In this document: in pieces, positions 1 to 42,897 of the stretch
Numbering within the stretch: the first letter of the stretch is position 1
Layout of the letters: each line of letters opens with the position of its first letter
From: Nitrosopumilaceae archaeon
GTDB taxonomy: Archaea > Thermoproteota > Nitrososphaeria > Nitrososphaerales > Nitrosopumilaceae
NCBI GenBank assembly: GCA_900620265.3
Contig: UYNY03000028.1
Coordinates: 1 to 42,897, forward strand
Direction of reading: 5' to 3'
Length of the DNA: 42,897 bases
The notes under the pieces: generated by a model
What the model was told of the DNA's origin: nothing
What the model saw: only the letters and a program-made list of their open reading frames with translations
Databases searched by the model: none
Program-made: the position numbers and the translations under genes

Positions 1-131
1 GCGGGGCCCCCGTGAGGGAGGCCGTATCGTGGGGCAAGGTGGCAAGGGGGGCGGGCCAGGCGACGCTGCGGGCAGACGCCACGGTCGTGCTGCCGTTCAT
101 ACACGCGGCGCTCGTCGAGAGGCTCGGATAG
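1..131 (+). CDS. dys: Deoxyhypusine synthase, C-terminal fragment (5' end outside window)
   Basis: Deoxyhypusine synthase transfers the aminobutyl group of spermidine to a lysine of aIF5A, the first step of hypusine formation, in the cytosol. Only the last 42 codons are here (frame beginning at base 3, TAG at 129-131). They carry EAVSWGK, which matches the active-site lysine motif of the family (EAVSWGKI in the eukaryotic enzyme), followed by ADATVVLPFIHAALVERL, which matches the conserved end of these proteins (DA-x-hhhP-hhh-A). The stop is followed 44 nt later by the next start. The assignment rests on this short tail, but the active-site motif is distinctive. Confidence 0.8.
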   Translation, partial: GAPVREAVSWGKVARGAGQATLRADATVVLPFIHAALVERLG

Positions 132-140
132 GGACGCCAA

Positions 141-150
141 AAACTATTAT
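141..150 (+). promoter_or_regulatory. TATA box for the PAC2 gene
   Basis: AAACTATTAT lies about 28 nt upstream of the GTG at 175, in otherwise very GC-rich DNA. The spacing implies a leaderless transcript and supports the GTG rather than the in-frame ATG at 187. Confidence 0.6.
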
Positions 151-174
151 TCCGCCGGCGGGGCGGGCGGCGCC

Positions 175-885
175 GTGAACCCAAGAATGAGGATAACCGA
201 GGTCGAGCACGTCAACCTGGAGGGAGGCTACCTGGTGGACGGGTTCCCCTCCGTGGGGCAGAGCAGCGCGATCGCCAGCGAGTCGATGCTGCACACGGGC
301 GACTACAAGGTGGCGGCCGTGATAGACTCGGACGCCATGCCGCCGATAAGCGTGGTGCGCGGGGGCAGGCCGAGCCACCCGACCAGGGTGCTTGCCAACG
401 AGGAGCACAGGGTCGGGGTGTTCATGTCGTACCTCAACCTGAACCAGACGTTCCACAAGGCGGCCGCCAGGGCCATGCTGGACTGGGCGCGCGACCACGG
501 GATCGGCCTCGTGGTAAGCAGCGTCGCCGTCCAGTCGGAGAGCGACGGCAGGATAATCTGCATCGGCAACACGGACTCCGCGAGGAGGAAGGCCAAAGAG
601 GCCGGGATGGACATTCTGGAGAACGGCACCGTGCCGGGGATCCCGGGCGCGCTGCTCAACATGGGCGGGATCACCGGGCAGGACGTCATCGTGATAATGT
701 TCCACACGGACGGCAAGGGGCCCGACTTTGTGTCCGGGGCGCACCTGTGCATGGCCATGTCAAAGCTGATACCGGGGGTCTCGTGTGACATCAAGGCGCT
801 CGAGCGCGAGGCGCAAAAGGCGCAGGACATCCTAAAGGGGGCCGAGGAGGAGTCAAGGCACCTGCGCGACACCATGTACGGGTAG
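175..885 (+). CDS. PAC2-family proteasome assembly chaperone-like protein (copy 1)
   Basis: This 236-residue protein matches the archaeal PAC2 family (PbaA/PbaB-type), soluble proteins related to eukaryotic proteasome-assembly chaperones. Characteristic stretches are the N-terminal EGGYLVDGFPSVGQ, the central VSSVAVQSE and NGTVPGIPGALL, and a C-terminal helical tail rich in Glu/Lys/Arg (ALEREAQKAQDILKGAEEE) that could present a proteasome-docking end. The start is GTG 175, set by the TATA box at 141-150. An ATG four codons downstream would remove only MNPR. It is followed after 10 nt by the LysE-type exporter and probably cotranscribed. A second PAC2 protein is at 39431-40150, so the two may form a hetero-complex; that is inference. 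Confidence 0.8.
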   Translation: MNPRMRITEVEHVNLEGGYLVDGFPSVGQSSAIASESMLHTGDYKVAAVIDSDAMPPISVVRGGRPSHPTRVLANEEHRVGVFMSYLNLNQTFHKAAARAMLDWARDHGIGLVVSSVAVQSESDGRIICIGNTDSARRKAKEAGMDILENGTVPGIPGALLNMGGITGQDVIVIMFHTDGKGPDFVSGAHLCMAMSKLIPGVSCDIKALEREAQKAQDILKGAEEESRHLRDTMYG

Positions 886-895
886 TGGGGGATAG

Positions 896-1498
896 TTGCT
901 GGAGCTCGCGCTGCAGGTGGCGGCAGTATCTGTCTCAGGGGCCCTTGCGCCCGGCCCACTGCTGGCGGCGTGCCTTGCGGCGGGGGCGCGCGGCGGGGCA
1001 AGGGCGGGCATACTGGTGGCCGCCGGCCACGCGGCGGTGGAGCTGCCGCTGGTGCTGGCGCTCGGGGCGGGGGCAGTCACGCTGGCGGCCGTGGAGGGGT
1101 CGGGCGCGGCACTTGCGATCGCGGGCGCCGCGGCGCTCTTTGTGTTTGCCGCGATGCACGCGCGGTCGGCGCTGCTCGGCACGGAGCCGCGGATCATGCG
1201 GGCCGGCGGGCCCCTCACGCTGGGAATACTGCTGAGCGCCCTCAACCCGTTCTTCATAACGTGGTGGCTCACGATAGGGCTGAAGCTGGTCTCTGACGCG
1301 TCGGCGGAGCTCGGGGTAGCGGGGGCGCCCGCCGTGTTCGGCATGCACGTATGGATGGACTTTGCGTGGCTCGGCGCCGTGGCGTTCCTCGCCTCAAGGG
1401 GCAGGAGGATGGCCGGCAGCGGGGGGCGCAGGGCGATGGACGCCGGGATCGCCGCCCTGATGGCGCTCGCCGGCGTCTGGTTCCTGGCAGGAATCTAG
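896..1498 (+). CDS. LysE/RhtB-family amino-acid exporter-like membrane protein
   Basis: This 200-residue polytopic membrane protein has about six hydrophobic segments. The N-terminal segment carries the family's APGP turn (residues 18-21), and the middle has the conserved NPFFITWW stretch expected at the fourth helix of LysE proteins. Members export amino acids or related small solutes; the substrate cannot be read from the sequence. The start is a TTG only 10 nt after the PAC2 stop, preceded by a purine-rich GGGGGAT that may serve as a ribosome-binding site in a two-gene transcript. The 3' end overlaps the convergent small secreted protein by 4 nt. Confidence 0.75.
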   Translation: MLELALQVAAVSVSGALAPGPLLAACLAAGARGGARAGILVAAGHAAVELPLVLALGAGAVTLAAVEGSGAALAIAGAAALFVFAAMHARSALLGTEPRIMRAGGPLTLGILLSALNPFFITWWLTIGLKLVSDASAELGVAGAPAVFGMHVWMDFAWLGAVAFLASRGRRMAGSGGRRAMDAGIAALMALAGVWFLAGI

Positions 1499-1728
1499 CC
1501 GCAGTCGACGTGCTCTATCCGGTCCCCGCACCTCCCGTTAAAGTCGGCTATCCGCTCGTCAAGCAGGTAACAGTCCTCGGGGTCGAGCGACTCGTGGCCG
1601 TCGGCGGATCCGGATATCAGGATCCCCTCGATGCCGCACGTGCCGCCGGGGTAGGCGGCCAGCAGCACCGCCGCGCATGCGCCGGTGAGCGCCAGCACGG
1701 CGCGCGGGCTAGGAGCTTGATATGTCAA
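1495..1728 (-). CDS. Small secreted Cys-containing protein, function unknown
   Basis: This 77-codon frame has a short N-terminus, a hydrophobic stretch (AVLALTGACAAVLLAAYPGG) that looks like a signal peptide or lipoprotein-type leader, and a mature part with five further features of note: Cys at GTCGIEG, DCYLL, GRCGD and VDCG, an acidic composition and no second membrane segment. It starts at a TTG inside the last 20 nt of the upstream Alba-like gene on the same strand, so translational coupling is plausible. The start is uncertain. I do not recognise a family. The paired cysteines would fit a disulfide-bonded extracytoplasmic peptide. Confidence 0.5.
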   Translation of the reverse strand: MTYQAPSPRAVLALTGACAAVLLAAYPGGTCGIEGILISGSADGHESLDPEDCYLLDERIADFNGRCGDRIEHVDCG

Positions 1729-2521
1729 TCTCGATCGCCGACGTCCATCCGTGGCCCCCGTCCATCCGCGGCACGGAGTACGTGCGCACGCCGGACACCG
1801 CGTACCCGATGCCGGACATGCGCCGCAGCATCATCTGCGAGATGTCCACCGCCTTCGTGATGTCCCTGTCAGTGCCGCGCAGCGTGACGGTCCCAGACTC
1901 GGATATGGCGTCAAGCGCCTCCTTTATCGTCTGGGACGGGCTCTTGCCGCGCCCCACCACCAGCGGCCCGCCGTCGGGCGCCCTGTCGGGGGATCCGTCG
2001 CGGCCGGACGGTGGATCGTCATGTGGATCATCCCGTGGATCACCACGTGGATCGGTTGGCGCGTCACACCGCGGGTCATCCTGCGGGTCGTCATGCGGAT
2101 CGTCATGTGGATCGTCATGCGGATCACCAGCAGGCCCGCCGCCGGCCCCGTCCGCGGGTGGCTCGGGGACCGGGCACTCTGTGTGATCCGGGACGCCGGG
2201 ATCAGACCCCCGCTCCGAGAGGATGTCCTCGGCGTCGCTGGGCGCTTCCAACTCGGAGAGCGGCACGCCGCCCCCGCCTTTATCTTTGTCCCCCAGCCCG
2301 CGCACGTACTCCTCCAGGACCGCCTCCAGGTCGTCGCCGCAGGTGCGTATCCTCTCCACCAGGTCGGCGTCCTCTATCTCGTAGCAGTTGTAGAGGCCCT
2401 CGGAGTCCTTGAAGAGGAGGACGGCCTTGTCCCCGTGTATGCAGTGGTAGAGCTTCTCCTCCTCCATCATCTCGGGCCGGAGCTTGACGCCTTCCGCGTC
2501 GGACGTGACGGGCGGATCCAT
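1709..2521 (-). CDS. Alba-like nucleic-acid-binding protein with acidic repeat linker
   Basis: This 270-residue protein has three parts. Residues about 1-85 form a compact acidic N-terminal region (YHCIHGDKAVLLFKDSEGLY and a VEEY-type helix) of unknown family. Residues about 90-185 are a low-complexity linker dominated by DDPH/DDPR/GDP repeats. Residues about 190-270 resemble an Alba-type domain (TIKEALDAISESGTVTLRG, then DITKAVDISQMMLRR and strands SGVRTYSVPR and AIEIDI), with the helix-strand order of archaeal Alba. Alba proteins bind DNA or RNA. A TATA box at 2542-2550 lies about 26 nt before the ATG at 2521. The Alba call is moderate because the match is to a pattern, not an alignment. 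Confidence 0.6.
   Translation of the reverse strand: MDPPVTSDAEGVKLRPEMMEEEKLYHCIHGDKAVLLFKDSEGLYNCYEIEDADLVERIRTCGDDLEAVLEEYVRGLGDKDKGGGGVPLSELEAPSDAEDILSERGSDPGVPDHTECPVPEPPADGAGGGPAGDPHDDPHDDPHDDPQDDPRCDAPTDPRGDPRDDPHDDPPSGRDGSPDRAPDGGPLVVGRGKSPSQTIKEALDAISESGTVTLRGTDRDITKAVDISQMMLRRMSGIGYAVSGVRTYSVPRMDGGHGWTSAIEIDISSS
2011..2127. repeat. Imperfect 12-bp tandem repeat encoding the DDPH linker
   Basis: Units of the type GTGGATCGTCAT (plus strand) recur about ten times with drift (ATGCGGATCGTC, CCGTGGATCACC, CTGCGGGTCGTC). Read on the minus strand they give Asp-Asp-Pro-His/Arg/Gln repeats. The 12-bp period keeps the frame, so copy-number changes would alter linker length without breaking the gene. 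There are no spacers, so it is not a CRISPR array. Confidence 0.85.
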
Positions 2522-2541
2522 GCGGGTGGTACCGGGGGGCC

Positions 2542-2693
2542 GTATTTATTCATGCCCCGCCCGGGGGCGTGCGCCGGCCCTCCGCACACAGGGCCTTGGC
2601 AGTACCGGAACCGCACCGGCCCACGGCACGGCCCGCCGGCACCTGGCCGCATGCCGGGAAGGGGGGCCAGATCCCGCGCAATATTGTAATATG
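2542..2693. promoter_or_regulatory. Divergent promoter region between Alba-like gene and polymerase IV
   Basis: Two A/T-rich islands stand in GC-rich DNA. GTATTTATT at 2542-2550 is about 26 nt before the minus-strand ATG at 2521. ATATTGTAATATG at 2681-2693, nearly palindromic, is about 27 nt before the plus-strand GTG at 2714. Each gene therefore seems to have its own leaderless promoter. Confidence 0.6.
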
Positions 2694-2713
2694 CGCGGCG
2701 GGACCGGCCGCCG

Positions 2714-3802
2714 GTGAGGGCCGTCATGCATGTCGACTTTGACTATTTCTACGCCCAGTGCGAGGAGATCCGCAGGCCGGAGCTCCGGACGAGGCCCGTC
2801 TGCGTCTGCGTCTACTCTGGCAGGGGCGGGGACAGCGGGGCCGTCGCCACGGCAAACTATGCGGCAAGGGAGTACGGGGCAAAGTCCGGCATGCCGATAA
2901 CACTTGCAAAGAGGAGCCTCGCGGGCAGGGACGACGCGGAGTTCCTCCGGGTCGACTTTGGGCACTACGAGGAGGTGTCGGCGGCCGCCATGTCGATCAT
3001 CAGGGGGTTTGCAGACACGTTCGAGTACGTGGGCCGGGACGAGGCGTACCTCGACGTTACCGGCAGGACGGGGGCAGACTTTGGCAGGGCGTCCCACCTG
3101 GCGCAGCAGCTGAAGAACGCGCTCCGTTCAAGGATGCAGCTGAGCTGCTCCGTCGGCGTCTCGCCCAACAGGCTGCTCTCAAAGATCGCGTCGGACTACA
3201 AAAAGCCCGACGGGCTCACCGTCGTGCGCCCAAGGGAGGTGGAAAAGTTCCTCGGCCCGCTGCCGATCCGCGACGTGCCGGGCATCGGGGGGCGCACCGA
3301 GGAGCGCCTGGCATCCGAGGGGGTGGCCACGATGGAGGACCTGCGCCGCCTCGACATATTCAGGCTGCAGCAGATGTTCGGGAGGAAGACGGGCACGTAC
3401 CTGCACAACGCCGCAAAGGGGGAGGACGAGACGCCGGTATCCGAGTCGAGCTCGCGCGCCCAGTACAGCAGGCTCTCCACCCTGAGCAGGGACTCGACGG
3501 ACATCGGGTTCCTGCGGCCCCACCTTGCCGAGATGTGCAGGGACGTCCACGGCTCGGCCGTCGCAGACTCGGTCATGTTCAGGTCGGTCGGCATACACAT
3601 CATACAGTCCGACCTGTCGGCCCGCACGAGGTCGAGGATGCTCCGCGCCCCCACGCAGAGCCTCACGGAGCTCGAGAGGTGCGCCGAGGCCCTGCTCGAG
3701 GAGGCGCTCGAGACTCAGGAGTCGGGAATACGCCGCCTCGGCGTCAGGGTGGCCGACCTCTCGGAGATGGCCGGCCAGAGCGACATCACGAGCTATTTCT
3801 AG
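2714..3802 (+). CDS. dinB: Y-family DNA polymerase IV (Dpo4/DinB type)
   Basis: This 362-residue translesion polymerase extends primers past damaged template bases. The palm begins HVDFDYFYAQ (catalytic Asp8), the steric and fingers region includes SGAVATANYAAREYG, and the second acidic cluster is GRDEAYLD (Asp109, Glu110), where most family members have S-I/V-DEA. A helix-hairpin-helix thumb (VPGIGGRTEERLASEGV) and a little-finger domain follow. The last eight residues, QSDITSYF, form a PCNA-interacting (PIP-box) motif. The length matches the archaeal Dpo4 family. GTG 2714 is supported by the TATA box at 2681-2693; ATG 2726 is a possible alternative. The 3' end overlaps the archaeosortase-like gene by 17 nt. 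Confidence 0.95.
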   Translation: MRAVMHVDFDYFYAQCEEIRRPELRTRPVCVCVYSGRGGDSGAVATANYAAREYGAKSGMPITLAKRSLAGRDDAEFLRVDFGHYEEVSAAAMSIIRGFADTFEYVGRDEAYLDVTGRTGADFGRASHLAQQLKNALRSRMQLSCSVGVSPNRLLSKIASDYKKPDGLTVVRPREVEKFLGPLPIRDVPGIGGRTEERLASEGVATMEDLRRLDIFRLQQMFGRKTGTYLHNAAKGEDETPVSESSSRAQYSRLSTLSRDSTDIGFLRPHLAEMCRDVHGSAVADSVMFRSVGIHIIQSDLSARTRSRMLRAPTQSLTELERCAEALLEEALETQESGIRRLGVRVADLSEMAGQSDITSYF

Positions 3803-4709
3803 CCGCCAGCCTCGCCCTGCGCGACTCGACCGCCACTATGAGGATCACGTACCCGAACAGCCACGGGAGGAACATTATCTCGCCGGCTATCTTGTGGTAC
3901 TCCTCCCAGGCGGCCGGCTCCGCCGTCACCTTTAGCGCGTACCACGAGAGCGAGAAGATCCGGACCAGGTTCACGATGATCGTGCCCGCTATCCCCGCCG
4001 CAAAGTAGGCGGCCTTGCGCCCCCTCGGTATGTCCATCTTCAGCATGAACGCGCCTATCACCAGCGAGAAGATGATGATGCTGTGCACGCCGGCCGAGGG
4101 CCAGTAGACGCGCAGCGCGATGGACCCGTGGTCCCCGCGGAGCAGCATGGTGTTGTCGTGTGCTATGGCGACGCCGAGGTCCAGCGCCTCGACGAGCCAG
4201 ACGTTTGCCCCCACAAAGTGCGGCACCACGTACTGGAGGGGCCCGAGCGCGTCGTACGGGAAGAACGCGTCAAGCGAGAGTATGACGGCGGTCCCGGCCA
4301 GGAATATCGGGGCGGCGGGCGCAAGGCGCACCCACCTGGTCCCGAAGAGGGCCCACAGTATGGCCACCATGAAGACGGCCATCGCCGCAAAGTCCCACAT
4401 CCAGGTCCACGACGCCTCCAGCAGGACCGCCGGGTGCCTCCCGTACTCGCCTATCAGGTCGCGCAGGCCGTACTCGAGCGAGACCACGTACGTGATAGCG
4501 GCCGCCGCGATGATCCCGGCGTATGCGAGGCGCCTTGCAGGCAGGCGGGCCCGCAGTACCGCTATCTCTGCCGCCACGAAGGCCAGCGCGAACAGGTAGC
4601 CGCTGCGGCCGCCGTTCCAGCTCCACGTCACGGTCTCCGGGAACGCGGCTACTGCCACCAGGATCGGTGCAGCCGCGGCCGACACGGCCGCCGCCATGGT
4701 CCACGCCAT
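3786..4709 (-). CDS. Archaeosortase/exosortase-like membrane protein (thaumarchaeosortase type)
   Basis: This 307-residue protein has about eight hydrophobic segments. Near the C-terminus it carries the three spaced motifs of the exosortase/archaeosortase superfamily: WPSAGVHSI (residues 203-211), NLVRI (247-251) and YHKIAGEI (271-278), corresponding to the catalytic Cys region, the invariant Arg and the His/family helix. The residue aligned with the catalytic Cys is Ser205. I recall that thaumarchaeal members of this superfamily are known to carry this change, but I cannot check that here. These enzymes process C-terminal sorting signals on surface proteins at the membrane. The start is ATG 4709, placed by the minus-strand TATA box at 4731-4740; a longer frame upstream lacks support. 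Confidence 0.75.
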   Translation of the reverse strand: MAWTMAAAVSAAAAPILVAVAAFPETVTWSWNGGRSGYLFALAFVAAEIAVLRARLPARRLAYAGIIAAAAITYVVSLEYGLRDLIGEYGRHPAVLLEASWTWMWDFAAMAVFMVAILWALFGTRWVRLAPAAPIFLAGTAVILSLDAFFPYDALGPLQYVVPHFVGANVWLVEALDLGVAIAHDNTMLLRGDHGSIALRVYWPSAGVHSIIIFSLVIGAFMLKMDIPRGRKAAYFAAGIAGTIIVNLVRIFSLSWYALKVTAEPAAWEEYHKIAGEIMFLPWLFGYVILIVAVESRRARLAARNSS

Positions 4710-4730
4710 GGGGGGGCGGCCCGGGCGGGC

Positions 4731-4740
4731 AAATAAAAAT
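4731..4740 (-). promoter_or_regulatory. TATA box for the archaeosortase-like gene
   Basis: On the minus strand this reads ATTTTTATTT, centred about 26 nt before ATG 4709. It implies a leaderless mRNA and rejects the 46-codon upstream extension of the open frame. Confidence 0.65.
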
Positions 4741-4750
4741 CCCGTCCGCC

Positions 4751-4822
4751 TCAGTCCTCTTCGATCTCGTCGGCCTCGGGATCCCTCCGGCTCGGCCTTA
4801 TCGGGACGTAGATCAGCGCCAT
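4751..4822 (-). CDS. Putative 23-residue leaderless microprotein
   Basis: An ATG-to-TGA frame of 23 codons lies between two minus-strand genes. It begins MALIYVPIRPSRRD and ends in an acidic tail (ADEIEED), so it has a short beta-like/hydrophobic start, a basic middle and an acidic end. A TATA-like GTATTTGCC on the minus strand (about 4844-4852) is 26-27 nt before the ATG, the same geometry as the larger genes. No family is recognised, and codon evidence is weak at this length. It could instead be the leader of a transcript running into the archaeosortase-like gene, although that gene has its own TATA box. Confidence 0.4.
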   Translation of the reverse strand: MALIYVPIRPSRRDPEADEIEED

Positions 4823-4892
4823 GCAGCGGGGTGGGGGCCGCCGGCAAATACGGGGATCGGTCGTAAAATCTTGCCCTTTTGGTGGACTGGAG

Positions 4893-5372
4893 CTAGCGCT
4901 GGCCGATCCTGCACTCCGTCCTCAGGGATCTTGCGGTGGCCACGTACGAGACGGCGAGCACCGCGATCGCGGCGAGCCGGATCGGCAGCTCATAGTTGGT
5001 CAGGAACGCCGTCGCCGTGGCGCCCGCGGTGCCGAACGTCGATATCACGGCAAACCCGACGGGGCCGCAGCCGCAGGCGCCGGCGGCGGCGCCCACCACA
5101 GACCCGAGCACGCCGCCGCCCATCCTCTGCCGCGAGGACTTTAGCGCCACGATCCTGTAGACGTTCATCGGGATGACCAAAGCCGAGAGGGCGCACAGCG
5201 CCACGATCAGGACCAGCCCGAGCTCGGACCCCGGCGGCAGGTGCGACACAAAGTACGGCTCCACAAAGACGTACTCGCCGAGCAGGAGCAGGCCCGCCAG
5301 CATGGGGGCAAAGATGGCGCACGAGAGGATCACGTACCGGGCGTCGGAGAAGACAGTCCTTGCCGCGTTCAT
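4893..5372 (-). CDS. Four-helix membrane protein with CXC motif, partner of the DsbA-like protein
   Basis: The 159-residue protein has hydrophobic segments at about 13-35, 51-70, 86-115 and 130-147. The third contains GAAAGACGCGPVGF, giving Cys100-Gly-Cys102 inside or beside the membrane, and there are single Cys at residues 18 and 60. Its ATG is 1 nt after the stop of the upstream DsbA-like gene, so the two are almost certainly one transcript. A reasonable inference is a membrane component that exchanges electrons with, or is folded by, the thioredoxin-fold protein, by analogy with DsbB/CcdA/VKOR arrangements. It does not match those families by sequence that I can see. T-rich DNA (GATTTTACG on the minus strand) after the stop may terminate the transcript. 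Confidence 0.65.
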   Translation of the reverse strand: MNAARTVFSDARYVILSCAIFAPMLAGLLLLGEYVFVEPYFVSHLPPGSELGLVLIVALCALSALVIPMNVYRIVALKSSRQRMGGGVLGSVVGAAAGACGCGPVGFAVISTFGTAGATATAFLTNYELPIRLAAIAVLAVSYVATARSLRTECRIGQR

Positions 5373-5373
5373 C

Positions 5374-6045
5374 CTAAGACATCTCGTCCAGAAAGTGCTT
5401 GAACGTAATGTACGGCTGCGCCCCCGTGATGAGGTCGCTCTGTCCGTCCTTGCCCACTATGAAGAACCCCGGCGTCGCCGAGATGCCGTTGCTCTTGCCC
5501 TCGTTCGTGTTGGATCTGACGCGGTCTGCATACTTGTTCGAGTCAAGGCACCATTTGAACTCGTCCGCATCGAGGCCGATCTCGCCTGCAAAGCGCACCA
5601 GGTTCTCCTTGCTGGCCCAGCCCCCGTCTATGGTGTCCTCGTGGTTGTTGTAGACGGCGTCATGGTACTCCCAGAACATGTCCTGGTCGCCGGCGCAGTG
5701 GGACGCCTGGGCGGCCGTCCACGAGTCCTGGCCGAGTATCGCAAGGTCCACGAATATCAGGTTGGCCTTGCCGGTCTCGATATAGTCGCGCGTTATCAGC
5801 GGCTTTGTGTTGAGGAACCAGTTGTGGCACCCGTGGCACTGGTAGTCGCCAAACTCTATGATCGTGACCGGGGCCTCCGGATCGCCGAGTATCGGGGACC
5901 CGTTCTCCGTCGATATCTCCCCATACACTCGGGCCTCTTGGGGCTCGATCCCGGAGAGGGCCGCCACGGCGGCGATCCCGATCACCGCTGCGACCCCGAC
6001 CCCTATCCATGCCGCCTTCAACCCCTCCGCGGGGCGGCCGGTCAT
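5374..6045 (-). CDS. Membrane-anchored DsbA-family thioredoxin-fold protein
   Basis: The 223-residue product has one N-terminal membrane anchor (residues about 11-31). An extracytoplasmic thioredoxin-fold domain of the DsbA/2-thioredoxin type follows: GDPEAPVTIIEFGDYQCHGC with active-site Cys70-His-Gly-Cys73, a helical insert with SHCAGDQDMFWEYHD, and a cis-proline segment SATPGFFIVG near residue 195. It would catalyse thiol-disulfide exchange on secreted proteins; several Cys-containing exported proteins are in this window. I chose ATG 6045; an in-frame ATG at 6075 would add ten polar residues. It may be cotranscribed from the zinc-finger gene upstream. The CHGC dipeptide is unusual compared with CPHC of E. 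coli DsbA. Confidence 0.88.
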   Translation of the reverse strand: MTGRPAEGLKAAWIGVGVAAVIGIAAVAALSGIEPQEARVYGEISTENGSPILGDPEAPVTIIEFGDYQCHGCHNWFLNTKPLITRDYIETGKANLIFVDLAILGQDSWTAAQASHCAGDQDMFWEYHDAVYNNHEDTIDGGWASKENLVRFAGEIGLDADEFKWCLDSNKYADRVRSNTNEGKSNGISATPGFFIVGKDGQSDLITGAQPYITFKHFLDEMS

Positions 6046-6119
6046 AAAAAAACCTTGTTTCTGATCCGCGGGCATGGGCAGGCGTCGATCCGGCCCCCCG
6101 CGGGCCGCACCCCCCGGCC

Positions 6120-6491
6120 TCAGATCATATAGTGGATCTTCATGTGGGCGGCCAGGTCCCCCTCGAACCGGGTGACGAACCCGCAGTGGGGGCACGAGAA
6201 CATGCCTGCGTCCTGCCCGCCGGACCGCTCGATCGGCCTACCCGACACGGACGTTATCCTGATATCGAGCCCCGACACCGTGACCGCAAAGTTGGTCCCC
6301 TCGCCTATCGAGTCGAGGAACTCCCTTATCGAGGCCACCACGGTGGGCATGTCCACCTCCTCGTCGTCCTCGAACGCCGACAGGGTGAACCTGTTGTTCT
6401 TGATGGCCGGGATCGCGGCCACCTGGTCCGAGACATACACGATGAGCTCGCCCCGGATCGGCAGCACGTCCACGCAGTCGACGGTTATCAC
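6120..6491 (-). CDS. C2H2 zinc-finger-tipped small protein, function unknown
   Basis: The 123-residue protein has an N-terminal region of alternating strands (VDVLPIRGELIVYVSD, NNRFTLSAF), a helix (MPTVVASIREFLDSIGE), a further strand pair (NFAVTVSGLDIRIT) and a C-terminal C2H2 finger with ligands in CPHCGFVTRFEGDLAAHMKIH. The finger would bind zinc and probably nucleic acid or a partner; the N-terminal part is not recognised. The start is GTG 6491. The TATA box TACAAATACC (6511-6520, minus) lies 26 nt upstream, and the longer open frame to 6566 would run through the promoter. Confidence 0.65.
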   Translation of the reverse strand: MITVDCVDVLPIRGELIVYVSDQVAAIPAIKNNRFTLSAFEDDEEVDMPTVVASIREFLDSIGEGTNFAVTVSGLDIRITSVSGRPIERSGGQDAGMFSCPHCGFVTRFEGDLAAHMKIHYMI

Positions 6492-6510
6492 GGGCGGGGG
6501 ACGGCGGCAT

Positions 6511-6536
6511 GGTATTTGTAGCTTGACATAATTATG
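6511..6536. promoter_or_regulatory. Compact divergent promoters
   Basis: Two back-to-back TATA elements are 5-10 bp apart: TACAAATACC on the minus strand (6511-6520), serving GTG 6491, and CATAATTATG on the plus strand (6527-6536), serving GTG 6557. Both are at the usual 25-28 nt distance, so both divergent transcripts appear leaderless. Preinitiation complexes on the two could not easily be occupied at the same time. Confidence 0.6.
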
Positions 6537-6556
6537 GCGGGCGCGCCGGATCCTGC

Positions 6557-6943
6557 GTGGCGTCATCCGAGACCTTCGGCGTGGAGGAGGGCAGGGGCCC
6601 CGAGGTCGTAAGGTGGATGAACGAGAGGTCCAGGGAGTCGGGGGCCCGCCTCGAGGCGAGGCTGTACGGGCGCACCATATCGACTGCCAACTTTGGCAGG
6701 TTCGAGCTCTTCTCCTGGATGGGCGACCCGCAGGCGGCCCGGAGGCTGCTCACGCGTGCCAGCAAGAGGTTCAGGGTGAGGGTGATAGAGGGCGGGTACA
6801 AGCCGAAGGAGACCGTATTCAGGACAAAAAAGTACGACTATGCGATGGTAAAGAGGGGCGAGAAGACCATAGGGCGCCTCGAGTTCGAGGCGCCGCGCCT
6901 TGGCAGGGGCGACTGGACTCTGCGCGGGGAGGAGCGCAGGTGA
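6557..6943 (+). CDS. Hypothetical protein, basic, 128 residues
   Basis: This is a soluble basic protein with an N-terminal helix (PEVVRWMNERSRESGARLEARLYG), a central Phe/Trp-containing stretch (ANFGRFELFSWMGDPQAARRLL) and a Lys/Arg-rich strand-rich C-terminus (FRVRVIEGGYKPKETVFRTKKYDYAMV). There is no membrane segment, Cys motif or recognised domain. It starts at GTG 6557 behind the TATA box at 6527-6536, and its TGA overlaps the GTG of the following dehydrogenase-like gene by 4 nt, so the two are translationally coupled. Confidence 0.6.
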   Translation: MASSETFGVEEGRGPEVVRWMNERSRESGARLEARLYGRTISTANFGRFELFSWMGDPQAARRLLTRASKRFRVRVIEGGYKPKETVFRTKKYDYAMVKRGEKTIGRLEFEAPRLGRGDWTLRGEERR

Positions 6944-7851
6944 GGGCCGCGATAGTCGGGACCGGCATGCTGGGCGGCGCCGTCGCGATCCGCCTGCTGC
7001 AAAGGGGCCACGACGTATCCGTGTACAACCGCACGCCGGCAGGCGCCGACGCGGCCGTGGCCGCCGGCGCCAGGCGCGCCGGGACGCCGGCCGACGCGGC
7101 GAGGGGATCAGACGTGGTGCTGGTCGCCGTGCGCGACGCGGCGGCCGTGCGCGACGTCGCGTTCGGCGAGTCCGGGATAGCGGCCGGCGCCGGCGGCGCC
7201 GTGGTCGCGGACCTGAGCACCATCAGCCCCGCAGAGTCGAGGGAGGTGACGGCGCGGCTCGCGGGGCTCGGGGTGAGGAGGATCGACGCCCCCGTGATGG
7301 GGGGGCCCGACGCGGCTGCCGAGGGCAGGCTGGTCGTGATGGCGTCAGGCGACATGGGCGCGATAGACGTGTGCGAGCCGCTGCTAGCTGACGTCTCGAC
7401 GCGCGTCTTCCGGCTCGGCGGCCCCGGCGACGCGTGCGCCATAAAGCTTGCCATGAACATGCAGATAACGATGCTCGCGCTCGGGCTCGCCGAGGGGATC
7501 AACCTGGTGGACAGGTCCGGCCTCGACCCCGGCCTCTTCCTCGAGGTGCTCAACTCCACCTACTTTGCGACCGGCATGAGCAGGGGCAAGGCGTACAGGA
7601 TGGCGGGGGGCGGGCAGGACCCCACGTTCACGCTCGCCAACCTCTCCAAGGACATCGAGACGATGCTGCGGGCCGGCAGGGAGGCGGGGGCGGCCATGCC
7701 GACGACCGCCTCGGCGGCCGGCACGTACGCCGGGGCCGTGGGGGCCGGGCTCGGCGGCCTCGACTATACTGGGATAATAAGGCACGTCAGCGGGGGGCGC
7801 CTGCCGCGCGGGCCCCCGGGGGATCGCGCGGCCCGTGAAACATCTAAATAG
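6940..7851 (+). CDS. NAD(P)-dependent beta-hydroxyacid dehydrogenase-like protein (3-hydroxyisobutyrate dehydrogenase family)
   Basis: The 303-residue enzyme belongs to the 6-phosphogluconate/3-hydroxyisobutyrate dehydrogenase superfamily, which oxidises beta-hydroxyacids or reduces the corresponding semialdehydes or imines. The N-terminal Rossmann fold is VGTGMLGGAVAIRLLQRGHDVSVYNR; VADLSTISPAESRE and RIDAPVMGGPDAAAEGRLVV are the substrate-side motifs, and the C-terminal helical domain holds the catalytic Lys in GDACAIKLAMN (family pattern G-x-x-K-x-x-N). The start is GTG 6940, overlapping the preceding stop as GTGA. The physiological substrate is not determinable. The extreme C-terminus (after about residue 285) is Gly/Pro/Arg-rich and unlike the fold. 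Confidence 0.85.
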   Translation: MRAAIVGTGMLGGAVAIRLLQRGHDVSVYNRTPAGADAAVAAGARRAGTPADAARGSDVVLVAVRDAAAVRDVAFGESGIAAGAGGAVVADLSTISPAESREVTARLAGLGVRRIDAPVMGGPDAAAEGRLVVMASGDMGAIDVCEPLLADVSTRVFRLGGPGDACAIKLAMNMQITMLALGLAEGINLVDRSGLDPGLFLEVLNSTYFATGMSRGKAYRMAGGGQDPTFTLANLSKDIETMLRAGREAGAAMPTTASAAGTYAGAVGAGLGGLDYTGIIRHVSGGRLPRGPPGDRAARETSK

Positions 7852-7872
7852 ATTCGCCCCGGCGGCATCCCC

Positions 7873-8082
7873 ATGCCCGACTATGTCTGCGCCGAGTGCG
7901 GCAAGCGCCTCTTCCACGAGAACGAGACGACGCTAAAGGTGCAGCAGACCATCCACTCCAAGTTCTGCAGGAAGAAGGACGGCGAGTACCACAGCTATAT
8001 GCACCGCGACCCGGCCCACATGGAGCCGTTCGACCCGGAGCGGGAGAACGACTCCACCGGCCAGCCAGTCCTGAAGAGGTAG
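7873..8082 (+). CDS. Small zinc-binding protein, 69 residues
   Basis: The N-terminus DYVCAECGKRLF supplies one Cys pair. A His in TIHSKFCRKK and further His residues (YHSYMHRDPAH) could complete a zinc site. The remainder is hydrophilic and probably partly unstructured. ATG 7873 lies about 27 nt after the TATA box CATCTAAATA (7841-7850), so the mRNA is leaderless and separate from the preceding operon. The function is unknown; a nucleic-acid or ribosome-associated zinc protein is a guess. Confidence 0.65.
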   Translation: MPDYVCAECGKRLFHENETTLKVQQTIHSKFCRKKDGEYHSYMHRDPAHMEPFDPERENDSTGQPVLKR

Positions 8083-8119
8083 GCAGGGATTATATCCGGC
8101 GGGGGGCGCCCCGCTTTCC

Positions 8120-9295
8120 GTGCGCGACGTGGTGGTGGCCGGCGGCGGGCCCGCGGGGTCGTCCGCGGCGGCGGCGGCGGCCGGCCTCGGGGCCGACGTG
8201 CTGCTGCTCGAGAGGGAGCAGGAGATAGCGTCCACCGTAAGGACCAGCGGCGTCACCTGGATGCAGGACGTAACGGAGCACGGCATACCGCGCGACTGCT
8301 ACAACCCCATAGACAGGTTCGGCTTTGCGTCGCCCGGCAGGGAGGTGCTGGTGGACGCCGGCGGCCCCGTCGCGGCGGTGCTTGACGTGCGGCGCACGTA
8401 CAGGCTGCTCGCCTCGAGGGCGGCAGCGGCGGGCGCCGAGGTGCGCACGGGCGCCGCCGTGGACGGGCCCGTCATGGAGGGCGGAGCCGTGGCCGGCGTG
8501 CGCTCCGGCGGCGAGGAGATCCGGGCGCGCATGACGGTCGACGCGACGGGGTTCCCGTCCACGGTCTGCACCGGCGCGGGGCTGGCCCGGGGCTGGTCCA
8601 GGTTCGGGGCCGGCGCAGAGTACGAGGGCGAGGCCGATAACGCGGATCCGAGCACGTGGTGGCTGCTCGTGGGGGACAGGTACTCGCCGGCCGGATACGC
8701 GTGGATATTCCCGCTCGGCGGGGGCAGGGTCAGGGTGGGGGTCGGCGTGGGCAAGCCAGAGTCGGGCGCCGATCCCAGGAGGATCCTTGACAGGATGATC
8801 GAGGAGGGCGGCGGCCCGGTCGGCAGGCTCGGAGGCTTCAGGAGCGAGGAGTTCCACTACGGGCTGATACCGAACGAGGGGCTCGCCAGGCGCACCGTGC
8901 ACGCGGGGCTGCTGATGGCAGGTGACTCTGCCGGGCAGTCAAACCCGCTGGTCCTGGAGGGGATACGCCATGCCATAAGGTACGGGGCCGAGGCCGGCAG
9001 GCGCGCGGCGCGCGCGGCCGCGTCGGGCGCCACGGACGCCGCGTCGCTTGCAGGATACGAGAAGCTCTGGAGGTCCGAGATCGAGTCAAAGAACCGCAAG
9101 GCAAGGAGGATCCAGGCAAGGTGGCTGGGGCTCTCCGACGATCAGTGGGACGAGGAGCTCCGGATAATAGAGCAGCTCTCGGCCGGCGAGATGGTCGACT
9201 TTGTGAGGGGCGACTTTGGCGCCGCCCGCCTCGCCAGGATGGCCGTCTCCCACCCGGTGCTGGCCGCCAGGCAGCTGCTCGGGATGCTCCGCTAG
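8120..9295 (+). CDS. Geranylgeranyl reductase-family FAD oxidoreductase
   Basis: The 391-residue flavoprotein starts with a dinucleotide-binding fold (VVVAGGGPAGSSAAAAAAGLG), followed by an Arg-containing FAD motif (LDVRRTYRLLASRAAAAGAEV), MTVDATGFPSTV and the second FAD motif with GLLMAGDSAGQSNPLVLEGIRHAI near residue 270. This is the arrangement of archaeal geranylgeranyl reductases, which saturate isoprenoid chains of ether lipids at the membrane, and of related flavin reductases/halogenases. The substrate is therefore likely but not certain to be a geranylgeranyl lipid. GTG 8120 follows the TATA element GATTATATCC (8088-8097). It ends in a 4-nt overlap with the convergent secreted-protein gene. 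Confidence 0.82.
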   Translation: MRDVVVAGGGPAGSSAAAAAAGLGADVLLLEREQEIASTVRTSGVTWMQDVTEHGIPRDCYNPIDRFGFASPGREVLVDAGGPVAAVLDVRRTYRLLASRAAAAGAEVRTGAAVDGPVMEGGAVAGVRSGGEEIRARMTVDATGFPSTVCTGAGLARGWSRFGAGAEYEGEADNADPSTWWLLVGDRYSPAGYAWIFPLGGGRVRVGVGVGKPESGADPRRILDRMIEEGGGPVGRLGGFRSEEFHYGLIPNEGLARRTVHAGLLMAGDSAGQSNPLVLEGIRHAIRYGAEAGRRAARAAASGATDAASLAGYEKLWRSEIESKNRKARRIQARWLGLSDDQWDEELRIIEQLSAGEMVDFVRGDFGAARLARMAVSHPVLAARQLLGMLR

Positions 9296-12243
9296 CTTAC
9301 TATGAAAAAGTCGCTCACGGTGAGGTCGAGGTACTGGAGCTCGACTGCGTATATGCCGGGGTTGAAGGCCAGCGGGAGGGATCTTGCGAACCTGCCGGAC
9401 GAGTCGTCCTTTAGCGCCACCTCCTGGACGCGCGCGCCCGACTGGTCAAAGACGTCCACGTACAGGTCCTCGGCGAACGCGATGTCCTTTATGACCGCGC
9501 CCGAGATGACCAGCCTGCCGTCACCGTAGACGGCCTCCACTATGGCCTCGCGCGACTTTGTGGGCAGGTACCTGTCTATGATCCTCTTTATGTCGTCAAG
9601 CTTTGACTCCATGGACGAGGTGCTCCCGGTCGAGAAGGCGGTCTCGGCGGAGCTTATGGCGGTGGTGAGCCTCTCGGTGGTCGAGTACTTTTCGCCGCCG
9701 AACCGGACCGCGAACTTTTTGAGCTGGTCAAAGTCGCGGGCCAGCGAGAACGTGTCCTGGTCTGACGGCGTGTACTTGTACTCGAACTTTTCCCTGATGT
9801 TGACGATCTGCGTGGCCGTCGCGTCGCGCGGCGGGTCTATGAACCGCACCTGGGCCACGTAGAGCCCCGGCTCGGCCGGCGCGTTCCACTGGGTGAAGAA
9901 CTCGCCCCTCTTGGTGGCAAAGAACTCCAGCGTGCTGTGCTTGCTCCCGTCCATGTTGTATATGGTGATCTCGAGCTCGTCCTTGTAGTCGGGGCGCTCC
10001 TTTTCCACCTGGCCCCTCATCACCCACAGCCCCCGCTCCTGCTCGAAGCTTATCTCAAAGTAGACGCTGCTGTCGCTGAGCACCAGCCTCTGGCTGAGGA
10101 AGCGGGCGATCTCGTCCACCTTTTTCTCCGCGTCGGCAAAGTTGGCCCTGTTTATCATGTTCTTCAGGTCGTTGGCCATCGTTATGTACTGCGCAGAGTA
10201 CGTCTCAAAGCCGGGGTTGCGGAACGCGGCCACGGCGCTGTCAAACGCGTCGAGCCTCTTGCGGAAGTCTATCCGCTTTAGCTCGTCAAGCGAGTACCCG
10301 ACGGCCGACCCCTTGGGATCCTCGGCGTACGCCGTCGAGACCTGGTTCCACTCGTCGTACAGGGAGACGAGCACCTTGTCGGCCGCGTCAAGGTCCCCCG
10401 CTATGACGAGCTCCCTGACGTTGGCGATGCTGGTGGCAAGCCCGTCGGTGAACTGGATGTAGTTTGGCAGGAAGCGGTTCTTCGGTATGCTCAGCTCGAC
10501 GAGGTTCTCAAGCGACTGGGTCCTCTGCAGGATGGCCGAGGCGCGCACCTTTGAGACGTCCTTGGTGTACGACTCGAGCTTTGATCGTATGTCGGGCTCG
10601 CGGTCGGCCGCCCACGTCAGCAGCAGCTCCATCCGGTCTATCCTGCTGGAGGTCGGGTTTCCCGACTCGGCCCTCTTTGCGGAGTCTATTATCCGCAGGG
10701 CGTTGTTGATGTCCTCGAGGCTCGCATAGTCGGCCTGGAGCTCGGCCCGCTGGCGGAGCTCCTTGTACCTGAACTCGAGCGTCACGAGCGGGCTCCTCTT
10801 CTCGCGCAGCTCCCTTATCGAGCGGTCAAACTCGGAGACGACCGCGAGCACCTCGGCGGCATCGGAGGCACCCCTCACCCGCTCGAGCAGCGCGTCCCAC
10901 TCGGCGACCTGTGACGAGGATATGCCGTTGGCCCTCGATATCTCGACCCCCTTTGATATGCGCGAGGAGATCTCCGTGATGCTCTTCATCCGGCGTATCT
11001 CGTCCTTTGCCTCCAGTATGTCGCCCACCTGCGAGGCGCTCGCCAGCGAGGAGAGGAGGCGGTCCCACATGGGGCGTATTATCTCGGCAAGGTCGTCATC
11101 GTCCCGGTCTATGAACCTCTCGACCCCGTCAAGCTCGCGGAGCAGTATGGCCGCCTCGTGCAGCTCCGCGACCTTGGGGGCCGGCTCCAGCAGCGACGCT
11201 ATGGACGACTTGCCCTCGAGCGAGGGCTTTAGCAGGTCCCAGTTGCCCCGTATGATGTTGTAGAGGTTGCTGGACTTTCTTGACACGACGTCAAGGTACC
11301 TTGCCTCCGTGAGCAGGTCGACCAGCCCGGTGATCTCGTCAGAGTAGACGGGCGCGGTCCCGCGTGCGAATATGAAGGCCACCTCCTCCTTTACCTCCCT
11401 GCTCATCACGCTGTCGGACTTTTTCATCAGGTTCAGCAGCGTGTCCTCCAGCTCGTCAAAGGTGAGGTTCCGCTGGATCTTCTTCTCCGGGACCAGGTTC
11501 CCCACGTCGACGAACGCGTCGGAGATGAGCCCTATGGCGGCGCCCCTCTCGCCGATCTCGTACAGGAAGACGGCCTCGAAGACGAGCATGTCGATGAGCT
11601 GCGATATGTCGTACGGGATGGTGTTGTCGGCAAGCAGCGCCTGGACCGCGTCAAGCGACGCGCGCGCCGGCTCGCGGACTAGCGGGTCCACCTCGTACAG
11701 GTACTCCTCGGAGAAGGACGTGCGCCACAGGTTCACGTACACGTCCTTTAGCTGCTCGAGCGTGGCTCCCGGGCCGGGCACCTCCGTCGATATCCCGGTG
11801 CGGTCCCTCGTCATGTTTGCCAGGCTGGTGACCAGGTCGCGCGCGGTCCGGAGCTTTTCGGCGTCGGACGGCTCTGCATACCTCTCGGCGGAGACCGAGA
11901 ACGCGGTGGACTTTGTATGATCCCCGTAGAAGAGCCGGGCCTCGTAGTCGCCGGTCATGCCGCATATTCGCCCGGCCAGCGGTATCTGGCCCGTGATGAA
12001 CTGCCCGCCCGGAAGCGGGGTCACCTGCTGTATCTGGCAGAGGTCCCCGAGCGGGTTGATTATCTGCATTATCAGAAAGGAGCCGTCCGTGACGCTCGCA
12101 AGGCTCCCGTATATGAAGAGGGGCTCGCCGGACTCGTACTGGCCAAAGTTGTCTATCACGGTTATCCGGTCCGACGACTGGGCGTGGGCGGCGGCAGGTG
12201 CGATGAGCGCGGCTGCGATCCCCAGCGCCAGCAGGGCGTTCAT
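9292..12243 (-). CDS. Large secreted protein, 983 residues, function unknown
   Basis: The N-terminal signal peptide (MNALLALGIAAALIAPAAAHA, cleavage after AHA) is followed by an Ig-like beta domain (about residues 25-115: ITVIDNFGQYESGEPLFIYG and a G-DYEARLFYGDHT strand pair). A long, mainly helical, charged central region follows (about 120-740), then a second beta domain near 750-840 (YVAQVRFIDPPRDATATQIVNI). A short helical stretch and a third beta domain end at the C-terminus (SGAVIKDIAFAEDLYVDVFD to VSDFFIVS). There is no C-terminal membrane anchor or sorting signal, so it is probably released or held by protein contacts in the cell envelope. The TATA box TTTTAAGTA (minus, about 12266-12274) gives a leaderless ATG 12243. 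I know of no assigned function. Confidence 0.8.
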   Translation of the reverse strand: MNALLALGIAAALIAPAAAHAQSSDRITVIDNFGQYESGEPLFIYGSLASVTDGSFLIMQIINPLGDLCQIQQVTPLPGGQFITGQIPLAGRICGMTGDYEARLFYGDHTKSTAFSVSAERYAEPSDAEKLRTARDLVTSLANMTRDRTGISTEVPGPGATLEQLKDVYVNLWRTSFSEEYLYEVDPLVREPARASLDAVQALLADNTIPYDISQLIDMLVFEAVFLYEIGERGAAIGLISDAFVDVGNLVPEKKIQRNLTFDELEDTLLNLMKKSDSVMSREVKEEVAFIFARGTAPVYSDEITGLVDLLTEARYLDVVSRKSSNLYNIIRGNWDLLKPSLEGKSSIASLLEPAPKVAELHEAAILLRELDGVERFIDRDDDDLAEIIRPMWDRLLSSLASASQVGDILEAKDEIRRMKSITEISSRISKGVEISRANGISSSQVAEWDALLERVRGASDAAEVLAVVSEFDRSIRELREKRSPLVTLEFRYKELRQRAELQADYASLEDINNALRIIDSAKRAESGNPTSSRIDRMELLLTWAADREPDIRSKLESYTKDVSKVRASAILQRTQSLENLVELSIPKNRFLPNYIQFTDGLATSIANVRELVIAGDLDAADKVLVSLYDEWNQVSTAYAEDPKGSAVGYSLDELKRIDFRKRLDAFDSAVAAFRNPGFETYSAQYITMANDLKNMINRANFADAEKKVDEIARFLSQRLVLSDSSVYFEISFEQERGLWVMRGQVEKERPDYKDELEITIYNMDGSKHSTLEFFATKRGEFFTQWNAPAEPGLYVAQVRFIDPPRDATATQIVNIREKFEYKYTPSDQDTFSLARDFDQLKKFAVRFGGEKYSTTERLTTAISSAETAFSTGSTSSMESKLDDIKRIIDRYLPTKSREAIVEAVYGDGRLVISGAVIKDIAFAEDLYVDVFDQSGARVQEVALKDDSSGRFARSLPLAFNPGIYAVELQYLDLTVSDFFIVS

Positions 12244-12265
12244 GCGGTCAGGGGCCGGAATCTCG

Positions 12266-12314
12266 TACTTAAAACTTGGGTATGAATCGTAAAGATCCCA
12301 CGCGGGAGTTATAT
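12266..12314. promoter_or_regulatory. Divergent promoters, secreted protein / methyltransferase
   Basis: ACTTAAAAC near 12266-12275 is 26-28 nt before the minus-strand ATG 12243. GTTATATCC near 12308-12316 is about 27 nt before the plus-strand ATG 12339. The two boxes are 35-40 bp apart. Confidence 0.55.
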
Positions 12315-12338
12315 CCCCGGCCCGGCGGGGGGAAGCCG

Positions 12339-12989
12339 ATGGACGAGGTGGAGCGGACGTTTGACGGGTGGGCCGTCAACGGCAGGGCCGAGAGGATGGA
12401 GCGGGAGCACTCGCCGAGCGTCACGAGGTTCCTCCGGTCGGCCAGGCTCCCGGGCCGTTTCTCGTTCCTCGACGTCGGGTGCGGCAACGGGTGGGTCGTC
12501 AGGAGGATGGCCTCAAGGCCCGGCTGCAGGAGGGCCGTCGGGATAGACAAGAGCGGCAGGATGGTATCGGAGGCAAGGAGGCTCTCGGCGGGGACAGGCG
12601 CCAGGTTCCACCACACGGGCCTCGAGTCGTTCACGGGGCGCGGGTTTGACTGCGTCTTCTCGATGGAGTCGCTCTACTATGCAAGGTCTGTCCCGGCTGC
12701 CCTCGCGAGGATATACGGCATGCTGAAGCCGGGCGGGAGGCTCTTCTGCGGGACGGACTTTTACGCAGAGAACAGGGCGACTGCAAAGTGGGCAAGGATG
12801 CTCGGCATCAGGATGCACCTGCTCCCCGAGGAGGGGTGGCTGTCCATGTTCGAGGAGGCCGGGTTCCGGGCCTCGTCAAGGCACGTGACCGACCCGGACG
12901 ACAGGAGAAAGTGGCGCAGGGAGCTCGGGACGCTGTTCATCACAGGGACGAGGCCGGCCCGCAAGGCTAAAATCCGGGCCCGATCCTAG
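12339..12989 (+). CDS. Class I SAM-dependent methyltransferase
   Basis: The 216-residue protein carries the Rossmann-fold SAM site FSFLDVGCGNGWVVRRM (motif I), acidic AVGIDKSGRMV (motif II), FDCVFSMESLYY (motif IV) and LKPGGRLFCGTDFY (post-motif region), in the standard order of methyltransferase type 11. The N-terminal sequence MDEVERTFDGWAVNGRAERMEREH is typical of small-molecule or quinone/lipid methylases, but the acceptor is unknown. ATG 12339 was chosen over an upstream TTG because the TATA element at 12308 lies between them. The next feature downstream is the RNase P RNA, with its own promoter overlapping the 3' end of this gene. Confidence 0.85.
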   Translation: MDEVERTFDGWAVNGRAERMEREHSPSVTRFLRSARLPGRFSFLDVGCGNGWVVRRMASRPGCRRAVGIDKSGRMVSEARRLSAGTGARFHHTGLESFTGRGFDCVFSMESLYYARSVPAALARIYGMLKPGGRLFCGTDFYAENRATAKWARMLGIRMHLLPEEGWLSMFEEAGFRASSRHVTDPDDRRKWRRELGTLFITGTRPARKAKIRARS

Positions 12990-12995
12990 CAGGGC

Positions 12996-13283
12996 CGCGT
13001 GAGCCGGAGCACGACACGCTGCCACGGCAGAGGAAACTCCTCCCTCGTTACAGGAGGCGCGGCCCGGAGACGGGCAGCCGGAGACGGCTGGCAACGGAGC
13101 AGAAAAGGAATCCCACATGGAGCACTGTGAAGGTGGCACCGGAGGTTTCCATGGACGGAGTGAAAAAGCCGCCCCGCGTCGAGCAAGGCCAAACAGGGCC
13201 GCAGGTGCCTGTACCAGGCCCAGGTAGGCCGCAAAGCGGAATATCGTGGAAACAAGAGGAGGGTTACTCCCGGCACACGCTAT
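12996..13283 (+). ncRNA. rnpB: RNase P RNA (catalytic RNA for tRNA 5' maturation)
   Basis: A 288-nt non-coding stretch holds the conserved elements of RNase P RNA in order: GAGGAAACTCCTCC near 13030 (5' conserved region, usually GAGGAAAGTCC), GCAACGGAGCAGAAAAGG (central region), GAGCAAGGCCAAACAGG (matching the highly conserved GAGCAAGGCCAAAUAGG), CAGGTAGGCCGC, and near the 3' end AAACAAGAGGAGGGTTACTCC. Helix P1 closes the molecule: GCGTGAGCCGG at 12997-13007 pairs with CCGGCACACGC at 13270-13280 with one mismatch. A TATA element GGCTAAAATCC at 12965-12975 would start transcription near 12996. T-rich TATCTTATT follows the 3' end. Ends are approximate. Confidence 0.88.
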
Positions 13284-13284
13284 C

Positions 13285-14631
13285 TTATTCCATCGAGCCA
13301 GAGTGCTCGCGGCAGAGCCCGGAGCCGCACCTGCAGGTCGCGTCGCAGAGGCAGGACCCCTGCATCTCGCAGTCGCACTCGGAGCCCATCTCGGCCGACG
13401 CGGCGCACCCGCACGCCGCATCCTGCCCGTCATCCTGGGCGGGCTGGGCGGCCGGCGAATCCTGCTCGTAGACGCTCCGGGTCTGCTGGTAGCCCGTGTC
13501 GTCCCTCAGCTGGGCCTCGCCCCTGTTGGTCTGGTAGCCGCCGGACGAGCTGCTCGTCTGCAGGCCGACCAGGCGCGTAGGATCAATGCCCTGCTGCCCC
13601 TCCTGCTCCCTCTTGAGGGAGCGGTTGCTGAATATGAAGAACCCGATGCCGGCCACGGCGGCGAGGCCCGCCATGCCGTAGATTATCGTGATGGAGAACC
13701 CGCCTCCGCCGCCGCTTCCCGTGGCGTTAGGCGACAGGCCGATTATCTCCACGCCGTCAAGAACGTCGATGGCCCCGAACCCGATAGCCCCGAGCACGGC
13801 GCTGTCGGCCGACTGGATGCTGTGCACCCTGTACGTCTGGTCCGCCGTGACGGTGGCCTCGTACTCGAGCTCCACCTGGCGCCCCTCGCGGATGCTGCTC
13901 TCGCCCATCGTCCACCTAGATATCACCTTGCCAGCTATCGACTCGTCAAGGCCGTACAGCGCCGCGTCCTCGCCGATTCCGGTCGGATCAAACAGGAAGT
14001 GCCAGTTCGTAAGGGGCTGCTCCAGGATAAAGTCCGCGTCGATCAGGGGGCGGGACAGCACCTCGGCCTCCGCCTCCGTCCCCGCGAACACCTCGTATAC
14101 CTGCGGGTACTGCTCGCGCATCACCTCCATGGGTATGTTTATCTCCGTGCCGTCGATCTTTACGGGCCCGTCAAGGGAGAGGGCCCTCCAGCCCATGTCA
14201 ACCAGCTTCTTTGATCCGTCCTCCACGATGACATAGTTGCTCAGCCGCCCCTCCACTATCACCCGCAGGTCGAGCGACGCAGCGTTTGCCAGGCCGTTCA
14301 TGAGGATCCTGTACGAGACGCCGAGATCAGAGACCACCACGGCGCTGCCGTCGCCCCGTATCTTTGCGTTGAGCCGGTCCACCATCATGGCCGCGTCCGG
14401 ATGGGAGGGATCCACCGCCTCGTCAATCTGCAGGGCGGCCCCGCGCAGGACGTCGGCCACCATCCCGCCCTGGGGGTACTCGATGAAGATGGTCCTCTGG
14501 TAGGTCATCTTGAACGGGGAGAACTCCTCGTCGGGGTTGATGCTGGCCTCGAGCTGGGCGCCCCACGCCGGGGCAGCCAGCCCCGCCAAGGCGATCACGC
14601 CTGCCACCGCGGCCACAGCCACCGTCCTCAT
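13285..14631 (-). CDS. Exported single-span membrane protein with CXC-rich cytoplasmic tail
   Basis: The 448-residue protein has a signal peptide (MRTVAVAAVAGVIALAGLAAPAWG) and an ectodomain of about 290 residues with beta-rich and helical parts (QRTIFIEYPQGGMVADVL, KKLVDMGWRALSLDGP, VELEYEATVTADQTYRVHSI). A Gly-rich hinge and one membrane span (ITIIYGMAGLAAVAGIGFFI) lead to a basic stop-transfer NRSLKREQ and a polar tail of about 100 residues. The last 35 residues contain nine Cys, eight of them in four CXC pairs (ACGC, ECDC, SCLC, TCRC), plus a final LCREH. This looks like a metal-binding or thiol tail. ATG 14631 is set by the minus-strand TATA box at 14651-14663. No family name can be given. 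Confidence 0.75.
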   Translation of the reverse strand: MRTVAVAAVAGVIALAGLAAPAWGAQLEASINPDEEFSPFKMTYQRTIFIEYPQGGMVADVLRGAALQIDEAVDPSHPDAAMMVDRLNAKIRGDGSAVVVSDLGVSYRILMNGLANAASLDLRVIVEGRLSNYVIVEDGSKKLVDMGWRALSLDGPVKIDGTEINIPMEVMREQYPQVYEVFAGTEAEAEVLSRPLIDADFILEQPLTNWHFLFDPTGIGEDAALYGLDESIAGKVISRWTMGESSIREGRQVELEYEATVTADQTYRVHSIQSADSAVLGAIGFGAIDVLDGVEIIGLSPNATGSGGGGGFSITIIYGMAGLAAVAGIGFFIFSNRSLKREQEGQQGIDPTRLVGLQTSSSSGGYQTNRGEAQLRDDTGYQQTRSVYEQDSPAAQPAQDDGQDAACGCAASAEMGSECDCEMQGSCLCDATCRCGSGLCREHSGSME

Positions 14632-14650
14632 GCGTAAAAGGGGCCATCCC

Positions 14651-14708
14651 AAAGTAATAAACCTATCCAAGGCACCTCGGATCGCATTTGAAAAAGTAAT
14701 ATGTATGC
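14651..14708. promoter_or_regulatory. Divergent promoters, CXC-tail protein / cofD
   Basis: GGTTTATTACTTT on the minus strand (14651-14663) is about 26 nt before ATG 14631. AAAAAGTAATATGTATG on the plus strand (14691-14707) is about 28 nt before ATG 14727. Both imply leaderless transcripts. Confidence 0.6.
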
Positions 14709-14726
14709 GGGGGGGCGGCCCGGCAG

Positions 14727-15647
14727 ATGATAACGGTCCTAGCAGGCGGCACCGGCTCGATAAAGCTCGTCAGGGGGCTGGTCACGCAGGACCCCAAGGT
14801 GAACGTGGTCAGCAACGTGGGGGACAACTACTGGCTCTACGGGCTGTACGTCTGCCCCGACATCGACACGATCGTGTACGGCCTGGCAGACATGCTGGAC
14901 CAGGACAGGGGCTGGGGCGTCAAAAAGGACACGTACAACTTTCTGAGGCAGATGGAGGTGTTCGGGGAGGAGACATGGTTCAGGATAGGGGACAGGGACA
15001 CGGCGACCCACCTGACCAGGACAAACATGCTCAAGAACGGCAAGAACCTGGCGGACATCACAAAGTGGATGTGCGAAAAGTTCGCCGTCGGCGCCAACGT
15101 CATGCCGGTATCCGACAGCGGCATCGAGACCAGGATAACCACCAGCAAGGGCGAGATGCACCTGCAGGAGTACTGGGTAAAGTACCGCGGCAGGGACGAG
15201 GTGGAGGGGATCCAGTACGTCGGGGCCGACAAGGCCCGCCCCAACCCCGAGGCGATAAACGCGATGCACGACTCGGAGGTGGTGGTGCTGGCCCCCGGAA
15301 ACCCGCTCACGTCGATGGGGCCGATGCTCCAGATAAAGGCCGTCAAGAAGGAGCTCTCAAAGATGAAGAAGAAGGTGGTGGCCGTCAGCCCGCTGATCGG
15401 GGACGAGGCGATAAGCGGGCCGGCCGCCAAGTACATGCGCGCAGCAGGCGTCGAGTCCAACGCGTACGGGCTGGCAAAGATGTACGCCGACGTGTGCTCC
15501 AACATGGTGATAGACACAAGGGACAAGGCCCTCGGCAGGAAGATCCGCGACCTCGGCTACAGGGCGTTCGAGACGAGGATAACCATGAAGAACAAGGCCG
15601 CCGAGGACGCGCTCGCCGGGTTCGTCCTAAAGCAGATGCGCGGTTGA
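14727..15647 (+). CDS. cofD: 2-phospho-L-lactate transferase CofD (coenzyme F420 biosynthesis)
   Basis: CofD joins the activated phospholactyl (or phosphoenolpyruvyl) moiety to the deazaflavin Fo, making F420-0 in the cytosol. The 306-residue protein has the family N-terminus ITVLAGGTGSIKLVRGL, the Fo-binding segment VVSNVGDNYWLYGLYVCPDIDT, EEYWV/KYRG-type middle (LQEYWVKYRGRDEVEGI), VVVLAPGNPLTSMGPML and VAVSPLIGDEAISGPA. Length and motif order match full-length CofD. It is followed 4 nt later by cofC, whose product makes its activated substrate, so the pair is one operon. Confidence 0.95.
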   Translation: MITVLAGGTGSIKLVRGLVTQDPKVNVVSNVGDNYWLYGLYVCPDIDTIVYGLADMLDQDRGWGVKKDTYNFLRQMEVFGEETWFRIGDRDTATHLTRTNMLKNGKNLADITKWMCEKFAVGANVMPVSDSGIETRITTSKGEMHLQEYWVKYRGRDEVEGIQYVGADKARPNPEAINAMHDSEVVVLAPGNPLTSMGPMLQIKAVKKELSKMKKKVVAVSPLIGDEAISGPAAKYMRAAGVESNAYGLAKMYADVCSNMVIDTRDKALGRKIRDLGYRAFETRITMKNKAAEDALAGFVLKQMRG

Positions 15648-15651
15648 CGGG

Positions 15652-16287
15652 TTGAGGACCGCCGCCATAATCCCTGTAAAGTCGTTTGAAAGGGCAAAGA
15701 CGCGCCTCGGCATCGGGGGGCGGCGCAGGTCGGAGCTGTGCAGGCTGATGCTCGCCGAGGTCCTCGGGGCCGCGGCCGGATCCAGCCACATAGACGAGGT
15801 GGTGGTGGTCACGCGCGACCCGGAGGCGGCCAGGATGGGAAGAGGGGCCGGCGCCACCGTGCTTGATGACCCGGAGGAGGCCGGCGTCAACGAGGCCATA
15901 GCGATAGCCGACCGGCACGTCGCCGGATCCGGGCTCGACGCCTCGATAGTGCTGCCGCAGGACATACCATTCATGACCTCCGACGAGATAGCGTTCCTCA
16001 TGGGGCACGCGGCGCCGCCCAGCTTTGTCATCGTGGTGCCTTCCCGCCGGTTCGACGGGACGAACGCCCTGGTGAGGATGCCGGGGGGGATCATGAGGAC
16101 CCACTATGACGAGGACAGCTACCGGATACACCTTGCAGAGGCGGGGAAGGTGACCCCCAACGCGGCCCTGCTGTTCTCGGCCGGCATGATGGCAGATATC
16201 GACACCATGGAGGATATCACCCAGATGCCCGAGGCCGGGCGCAAGCCCGACGTGGCAAGGAGGATCAGGGAGATCGCCGGCGCCTAG
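15652..16287 (+). CDS. cofC: 2-phospho-L-lactate (or PEP) guanylyltransferase CofC
   Basis: CofC activates 2-phospholactate or phosphoenolpyruvate with GTP for use by CofD. The 211-residue nucleotidyltransferase starts AAIIPVKSFERAKTRLG (the GTP-binding P-V-K-x-x-x-x-A-K-x-R-L motif). VVVVTRDPEAARMGRGAGATVL, GVNEAIAIAD, SIVLPQDIPFMTSDEI (metal-binding Q-D-I-P in place of D-L-P) and a DGTNALVRMPGG motif follow. The start is TTG 15652, 4 nt after the cofD stop. The last 23 nt overlap the end of the convergent TOPRIM-like gene. Confidence 0.92.
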   Translation: MRTAAIIPVKSFERAKTRLGIGGRRRSELCRLMLAEVLGAAAGSSHIDEVVVVTRDPEAARMGRGAGATVLDDPEEAGVNEAIAIADRHVAGSGLDASIVLPQDIPFMTSDEIAFLMGHAAPPSFVIVVPSRRFDGTNALVRMPGGIMRTHYDEDSYRIHLAEAGKVTPNAALLFSAGMMADIDTMEDITQMPEAGRKPDVARRIREIAGA

Positions 16288-16837
16288 CTCGGGAGCCGCC
16301 CTTATCGGGGCCGGCGGGCAGACCGCGGGCGATCGATTCCAGGCCGCGGTAAAAGTGCGCAAATGACTCGCTCTTGCGGGCGGCCTTGTCCGTGTCAAAG
16401 CCGTCCAGCGCCATGACCAAGGCCCTGCGATGCCCCATCTCGGGCTTTACAACCCGGTCAAATCGGGACTTGTGTATCCTGTCAGACGGGGTGTCCTCGA
16501 ACAGTCTGTTGATCCTTGCGCTGGTGGATCCTGACACGTACCAGCTTTCTATCGAGGAAACTGCCACGGCGACGTGGTTTTTGTCGATCCTGCGTCTGGC
16601 CGCCCACTCTATTTTGAGGGCATCCACGGACGGGGCGCGATCCGAATCAATCAGTACTACGAACAGATCGTTTGCCAGGGTATGCTTTTCAAGACTTTCT
16701 ATGGTATCCTTGAGGCGCATGCTCGAAAACTGTATTATGGTGGGATCAAATTGCTTGTGGCATTTTTTAATGACATGATTAACCATACGTTCGTCATCAG
16801 CGCCTTCCACATACACGAAGAGATCCATACGGATCAT
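16265..16837 (-). CDS. TOPRIM-like putative nuclease, effector half of ATPase-TOPRIM module
   Basis: The 190-residue protein shows the acidic pattern of a TOPRIM fold: LFVYVEGADDERMV (Glu11), then LFVVLIDSDRAP (Asp64, Asp66), then VAVAVSSIESWYVSG (Glu97). It resembles stand-alone TOPRIM/DUF4276-like proteins paired with OLD- or AAA-type ATPases in anti-phage systems. The ATG overlaps the TGA of the upstream ATPase gene by 4 nt, so both are made from one mRNA. G+C content is clearly lower than in flanking genes. The last about 25 residues (basic GGSRARRRRSP) are read from high-GC DNA antisense to cofC and may have been gained by read-through into the host gene. The exact family is uncertain. 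Confidence 0.65.
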   Translation of the reverse strand: MIRMDLFVYVEGADDERMVNHVIKKCHKQFDPTIIQFSSMRLKDTIESLEKHTLANDLFVVLIDSDRAPSVDALKIEWAARRRIDKNHVAVAVSSIESWYVSGSTSARINRLFEDTPSDRIHKSRFDRVVKPEMGHRRALVMALDGFDTDKAARKSESFAHFYRGLESIARGLPAGPDKGGSRARRRRSP

Positions 16838-18039
16838 CCGAGCAGTTTCTGACCCATGAGCTCGGACATGCTCATCACGTCGTTAAATTTTTTTACCATC
16901 TTGTGGTTGTGGGGAACATCCATCAGCGATCTTCCCGCGTCGTCACGTATGATCATAAGTATCTCGTCCTGTTTTGCCGAATCCAGCACACACGGGTTGT
17001 GGGTGGTGACCACCATTTGGTTGAAATGTGAGGCATCGCGCATGAATTCCACGAGCTTTGTCAGGAGCCCGAGTTGTATGTTGCGCTCCGGCTCCTCGAT
17101 GGCAGTGAACCGGTTACTGTTGTAAAACATAGACACCATGATTGCTATCGTGTTTAGGGTTCCGTCTGACGCATCGGTGAGATCCAGTACGTCGGGTATG
17201 TGGGATTCCTCGACCAGGAGTTTCAAGCGACCATCACCGCAGGTTTTTGTCTTAATTCTACTTACAGAGGGATGAAAGTCCTGCGTCAGTAGCACGAGCT
17301 CCCTGAGTTGGTCGGGGCTGCCTTCCAGCATACGGATTACGGACGAGATGTTGGAGCCGTCCGACATGAGCCTTGGTGGCCCACCTATGCCGTTTGATGA
17401 CTTTAGCTTGGAGGGGTGGAGATCATACGTGCCCATATTGTTTAGAAACTCGCCCAGTTCAGGTGACACGGCGGCGATCAGGTCTCGCGACTCTAGAAGT
17501 AGTGCATCCACGGGCATATCCGACGTGAGCGTATCTAGGAGCCTCTTTATCCGTGACACATCTCCGGTAAAATTACAATCGAGGCCGGCTTTTCCGCCAC
17601 TTCGATATATCGAGACACCGCCTGCCGGGGCCTCCGATCCCCTGCAGGATATTTTCATGTTGTCGCGTGTAACCTCGTATCCTGATCCGGCGAATGTGAC
17701 CTCAAACTCATACACGATCCTATCTGCAAGGATCTTGCAGTCTGCATTAGACCGGAAGACAGGGATCGGCCTGTCCGGATCAAAATGGAACTCCATGTAC
17801 AAGGATCGATCGTCGGATCCGCGCGTCATGATGGAGGCGCGCCCGTTTTGACGGGATATGGCATCTGCGACCCCACGATCCACGACATCCTTCAGGAACG
17901 AGAAGATCCTCAAAAAGTTCGACTTGCCTGCCCCGTTGTGCCCGATGACCACGTTGAACCGCCCCAGCTCCGCGTCCAGATCCTCAAAGTTCCTGAAGTT
18001 ACGTGCCCGGACCCGGCTGATATAGAACCCCGGCCTCAT
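16834..18039 (-). CDS. OLD/AAA-15-type ATPase of the putative defence module
   Basis: The 401-residue P-loop ATPase of the RecF/SMC/OLD branch begins ISRVRARNFRNFEDLDAEL, typical of these proteins. Walker A is GHNGAGKS (33-40), an ABC-signature-like LTDASDGTLN is at 287-296, Walker B is RFTAIEEPERN (Glu315/Glu316) and an H-loop-like TTHNP is at 345-349. It lacks a fused TOPRIM domain; that function sits in the next gene, as in two-component systems such as PARIS or RloA/RloB. ATG 18039 was chosen because the TATA box GCATTTAAG at 18062-18070 is 27 nt away; the ATG at 18060 is too close. Composition suggests recent transfer. Confidence 0.82.
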   Translation of the reverse strand: MRPGFYISRVRARNFRNFEDLDAELGRFNVVIGHNGAGKSNFLRIFSFLKDVVDRGVADAISRQNGRASIMTRGSDDRSLYMEFHFDPDRPIPVFRSNADCKILADRIVYEFEVTFAGSGYEVTRDNMKISCRGSEAPAGGVSIYRSGGKAGLDCNFTGDVSRIKRLLDTLTSDMPVDALLLESRDLIAAVSPELGEFLNNMGTYDLHPSKLKSSNGIGGPPRLMSDGSNISSVIRMLEGSPDQLRELVLLTQDFHPSVSRIKTKTCGDGRLKLLVEESHIPDVLDLTDASDGTLNTIAIMVSMFYNSNRFTAIEEPERNIQLGLLTKLVEFMRDASHFNQMVVTTHNPCVLDSAKQDEILMIIRDDAGRSLMDVPHNHKMVKKFNDVMSMSELMGQKLLG

Positions 18040-18061
18040 GGGCCCGTCCGGGCCCGGCATC

Positions 18062-18117
18062 CCTTAAATGCCTATTCCGGCCCGGATCAGCCGGAAAAAC
18101 CCTCGAAAACTTATAAG
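18062..18117. promoter_or_regulatory. Divergent promoters, ATPase module / tfb
   Basis: CTTAAATGC at 18063-18071 (minus-strand GCATTTAAG) serves ATG 18039 of the ATPase. ACTTATAAGC at about 18108-18117 serves ATG 18142 of tfb, 28 nt away. The whole interval to 18141 is A/T-rich compared with its surroundings, including a second AT tract (TTCTTAAATAATATC) just before the tfb start. Confidence 0.55.
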
Positions 18118-18141
18118 CAAGCAAAATTCTTAAATAATATC

Positions 18142-19068
18142 ATGGAATCGGGGGCCGAAAAGGTGGCGGGCATCAGGAGCAAGGAGCGGTGCCAGAGGTG
18201 CGGCAAGGGCACCCTCGTCACCGACACGTCTACAGGCGAGAGCTTTTGCGGCAAGTGCGGCTTTGTGGTGACCGAAAAGGCCGAGGAGTCCGGCCCCGAG
18301 TGGCGCAGCTTTGCAAGCGAGGGCGAGAACAAGAGCAGGGCGGGGGCCCCCTCCTCGCTGGCGATGCACGACATGGGGCTCTCGACTGTCATCAACCCGG
18401 TGAACCGTGACGCGACCGGCAAGCCGCTTGCCGCGTCCATGAAGAGCACCATCGAGAGGCTCAGGACGTGGGACTCTCGCAGCCAGGTGCACGAGCCGGA
18501 GGACCGCAACTTCAGGCAGGCGTTCAACGAGCTTGACAGGCTAAAGGACAAGCTGGCCGTCGGGGACGCAGTGGTGGAAAAGGCCGCGTACATCTACCGC
18601 AAGGCCCTGGAGAAGGGGCTCGTCCGGGGCAGGTCCATATCGGCACTCATCGCGTCGGCGCTCTACGCGGCGTGCCGCGACACCGAGACCCCGAGGACCC
18701 TCAAGGACATCGGCCAGGCGAGCAACATAAAGCGCAAGGACATCGCCAGGTGCTACAGGCTCCTGCTGCGCGAGCTTGACATCAAGATGCCGGTGGCAGA
18801 CCCCATAAAGTGCATAGCCCGGATAGCAAGCAAGGCCGGCCTGCCGGAGAAGACAAAGAGGCGCGCCACGAGGATACTGCACAGCGCCGAGGAGAAGAAG
18901 ATATCGGCCGGCAAGGATCCGATGGGCCTGGCCGCCGCGGCCCTCTACGTGGCGTGCGTCCACAACGGCGACAACAAGACGCAGCGGGACGTGGCGGGCG
19001 CCGCCGGGGTCACCGAGGTGACCATCCGGAACAGGTACAAGGGCCTAAAGGCGGCCCTTGACCTCTGA
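18142..19068 (+). CDS. tfb: Transcription initiation factor TFB (TFIIB homologue)
   Basis: The 308-residue protein bridges TBP on the TATA box and RNA polymerase. The N-terminal zinc ribbon has Cys17, Cys20, Cys36 and Cys39 (CQRC...CGKC). The B-reader/linker region follows (GPEWRSFASE, then STVINPVNRDATGKPL), and two cyclin folds come next (about 110-205 with RSISALIASALYAACRDTETPRTLKDI, and 210-305 with DPMGLAAAALYVACVHNGDNKTQRDVA). The second fold contains the helix-turn-helix that reads BRE (GAAGVTEVTIRNRYKGLKAAL). It starts at ATG 18142. The 3' end overlaps the convergent CPBP protease gene by 24 nt. Confidence 0.97.
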   Translation: MESGAEKVAGIRSKERCQRCGKGTLVTDTSTGESFCGKCGFVVTEKAEESGPEWRSFASEGENKSRAGAPSSLAMHDMGLSTVINPVNRDATGKPLAASMKSTIERLRTWDSRSQVHEPEDRNFRQAFNELDRLKDKLAVGDAVVEKAAYIYRKALEKGLVRGRSISALIASALYAACRDTETPRTLKDIGQASNIKRKDIARCYRLLLRELDIKMPVADPIKCIARIASKAGLPEKTKRRATRILHSAEEKKISAGKDPMGLAAAALYVACVHNGDNKTQRDVAGAAGVTEVTIRNRYKGLKAALDL

Positions 19069-20022
19069 GCGGCGCCGGTTCCACGCGAGCAGGGTGATCC
19101 CGGCCGATGCCACCCCGGAGGCCAGCACAACCCCCTCTATCGACGCCAGGAGCGGCGTCTCGAACGCGGCGATTATCCCCGTCCCGCCGGCGTGGGCCGC
19201 CAGCGCCGCGTACGAGAATATGAAGTAGTTTGCCGCCCAGTGTATGATTATCGAGGCCCCGAGCCCGTACCGCACGTACGCCCACCCCAGTATGAGCCCG
19301 CTCGCCGCGGCCTGGGCCAGCTTGCCCTCGCTCCAGCCGTCCCCGGGGGCCACGTGCGCGGCCCCGAACAGAGCCGAGCTGACCACGATGAGGAGGGCCG
19401 TCCTCCGGCGCCCGGACCCCGGCCAGCCGGGCCTCCAGAGGAACCGGGGGACGCCGCGCAGCGGGACGCTCCCGATGCCGAGGGCGAGCAGCGGGATCCC
19501 GATCAGCAGCAGGCGGAACCCCGCCTCCTCGGCGGCCGGCGCCAGCATCACGAGCAGGTACTGCACGAGGTCGTTCCCGAACGGCGGCGGCAGCGTCTCG
19601 ACCCCGAACTGCGCCTGGACTATCGTCGTCAGCGCGGATGCCGCCACCAGTATCGAGAACCAGCGGATCGCGGCCGACATGGAGTTCGACCCGAGGTCCG
19701 TCCTGCCGCGCGAGACGATGTCCGAGAGCGCGCCCGAAAAGCCCTGCCGCGGGCCGAGCAGCGCCACGGCGAACACCACGGCGTATATGGCCCACGCCGC
19801 GACAAAGACGTCCCCCACCGTGACCGGGGCCGGGGCAAGGTACAGGTCGGTGCCGGCAAAGACCGCCGTGTGCGTTATGGGATACTCGTGGTTGATGTCG
19901 CCGCCGAGCGACCCCTCGAAGAAGACGAGGGCCCCGACCGGGAACGACGCCAGGAACAGCCCGAACAGCACCGACTGGAGTGCCGCGAACGGTATCCCGA
20001 GAACCCTGGAAGCCCCGCCCAA
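19045..20022 (-). CDS. CPBP-family intramembrane metalloprotease
   Basis: The 325-residue polytopic membrane protein carries the CAAX-protease/bacteriocin-processing (CPBP/Rce1) motifs: PAAEEAGFR (Glu165, Glu166, Arg170), SSALFGAAH (His223) and SIIIHWAANYF (His261, Asn265). These form a glutamate/histidine metal site inside the membrane. Substrates are unknown; possibilities are prenylated or membrane peptides. The start is TTG 20022, 2 nt after the aIF1 stop on the same strand, which suggests an aIF1-CPBP transcript. The open frame extends further upstream but only antisense-like within aIF1. Confidence 0.85.
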   Translation of the reverse strand: MGGASRVLGIPFAALQSVLFGLFLASFPVGALVFFEGSLGGDINHEYPITHTAVFAGTDLYLAPAPVTVGDVFVAAWAIYAVVFAVALLGPRQGFSGALSDIVSRGRTDLGSNSMSAAIRWFSILVAASALTTIVQAQFGVETLPPPFGNDLVQYLLVMLAPAAEEAGFRLLLIGIPLLALGIGSVPLRGVPRFLWRPGWPGSGRRRTALLIVVSSALFGAAHVAPGDGWSEGKLAQAAASGLILGWAYVRYGLGASIIIHWAANYFIFSYAALAAHAGGTGIIAAFETPLLASIEGVVLASGVASAGITLLAWNRRRSEVKGRL

Positions 20023-20024
20023 CC

Positions 20025-20333
20025 CTAATGCAGCTCGACGCTCTCCTCGGGGAACCCCAGCCCTATGAGGGTCTCCTTTATGGTGTCGCGGTGGTCCCCC
20101 TGTAGAAAGATGTACCCGTCCTTTGCCGTCCCGCCGCACGCGTACTTGTTCTTCAGCTCCTTTGCGACGTCGTCAAGGCTGTTCAGCTTTGGGTCGAGCC
20201 CCTCTATCATGGTCCCCTTCTTCTTGAACCGCCTGGTCTCAAGCCTGATTATTATCTTGGTACTGTCCTTTGCAAGCTCGCCGCACGCGCAGAGGTCCTC
20301 TGGGAGGCCGCAGGTATTGCAGATTACCGCCAT
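20025..20333 (-). CDS. Translation initiation factor aIF1 (SUI1 family)
   Basis: The 102-residue SUI1-domain protein helps select start codons on the small ribosomal subunit. The N-terminus has a Cys-rich knuckle (CNTCGLPEDLCACG). The SUI1 core follows with IIIRLETRRFKKKGTMIEGLD and LKNKYACGGTAKDGYIFLQGDH, ending in IKETLIGLGFPEESVEL. ATG 20333 sits 27 nt after the minus-strand TATA box GGCTTAATAGT (about 20357-20367), giving a leaderless mRNA. The length is normal for archaeal aIF1. Confidence 0.95.
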   Translation of the reverse strand: MAVICNTCGLPEDLCACGELAKDSTKIIIRLETRRFKKKGTMIEGLDPKLNSLDDVAKELKNKYACGGTAKDGYIFLQGDHRDTIKETLIGLGFPEESVELH

Positions 20334-20356
20334 TCGTTCTGGCCGGTGGGGGGCAC

Positions 20357-20392
20357 CACATACTATTAAGCCTTGTTTGGTTGGTTTTTAGG
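20357..20392. promoter_or_regulatory. Divergent promoters, aIF1 / zinc-ribbon protein
   Basis: ACTATTAAGCC (minus-strand TATA) near 20357-20367 is 27 nt before ATG 20333. TTGGTTTTTAGG near 20381-20392 is about 26 nt before the plus-strand GTG 20414. Confidence 0.5.
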
Positions 20393-20413
20393 CGGGCCCG
20401 GCCCCGCCCGATC

Positions 20414-20692
20414 GTGCCGGATCTAGCCGAGAGGGCCGCCAGGATGCTGCTGGAGGGGGGCACCATGCTCGCCGAGCCCTGCCACTACTGCGGGGGCGTG
20501 AGGGTCATGAAGGACGGGAGGGCCCTCTGCGCCGGGTGCGGCCGCGAGCCCGAGGAGAGGGAGGTCCCCGAGGCCCCCGAGCGGGACGCCGGGCCCGAGG
20601 TTCGCCGGCTCTCCTCCGAGCTGGCAGAAGAGAGGGACCCCGAGCGGCAGAGGCAGATCCTCGCCAGGATAAACGCCCTCCTCGGGGCGTGA
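20414..20692 (+). CDS. Autoantigen p27 (SSSCA1)-like zinc-ribbon protein
   Basis: The 92-residue protein matches the small archaeal family related to the Sjogren/scleroderma autoantigen p27 (ZNRD2). A helix DLAERAARMLLEGGTMLAE precedes a zinc ribbon with CHYCGG and CAGCGRE, then a charged helical tail (RLSSELAEERDPERQRQILARINALL). The molecular role in archaea is not established. GTG 20414 was chosen from TATA spacing; the longer open frame runs back through the promoter and antisense to aIF1. Sec61-beta follows downstream with its own TATA box. Confidence 0.78.
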   Translation: MPDLAERAARMLLEGGTMLAEPCHYCGGVRVMKDGRALCAGCGREPEEREVPEAPERDAGPEVRRLSSELAEERDPERQRQILARINALLGA

Positions 20693-20735
20693 TCCCGACA
20701 AGGTTTTTATTTAAACCGCGGGCCGGCGGCCCCGT

Positions 20736-20903
20736 ATGAGCAGCAAGAAGAAGGGGGCCCCGCTTCCGGCATCAAGCGGCGGGCTGATGCGGTTCTTTGA
20801 GGACGAGACAAAGGGCTACAAGGTGGACCCGAAGATAGTGATCTCGATGCCGATCGGACTCATCGTCGTCTCGTGGGCGATCGAGATATTCCTGTCCACG
20901 TGA
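20736..20903 (+). CDS. secG: Preprotein translocase subunit Sec61-beta (archaeal SecG)
   Basis: The 55-residue tail-anchored subunit of the Sec translocon starts MSSKKKGAPLPASSGGLMRF, the family signature of a basic, Ser/Pro/Gly-rich cytosolic start. A loop DETKGYKVDPKIVI follows, then one C-terminal membrane helix (SMPIGLIVVSWAIEIFL) that ends the protein. The strong TATA box TTTTTATTTAAACC (20704-20717) is about 25 nt before ATG 20736. The DUF2070 gene starts 6 nt after its stop, so the two are probably cotranscribed. Confidence 0.95.
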   Translation: MSSKKKGAPLPASSGGLMRFFEDETKGYKVDPKIVISMPIGLIVVSWAIEIFLST

Positions 20904-20909
20904 TCCCCC

Positions 20910-22637
20910 ATGTATGCGGACAACGTCTCGAACATACACAACAGGTTCTCACTGACGCTCATCAACCCGGCCTCCCACTACTTTTCGCTGGCCGGGGCTC
21001 TGGCCGCCGTGGCCGCCGCCGTCGCGGCCATCCACATAGGGTACATCGGCGACGCCTCGGAGATCCAGTACAGGATACTGGCGGCAGCGGCCGTGCTCGC
21101 CGCCACGCAGCTGCTAGACACCCGCTTTACCAGGAAGAAGGAATACTCCAAGTCGCTCCACTCGTCGCTGTTCGGCGTGCTGCTGTGGACCGCCTCGATC
21201 CTGGCCGGCCTGGCGGCGGGAGCCGTCCTCGGCACCGGGCCCGCAGAGCACGCCGTCGTGCTCGGGCTGCTGCTGTACGCGGGGTTTAGGATCGGCATAT
21301 ACACGACGACGCTCGGCGCCGGCCTCGGCAGGGCGTGGGCCATCTGCATGGTGCAGCCGCTGGCAGTATTCCTCGTGGCCGTCCCGCAGGAGTCGTGGAC
21401 GTACCTTGCCGACCCGCTCGCGCTGGGGTTCGGCGGGGCGTTCATGGTGATAGCAAGCGTCTGGTCGGTCATGACGGACAGGGCGGGCAGGCCCGGCATG
21501 CACAGCACCCACAAGACCATCCAGGCGTACCTGGCATCGCAGGGCGGGGACCACGCGGACGCCGAGGAGATAATGGAGGGGCGCTCGAGCGAGGCCAGCG
21601 TCACGACGTCGCAGATACGGCTCGAGTCGGAGGGCGGGGAGTTCCGCATGGTGCTGCCCGAGATACACCCGGGCCCATACCATCCTGTCGGCGGCAGCAA
21701 CATCCCGTACCTCATCTATGAAAAGCTCTCCTCGTCGGCCATGGTGATGCACAGCATCTCGGACCACGCGCTCAACCTGCCCTCGAGGGACCAGGTGAGC
21801 AACTACCTGGGGAGCCTCGGCAGGAGCAGCGTCAGGGAGGAGGGCCTCAGGTGCACCGAACCCGTCTCCGTCCGGATAAACAGGGCCAGCGTGACGGGCC
21901 TGCGCTTTGAGGGTAGCCCGCTGCTGTTCCTCTCGCTCTCGCCCCACGGGATGGAGGACATCCCCAGCTATATGAAGACGGAGATAGAGCAGTACGCGGG
22001 GAACCGCGGGTACTCGGGGATCCTGGTGGTCGACTGCCACAACGCGATGGGGGAGGAGATATCCGGCGAGGACGGCAGCGACATGCTAAAGGCGGCAAAG
22101 TCGTGCCTTGACACGCTGCTCGCGAGGGAGGACCACGCCATCGAGTTCGGGTACGCCAACTCGGCGGGGATGGACCTGTGGGCCGAGGACCTCGGGCTCG
22201 GCGGGCTCGGCGTGCTGTGCCTGCGCATCAACGGCTCGGAGTACTATCTTGGGTGGGCCGACGCCAACAACATGGAGAACGGGACCAGGGAGGAGATCAT
22301 CTCGCGCTTTGGGGCCGCCGGCATGAACCTGCTCGAGTTCTGCACGTCCGACACCCACTATGCGCGCGTAAAGGTGAGGAACAGGAACGGCTACTACCAG
22401 CTCGGGCTGGTAACGGGGGCCGAAAAGCTGGCAGGCTGGCTGCTTGAGATAGCCGGCGAGGCGCGGACGAGGGTCGCCCCATGCCGGTTCCAGATACTCG
22501 AGAACAGGGCCCGCGTAAAGGTGATGGGGCACGGCATATACGAGGACTATTCGAGGGCCCTTGACAACTCGCTGCGGATAACAAAGTGGTTCCTGGTGGG
22601 CGGGCTGGCGCTCTTCATCGGGAGCCTGGCCGCATGA
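20910..22637 (+). CDS. DUF2070-family membrane protein with putative metal-binding domain
   Basis: The 575-residue protein has about six to seven hydrophobic segments in the first 200 residues, a long soluble domain (about 205-550) and one C-terminal span (TKWFLVGGLALFIGSLAA). The whole matches the archaeal DUF2070 family as I remember it. The soluble domain carries His/Asp motifs that look like a metal-hydrolase site: EIHPGPYH (His253, His258), DHALNLPS, VVDCHNAMGEE (Asp375, His377) and SDTHYARV (Asp481, His483). The reaction is unknown. Its start lies 6 nt after Sec61-beta, and the 3' end overlaps the convergent nuclease-like gene by 23 nt. Confidence 0.82.
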   Translation: MYADNVSNIHNRFSLTLINPASHYFSLAGALAAVAAAVAAIHIGYIGDASEIQYRILAAAAVLAATQLLDTRFTRKKEYSKSLHSSLFGVLLWTASILAGLAAGAVLGTGPAEHAVVLGLLLYAGFRIGIYTTTLGAGLGRAWAICMVQPLAVFLVAVPQESWTYLADPLALGFGGAFMVIASVWSVMTDRAGRPGMHSTHKTIQAYLASQGGDHADAEEIMEGRSSEASVTTSQIRLESEGGEFRMVLPEIHPGPYHPVGGSNIPYLIYEKLSSSAMVMHSISDHALNLPSRDQVSNYLGSLGRSSVREEGLRCTEPVSVRINRASVTGLRFEGSPLLFLSLSPHGMEDIPSYMKTEIEQYAGNRGYSGILVVDCHNAMGEEISGEDGSDMLKAAKSCLDTLLAREDHAIEFGYANSAGMDLWAEDLGLGGLGVLCLRINGSEYYLGWADANNMENGTREEIISRFGAAGMNLLEFCTSDTHYARVKVRNRNGYYQLGLVTGAEKLAGWLLEIAGEARTRVAPCRFQILENRARVKVMGHGIYEDYSRALDNSLRITKWFLVGGLALFIGSLAA

Positions 22638-23070
22638 CGGGGAGCCCGTCCATCCCGCCGCAGAACTCGTCTGCAAAGTGGGCAAGCCCGTCGACGGGCA
22701 CGACCGGGACGCCCGAGGCGCGCCACCCCCCGTAGAGCGCCACCATGACGGGGACGGCGGGGACCCCCCTCCAGTCAGCATAGCGGGCCGCGCGGCCCGC
22801 CTGGCGCCTGGCGGCGGCGGCCATGGCCGAGGGGCGGTCTGCAGACCAGTGCTTGCAGTCGACTATCATGGCGCACCCGAGCCGCTCGGCTGCCACGTCG
22901 ATCTCGATCCGGGGCTTTGTGAGGACGAGGTTGCGGGTCACCTCGAACCCGCGCGAGCCCAGTATGCGGGCGGCAAACCCCTCAAAGTCGCGCCAGTGGA
23001 GCGTGCCGGAGACATCGCCGGCAGTAGCGCCGTCCCGCAGCAGATCTACTGCCCGCTCGAGCGCGTCCAT
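22615..23070 (-). CDS. PD-(D/E)XK restriction-endonuclease-like protein
   Basis: The 151-residue protein has the Mrr/RecB-like nuclease pattern: LHWRDFEGFAARILGSRGFEV (Glu30 in the first helix), then RIEIDVAAERLG (Asp58) and MIVDCKHWS (Asp71-Cys-Lys73), a canonical D-x(12)-DXK site. A C-terminal half of helices and strands follows (AAARRQAGRAARYADWRGVPAVPVM). It could be an archaeal resolvase or repair nuclease or an orphan restriction-type enzyme; no methylase is nearby. ATG 23070 is fixed by the minus-strand TATA TTACATATG near 23096-23104. Longer frames upstream are not supported. Confidence 0.7.
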   Translation of the reverse strand: MDALERAVDLLRDGATAGDVSGTLHWRDFEGFAARILGSRGFEVTRNLVLTKPRIEIDVAAERLGCAMIVDCKHWSADRPSAMAAAARRQAGRAARYADWRGVPAVPVMVALYGGWRASGVPVVPVDGLAHFADEFCGGMDGLPVMRPGSR

Positions 23071-23340
23071 GGTATCGGCGCACGGGATCCCGGCATATGT
23101 AACTTGGGATATCCCGGGCGTCAGGAGGCCACGGGGAGGGACCGCGTCCTGGCCCATATGCGGACTCGCCCCATGGCAGAGCCCGCGGGAGGACGGGGCC
23201 GCATGGCCTTTTACAGGCCTGTTCCAAAAATTTGTAATATCGGTCCGGCGCATCGCGGGCGCCCCGGCCCGGGGCGGCGCCGTCCACCGGCGGCAACGCG
23301 CGGGGGTTGGGTTTTATTATGACGGGCGGCGCGGGCCGCG

Positions 23341-25812
23341 GTGTGGATCATCGCCGCCCTGGCCCTCGCGCTGGCAGCCGCCGGGGCCGCCCATCCGGGC
23401 GCCCATGCCGAGCCGCCCGTCCACCACGACGCGGTCAGGTTCGTCCAGTACCTTGACGAGGGAACGGCGCTCGAGGAGGTGCGGGCCGGCCGCCTTGACA
23501 TGTACTACCAGGCGGTCCCGCCGGACATACTCGAGGGGGGCGGGGTCCAGGTCTTTAGTACCGACGGCGGCTCTTACAGCATCCTGCTCAACCCGGCCCC
23601 GGGCCCGGATCCCAACCCGTTCTCCGAGAGGGAGGCAAGGTACGCGCTCAACTTTCTCATAGACCGCAAGCTCGTCGTAAACGAGCTCATGGGCGGGCTG
23701 GGATCGCCGTCCACATCCTACTATGGGGCGTCGGATCCGGAGTACCTCACGGTGCTCGGCGAGCTGGAGGGGCTTGGCATATCGCACGATCCGGCGCGCG
23801 CCGGCGCCATGCTGCGCGGCGTGATGGAGGGCATGGGCGCCGAGCTGCGGGACGGCACCTGGCACCACGGCGGGGAGCCGGTCGTCCTCCGCGCGTTCAT
23901 CAGGAGCGACGACCCGGTGAGGAGGTCGATGGGCGAGGTGCTCGCGGCGGGGCTCGAGGGGGCCGGGTTCGCAGTCGAGAGGGAGTTTGGGGACCTCAAC
24001 AAGGCGTTCGTCGTAGTATACGGGTCTGATCCGGCTGCGCACGGGTGGCACCTGTACACGGAGGGGTGGGGAAGATCCGCCCTCTCAAGGTACGACCCCG
24101 TCGGGCTCAGCCAGATGTACGCGCCCTGGTTCTCCAACATGCCGGGCTTTAACAACCCCGCGTACTGGAACTATGAGAACTCTACCATCGACGATCTGAC
24201 GAGGAGGATATACTCGTCGGGGTTCTCGTCGGGCGCCGAGAGGGACGCCATCGTCCGCGAGGCCGCGGCCGCCGGCGTTGCAGAGGCGGTCAGGATCTTC
24301 ATAGCGACGAGGACGGTCCAGTACGCGGCCGGCCACCACGTGGACGGGATCGTAAACGACCTCGGGGCCGGCATGCCCGGCAGGTTCACCGCGATAAACG
24401 CCCAAGGCGGCGGCGACCAGCTTGACATCGGCGTAAAGCAGATCTACCAGGGGGCGTGGAACCCCGTGGCCGGGCTCACCGACGCGTACGGGCGCCACAT
24501 ATGGGGGGTCGCAAGCGATCCGGCCACACACAGGCACCCGTTCACGGGGCAGGTGATACCCGTCAGGGCCGAGTGGGAGGTGGAGACGGCCGGCCCGGAC
24601 GGCGTGATCGGGGTGCCGCCTGACGCGATCCTCTGGGATCCCGTGGCGGGGGCCTGGGCGGGGGCGGATCCCGGGGCGTCATCATCCAGCAAGGTCACCA
24701 TCAGCTACAGGTTCGGCGACTGGCACCACGGCGAGCCGATAAGCATGGACGACGTGCTGTACTCGGCGTACTTTGTGTCGCAGTGGGGGTCGGGCGAGGG
24801 GCGCACGAGCGACCCCGAGTACACGCCGAGGGCTGCCCAGGCGCACGAGGCGCTCAGGGGGATCCGGGTGGTAGGCGCCGACACGCTCGAGGTGTACGTC
24901 GACTATTGGCACTTTGACCACGGCGAGATAGCAGAGCGGGCGGCGCTGTGGCCCAGCGTCCCGTGGGAGGTATCTGCCGCGATGGAGCAGATGGTGCTTG
25001 ACGGGCGCGCCGCCTACTCCAGATCCGAGGCGACCGGCAAGGGGACGGGGTGGCTCTCGCTGCTGGTGCCCGCCGACGCCTCTGCGCTTGCCGGGTACAT
25101 ATCCGAGTTTGCAGAGTCGGGGCACGTGCCGGCGGCCCTCGCGGGCGCCGATCCTGATCGCGTCGCCTCAAGGTACGGGGCGGCCCTCGGGTGGATAGCG
25201 GAGAGGGGGCACGCCGCCATAAGCTCGGGGCCGTACTATGTCGAGTCGTACTCGCCAGAGTCGCGCTCGATAACGCTGCGCGCGTTCGGGGGGGACTATC
25301 CGTTCGGGGCGGGCAGGTGGTCGGAGTTCGGCAGCCCGGTGCCCCCGCGCATCACGTCGGCATCGGTGCCAGAGTCGGTTGTGGCAGGCTCCCCGCTTGA
25401 CGTGCCGGTCGTGACCGAGGGGGCCGACGCCATATCCTACTTTGTATCTGGCGCCTCGGGCGCCCCCGTCTCTGGCAGGGTTGACGGCGGCTCTGCGACG
25501 GTAAGCATCCCCGGCGAGGCGACTGCCGCGATGGGGCCCGGCGCCGGGAGCGTCAGGCTGTTTGCCACGTCCGAGTCCGTGCTGAGGCCCGACAGGTACG
25601 AGGCGGGGTTCATCGTGACCAGCTCGGGCGGGGTCAGCTCCGCCGGCGCCGGCGCGGCGCCCGGCGGGGACGATCCCGGCTACCAGTGGCAGGCCGCCGC
25701 CGCTGCCGCCGCGGCCGCGGCGGCCCTGCTGGCAGCCCGAACTCTTGCGCGGCGCGCTCGACGTCGGCCTCGTCCCGGGCCCTCGAGTACTCCTCAAGGG
25801 GGCCCGCGTTGA
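23341..25812 (+). CDS. Membrane-anchored family-5-like solute-binding protein with permuted lobe order
   Basis: The 823-residue protein starts with a signal peptide (WIIAALALALAAAGAAHPGAHA). Residues about 30-345 match the later half of peptide-binding SBP family 5 proteins (VRAGRLDMYYQAVP, ILLNPAP, REARYALNFLIDRKLVVNE, AGMLRGVMEGMG-type helix, YWNYENSTIDDLTRRIY). Residues about 365-655 match the earlier half (RAEWEVE, ISYRFGDWHHGEPISMDDVLYSAYF, SSGPYYVESY). An Ig-like region (about 665-765) and a poly-Ala membrane span with an Arg-rich end follow. No permease or ATPase genes are adjacent. GTG 23341 is 26 nt after TATA GTTTTATTAT (23311-23320). The last 179 nt are antisense to tsr3. Confidence 0.78.
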   Translation: MWIIAALALALAAAGAAHPGAHAEPPVHHDAVRFVQYLDEGTALEEVRAGRLDMYYQAVPPDILEGGGVQVFSTDGGSYSILLNPAPGPDPNPFSEREARYALNFLIDRKLVVNELMGGLGSPSTSYYGASDPEYLTVLGELEGLGISHDPARAGAMLRGVMEGMGAELRDGTWHHGGEPVVLRAFIRSDDPVRRSMGEVLAAGLEGAGFAVEREFGDLNKAFVVVYGSDPAAHGWHLYTEGWGRSALSRYDPVGLSQMYAPWFSNMPGFNNPAYWNYENSTIDDLTRRIYSSGFSSGAERDAIVREAAAAGVAEAVRIFIATRTVQYAAGHHVDGIVNDLGAGMPGRFTAINAQGGGDQLDIGVKQIYQGAWNPVAGLTDAYGRHIWGVASDPATHRHPFTGQVIPVRAEWEVETAGPDGVIGVPPDAILWDPVAGAWAGADPGASSSSKVTISYRFGDWHHGEPISMDDVLYSAYFVSQWGSGEGRTSDPEYTPRAAQAHEALRGIRVVGADTLEVYVDYWHFDHGEIAERAALWPSVPWEVSAAMEQMVLDGRAAYSRSEATGKGTGWLSLLVPADASALAGYISEFAESGHVPAALAGADPDRVASRYGAALGWIAERGHAAISSGPYYVESYSPESRSITLRAFGGDYPFGAGRWSEFGSPVPPRITSASVPESVVAGSPLDVPVVTEGADAISYFVSGASGAPVSGRVDGGSATVSIPGEATAAMGPGAGSVRLFATSESVLRPDRYEAGFIVTSSGGVSSAGAGAAPGGDDPGYQWQAAAAAAAAAAALLAARTLARRARRRPRPGPSSTPQGGPR

Positions 25813-26215
25813 GCTCGTAGAACGTGTGGCCCCACCTGAACCCCGAGAGCACGCCCATCGCCGCCTCCCTCGACCCCGTTATGTAGAGCGCCGCGGCCAC
25901 CGCCTCGGCCGTCGAGAGCAGGGAGGCCCGCGAATAGTTGACGGGGTTGCCGGCAAGGAGCGGCGGCAGCCTGCGGCCCGAGGCGCCCGTCCCGGCGCCA
26001 AACTGGGCGCCCGCCAGCCGCCACGAGCAGTCAACGGCGCAGACGCTGCCCATGCGCCCGTCCCTTGGGAGCAGCACGCGCGGCGAGAACGGATCCAGCA
26101 CGATGCCGGCCCCGGATACGGAGCGCGACTCGGACGCGGTCCCGAGCCGGACCATCCTTGCGGCGGTGCACTTTTTCGGGTCGTCCTGCCCCACCATCAC
26201 GACGCGGACCCTCAC
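25634..26215 (-). CDS. tsr3: 16S rRNA aminocarboxypropyltransferase Tsr3
   Basis: Tsr3 transfers the 3-amino-3-carboxypropyl group of SAM to a hypermodified pseudouridine of small-subunit rRNA during ribosome maturation. The 193-residue protein has the family stretches DDPKKCTAARMVRLG, IVLDPFSPRVLLPRD, VCAVDCSWRLAG, LPPLLAGNPVNYSRASLLST, AEAVAAALYITGSREAAMGVL and FRWGHTFYELNAGPLEEYSRA. GTG 26215 is 26 nt from a minus-strand TATA near 26238-26246 (CAAAATACG). The last about 35 residues are Arg/Pro-rich and unlike the family; they are read antisense to the poly-Ala/Arg tail of the neighbouring SBP gene. Confidence 0.92.
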   Translation of the reverse strand: MRVRVVMVGQDDPKKCTAARMVRLGTASESRSVSGAGIVLDPFSPRVLLPRDGRMGSVCAVDCSWRLAGAQFGAGTGASGRRLPPLLAGNPVNYSRASLLSTAEAVAAALYITGSREAAMGVLSGFRWGHTFYELNAGPLEEYSRARDEADVERAAQEFGLPAGPPRPRRQRRRPATGSRDRPRRAPRRRRRS

Positions 26216-26248
26216 GCGGCCGGGCCGGCCGCGCTCCGTATTTTGGTA

Positions 26249-29200
26249 TTACCCGGACCTGTAGGTCACCTTGTACTGGAACCTCGAGGGCTCGCCGTCC
26301 TTTAGTATGACGACCTTCCAGTCGGCGTCCGGCAGCGGGCCGTCCCCGGCCGGCTGGACGCTGAACCGCTCGACGCGCGCGTCTGGGCCGCTGTACCTGA
26401 CCTTCAGGCTCATGCCGTCGGCCTCGACCTCCTCGTGTATCCTGCCCGGCGCCCGCGTCGAGCCGGAGACGAGGCACCCCTCGTCCTGGCCGATGATGCA
26501 CGAGCCGCCCGGCGAGAGCAGCGAGACGTTGACGGCGCCGGCATCACCCCTGGCCGATATGAGGGATCCGGAGACGACGCGGGGCAGGACGGTCGACCCC
26601 TCGTGCACGCGCGAGGAGGCAGTTATCGAGATATCAGACTCCGTCTGGCGCGGGCCCTTGTCGACCAGGGTGACGGCGGGCGGCTCGACTGCGTCGCCGG
26701 ACACCTCGAATACTGCCGACTTTAGCACCGTTCCCGAGCTTGCAAGCACCTCGTACCTTGACTCCCTTGCGTTCTCGGGCAGGTCGACCGTGTGCCTCAC
26801 CGAGCCCGAGTCGGACCGGACGGCGTGCTTTATGCCGACCGGCGAGCCGCAGATCGTGGTGCCGCAGATGCTGCCCGTCTCGGACTCTGCTATCAGCACC
26901 ACGTCGACCCGGCCCGGGTACGGCCAGCCGGAGCCGGTGACGCCTACGCTGGAGCCTGGCGCGTACTCTGAGCGGGCCACGGAGATGTCGGTCCCGCTCG
27001 TGTCGATGCCGACCGAGAAGACCGTGACCGCCGTGTTGCCGTCGTAGGCGGCCCGGAGTATGTACATGCCGTCATCGAACCGGGGGATCCTCTCAACGTC
27101 GTCCCCCTCCCCCACCTCGACCGTGCCGGTAGCGACGACCTCGTCGGCAAAGCCACCGTCGCTGCCGGGGACGGGGGCCGACGTGTAGACGGTCAGGGTC
27201 GGGAATACCTTCCGGATGGATATGTCCACGCCAGCCATCAGGTCGTCCCGTATCTGCTTTAGCGTGTCGACTGCGCCCGTGATCCGTACCCGCTCGCCCG
27301 GCTCGTAGGCATCCTTGTCGGTGGAGACGGCGATGCCGGCAGGCGGCAGCGAGTCGGCCTCGGGGTTCTCCGACACCTTGAAGCGCAGCACCTCCTCGAA
27401 CTCGTCCATCCGGACGGAGACGACATAGATCCCGTACGTGCTGGCAGTGGCGTCCCCGCTCGAGACGGACCTGCCGGTGAACGTCGTGGGGGTGGACGGC
27501 ACGTCCCACGTCCACTCGAACTGCTGGCCGGACTTTGGTATCACGAACGTCTCGACGGTCCCGTCGGTCAGCTTGAGCCTCACCTCGGGGTCGCCGAGCG
27601 GCTCGAGCTTTAGCTTGCCTGTCAGCGTCACCTTGTCGCCGAGCCCGTAGACGTCCCTGTCGAGGCCTACCAGCGTGTCGCTCCCCTTGAAGATGTCCTC
27701 GACCGAAAACTCTGCCGTCGCCGTGTGCCGTCCGTACTTTGCAGTCACCTTGTACTGTCCCTCCTTGAACCTCTTGTCGGTCACCTTTGTCTCGACGGCA
27801 TAGTTGCCGGCCCTGTCGGGGGTGCGGGTGAACTCGTACGGCGAGAGACCCGTCCCGCCGGGCGTCCCGTCCTCCTCGGTCAGGAAGACGCCGTTCCAGG
27901 CGGTTATCCGTATGGACACCTTGCCGCCGTCCGGGTCGAGCAGCGCCTCCTCGGCCGTCTGCACGTCGCGGACCTGGCCGCCTATGCGGATGACATCCCC
28001 GTGCGCGTACGGCCCGCCCCCTATGATCAGCGACAGCGGCTCGGTCGCCGCCCTGAACGAGGCCGGATCCTCGACCCCGTGCACCACGATCTCCCTGCTT
28101 CCGACCCACTCGGAGGCCCGGATGACGTAGAAGCCGAGCCCGTCCGTGCCGCCGGGCATCCTGAACGTGTGCTCGAACGTGCCGTCATCAAGCACGGGTA
28201 TGGTCCACTTGTTGTCAAGCGGCCTTATGCCGGTCGTCGGGTGCTGCTTTGTCTGGGTCACGGAGAGGTCGACTGACAGCAGCCTCCCGTCGGTCCTGCC
28301 CGTCACGTGGACCGTCTCGCCGGGCATGTACGCCTGCTTGTCGGCCTCGAGCCTGATGTTGGTGCCGGTGTTGGGGTTGGCCCCCGGATCCACCACCTCG
28401 AAGGAGGCCGTCCCCTCGACGCCGGCGTGGGAGGCGCTTATCACGTGCGTGCCGTACGAGGGCCTCACGGTTGATAGAAAGATCCCGGTCTCGAACGTGT
28501 CGCCGGCAGAGAAGAGGTTCCCGGACTCGATCCGGGCGCCGGACGGGTCAAGCACCTCGAACCGGAGGCCGTCTGACGGGGACGCCATGCTGGCAACGGC
28601 CGTCACCTGCACCTTCTGCCCCGGCAGGTACTCTGGCCTGTCGGTGGTGATCACGAGGGTCCTCTCCTCGGCCACCTCCGCCTCGGGCGCCCTCGATCCG
28701 ACCGCGAATGCGGCCGAGGCCGACGCGTCGTGGTACGTGGCAGATATGCCATAGTCGCCGCCCGTTATCCCAAGCACCCTGTACAGCCTCACCTTTGCCT
28801 CGAACGCCATGTTCCTGTCCGGCTGCAGCGTCAGCTCGTCCGCATAGCCGGGGCCGGTGATGGATATCCGGACCGGCTCGGGCGCCGCGCCGACCGAGTT
28901 GAGCGGGACCTCCGTGACGTTGCCGCTTATTGTCATCTCCTCCCCGAACAGGTAGAACGCCTTGTCGACGGACATGCGGAGGACCAGCCCCTCGTCGGCC
29001 GCCTCGTCGACGACCAGCCTGCCGTTCGAGGCGCCGGCGCTGGCCACGGCGAACTTCCAGTCGGCGGCCGAGTCGCCGCCGTACCCGTCGTAGAGCCTCT
29101 GCCAGGTGGACCTGTCGTCGTCCCGGTCGTAGAGGACGGGCGTCCTGTCCACCACGGTCCCGTCCGGCGAGCGGAGCTCGACGGTCTCGCCGATGTCAGA

Positions 29201-29494
29201 GAACCAGAGCTTCTCATGGAACAGCAGGACGGGCTGGCCGGGGGGCAGCACGATCCCGGGGGGGATCGTCATGGCCTTGTAGGACTGCCCCGGCGCTATC
29301 ACCCACCCGCGGAGGTCGACGGCCTCGCCGGTCGGGTTGTACAGCTCTATCCATTCCGCTATGGATGCCGCGTCGCTGCCCTCCGGGTTCAGCTCTATCT
29401 CGTTTATCACCACGTGGTCGGCCAGCTGGGCGTGCGCGGGGCCGGCGAGCCCCGCCGCCACAGCGAGCAGCGCCAGGCATGCGATGGGTGCCAC
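26249..29494 (-). CDS. Large secreted multi-domain beta protein with lamin-tail-like N-terminus
   Basis: The 1081-residue product has a signal peptide (MAPIACLALLAVAAGLAGPAHA). Residues about 25-140 match a lamin-tail domain (VVINEIELNPEG, AEWIELYNPTGEAVDLRGW, IPPGIVLPPGQPVLLF, ETVELRSPDGTVVDR). About eight Ig-like/macroglobulin-like repeats follow, many with the phrase D-K/R-x-x-Y-x-x-G-E/D/Q-x-V (for example DKQAYMPGETVHVTG, DRDVYGLGDKVTLTG, DKDAYEPGERVRITG, RSEYAPGSSVGVTG). There is no membrane anchor. It is probably a cell-surface or matrix protein. GTG 29494 follows the minus-strand TATA CATAAATTG (29516-29524). The long open frame upstream to 29557 has no promoter support. Confidence 0.82.
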   Translation of the reverse strand: MAPIACLALLAVAAGLAGPAHAQLADHVVINEIELNPEGSDAASIAEWIELYNPTGEAVDLRGWVIAPGQSYKAMTIPPGIVLPPGQPVLLFHEKLWFSDIGETVELRSPDGTVVDRTPVLYDRDDDRSTWQRLYDGYGGDSAADWKFAVASAGASNGRLVVDEAADEGLVLRMSVDKAFYLFGEEMTISGNVTEVPLNSVGAAPEPVRISITGPGYADELTLQPDRNMAFEAKVRLYRVLGITGGDYGISATYHDASASAAFAVGSRAPEAEVAEERTLVITTDRPEYLPGQKVQVTAVASMASPSDGLRFEVLDPSGARIESGNLFSAGDTFETGIFLSTVRPSYGTHVISASHAGVEGTASFEVVDPGANPNTGTNIRLEADKQAYMPGETVHVTGRTDGRLLSVDLSVTQTKQHPTTGIRPLDNKWTIPVLDDGTFEHTFRMPGGTDGLGFYVIRASEWVGSREIVVHGVEDPASFRAATEPLSLIIGGGPYAHGDVIRIGGQVRDVQTAEEALLDPDGGKVSIRITAWNGVFLTEEDGTPGGTGLSPYEFTRTPDRAGNYAVETKVTDKRFKEGQYKVTAKYGRHTATAEFSVEDIFKGSDTLVGLDRDVYGLGDKVTLTGKLKLEPLGDPEVRLKLTDGTVETFVIPKSGQQFEWTWDVPSTPTTFTGRSVSSGDATASTYGIYVVSVRMDEFEEVLRFKVSENPEADSLPPAGIAVSTDKDAYEPGERVRITGAVDTLKQIRDDLMAGVDISIRKVFPTLTVYTSAPVPGSDGGFADEVVATGTVEVGEGDDVERIPRFDDGMYILRAAYDGNTAVTVFSVGIDTSGTDISVARSEYAPGSSVGVTGSGWPYPGRVDVVLIAESETGSICGTTICGSPVGIKHAVRSDSGSVRHTVDLPENARESRYEVLASSGTVLKSAVFEVSGDAVEPPAVTLVDKGPRQTESDISITASSRVHEGSTVLPRVVSGSLISARGDAGAVNVSLLSPGGSCIIGQDEGCLVSGSTRAPGRIHEEVEADGMSLKVRYSGPDARVERFSVQPAGDGPLPDADWKVVILKDGEPSRFQYKVTYRSG

Positions 29495-29614
29495 TGGCCG
29501 CACCTGCGCCCGGCCCAATTTATGGGGGGACGGGGTAAAAGTTGAGCAGTTGGTCAAAGTTCCGGCCCCATGCCCCCCGGCGCGCCCTCCCGGTATTTAG
29601 ATGGCGCCCACAAA

Positions 29615-29854
29615 TCATCCATCGCAGACGGGGCACCTGCCGCCGCGCACGGCGGAGCCGCACTCGAGGCAGGCGCCCTCGCCCACCTCCCGCTCGATCT
29701 CCCGCCTCCTGCGCCCGACGTATGCCTTTATCCCGAAGAACATGCCGCAGGCCACCAGGACGGCCAGTGCCGCCCCCGTGAACGGGATCAGCCCGATCAT
29801 GAACATCGCCACGCCGGCGGCCAGGACGGCGTCCCGCCTCTCGAACCGCGCCAC
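29615..29854 (-). CDS. Small membrane protein with C-terminal zinc ribbon
   Basis: The 79-residue protein has two closely spaced hydrophobic segments (about 10-40, AVLAAGVAMFMIGLIPF and ALAVLVACGMFFGI), a basic stretch YVGRRRREIEREV, and a C-terminal CLECGSAVRGGRCPVC four-Cys ribbon. GTG 29854 was chosen because a T-rich TATA-like CTTTTTACC (29878-29886, minus) is about 28 nt away; GTG 29872 would add six residues. The gene ends 120 nt before the start of the large secreted protein. The function is unknown. Confidence 0.6.
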   Translation of the reverse strand: MARFERRDAVLAAGVAMFMIGLIPFTGAALAVLVACGMFFGIKAYVGRRRREIEREVGEGACLECGSAVRGGRCPVCDG

Positions 29855-29914
29855 GCGCCGGGGGGCGCCCACTGCGGTAAAAAGGGTTCCCGGCGTCGCC
29901 AGGCGCGTGTCGTT

Positions 29915-29991
29915 TGGTGGGATCGGCGTGAGTTGAACACGCGACCGCTGCGTCCCGAACGCAGAATCATACCAAGCTAGACTACGATCCC
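29915..29991 (-). tRNA. tRNA-Pro (anticodon CGG), CCA encoded
   Basis: A complete cloverleaf reads on the minus strand. Acceptor GGGATCG pairs perfectly with CGATCCC. The D arm is GTCTAGCTTGGTATGAT, the anticodon stem CTGCG/CGCAG with loop TTCGGGA, the variable loop CGGTC and the T arm GCGTG-TTCAACT-CACGC. Discriminator A and a genomic CCA (29915-29917) follow. Anticodon CGG decodes CCG proline codons, which are abundant here. A minus-strand TATA TGTATTTATA lies at 30018-30027. Confidence 0.95.
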
Positions 29992-30045
29992 GGCAGGGCG
30001 CGTGCCGCGGGCCCGCCTATAAATACAGTCGGGAGGCCCCTTTTG

Positions 30046-30122
30046 TGGTGGGAACGGCGTGATTTGAACACGCGACCGCTGCGTCCCAAACGCAGAATCA
30101 TACCAAGCTAGACTACGATCCC
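30046..30122 (-). tRNA. tRNA-Pro (anticodon TGG), CCA encoded
   Basis: It is identical to the neighbouring tRNA-Pro except at a handful of bases: anticodon loop TTTGGGA (anticodon TGG), T loop TTCAAAT, and acceptor 3' strand CGTTCCC. Acceptor position 5 is therefore U opposite U68 (a mismatch). CCA is encoded at 30046-30048. A minus-strand TATA TTAAATT at 30144-30150 is 26 nt from the 5' end. The pair looks like a tandem duplication that diverged in the anticodon. Confidence 0.95.
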
Positions 30123-30192
30123 GCCTGTGGGCCGCCGGAGTCCAATTTAAGCCTCACAATCGTTTTAAAAGGCGGAGGCCGGGCCCCGCGCG

Positions 30193-31086
30193 GTGCAGCT
30201 TGAGGACTACCTGAAGGCCGGCAGGATCGCCGCCGAGGTCAGGGAGATGGTGAGGGGCAGGGACTGGACCGGCAGGACCGCGTACGAGCTCTGCGAGGAG
30301 GTCGAGACCGAGATAAGGCGGCGCGGCGCCCTGTGCGCGTTCCCGGTGAACGCGAGCATCAACGAGGTGGCGGCCCACTATACGGCAGAGCCGGGCGACC
30401 AGACGGTGATCGGCGAGTCGGACCTCGTAAAGGTGGACCTCGGGGCCCACGTGAACGGCCACATCGCGGACACGGCCGTCACGGTCTGTTATGACCCCGT
30501 GTATGACGGGCTGGTGCAGGCGGCCGAGGAGGCGCTCGCCGCCGCCATGTCCATTGCGCGGCCCGGCACCAAGGCCAGGGAGATAGGCAGGGCCATCGAG
30601 ACGTCCGTAAAGGGGCGCGGGTTCAAGCCGATAGTGAACCTGAGCGGCCACTCGCTTGACAGGTACACGATACACGCCGGCAAGACGATACCGAACGTCT
30701 GGTCGATAGGGGGGTTCTCGCTGTCGGAGGGCTCAGCCTACGCGTGCGAGCCGTTCGTCACCACCGGCAAGGGCGGCGGGTTTGTCAGGAACGGCAAGAC
30801 CCGCAACATATTCGCGATAAGGACCCGCAAGAGGACAAAGGACGCCGAGGCCGACAGGATGCTCGACGTCATCTGGGAGAGGTACAACATGCTCCCGTTC
30901 GCGCGCAGGTGGCTGCTCGACCAGTGGGACGAGGGGGAGGCGGGCCGCCTGCTTGATATCCTGGTCTCAAAGAAGGCAGTCCAGGCGTACCCGGTGCTGC
31001 TCGAGGCCGAGGGCGAGAGGGTCGCCCAGGCCGAGCACACGTTCATCCCGGCGGGCGACGGGGCCACCGTCACGACGCGCGCCTAG
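30193..31086 (+). CDS. map: Methionine aminopeptidase, type II
   Basis: The 297-residue enzyme removes N-terminal Met from nascent proteins. The metal and substrate ligands of the pita-bread fold are visible: NEVAAHYT (His62), VKVDLGAHVNGHIADTAV (Asp82, Asp93), SGHSLDRYTIHAG (His153), SAYACEPFVTTG (Glu186) and AQAEHTFI (Glu281). The about 60-residue helical insert before the end (ERYNMLPFARRWLLDQWDE) marks type II. GTG 30193 is 27 nt after TATA CGTTTTAAAA (30161-30170). It has a 4-nt convergent overlap with the glycosyltransferase gene. Confidence 0.95.
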   Translation: MQLEDYLKAGRIAAEVREMVRGRDWTGRTAYELCEEVETEIRRRGALCAFPVNASINEVAAHYTAEPGDQTVIGESDLVKVDLGAHVNGHIADTAVTVCYDPVYDGLVQAAEEALAAAMSIARPGTKAREIGRAIETSVKGRGFKPIVNLSGHSLDRYTIHAGKTIPNVWSIGGFSLSEGSAYACEPFVTTGKGGGFVRNGKTRNIFAIRTRKRTKDAEADRMLDVIWERYNMLPFARRWLLDQWDEGEAGRLLDILVSKKAVQAYPVLLEAEGERVAQAEHTFIPAGDGATVTTRA

Positions 31087-32210
31087 TCCCAGAGCCTCTC
31101 GCCGAAGGTGAGCCGCTTGTTAAGGGCAAAGTTCCCAAAGGCGGCCGCCGAGACGGCAAGCACGAGCGCCTCGTGGTACGACATGCCGTGGTGGCCGACC
31201 AGCCAGTAGACGGCGCCGATCTGCAGGACGGCACCGAGCGAGCTGAGCCCGGCGAACCTGGCCAGCTGCCAGAGCGTCCTGCGCGCCCCAAAGTCGCGGT
31301 CCTCGAACGTCCACGACTTGTTCAGCACAAAGTTGCTCACCACCGACGCGGCGATCCCGAGCATGCTGCCGTGCACGTACCAGAACCCGCCGGCCGAGGA
31401 GGCAAGCAGCGAGACCAGATAGTTGACGGCCAGCCCCGACGCGCCCACCGTGAAGAACCTGGCCGCCTTTGACGCAAAGCGGACCGACGCCCTCCGCTCG
31501 CGGCGCCTGGCCCTGCCGTACCTGTAGAGGCGCCAGACGGACCTCAGGTAATCGAGGGCGACGCCGCCGTCAAGCTTGCTGCTGCCCGAGCGCCTGTCCT
31601 CAAAGACGTACGGCACCTCCAGGACGCGGACGCCCTTTGTCTTTACTATTATCTCAAGCAGCAGCTTGTACCCGAGCGCGTCGATGCTCAGCCCGCTGAG
31701 CAGGCCCCTCCGGAACGCGAAGAAGCCCGACATCGGGTCGGCGGCTCGGATCCCGAGCCCGCGCCTTGCCAGCAGCGTGGCGGCCCTGCTCAGGATGCGC
31801 CTCCGAGCTGGCCAGTTGCGGACGCCGCCGCCCGAGACATACCTTGACGCTATGGCAAGCTCGCACTGCCGCAGCGCCTCGACCAGCCTCGGTATCAGCT
31901 GCGGGGGGTGGGAAAAGTCAGAGTCCATCACGACTATCATCTCGCCCCTGGCCCGCCTGATGCCGTGCATGATGGCAGACGAGAGGCCCCTGCTGCCGGT
32001 CCGGTGGACGACGTCCATGGTGGAGCCGCCGCTCAGCCCCGAGGCGTACTCCTCTGCCATCCGGCCCGTCCCGTCCGGCGAGTCGTCATCGACCACGATG
32101 GTCTCGGCCGAGACGCCGCTCGGTATGCTCTCCCGGATGGAGCGGAGGACGCCGAGTATGTTCTGCGACTCGTTGTAGGTCGGCACTATGATCGAGACCT
32201 GGGGGGCCAC
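31083..32210 (-). CDS. Dolichol-phosphate mannosyltransferase-like GT2 fused to GtrA membrane domain
   Basis: Residues 1-225 form a family-2 glycosyltransferase of the polyprenol-phosphate hexose synthase type: VSIIVPTYNESQNI, ETIVVDDDSPDGTG, GSRGLSSAIMHGIRRARGEMIVVMDSDFSHPP (DXD) and RYVSGGGVRNW, ADPMSGFFAFRR. Residues about 245-375 are a four-helix GtrA-like domain (RFFTVGASGLAVNYLVSLL, SFVLNKSWTFEDRD-type loop, FALNKRLTF). The product charges a lipid carrier for N-glycosylation or surface glycan synthesis. Such DPM1-GtrA fusions are known in archaea. GTG 32210 has a TATA element inside the inverted repeat at 32230-32247. Confidence 0.9.
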   Translation of the reverse strand: MAPQVSIIVPTYNESQNILGVLRSIRESIPSGVSAETIVVDDDSPDGTGRMAEEYASGLSGGSTMDVVHRTGSRGLSSAIMHGIRRARGEMIVVMDSDFSHPPQLIPRLVEALRQCELAIASRYVSGGGVRNWPARRRILSRAATLLARRGLGIRAADPMSGFFAFRRGLLSGLSIDALGYKLLLEIIVKTKGVRVLEVPYVFEDRRSGSSKLDGGVALDYLRSVWRLYRYGRARRRERRASVRFASKAARFFTVGASGLAVNYLVSLLASSAGGFWYVHGSMLGIAASVVSNFVLNKSWTFEDRDFGARRTLWQLARFAGLSSLGAVLQIGAVYWLVGHHGMSYHEALVLAVSAAAFGNFALNKRLTFGERLWD

Positions 32211-32229
32211 GCGCGCGGCCCCGCCGTGG

Positions 32230-32247
32230 ATGAATATAACTATTCAT
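32230..32247. promoter_or_regulatory. Inverted repeat overlapping the GT2-GtrA promoter
   Basis: ATGAATA-TAAC-TATTCAT is a perfect 7-bp inverted repeat with a 4-bp spacer, centred about 28 nt before GTG 32210. The A/T-rich core therefore serves as the TATA box. Symmetry could be incidental to the box or mark a repressor operator. Confidence 0.5.
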
Positions 32248-32322
32248 GGGCAGGCACGGATCACCGGGATCCGCCGGGCATGGGATCGGGCGCGGGATCC
32301 GGGCGCCGGCGCCGCCCGGGCG

Positions 32323-32640
32323 CTAGGAGACCCTTGATCCCGGCGGGGCGTCACCGGGCGAGAGCCAGAAGGGGACCCCGTCCACGTCGGCAGCAAGCAG
32401 CATCGCCTCGGAGACGACGCCGGCCACCTCCTTTGGCTCGAGGTTGGCAACGACCACCACGGCCCTGCCGACCATATCCTCCGGCGAGTGGTGCTCGGCG
32501 CCCCCGATTATCACGCTGCGCGACTCGCCGCCGATGTCCACCACCCCCCTCATTATCCGGGTCTTGCCGGGTATCGGCTCCGCCGAGGTGACCCGGGCGG
32601 CCCGCACGTCCAGCCTTGCAAACTCGTCGTATGTTACCAC
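32323..32640 (-). CDS. tRNA-binding domain protein (MetRS beta / Trbp111-like)
   Basis: The 105-residue OB-fold protein of the EMAP-II/Trbp111/CsaA type has DVRAARVTSAEPIPGKTRIMRGVVDIGG, RSVIIGGAEHHSPEDMVGRAVVVVANLEPKEV (the conserved VVVxNLxP-x-x tRNA-binding loop) and a terminal VSEAMLLAA...VPFWLSP. In archaea such stand-alone proteins act as methionyl-tRNA synthetase accessory subunits or tRNA chaperones. GTG 32640 is 26 nt from TATA CCGTTAAAAC (32661-32670) read on the minus strand. The following 112 bp to the GT2 promoter hold no recognisable gene. Confidence 0.88.
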   Translation of the reverse strand: MVTYDEFARLDVRAARVTSAEPIPGKTRIMRGVVDIGGESRSVIIGGAEHHSPEDMVGRAVVVVANLEPKEVAGVVSEAMLLAADVDGVPFWLSPGDAPPGSRVS

Positions 32641-32660
32641 GGCGGGGCGGGCGGCGGCGC

Positions 32661-32681
32661 CCGTTAAAACGGTTTTGAGGA
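32661..32681. promoter_or_regulatory. Symmetric bidirectional promoter
   Basis: CCGTTAAAACGGTTTT contains two interleaved inverted repeats (CCGTT-AA-AACGG and AAAAC-G-GTTTT). It stands 26 nt from GTG 32640 on the minus strand and 24 nt from ATG 32690 on the plus strand, so one A/T core could fire in both directions. Confidence 0.5.
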
Positions 32682-32689
32682 CGGCCGTG

Positions 32690-32788
32690 ATGGAAGAGTG
32701 GCAGCTGCCGTTCGGACTGGAGTTACGGTCCCTGGATTTTTGGCAGGATGCCCACCACGGCCACCCTCCCCCCGGGGCAGGAATCTAA
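32690..32788 (+). CDS. Putative 32-residue leaderless ORF
   Basis: ATG to TAA encodes 32 residues with a Trp/Leu-rich start (MEEWQLPFGLELRSLDFW) and a His/Pro/Gly-rich end (HHGHPPPGAGI). The A/T core at 32661-32676 is at promoter distance, and the segment's G+C is lower than its surroundings. It ends inside the promoter of the next gene. It could instead be a regulatory or small RNA transcript; I find no convincing C/D-box pair. Kept only as a candidate. Confidence 0.3.
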   Translation: MEEWQLPFGLELRSLDFWQDAHHGHPPPGAGI

Positions 32789-32817
32789 TATATTTAGCGC
32801 CCGCCCCGCGGCCACGC

Positions 32818-33240
32818 ATGGCAAGGATCGAGTCGTCGGCCGAGATCGCCGCCCCGCCGGAGAGGGTCTGGGAGGTGGTCGCCGATCTTGACTCCGAGCC
32901 CAAGTACTGGAAGGGGACGAGGAGCGTCAGGAACATCTCCCGGGAGGGCAACGAGCTGACAAGGGAGGTGGTCATAGCGTTCAGGGACCAAAAGTGCCTC
33001 CAAAGGGTGGTGCTCGACCCCCCGAGGTCCATCAGGGCCGACTTTGTCGAGGGGGTGATAAAGGGGAGCAAGGAGGTGCTGCTCGAGCCGTCCGGCGGCG
33101 GGACGACCGTCCGCGTCATATGGGAGATAAGGATGACGGGCATCCTCGGTATGTTCACGGGGGCGGTGGCAGGCCACATTAGAAAGGGGACGGGGCAGGC
33201 CCTCGAGTCCATAAGGAAAGAGATCGAGCAGGATGTATGA
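32818..33240 (+). CDS. SRPBCC/START-like (polyketide cyclase-type) protein
   Basis: The 140-residue helix-grip protein opens with IESSAEIAAPPERVWEVVADLDSEPKYW, the common start of the polyketide cyclase/coenzyme Q-binding SRPBCC family. Strands LTREVVIAF, CLQRVVLDPP and VEGVIKGSKEVLLEP follow, and a long C-terminal helix ends it (GAVAGHIRKGTGQALESIRKEI). The domain binds hydrophobic ligands in a pocket; the ligand is unknown. ATG 32818 follows TATA TCTAATATATTTAG (32783-32797). Its last 8 nt overlap the glycosyltransferase start (ATGTATGA), so the two are coupled and may share a lipid-related role. Confidence 0.82.
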   Translation: MARIESSAEIAAPPERVWEVVADLDSEPKYWKGTRSVRNISREGNELTREVVIAFRDQKCLQRVVLDPPRSIRADFVEGVIKGSKEVLLEPSGGGTTVRVIWEIRMTGILGMFTGAVAGHIRKGTGQALESIRKEIEQDV

Positions 33241-34402
33241 GATCATCTACTATGCGGTTGCCCTGGTGATGGCGGGGGTGGCCGCCGTCTGGGCCGCCCT
33301 GATAAGGAAGACGGTGCAGACGCTCTCAGATACGCCGCGCCTCGGGGGCGGCTGCACGGGGGCCCCGCTCATCTCCGTGATACTCCCGGCAAGGAACGAG
33401 GAGGCGTTCATCGGGAGGTGCCTTGACTCGCTGCTCTCCCAGGACTATCCGAGGTACGAGGTGGTCGCAGTGGATGACTCGTCGGAGGACGGGACGGGCG
33501 CCATCATAGAGGGATACGCCGGGGACCACGGGAACGTGGTGCACGTGAGGGCCGGCGCCAGGCCGGAAGGCTGGACCGGCAAGAACTGGGCGTGCGTCGA
33601 GGGGTACAGGAGGGCGTCGGGCGACCTGCTGCTCTTCACGGACGCCGACACCGTCCACCTGCCCGGCTCGATGTCGGCCGCGGCCGGGACGCTCGAGTCG
33701 CGCCGGCTCGACGCGCTCACGGTGATGCCGAGGATGCTGGCGCTCGACTTTTGGACCAGGGCGACCCTGCCGGTGATAACGGTCTTCATGCACAGCAGGT
33801 TCTCGGCGCTGAACGTCAACGACCCGGCAAAGAAGACCGGCTACTTCTTCGGGAGCTACTTTATGATGTCGAGGGAGGCGTACGAGGGCGTCGGGACCCA
33901 CGAGGGGGTCAGGGGCGAGATGATAGAGGACGGGGCCCTCGGCAGGAAGACCAAGGAGTCGGGGCGGGCCATGATGATGGTCCGCGGAGAGTCGGAGGTG
34001 TCGGCGGTCTGGGCCCGCGATCCGAGGGGCCTCTGGGACTCGCTGGGCCGGCTGATGGTCCCGCTGTACCTGCAGAGCAGGAGGGCGGCGGCTGCCATAA
34101 TGATCGCCGTCACCATGCTGCTTGTCGCCCCGTTCGCGGCCCTCGCCGCGTCGGCGGCGGGCGGCCCCGGCTGGTGGGCCCTCGCCGCGGCGGCCGGGGC
34201 CGCCTCTGCCATGGTATACGCCGGCGCCGCGATCGAGGCGCGGCGCGGGCTCGGGATCGGCGCGTGGCGCGCCGTCTTTGCGCCGCTCGGGGGGGCCGTC
34301 GTGGTGCTCGGGTTCCTCGCGGGGATGGGCGGCGCGTCGGTCGCGTGGAGGGGGCGCAGGTACGACATGCGCGGCAGGAGCCAGGACTCGGTCAACATAT
34401 AG
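33233..34402 (+). CDS. Membrane GT2 glycosyltransferase (CrtQ/hydroxychlorobactene glucosyltransferase-like)
   Basis: The 389-residue protein has an N-terminal span (YAVALVMAGVAAVWAALI), a GT-A catalytic domain (LISVILPARNEEAFIGRCLDSLLSQDYP, VVAVDDSSEDGTGAII, GWTGKNWACVEGYRRASGDLLLFTDADT with DAD, and GEMIEDGALGRKTKESG with the acidic ED base motif) and three to four C-terminal membrane helices. The GWTGKNWA motif is typical of glycosyltransferases acting on carotenoid or other lipid acceptors. It is coupled to the SRPBCC gene by an 8-nt overlap. The acceptor is inferred only. Confidence 0.85.
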   Translation: MYEIIYYAVALVMAGVAAVWAALIRKTVQTLSDTPRLGGGCTGAPLISVILPARNEEAFIGRCLDSLLSQDYPRYEVVAVDDSSEDGTGAIIEGYAGDHGNVVHVRAGARPEGWTGKNWACVEGYRRASGDLLLFTDADTVHLPGSMSAAAGTLESRRLDALTVMPRMLALDFWTRATLPVITVFMHSRFSALNVNDPAKKTGYFFGSYFMMSREAYEGVGTHEGVRGEMIEDGALGRKTKESGRAMMMVRGESEVSAVWARDPRGLWDSLGRLMVPLYLQSRRAAAAIMIAVTMLLVAPFAALAASAAGGPGWWALAAAAGAASAMVYAGAAIEARRGLGIGAWRAVFAPLGGAVVVLGFLAGMGGASVAWRGRRYDMRGRSQDSVNI

Positions 34403-34439
34403 CAAAAGCCTTTTAGATAAAGAGGGACATGCGGGCCGC

Positions 34440-35624
34440 ATGGAGAGGGCGGACATGACGGCGGGCGCCGCGGTCGCCGGGATAATCGCGGCCGCCGTGC
34501 TCGCGGTCGTCCTGGTGGCGCCGCCGGGGGGCCAGCAGGGGGCGGCATACGTCGAGCAGCCCCCGGCGCAGGGGGCGCCGGCCGGCGTCACGCCCGCCGT
34601 GCAGCCAGCCGTCCAGCCGGCCGTGCAGCCGCGCCCGGCCGCGCCCCCGGGGGATGCCCTGTCCCTCGAGGAGATATTCGAGATGTCAGAGCCCGGGGTG
34701 GTCAGGATAAACGTGAGGAACGCCGAGTCGGCCGAGAGCGCAAGGGGGGTCGGATCCGGCTTCGTCTATGATACTGCCGGCCACATCGCCACCAACGCCC
34801 ACGTCATAGACGACGCCGAGAGCGTCACGGTCACCTTCCTTGACGGCAGGTCGTACGACGCAGAGGTGGTCGGCTCCGACGAGTTCACCGACCTTGCGAT
34901 CCTGCGCGTGGACGCGGGCGGCAGCGAGCTGCGCCCGCTCGGCATCGGCGACTCGTCGATGCTGAGGGTCGGGGAGCAGATAGCGGCCATCGGCAACCCG
35001 TTCGGGCTCTCAGGATCCATGACGTCGGGGATCATCAGCCAGATAGGCAGGCTGCTCCCGTCGGACTCGGGGTACTCGATACCGGACGTCATACAGACTG
35101 ACGCGGCGATAAACCCGGGCAACTCGGGGGGGCCGCTGATCAACATGCACGGCCAGGTGGTGGGGGTTAACACGGCCATCCAGTCCACCACGGGCGAGTT
35201 CACCGGGGTCGGGTTCGCCGTCCCGTCGCAGACGGTCATGAAGATAGTGCCGGTCCTGATAAGCAGCGGGGGGTACGAGCACCCGTGGATAGGGATATCC
35301 GGCAGGGACATTGACACGGAGCTGGCAAGGGTGCTGGGGCTCGGGGAGGCGGTCGGGTTCCTCGTGGTCACGGTGATAGAGGGCAGCCCGGCGGCCATGG
35401 CGGGCCTGAGGGGCTCGACGGACACGGTGATGGGGGACGGCTCGACGTGGCCGGTCGGCGGCGACATCATACTGGCCGTGGACGGCGTGGAGGTGAGGCA
35501 GATAGACGACATACTGGTGCACCTGCAGAGGTCAAAGGCCGTCGGGGACAGGATGACCATGGAGATACTGAGGGACGGGGAGAGGATGCCCGCCGAGATC
35601 ACGCTTCAGGAGAGGCCCGGCTAG
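34440..35624 (+). CDS. HtrA/DegP-type membrane-anchored serine protease with PDZ domain
   Basis: The 394-residue protein has an N-terminal membrane anchor (about 7-28) and a Pro/Ala/Gln-rich linker with AVQP repeats (50-70). The trypsin-like domain has the catalytic triad His121 (TNAHVI), Asp151 (DLAIL) and Ser229 (GNSGGPL), and a C-terminal PDZ domain (about 280-394, GFLVVTVIEGSPAAMAGL). It acts outside the membrane in quality control of exported proteins. ATG 34440 follows TATA CTTTTAGATAAAG (34409-34421) by about 25 nt. The open frame extends far upstream through the previous gene, without support. Confidence 0.93.
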   Translation: MERADMTAGAAVAGIIAAAVLAVVLVAPPGGQQGAAYVEQPPAQGAPAGVTPAVQPAVQPAVQPRPAAPPGDALSLEEIFEMSEPGVVRINVRNAESAESARGVGSGFVYDTAGHIATNAHVIDDAESVTVTFLDGRSYDAEVVGSDEFTDLAILRVDAGGSELRPLGIGDSSMLRVGEQIAAIGNPFGLSGSMTSGIISQIGRLLPSDSGYSIPDVIQTDAAINPGNSGGPLINMHGQVVGVNTAIQSTTGEFTGVGFAVPSQTVMKIVPVLISSGGYEHPWIGISGRDIDTELARVLGLGEAVGFLVVTVIEGSPAAMAGLRGSTDTVMGDGSTWPVGGDIILAVDGVEVRQIDDILVHLQRSKAVGDRMTMEILRDGERMPAEITLQERPG

Positions 35625-35656
35625 GCATAAATACGCCGGGCCGCCCGCGCGGCGCG

Positions 35657-36805
35657 TTGACGCTTGCGCTTCCAGAGGAGGTATGCAGGGCGGCCGAGGG
35701 CAGGCGCGTGCCCGACGCGGACGCCGGGGCCGTGTACGGGGCGGACCTGCAGGAGCTCTCGAGGGCGGCCGAGGCGGCCAGGATCGCCTCAAAGGGCAGG
35801 CGCGTGACGTTCTCAAAAAAGGCGTTCTTCAACGCGGTGAACCTATGCAGGGACACGTGCACGTACTGCTCGTACAAGTCGGGGCCGGCCGATCCGGGGC
35901 TCTCCATGATGGGCCTTGATGACGTGTCGGGGCTGGCCCGGCTGGCGAGGGGGTGCGGCTGCGTCGAGGCGCTGCTGGTGACTGGCGAGAGGCCGGAGGA
36001 GAGGTACGCCGAGGCGCGCAGGTGGCTGCGCGGCATGGGGTTCTCGTCCACCGCCGAGTACCTGGTGCACGCCTCGGAGGCGGCCCTGGCGGAGGGGCTA
36101 TTCCCGCACACGAACGCCGGCGCCATGGACGAGGGGCAGATAAGGGAGCTGCGCGGCAGCAACGTCTCGATGGGGCTGATGCTGGAGAGCTCGAGCGCGA
36201 GGCTCGGGGGCGGGGGCATGCCGCACGAGCTGGCGCCCTCAAAGGAGCCGGGCGCCCGGATTGGCGCCCTCGAGGCGGCCGGCAGGTGCAAGATGCCGAT
36301 CACCACGGGGGTCCTTGCCGGGATCGGCGAGACGCCGTCAGAGATGGTCGAGTCGCTGCTGGAGATAAGGCGCCTGCACGAGAGGTTCGGGAACATACAG
36401 GAGGTGATCGTGCAGAACTTTAGGCCGGGGGAGGCGACCCCGATGAGGGGCGAGCCGCCGGCCGGCGCCTCCTACCTTGCCAGGATCGTCTGCACCGCGA
36501 GGCTCCTGATGCCGGGGATGAACATACAGGTGCCGCCGAACCTACTGCCCGGATCGTACATGGGGATGGTCGGGATGGTAAACGACTGGGGCGGCGTCTC
36601 GCCGCTGACGCCGGACCACGTCAACCCGGGGTTCGCGTGGCCTGACATCGCCGGCCTCGAGTCAGAGTGCGCCGGTGCCGGTTACGATCTTGCGTGCCGG
36701 TTCCCGGTCTACCCCGAGTTCATGGGGATGGTGCCGGCGCGCCTGCGCGAGATGATGGACGAGGTTGGCGAGGGGGGGCTCGTGGCGGGATGGCGCTGGA
36801 GGTGA
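35657..36805 (+). CDS. cofG: Fo synthase subunit 1, radical SAM enzyme CofG
   Basis: CofG, with CofH, makes the deazaflavin Fo, the redox core of coenzyme F420. The 382-residue radical SAM protein has the [4Fe-4S] motif CRDTCTYCSY (Cys64, Cys68, Cys71), the preceding VTFSKKAFFNAVNL, and downstream ITTGVLAGIGETPSEMVESL, QEVIVQNFRPGEATPM, QVPPNLLPG and NDWGGVSPLTPDHVNP, all typical of CofG. TTG 35657 is 27 nt after TATA CATAAATAC (35626-35634). Its last 16 nt overlap cofH. With cofD-cofC at 14.7 kb this places four F420 genes in the window. Confidence 0.96.
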   Translation: MTLALPEEVCRAAEGRRVPDADAGAVYGADLQELSRAAEAARIASKGRRVTFSKKAFFNAVNLCRDTCTYCSYKSGPADPGLSMMGLDDVSGLARLARGCGCVEALLVTGERPEERYAEARRWLRGMGFSSTAEYLVHASEAALAEGLFPHTNAGAMDEGQIRELRGSNVSMGLMLESSSARLGGGGMPHELAPSKEPGARIGALEAAGRCKMPITTGVLAGIGETPSEMVESLLEIRRLHERFGNIQEVIVQNFRPGEATPMRGEPPAGASYLARIVCTARLLMPGMNIQVPPNLLPGSYMGMVGMVNDWGGVSPLTPDHVNPGFAWPDIAGLESECAGAGYDLACRFPVYPEFMGMVPARLREMMDEVGEGGLVAGWRWR

Positions 36806-38019
36806 GCCTCGAGGGCGCCGATCCCGCCGTGTGCAGGATACTGGAGGGCGCCCTTGCGGGCAGGCAGGTCACCGCCGAGGAGGGGGCCGCGCTGCTCGCC
36901 GCGCGCGGGCGCGCCATGTACATGGTGGGCGCCGTGGCAGACGAGCTGCGCAGGAGGGACGCCGGCGAGGAGGCCACCTATGTGGTCAACAGGAACATCA
37001 ACTTTACAAACGTCTGCGTAAAGCAGTGCGGGTTCTGCGCCTTTAGCAGGGACCACAGGAAGGAGGAGGGGTACATGCTGCCGGCAGAGGAGGTGGCGCG
37101 CCGCGCCAGGGAGGCGCAGGAGCTCGGGGCCACGGAGGTCTGCATCCAGGCGGGGCTGCCCCCCGGCATGGACGGGGACCTCTACGAGGGGATCTGCCGC
37201 GCAATCAAGGAGGCGGCGCCCGGCATCCACATACACGGCTTTTCGCCGGAGGAGGTCGCATACGGGGCCCGCGCGGCCGGGGTCGGGATAGAAGAGTACC
37301 TAGGCAGGCTCCGGGATGCCGGCGTCGGCACGCTGCCCGGCACGTCGGCCGAGATACTCGACCAGGGGATACGGGACAGGATATCGCCCGGGCGCCTGAG
37401 CGCCGACGGGTGGGAGTCGATAATCAGGGCGGCGCACGGGGCGGGCATCCGCACCACCTCGACCATGATGTTCGGGCACGTCGAGGAGGGGATCCACAGG
37501 ACGAGGCACATCGCCCGGATACGCAGCATACAGGAGGAGACGGGCGGGTTCACGGAGTTCGTCCCGCTCGGGTTCGTGCATGACGAGGCCCCGATGTATG
37601 CGGACGGGCGCTGCGCCCGCGCCGGCGCCGACGGGCCGGACGTGCTGCTCACGCACGCGGTCTCGAGGATAATGCTGCACGGGATCATACCGAACATCCA
37701 GGCGTCCTGGGTAAAGGAGGGGCCGGCCCTCACGCAGCTCCTGCTGTGGTGGGGCGCCAACGACCTCGGGGGGACGCTCATCAACGAGAGCATATCGACG
37801 TCGGCCGGGTCAGGTTACGGGCAGCTTGCAAGGCCGTCGGAGATGCGCGCCATGGCGGCGCAGGAGGGCCGGATCCCGGCCGAGAGGGACACGGGATACA
37901 ACATACTGCGCAGGTTCGGCGGCGGCGAGGGCCCGGAGGCGCTCGACGGGGCGGACGCCTCGCGGTTCGGCTCGTACGCCGAGCTGGTAAGGTCCGGGAG
38001 GTTCAGGTACTCCAGATGA
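36790..38019 (+). CDS. cofH: Fo synthase subunit 2, radical SAM enzyme CofH
   Basis: CofH couples a tyrosine-derived radical to the ribityl-uracil precursor. The 409-residue protein has NRNINFTNVCVKQCGFCAFS (Cys76, Cys80, Cys83), EVCIQAGLPPGMDGDLYEGI, HIHGFSPEEVAYGA, GTLPGTSAEILDQGIRD, TTSTMMFGHVEEGIHRTRH and FTEFVPLGFVH, matching full-length CofH. It starts inside the end of cofG (16-nt overlap), so the two subunits are made stoichiometrically from one message. The 3' end overlaps the convergent exchanger gene by 17 nt. Confidence 0.96.
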   Translation: MALEVSLEGADPAVCRILEGALAGRQVTAEEGAALLAARGRAMYMVGAVADELRRRDAGEEATYVVNRNINFTNVCVKQCGFCAFSRDHRKEEGYMLPAEEVARRAREAQELGATEVCIQAGLPPGMDGDLYEGICRAIKEAAPGIHIHGFSPEEVAYGARAAGVGIEEYLGRLRDAGVGTLPGTSAEILDQGIRDRISPGRLSADGWESIIRAAHGAGIRTTSTMMFGHVEEGIHRTRHIARIRSIQEETGGFTEFVPLGFVHDEAPMYADGRCARAGADGPDVLLTHAVSRIMLHGIIPNIQASWVKEGPALTQLLLWWGANDLGGTLINESISTSAGSGYGQLARPSEMRAMAAQEGRIPAERDTGYNILRRFGGGEGPEALDGADASRFGSYAELVRSGRFRYSR

Positions 38020-38935
38020 GCAGCAGGACCATGTACGCGGCATAGCCGGCGGCCAGGCAGGCGCCGGCGGCCCTCGCGACGGTTCCGCGCCATGCGAACG
38101 CCAGCAGGGCGGCCGCAAAGACAATCATCACGAGGTGGTCGGCGTCGGCGCCGGCGCCGCCGATCCCGCCGAGCGCGGCGCCGAGCCCCAGTATCATCAG
38201 TATGTTGTAGATGTTGCTGCCGATGATGTTCCCGATGCCGATGTCCGCGTGGCCGCGCCTGATGGATATCACGGACGTGACGAGCTCCGGCAGCGAGGTG
38301 CCGACCGCTATCACCGTGAGCCCTATCACCTTCTCGGTGAGGCCGAGCGCGGCGGCGAGCAGGACGGCGTTCTCGACGGCCAGGAGGGCGCCGGCCCACA
38401 GCAGCGCCGCCCCGAGGGCGACCAGGCCGGCAGAGGCGGCCACGCCGCGCCTGCCGGGGGGCGCCTCCTCGGCGGGGATCCGGCCGCGGAGCGCCGAGCG
38501 CATCGCATATGCCGCGAACGCGCCCAGCCCGGCAAGAAGCAGCAGGCCGTCAAGGGACGATATCTCGCCGTCAAGGGAGAGGGCCAGGGGCAGGGGGGAT
38601 ACTGCCAGCATCAGGAGGAGCCAGCGGCGCGTGCCGGGGGCGCGGGCCGCCAGCGGGACCAGCAGGGCCGAGACCCCGATCACCATGCCCACGTTGGCGA
38701 TGTTGCTCCCGAGCACGTTGCCCAGGATCACCTGCCCGTGCTCGCCGGCCGCCGCGATGCTTGCAGCAAGCTCGGGCGTCGAGGTCCCGTACGCCACGAT
38801 GGTCATCCCGATGACGAGGCTGCTGACGCGGTACCGGCGCGCTATCGAGACGCCGCCCGATACCAGCCAGTTCCCGCCGAGGCAGAGCATGGCTATCCCG
38901 GCCGCCGCGAGGGCGGCGCTCAGGGCTACCTCCAT
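38003..38935 (-). CDS. CaCA-superfamily sodium/calcium exchanger-like antiporter
   Basis: The 310-residue membrane protein has ten to eleven hydrophobic segments and two inverted alpha repeats: VAYGTSTPELAASI with GNVLGSNIANVGMVIG (about 48-85), and AVGTSLPELVTSV with GNIIGSNIYNILMILG (about 210-250). The Glu of each S/T-x-PEL motif and the GSN motifs form the cation site. It exchanges cations such as Ca2+ for Na+ or H+. The start is ATG 38935, with a TATA-like TTTAAG about 28-30 nt upstream. The upstream extension to 39088 would cross the regulator's promoter. Confidence 0.92.
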   Translation of the reverse strand: MEVALSAALAAAGIAMLCLGGNWLVSGGVSIARRYRVSSLVIGMTIVAYGTSTPELAASIAAAGEHGQVILGNVLGSNIANVGMVIGVSALLVPLAARAPGTRRWLLLMLAVSPLPLALSLDGEISSLDGLLLLAGLGAFAAYAMRSALRGRIPAEEAPPGRRGVAASAGLVALGAALLWAGALLAVENAVLLAAALGLTEKVIGLTVIAVGTSLPELVTSVISIRRGHADIGIGNIIGSNIYNILMILGLGAALGGIGGAGADADHLVMIVFAAALLAFAWRGTVARAAGACLAAGYAAYMVLLLIWST

Positions 38936-39020
38936 GCGGGGGGCCCGGCAGGCGGGGCCGCTTAAACTAGGCGCTCGGGGGCGATCGGCCCAGTTGGTGT
39001 AAAAAAACCACCCAAGTGGG

Positions 39021-39064
39021 ACGGATCCCCTCATATGATCCGTTAATAAGGTACTGTACGGTAC
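39021..39064. promoter_or_regulatory. Operator-like repeats flanking the TATA box of the winged-helix regulator
   Basis: ACGGATC (39021-39027) and GATCCGT (39037-39043) form a perfect 7-bp inverted repeat just upstream of the TATA box GTTAATAAG (39042-39050). Immediately downstream is GGTACTGTACGGTAC (39050-39064), a run of three TAC repeats with near-palindromic character, just before the predicted start site. This arrangement fits autoregulation by the downstream regulator. Confidence 0.5.
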
Positions 39065-39072
39065 AAGACGGT

Positions 39073-39408
39073 ATGGAAAGAAACACATACGTGCCCGCGG
39101 GGGTCGCGGAGCACTTTGCCCACTTCATGCTGGAGGCGGATCCGGGGTGCGAGGGGGTCGTGAGGGCAAAGTCGAGGGGGTACACCCTCCTCACGCTGCT
39201 AAAGCTGCTGTACGCGGCCCGCCAGGGGCCGGTCGGGTTCTCGGACCTCTACGCCGCGTCGGGCATCAGGATGAAGAAGTCCTTCCTCCGGTACGTCCAC
39301 CTCTGCCTCGAGTGCGGCCTGGTCGCCAAGAGCGGCGAGTCGCACCCGTCGTACGTGGTGACCGAGAGGGGGGCGGCGCTGATGGGCCTGCTACACAAGG
39401 ATAATTAG
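39073..39408 (+). CDS. Winged helix-turn-helix transcriptional regulator
   Basis: The 111-residue protein has a predicted wHTH: RGYTLLTLLKLLYAARQGPVGFSDL (helices 1-2), YAASGIRMKKSFLRYVHLCLECGLV (helix 3, recognition helix) and a wing ending VVTERGAALMGLL, the usual close of MarR/PadR/TrmB-like archaeal regulators. ATG 39073 follows the TATA box at 39042-39050 by about 27 nt. The repeats around that box suggest it controls itself. The effector is unknown, and the next gene (PAC2) has its own promoter. Confidence 0.8.
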   Translation: MERNTYVPAGVAEHFAHFMLEADPGCEGVVRAKSRGYTLLTLLKLLYAARQGPVGFSDLYAASGIRMKKSFLRYVHLCLECGLVAKSGESHPSYVVTERGAALMGLLHKDN

Positions 39409-39430
39409 ACGGGCGCGCCGGGGCCGGCCC

Positions 39431-40150
39431 GTGCAAGGGTACCCCGACGCGGAGGTCTTTGAGACGCGCAAGGCAGACCTCAGGAACCCGGTGATACTGG
39501 CCGGGTTCGTCGGGGCCGGGCTCGTCGGGCCGGTGGCGATAAACCACATAGTGACAAAGCTCGGGATGGAGGAGGTGGCGGTGCTGAGGTCGAGGCACCT
39601 GCCCCCGTCGACGGTCTTCATGAGGGGGAGGCTCCGGCACCCGTTCAGGTTCTACGCGAACAGGGAGGGCACCATATGCGCCATCATATGCGAGATAACC
39701 CTCAAGGTGGACGGCGTGTACGACCTTGTCAACTCGATACTGGACTGGGCCGAGCAGAAGGGATCAAGGGAGATTGCGATACTTGACGGGGTGGCCAGCA
39801 AGGGGCACGACGGCAGGGCGTACTGCGCCGCCGAGGAGGACCTGGTCAGGACGATGGACGAGAAGGGGATCAGCATGATCCCGCAGGGGTTCATCACGGG
39901 GATCCCCGGCGGCATACTGAGCGAGTGCCTGACCAGGAGGATCCGCGGGCTGACGCTGCTTGCAAAGGCAAGCTCCGACGAGCCGGATCCGGCAGCTGCC
40001 GCCACGCTGGTCGGGGCCCTCAACAGGTTCTACGACATGGACATCGACACCGAGGGGCTGGCGGAGGAGGAGAGGATCCACGAGGAGTTCGGCGAGCTGT
40101 CGCAAAAATACGCAGAGCACCGGGCCGTCGCCGGCGGCATGTACATGTGA
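39431..40150 (+). CDS. PAC2-family proteasome assembly chaperone-like protein (copy 2)
   Basis: The 239-residue PAC2 protein has VILAGFVGAGLVGPVAINHIV, EEVAVLRSRHLPPSTVF, TICAIICEITLKVDGVYDLVNSIL, IAILDGVASKGHDGRAYCAA and IPGGILSECLTRRIRG, with a helical Glu-rich C-terminus ending GGMYM. The hydrophobic-aromatic last residues resemble the C-terminal tails by which PbaA-like proteins contact the 20S core. GTG 39431 is 27 nt after TATA GATAATTAG (39400-39408). Compare the more divergent copy at 175-885. Confidence 0.85.
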   Translation: MQGYPDAEVFETRKADLRNPVILAGFVGAGLVGPVAINHIVTKLGMEEVAVLRSRHLPPSTVFMRGRLRHPFRFYANREGTICAIICEITLKVDGVYDLVNSILDWAEQKGSREIAILDGVASKGHDGRAYCAAEEDLVRTMDEKGISMIPQGFITGIPGGILSECLTRRIRGLTLLAKASSDEPDPAAAATLVGALNRFYDMDIDTEGLAEEERIHEEFGELSQKYAEHRAVAGGMYM

Positions 40151-40182
40151 GCGCTTTTATCGCGGGGGATGGGGGGCGCGCC

Positions 40183-41202
40183 GTGGGCCTGACATACGGC
40201 GGATCCGGGGTCGACGTGGCGGCGCTCGAGAGGAGCCGGAGGGCCATAGGCAGGGCCATATCATCGACGCACGGGCTCGGGCCGGCAAGGACCGTGGACG
40301 GGTTCGGCCACTATGCGGGGCTCGTCTCGCTGCCCGGCGGCAGGATGCTGGCGACGCACACCGACGGCGTCGGGACAAAGGTGCTGGTGGCCCGCATGAT
40401 GGAGAAATACGACACGGTCGGGATCGACTGCGTCGCGATGAACGTCAACGACGTGATATGCGTGGGCGCCGAGCCCGTCTCGTTCGTCGACTATATAGCG
40501 GCAAGCAGGAACGAGCCGCGGATATTTGCCAGCATCGCGAGGGGGCTTGCGCGCGGCGCCAGGCAGGCCTGCGTCCCCATAGTGGGCGGCGAGACTGCCG
40601 TGATGCCGGGGCTCATGGGCGGGCGCGGGTTCTCGTTTGATCTTGCCGGCACGGTGGCAGGCATAGTGGGGAGGGGGCGGCTGGTCACGGGATCAGGGAT
40701 AAGGGAGGGCGACGTGATAACGGGCGCCGCCAGCTCCGGGCTGCACTCCAACGGGTACTCGCTTGCAAGGAGGGCCCTTTTGCGAAGGTACTCGGTCCGG
40801 GACAGGGTGCGGGGGGTCGGGACCATCGGCGGGGCCCTGCTAAGGCCCACCAGGATCTACGCGGGCCCGGTGCTGGAGATCGCAAAGAGGTGCCGCGTCT
40901 CGGGGCTGGCCCACATCACGGGCGGCTCGTTTGCAAAGCTTGGCAGGCTCAAGGCGATGATGTACGAGATAGACCACCTGCCCCGCATCCCCCCCATAAT
41001 GGGGCTCATCGAGGGGCAGGGGGTGGCCAGGAGGGAGATGTACTCGACGTTCAACATGGGGGTCGGGTTCTGCGTCATAGCCCCGCCCTCCGAGTCCGGC
41101 ACGATAGCCGAGATATTCAAGAGGCACGGGGTGGCCAGCCAGGAGGTGGGCAGGGTCAGGCGCGGCAGGGGCGTCAGCGTCATGTCCGAGAGGATCGCCT
41201 AG
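40183..41202 (+). CDS. purM: Phosphoribosylformylglycinamidine cyclo-ligase (AIR synthetase)
   Basis: PurM closes the imidazole ring in purine synthesis using ATP. The 339-residue protein has LTYGGSGVDVAALERS, ATHTDGVGTKVLVARMM, GIDCVAMNVNDVICVGAEPVSFVDYIA, VPIVGGETAVMPGLM, DVITGAASSGLHSNGYSLARRALL, AHITGGSFAKLGRL and STFNMGVGFCVI. These match the family in order, although the Gly-rich loop is GGSFAKL where many members have GGGL-x-x-N. GTG 40183 is 26 nt after TATA GCTTTTATCG. Length is normal. Confidence 0.95.
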   Translation: MGLTYGGSGVDVAALERSRRAIGRAISSTHGLGPARTVDGFGHYAGLVSLPGGRMLATHTDGVGTKVLVARMMEKYDTVGIDCVAMNVNDVICVGAEPVSFVDYIAASRNEPRIFASIARGLARGARQACVPIVGGETAVMPGLMGGRGFSFDLAGTVAGIVGRGRLVTGSGIREGDVITGAASSGLHSNGYSLARRALLRRYSVRDRVRGVGTIGGALLRPTRIYAGPVLEIAKRCRVSGLAHITGGSFAKLGRLKAMMYEIDHLPRIPPIMGLIEGQGVARREMYSTFNMGVGFCVIAPPSESGTIAEIFKRHGVASQEVGRVRRGRGVSVMSERIA

Positions 41203-41246
41203 GCGCCGACATCCCCTTATATTGGATGGGCGCGCGGCGGGCAAGG

Positions 41247-42467
41247 ATGGCAGCGGAGGCCCAGTTCATCGAGACGATAATCGGGATCGGCATACTGCTG
41301 TTCGCCGCAAAGCTCATGGCCGAGCTCTTCCTGAGGCTCAAGCTCCCCATAGTGCTCGGCGAGCTGCTCGCCGGGATGATAGTGGGGCCGTTCGCGCTCG
41401 GCGGGCTCTTCGTGGTGGACGGGAGGCAGCTGCTCCACATCAGCGAGGAGATAAAGGTGCTCGGGGAGATGGGGGCCATCGTCATACTCTTCATGGCCGG
41501 CCTCGAGATGACGCCGCGCGAGTTCCTCAAGGGGGGCAAGGCGGCATTCACGGTGGGCACGCTCGGGGTGGTCGTCCCCTTCTTCGCGGGGCTGGCAGTC
41601 TTCCAGGCGTTCGGGTTCGACGCGCTCCAGTCCATGCTGATAGCTACTGCGCTGACGGCGACGAGCATCGCCATATCAATACAGGTGCTCAACGAGTTCG
41701 GCAAGATAAAGACGCCAGAGGCGCGGCTGATAATAGGGGCGGCCATAGTGGACGACATACTGGCGATCGCGGTCCTGTCGGTGGTCACGTCGATAGCGGG
41801 GTCGGGCGGCGGCGTGGAGAACATCGAGATATCGGCAGTCATCATCACCATACTGGAGGTGCTGGGGTTCTTTGCGGTGATGCTGGTCGCCGCCGTATTC
41901 ATCATGCCAAAGCTGATAACGCCGCGCCTGTGGAAGGCAAAGGGGAGCGTCGAGGGGATCGCGACGGCCTCGTTCTTTGGCGCCGCCGCGCTGGCCGGCT
42001 CCATAGGGCTCTCCCCGATAGTGGGCGCCTTTGCCGTCGGGATGGCGCTCTCCACCACGAAGGTCTTTGAAAAGGTCGAGCACTATATAGAAAAGGTGGG
42101 GCTGATATTTGCGCCGCTCTTCTTTGCGATAATCGGGGCGCAGGTGGACCTGCGCGCAGTCGACCCGCAGGTCCTGATGCTCAGCGGGGTGATAATCCTG
42201 GTCGCCATCGCGACAAAGCTCTTCGGGTGCGGCCTGCCGTCGATGTACTTCCTCAAGAGCAGGTCCGGCGGCATGAAGGTCGGCATCGGGATGATCTCAA
42301 GGGGCGAGGTCGGGCTGATAGTGGCCGGGGTCGGCGTGACGGCCGGCGTGCTCGCCTCGGAGGTCTACTCGACGATCGTGATAATGGTGGCAGTCACCAC
42401 CATCATAACGCCCATCTGGCTCAAGATCGAGTACAAGAAGGAGCAGAGGCGCGAAAAGGCGGCCTGA
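41247..42467 (+). CDS. CPA2-type Na+(K+)/H+ antiporter membrane protein
   Basis: The 406-residue protein has about twelve hydrophobic segments and the monovalent cation:proton antiporter-2 motifs: LKLPIVLGELLAGMIVGPFALGG near the N-terminus, ILFMAGLEMTPREF, ATALTATSIAISIQVLNEFGK, GAAIVDDILAIAVLSVV (the ion-binding Asp-Asp pair), GLSPIVGAFAVGMALS and MISRGEVGLIVAGVG. There is no C-terminal RCK/TrkA domain; the protein ends with a short Lys/Glu/Arg tail. It acts in pH and cation homeostasis. ATG 41247 follows TATA CTTATATTGG by about 27 nt. Confidence 0.92.
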   Translation: MAAEAQFIETIIGIGILLFAAKLMAELFLRLKLPIVLGELLAGMIVGPFALGGLFVVDGRQLLHISEEIKVLGEMGAIVILFMAGLEMTPREFLKGGKAAFTVGTLGVVVPFFAGLAVFQAFGFDALQSMLIATALTATSIAISIQVLNEFGKIKTPEARLIIGAAIVDDILAIAVLSVVTSIAGSGGGVENIEISAVIITILEVLGFFAVMLVAAVFIMPKLITPRLWKAKGSVEGIATASFFGAAALAGSIGLSPIVGAFAVGMALSTTKVFEKVEHYIEKVGLIFAPLFFAIIGAQVDLRAVDPQVLMLSGVIILVAIATKLFGCGLPSMYFLKSRSGGMKVGIGMISRGEVGLIVAGVGVTAGVLASEVYSTIVIMVAVTTIITPIWLKIEYKKEQRREKAA

Positions 42468-42513
42468 GCCTCCGCACAAGCGTTAAATGAGAACGCCGCC
42501 CGCGCGGGCAGGG

Positions 42514-42861
42514 TTGGCAGACGGCTTTGAGGAGAGGGTGAGCGAGGGCATCAGGGCGCTGCGGGAGGAGGTCAGGCTGCTGCGGTCACGGGGCGCCGCG
42601 GGGCGGGCGCCAAGGCCCGCGGGGGCCGCCAGAAGGAAGGCGGGCCGCGCCGGGGCCTCCAAGAAGGGGGCGGCCGCACGGCCGGGCTCCAAGGGGGCGC
42701 CAAGGGCCGGGCGTGCAGGGGCGGCCAGGAAGAGGGCGGCCGCGCGGCCGGGCGCCGGGCGTGCGCCAAGGCCCGCGGGGGCCGCCAGAAGGAAGGCGGG
42801 CCGCGCAGGGGCGGCCGGGAAGAGGGCGGCCGGCGGGGGCCGCGCCAAGAGGCGCCTCTAA
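42514..42861 (+). CDS. Basic Ala/Arg/Lys/Gly-rich repeat protein, nucleic-acid-binding-like
   Basis: The 115-residue product starts with a short amphipathic helix (ADGFEERVSEGIRALREEVRLL) followed by about 90 residues almost only of Ala, Arg, Gly, Lys and Pro, with repeated units such as PRPAGAARRKAGRAGA and KRAAARPG. The composition is like histone H1 tails or bacterial/archaeal DNA-compacting proteins; binding to nucleic acid is inference. I chose TTG 42514, about 28 nt after the TATA-like GTTAAATG (42481-42488); ATG 42487 is in frame but would overlap that box. The tail is encoded by perfect DNA repeats. Confidence 0.55.
   Translation: MADGFEERVSEGIRALREEVRLLRSRGAAGRAPRPAGAARRKAGRAGASKKGAAARPGSKGAPRAGRAGAARKRAAARPGAGRAPRPAGAARRKAGRAGAAGKRAAGGGRAKRRL
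42607..42650 (+). repeat. 44-bp direct repeat, copy A
   Basis: This segment is identical over 44 bp to 42763-42806. It begins GCGCCAAGGCCCGCGG and ends GGCGGGCCGCGC. It encodes one PRPAGAARRKAGRA unit of the basic tail. Confidence 0.85.
42763..42806 (+). repeat. 44-bp direct repeat, copy B
   Basis: This is the second identical copy of the 44-bp unit, in the same reading frame, 156 bp after copy A. Identity at third codon positions points to recent duplication or gene conversion. Confidence 0.85.
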
Positions 42862-42879
42862 CGAATTTATGCAGGCGGG

Positions 42880-42897
42880 CCGCCTTCCTTCTGGCGG
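42880..42897 (-). repeat. Inverted partial copy of the 44-bp repeat at the window edge
   Basis: The last 18 bases are the reverse complement of CCGCCAGAAGGAAGGCGG, which is inside both direct copies. The match runs off the window end, so its full length is unknown. Confidence 0.75.

Follow-up and report, generated by a model that had tools for sequence, protein, structure and literature searches.

The window analysed here, a stretch of 42,897 nucleotides with a GC content of 0.67, comes from a 2.0 Mb genome in 113 contigs (G000) that is placed among Nitrosopumilus-type archaea, the nearest locus by its DinB gene being L112 of Nitrosopumilus sp. H13 (67.6% identity, GC 0.53). Close to the start of the window lies an ORF that encodes an Alba domain behind an acidic 12-bp-repeat linker and an acidic N-terminal domain, which confirms the architecture put forward in the original prediction (Table 1). 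The stop-to-stop open frame of this fused ORF (278 aa) is uninterrupted, and the whole protein carries a net charge of -35 with a pI of 4.3. As an Alba it is unusual in being fused, in being acidic overall and in having an in-frame repeat as the link between its domains. Third-position GC is 0.91 in the A part and 0.89 in the Alba part of the same frame; seven intervals taken from other genes give 0.87-0.92, and the adjacent gene C gives 0.83. Since both parts resemble the other genes tested, the fused gene does not have the look of an old pseudogene.

The fused ORF has neighbours on both sides. Gene C, the third gene of the cluster, gave no family match above cut-off, and an ORF of the same kind (with a C...DCG end, as captured by one regular expression) directly follows Alba in 36 of 43 related loci. 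On the other side, the divergent DinB gene has matches (tblastn) in 102 of 139 loci, several of them from the same genomes, and in 12 of the 23 outgroup stretches described below; the position of this DinB-type, translesion-type polymerase next to A and Alba appears to be a long-kept neighbourhood. At the far end of the window, a 124-aa Lys/Arg/Ala-rich ORF (42487-42861, forward strand) with repeats of about 30 and about 66 bp resembles a basic H1-like tail.

Table 1. Features of the A-Alba locus in the window (positions in nucleotides of the window)
Feature	Position	Strand	Description
Fused ORF, 270 aa	1709..2521	-	domain A, DAEDILSE motif, acidic repeat linker and divergent Alba domain; single open frame
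Domain A (aa 1-80)	2282..2521	-	net charge -13; a separate gene in relatives, ending 77-97 aa after the start of the match
Codon 81 (AAA, Lys)	2279..2281	-	about where gene A of relatives has its stop codon (position judged by eye)
Acidic linker (aa 81-186)	1964..2281	-	net charge -23; 23 Pro, 24 Asp, 5 His
DAEDILSE motif (aa 96-103)	2213..2236	-	start of the tailed-Alba gene in relatives; homologous start codon (aa 88) is CTC here
In-frame 12-bp tandem repeats (aa 133-172)	2006..2125	-	ten DPxD-type tetrads
Alba domain (aa 187-270)	1712..1963	-	divergent; GKSP for GxKP, LRGTDRD for IKARGKR; helix motif AVDxSQM kept
Gene C, 77 aa	1495..1728	-	TTG start (chosen by the analyst); hydrophobic N-terminus, ..LDPEDC...VDCG end; third gene of the cluster
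DinB/Y-family DNA polymerase gene (named by sequence reading)	2714..3802	+	divergent neighbour of the A-Alba unit

The A-Alba gene pair and its fusion

Domain A is predicted by AlphaFold2 to fold confidently on its own (pLDDT 88.2), as five strands followed by two helices. No match above cut-off was found for it in Pfam or NCBIfam, and nothing of note in the PDB. The best leads from Foldseek (a topoisomerase IB piece, E 0.2) and from VIA (a tailspike piece, Z 4.4 over 42 residues) were uninformative, as were PUR-type matches (Z 2.5-3.0 at more than 6 Å), while an SSL6-like lead (E 0.03-0.07) and a MraZ lead obtained with two outgroup A proteins (E 0.012-0.018) did not reach the cut-offs and were dropped.

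An initial protein search of relatives matched the two halves of the ORF to separate, adjacent places. With the whole window protein as query, no relative was recovered in a search of genome contigs, and relatives were then sought with an alignment of the N-terminal part (gene A), which gave 133 related stretches in named genomes, 80 of which were examined. The two domains were modelled separately, since MAFFT aligned Alba rows with A in a joint full-length alignment. Of 250 genomes of the class, 177 were found to have a single gene A, among them members of the window's family as well as of other families in the same order. In a phylum-wide sample of 151 genomes it is present in 23, every one of these being in the window's own family. 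It is a separate small ORF with its own stop in all 80 named loci, and an Alba lies within 1.8 kb of its start in each of the 43 loci having at least 1,500 nt after A. At locus L138, neither an Alba, in the 419 nt between A and the contig end, nor the DAEDILSE motif was found.

Outgroup loci from other families of the order were represented by 23 stretches, namely all six with A matched in the first protein search plus 17 more whose A position was given among the matches listed. In all of them A stands directly before a short Alba of the GKKP type on the same strand (ORF of 95-135 aa; 80-540 nt from domain to domain), and in none does this Alba have the acidic tail of the DAEDILSE-type genes. 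That A precedes a short untailed Alba throughout the outgroups indicates that the A-Alba pair is ancestral and that the tail was added later. The window has the A-Alba gene pair of this class, Alba coming directly after A in the same orientation (as in 43/43 and 23/23 comparison loci), here as one ORF. From these comparisons, the pairing of A with Alba appears to be old and the tail more recent, and the fusion was seen once.

The tailed Alba genes of loci L063-L142, which mostly carry Nitrosopumilus and Nitrosarchaeum titles and are orthologues by position, resemble the window in their locus, with A upstream, a DAEDILSE-type motif, an acidic tail and an Alba. They differ from it in that A and Alba are two genes, the Alba residues are intact and the repeats are PEPEPT, PEPEPQLxSP and others instead of DPxD. 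These relatives are presumed from their names to be ammonia oxidisers. The original prediction of an unknown acidic domain fused in front of Alba is supported on the fusion and the acidity but incomplete, since relatives normally encode this domain in a gene of its own ahead of Alba, and the linker represents the Alba gene's tail. An old two-gene unit, made of a small clade-specific A and an Alba, reads as a single protein in the source genome.

Around the junction, the DAEDILSE-type motif was found by pattern in 68 of the 80 loci. Of the remaining 12, six have near-variants (L112, L130, L132, L136, L139 and L142), five stop short of the motif or break off inside it (L067, L069, L073, L077 and L078) and the last is L138. 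Among the 70 loci counted, the codon eight positions ahead of the motif is TTG in 57 and ATG in 6; no start codon stands just there in the remaining seven, one of which (L132) is a case of a misplaced motif. An AGGA-like sequence precedes that start in many loci. Given these starts and the AGGA-like sequences, it is unlikely that relatives link A to Alba by programmed frameshifting. A reading of DAEDILSEF as a PIP-box was dropped, there being no Q and no aromatic pair.

In the matches listed for 95 genomes belonging to the genus, G000 alone is matched over both parts with no intervening stop, and no second genome with an A-Alba fusion was found among the relatives' matches examined. Genome G008, listed with A inside an open frame of 278 aa, was ruled out as a second case by a TAA after A and an N run in the tail. 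The restriction of the fusion to one genome, the separate A and Alba genes in all 80 named loci and the fragmentation of the source assembly would all fit an artefact, in which A and Alba are really separate and have been joined by a single miscounted base in the G-rich junction; moreover, another reading frame has a stop at about aa 80, where A of the relatives ends, beside G-runs, and a GTG shortly after it. However, such an error is unlikely, as the window ORF is uninterrupted, the codon homologous to the Alba start is CTC, and in L112, the nearest relative, A and Alba already share a reading frame and are separated by only one stop, so that the loss of one stop would be enough to produce a genuine fusion.

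The acidic repeat tail

Two period-12 arrays lie in frame within the linker of the window protein (2011-2053, score 58; 2071-2126, score 56). The real window holds nine arrays scoring at least 56 (some overlapping, and both linker arrays included) against a mean of 0.18 and a maximum of 2 in 100 trials of first-order Markov resampling. Read in register from aa 133, the tetrads are DPHD three times, then DPQD, DPRC, DAPT, DPRG, DPRD, DPHD and DPPS. The DDPH tandem repeat described earlier therefore exists as in-frame arrays of period 12, yet DDPH is only the commonest of several units in it.

The Alba gene of Nitrosopumilus- and Nitrosarchaeum-type relatives carries a DAEDILSE-type motif followed by an acidic, usually Pro-rich and mostly tandem-repeat tail that changes its copy number in frame. 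Complete tails were obtained from 33 of the 43 loci with Alba, the other 10 having been dropped for N runs, a broken frame or another motif. These tails measure 33-187 aa from motif to Alba, and all 33 are negatively charged (net charge -9 to -47, median -16). The same DNA read in its other two frames gives peptides that are net positive (medians +3 and +12), which indicates that acidity is held at the protein level while the repeat units turn over. The units themselves differ between loci and include PEPEPT, PEPT, PEPEPQLxSP, PEPVAEPT, AEP/EEP, DTSSDTAP and DPxD, and a tandem array is detected by TRF in 29 of the 33 complete tails, the exceptions being L084, L113, L118 and L140.

Copy numbers, counted by eye, change between close relatives. 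A 9-aa unit is present in one, three and four copies in L113, L115 and L119, respectively, loci whose Alba domains are identical and whose A and Alba DNA is 95.5-97.6% identical, and an 8-aa unit is present in three copies in L074 and seven in L076. The proposal that the repeat is able to vary in length without frameshift is thus borne out in relatives, where the copy-number comparison suggested with it finds both the repeats and the variation in length. Sequence ends are also distributed unevenly around A, falling within 700 nt after it in 37 of 80 loci and within 700 nt before it in 1 of 80; in 30 of those 37 loci the frame was followed to the end, mostly into repeats. This clustering would be expected if assemblers fail there. 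In three loci (L093, L097 and L137) the tailed-Alba frame is broken inside the repeats without any N, by error or by real slippage.

The linker had also been described as His-rich and potentially metal-binding. A metal-binding (His/Asp) stretch, or a metal sensor, would be consistent with the DDPH units of the window linker, with the 1 to 8 His present in 17 of the 33 complete tails and with L114, L116 and L128, in which the homologous acidic tail contains His/Cys-rich stretches (HTHG..HTCADDSC.CC type; HTHGDDHTCADDSCACC type) with the look of metal-binding sites. But the His place of the window repeat is filled by Gln, Arg or Pro as well as His, and 16 of the 33 complete tails have no His at all, so that metal binding as the function of the linker is very improbable. 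By eye, the His of the relatives' tails are mostly outside the repeat units.

The divergent Alba domain and a second Alba

The C-terminal part of the window protein matches Pfam PF01918 over aa 188-237 with 29.7 bits, or 33.1 bits when aa 186-270 are used alone (curated cut-off 25). Scores with the more specific models are 13.5-17.3 bits for the NCBIfam AlbA subfamily (cut-off 90) and 14.9 for TIGR00285 (cut-off 88.25). With aa 182-270 and 39 relatives as input, AlphaFold2 predicts a1, b2, a2, b3 and b4 at moderate confidence (pLDDT 72.4), which corresponds to the Alba fold b1-a1-b2-a2-b3-b4 except for strand b1, which is not resolved in the model. In a Foldseek comparison with the PDB, the first 24 rows are all Alba-family chains (best E 2.3e-4); we take entries 8xap, 3wbm and 1vm0 to be such chains, the others being identified by title or paper. 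With VIA, the top Alba-type chain superposes over 80 residues at 2.8 Å and has a Z of 7.3. This value is shared by other Albas and, at 7.2, by one designed protein, and ribosomal proteins score above 6. Profile match and predicted fold thus agree with the Alba-like domain foreseen in the original prediction, which had proposed structure prediction as the check, and on this footing the domain is a real but divergent Alba.

What the domain shares with the archaeal Alba (Sac10b) family is the profile match above cut-off, the fold and the residues of the dimer helix. In other respects it departs from a canonical archaeal Alba, which is a small basic protein of about 90 aa with GxKP and ARG(K/R) basic loops, whereas the window protein has 270 aa, is acidic, carries a fused partner domain and has other residues in place of both loops. 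Both GxKP and ARG are present in all 43 relatives and the window, with GKSP and GTDR, is the only one of the 44 to have neither; GxKP belonged to the pattern used to find the Albas, yet no eligible locus failed on it. The charge of the Alba domain alone is +1 in the window against +3 to +8 in the 43 relatives. From our own alignment, the equivalent of Gly43 (Sulfolobus numbering) is presumably Asp in the window. Gly43 is described as shared by all Albas, with a part in RNA binding (PMC11621453).

Divergence is concentrated in this part of the protein. In local alignments of the window with 38 relatives, Alba has a median identity of 39.8%, A one of 54.5% and DinB one of 57.9%, whereas among the relatives themselves (200 pairs) the medians are 85.1, 64.6 and 74.2%, respectively. 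The ranks are reversed, the Alba part passing from the most to the least conserved of the three. The corresponding identities for L112, also from local alignments, are 62.4% (Alba), 61.0% (A) and 65.1% (DinB). Eighteen columns are invariant across 40 rows including the window, and nine of these belong to I..AVDxSQM..RM. The retained helix AVDxSQM..RM falls where the dimer interface lies, and it is in this interface that Alba proteins generally are reported to be most conserved (PMC11621453). The window Alba has lost the basic-loop residues kept by all 43 relatives and has retained the dimer helix.

The only other Alba found in the source genome is on contig C63 (L149, 1392-1979, forward strand). 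It keeps the basic loops (GTKP, IKARG), and its N-terminal tail is acidic (net charge -7) and contains SQDRGQDT units encoded by a tandem repeat of 24 bp (TRF score 118). Repeat tails are present on both Alba genes found in this genome. The existence of a second Alba with intact loops allows for decay, in which the fused copy would have lost its role and now drifts, and the loss of residues kept by all 43 relatives and the fast divergence of the Alba part fit such a course. Against this, the ORF is full-length, third-position GC is normal in both domains, and the dimer helix is kept together with the invariant residues of domain A, all of which makes decay distinctly unlikely.

A possible role for the fused protein

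The best explanation overall, to which we give about even chances of being right, is that the fused protein is an Alba derivative serving, in tethered form, as an adaptor or as one subunit of a heterodimer, while its tail provides spacing and tunes electrostatics. Because A and Alba are conserved neighbours, including in the outgroups, and have been fused once, they may act in the same complex, where they would be candidates for direct contact. The tail could form a stretched, negatively charged and length-adjustable spacer that holds A and Alba apart, and could at the same time compete with DNA or RNA and so weaken non-specific contact with nucleic acid. Both roles are suggested by the position of a long acidic Pro-rich stretch beside a basic nucleic-acid domain, an arrangement also found in relatives with an intact Alba. 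The earlier suggestion that the acidic linker may keep the Alba domain off DNA is plausible as judged from the sequence.

The loss of the basic loops and the retention of the dimer helix suggest that the window protein would not be a bulk chromatin protein and would instead be an Alba2-like subunit or an adaptor. Through the dimer helix it would pair with an intact Alba, probably the one on C63, and as an adaptor it would bring domain A and the acidic tail to Alba-coated DNA or RNA. Alba2, the heterodimerising Alba paralogue of Sulfolobus and Aeropyrum, offers a parallel in that the window protein is likewise a divergent second Alba beside a more canonical one. However, Alba2 has about 90-100 aa and no fused domain, unlike the window protein. 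Alba2 is described as occurring solely in heterodimeric form when Alba1 is present (PMC3585288).

In the open-licence literature searched, no title or abstract was found on the A-Alba gene pair or on the tail, and little on the chromatin of ammonia-oxidising archaea. One passage on an ammonia-oxidiser-type genome gives only the number of its Alba genes (PMC3043068). More tentatively, it is possible that ammonia-oxidising-type archaea encode a dedicated Alba partner protein of unassigned structure, that Nitrosopumilus-type lineages then gained an acidic repeat tail, hypervariable and tunable in length, which would regulate binding to chromatin or RNA, and that in the window lineage the partner, the tail and an Alba stripped of its contacts have become one adaptor that docks on other Albas. 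The presence of A before Alba in every locus with enough sequence makes A a strong candidate partner in chromatin or RNA binding that has gone unrecognised, and the change of tail length by repeat number between close relatives would provide a direct test of whether disordered tails tune archaeal chromatin proteins.
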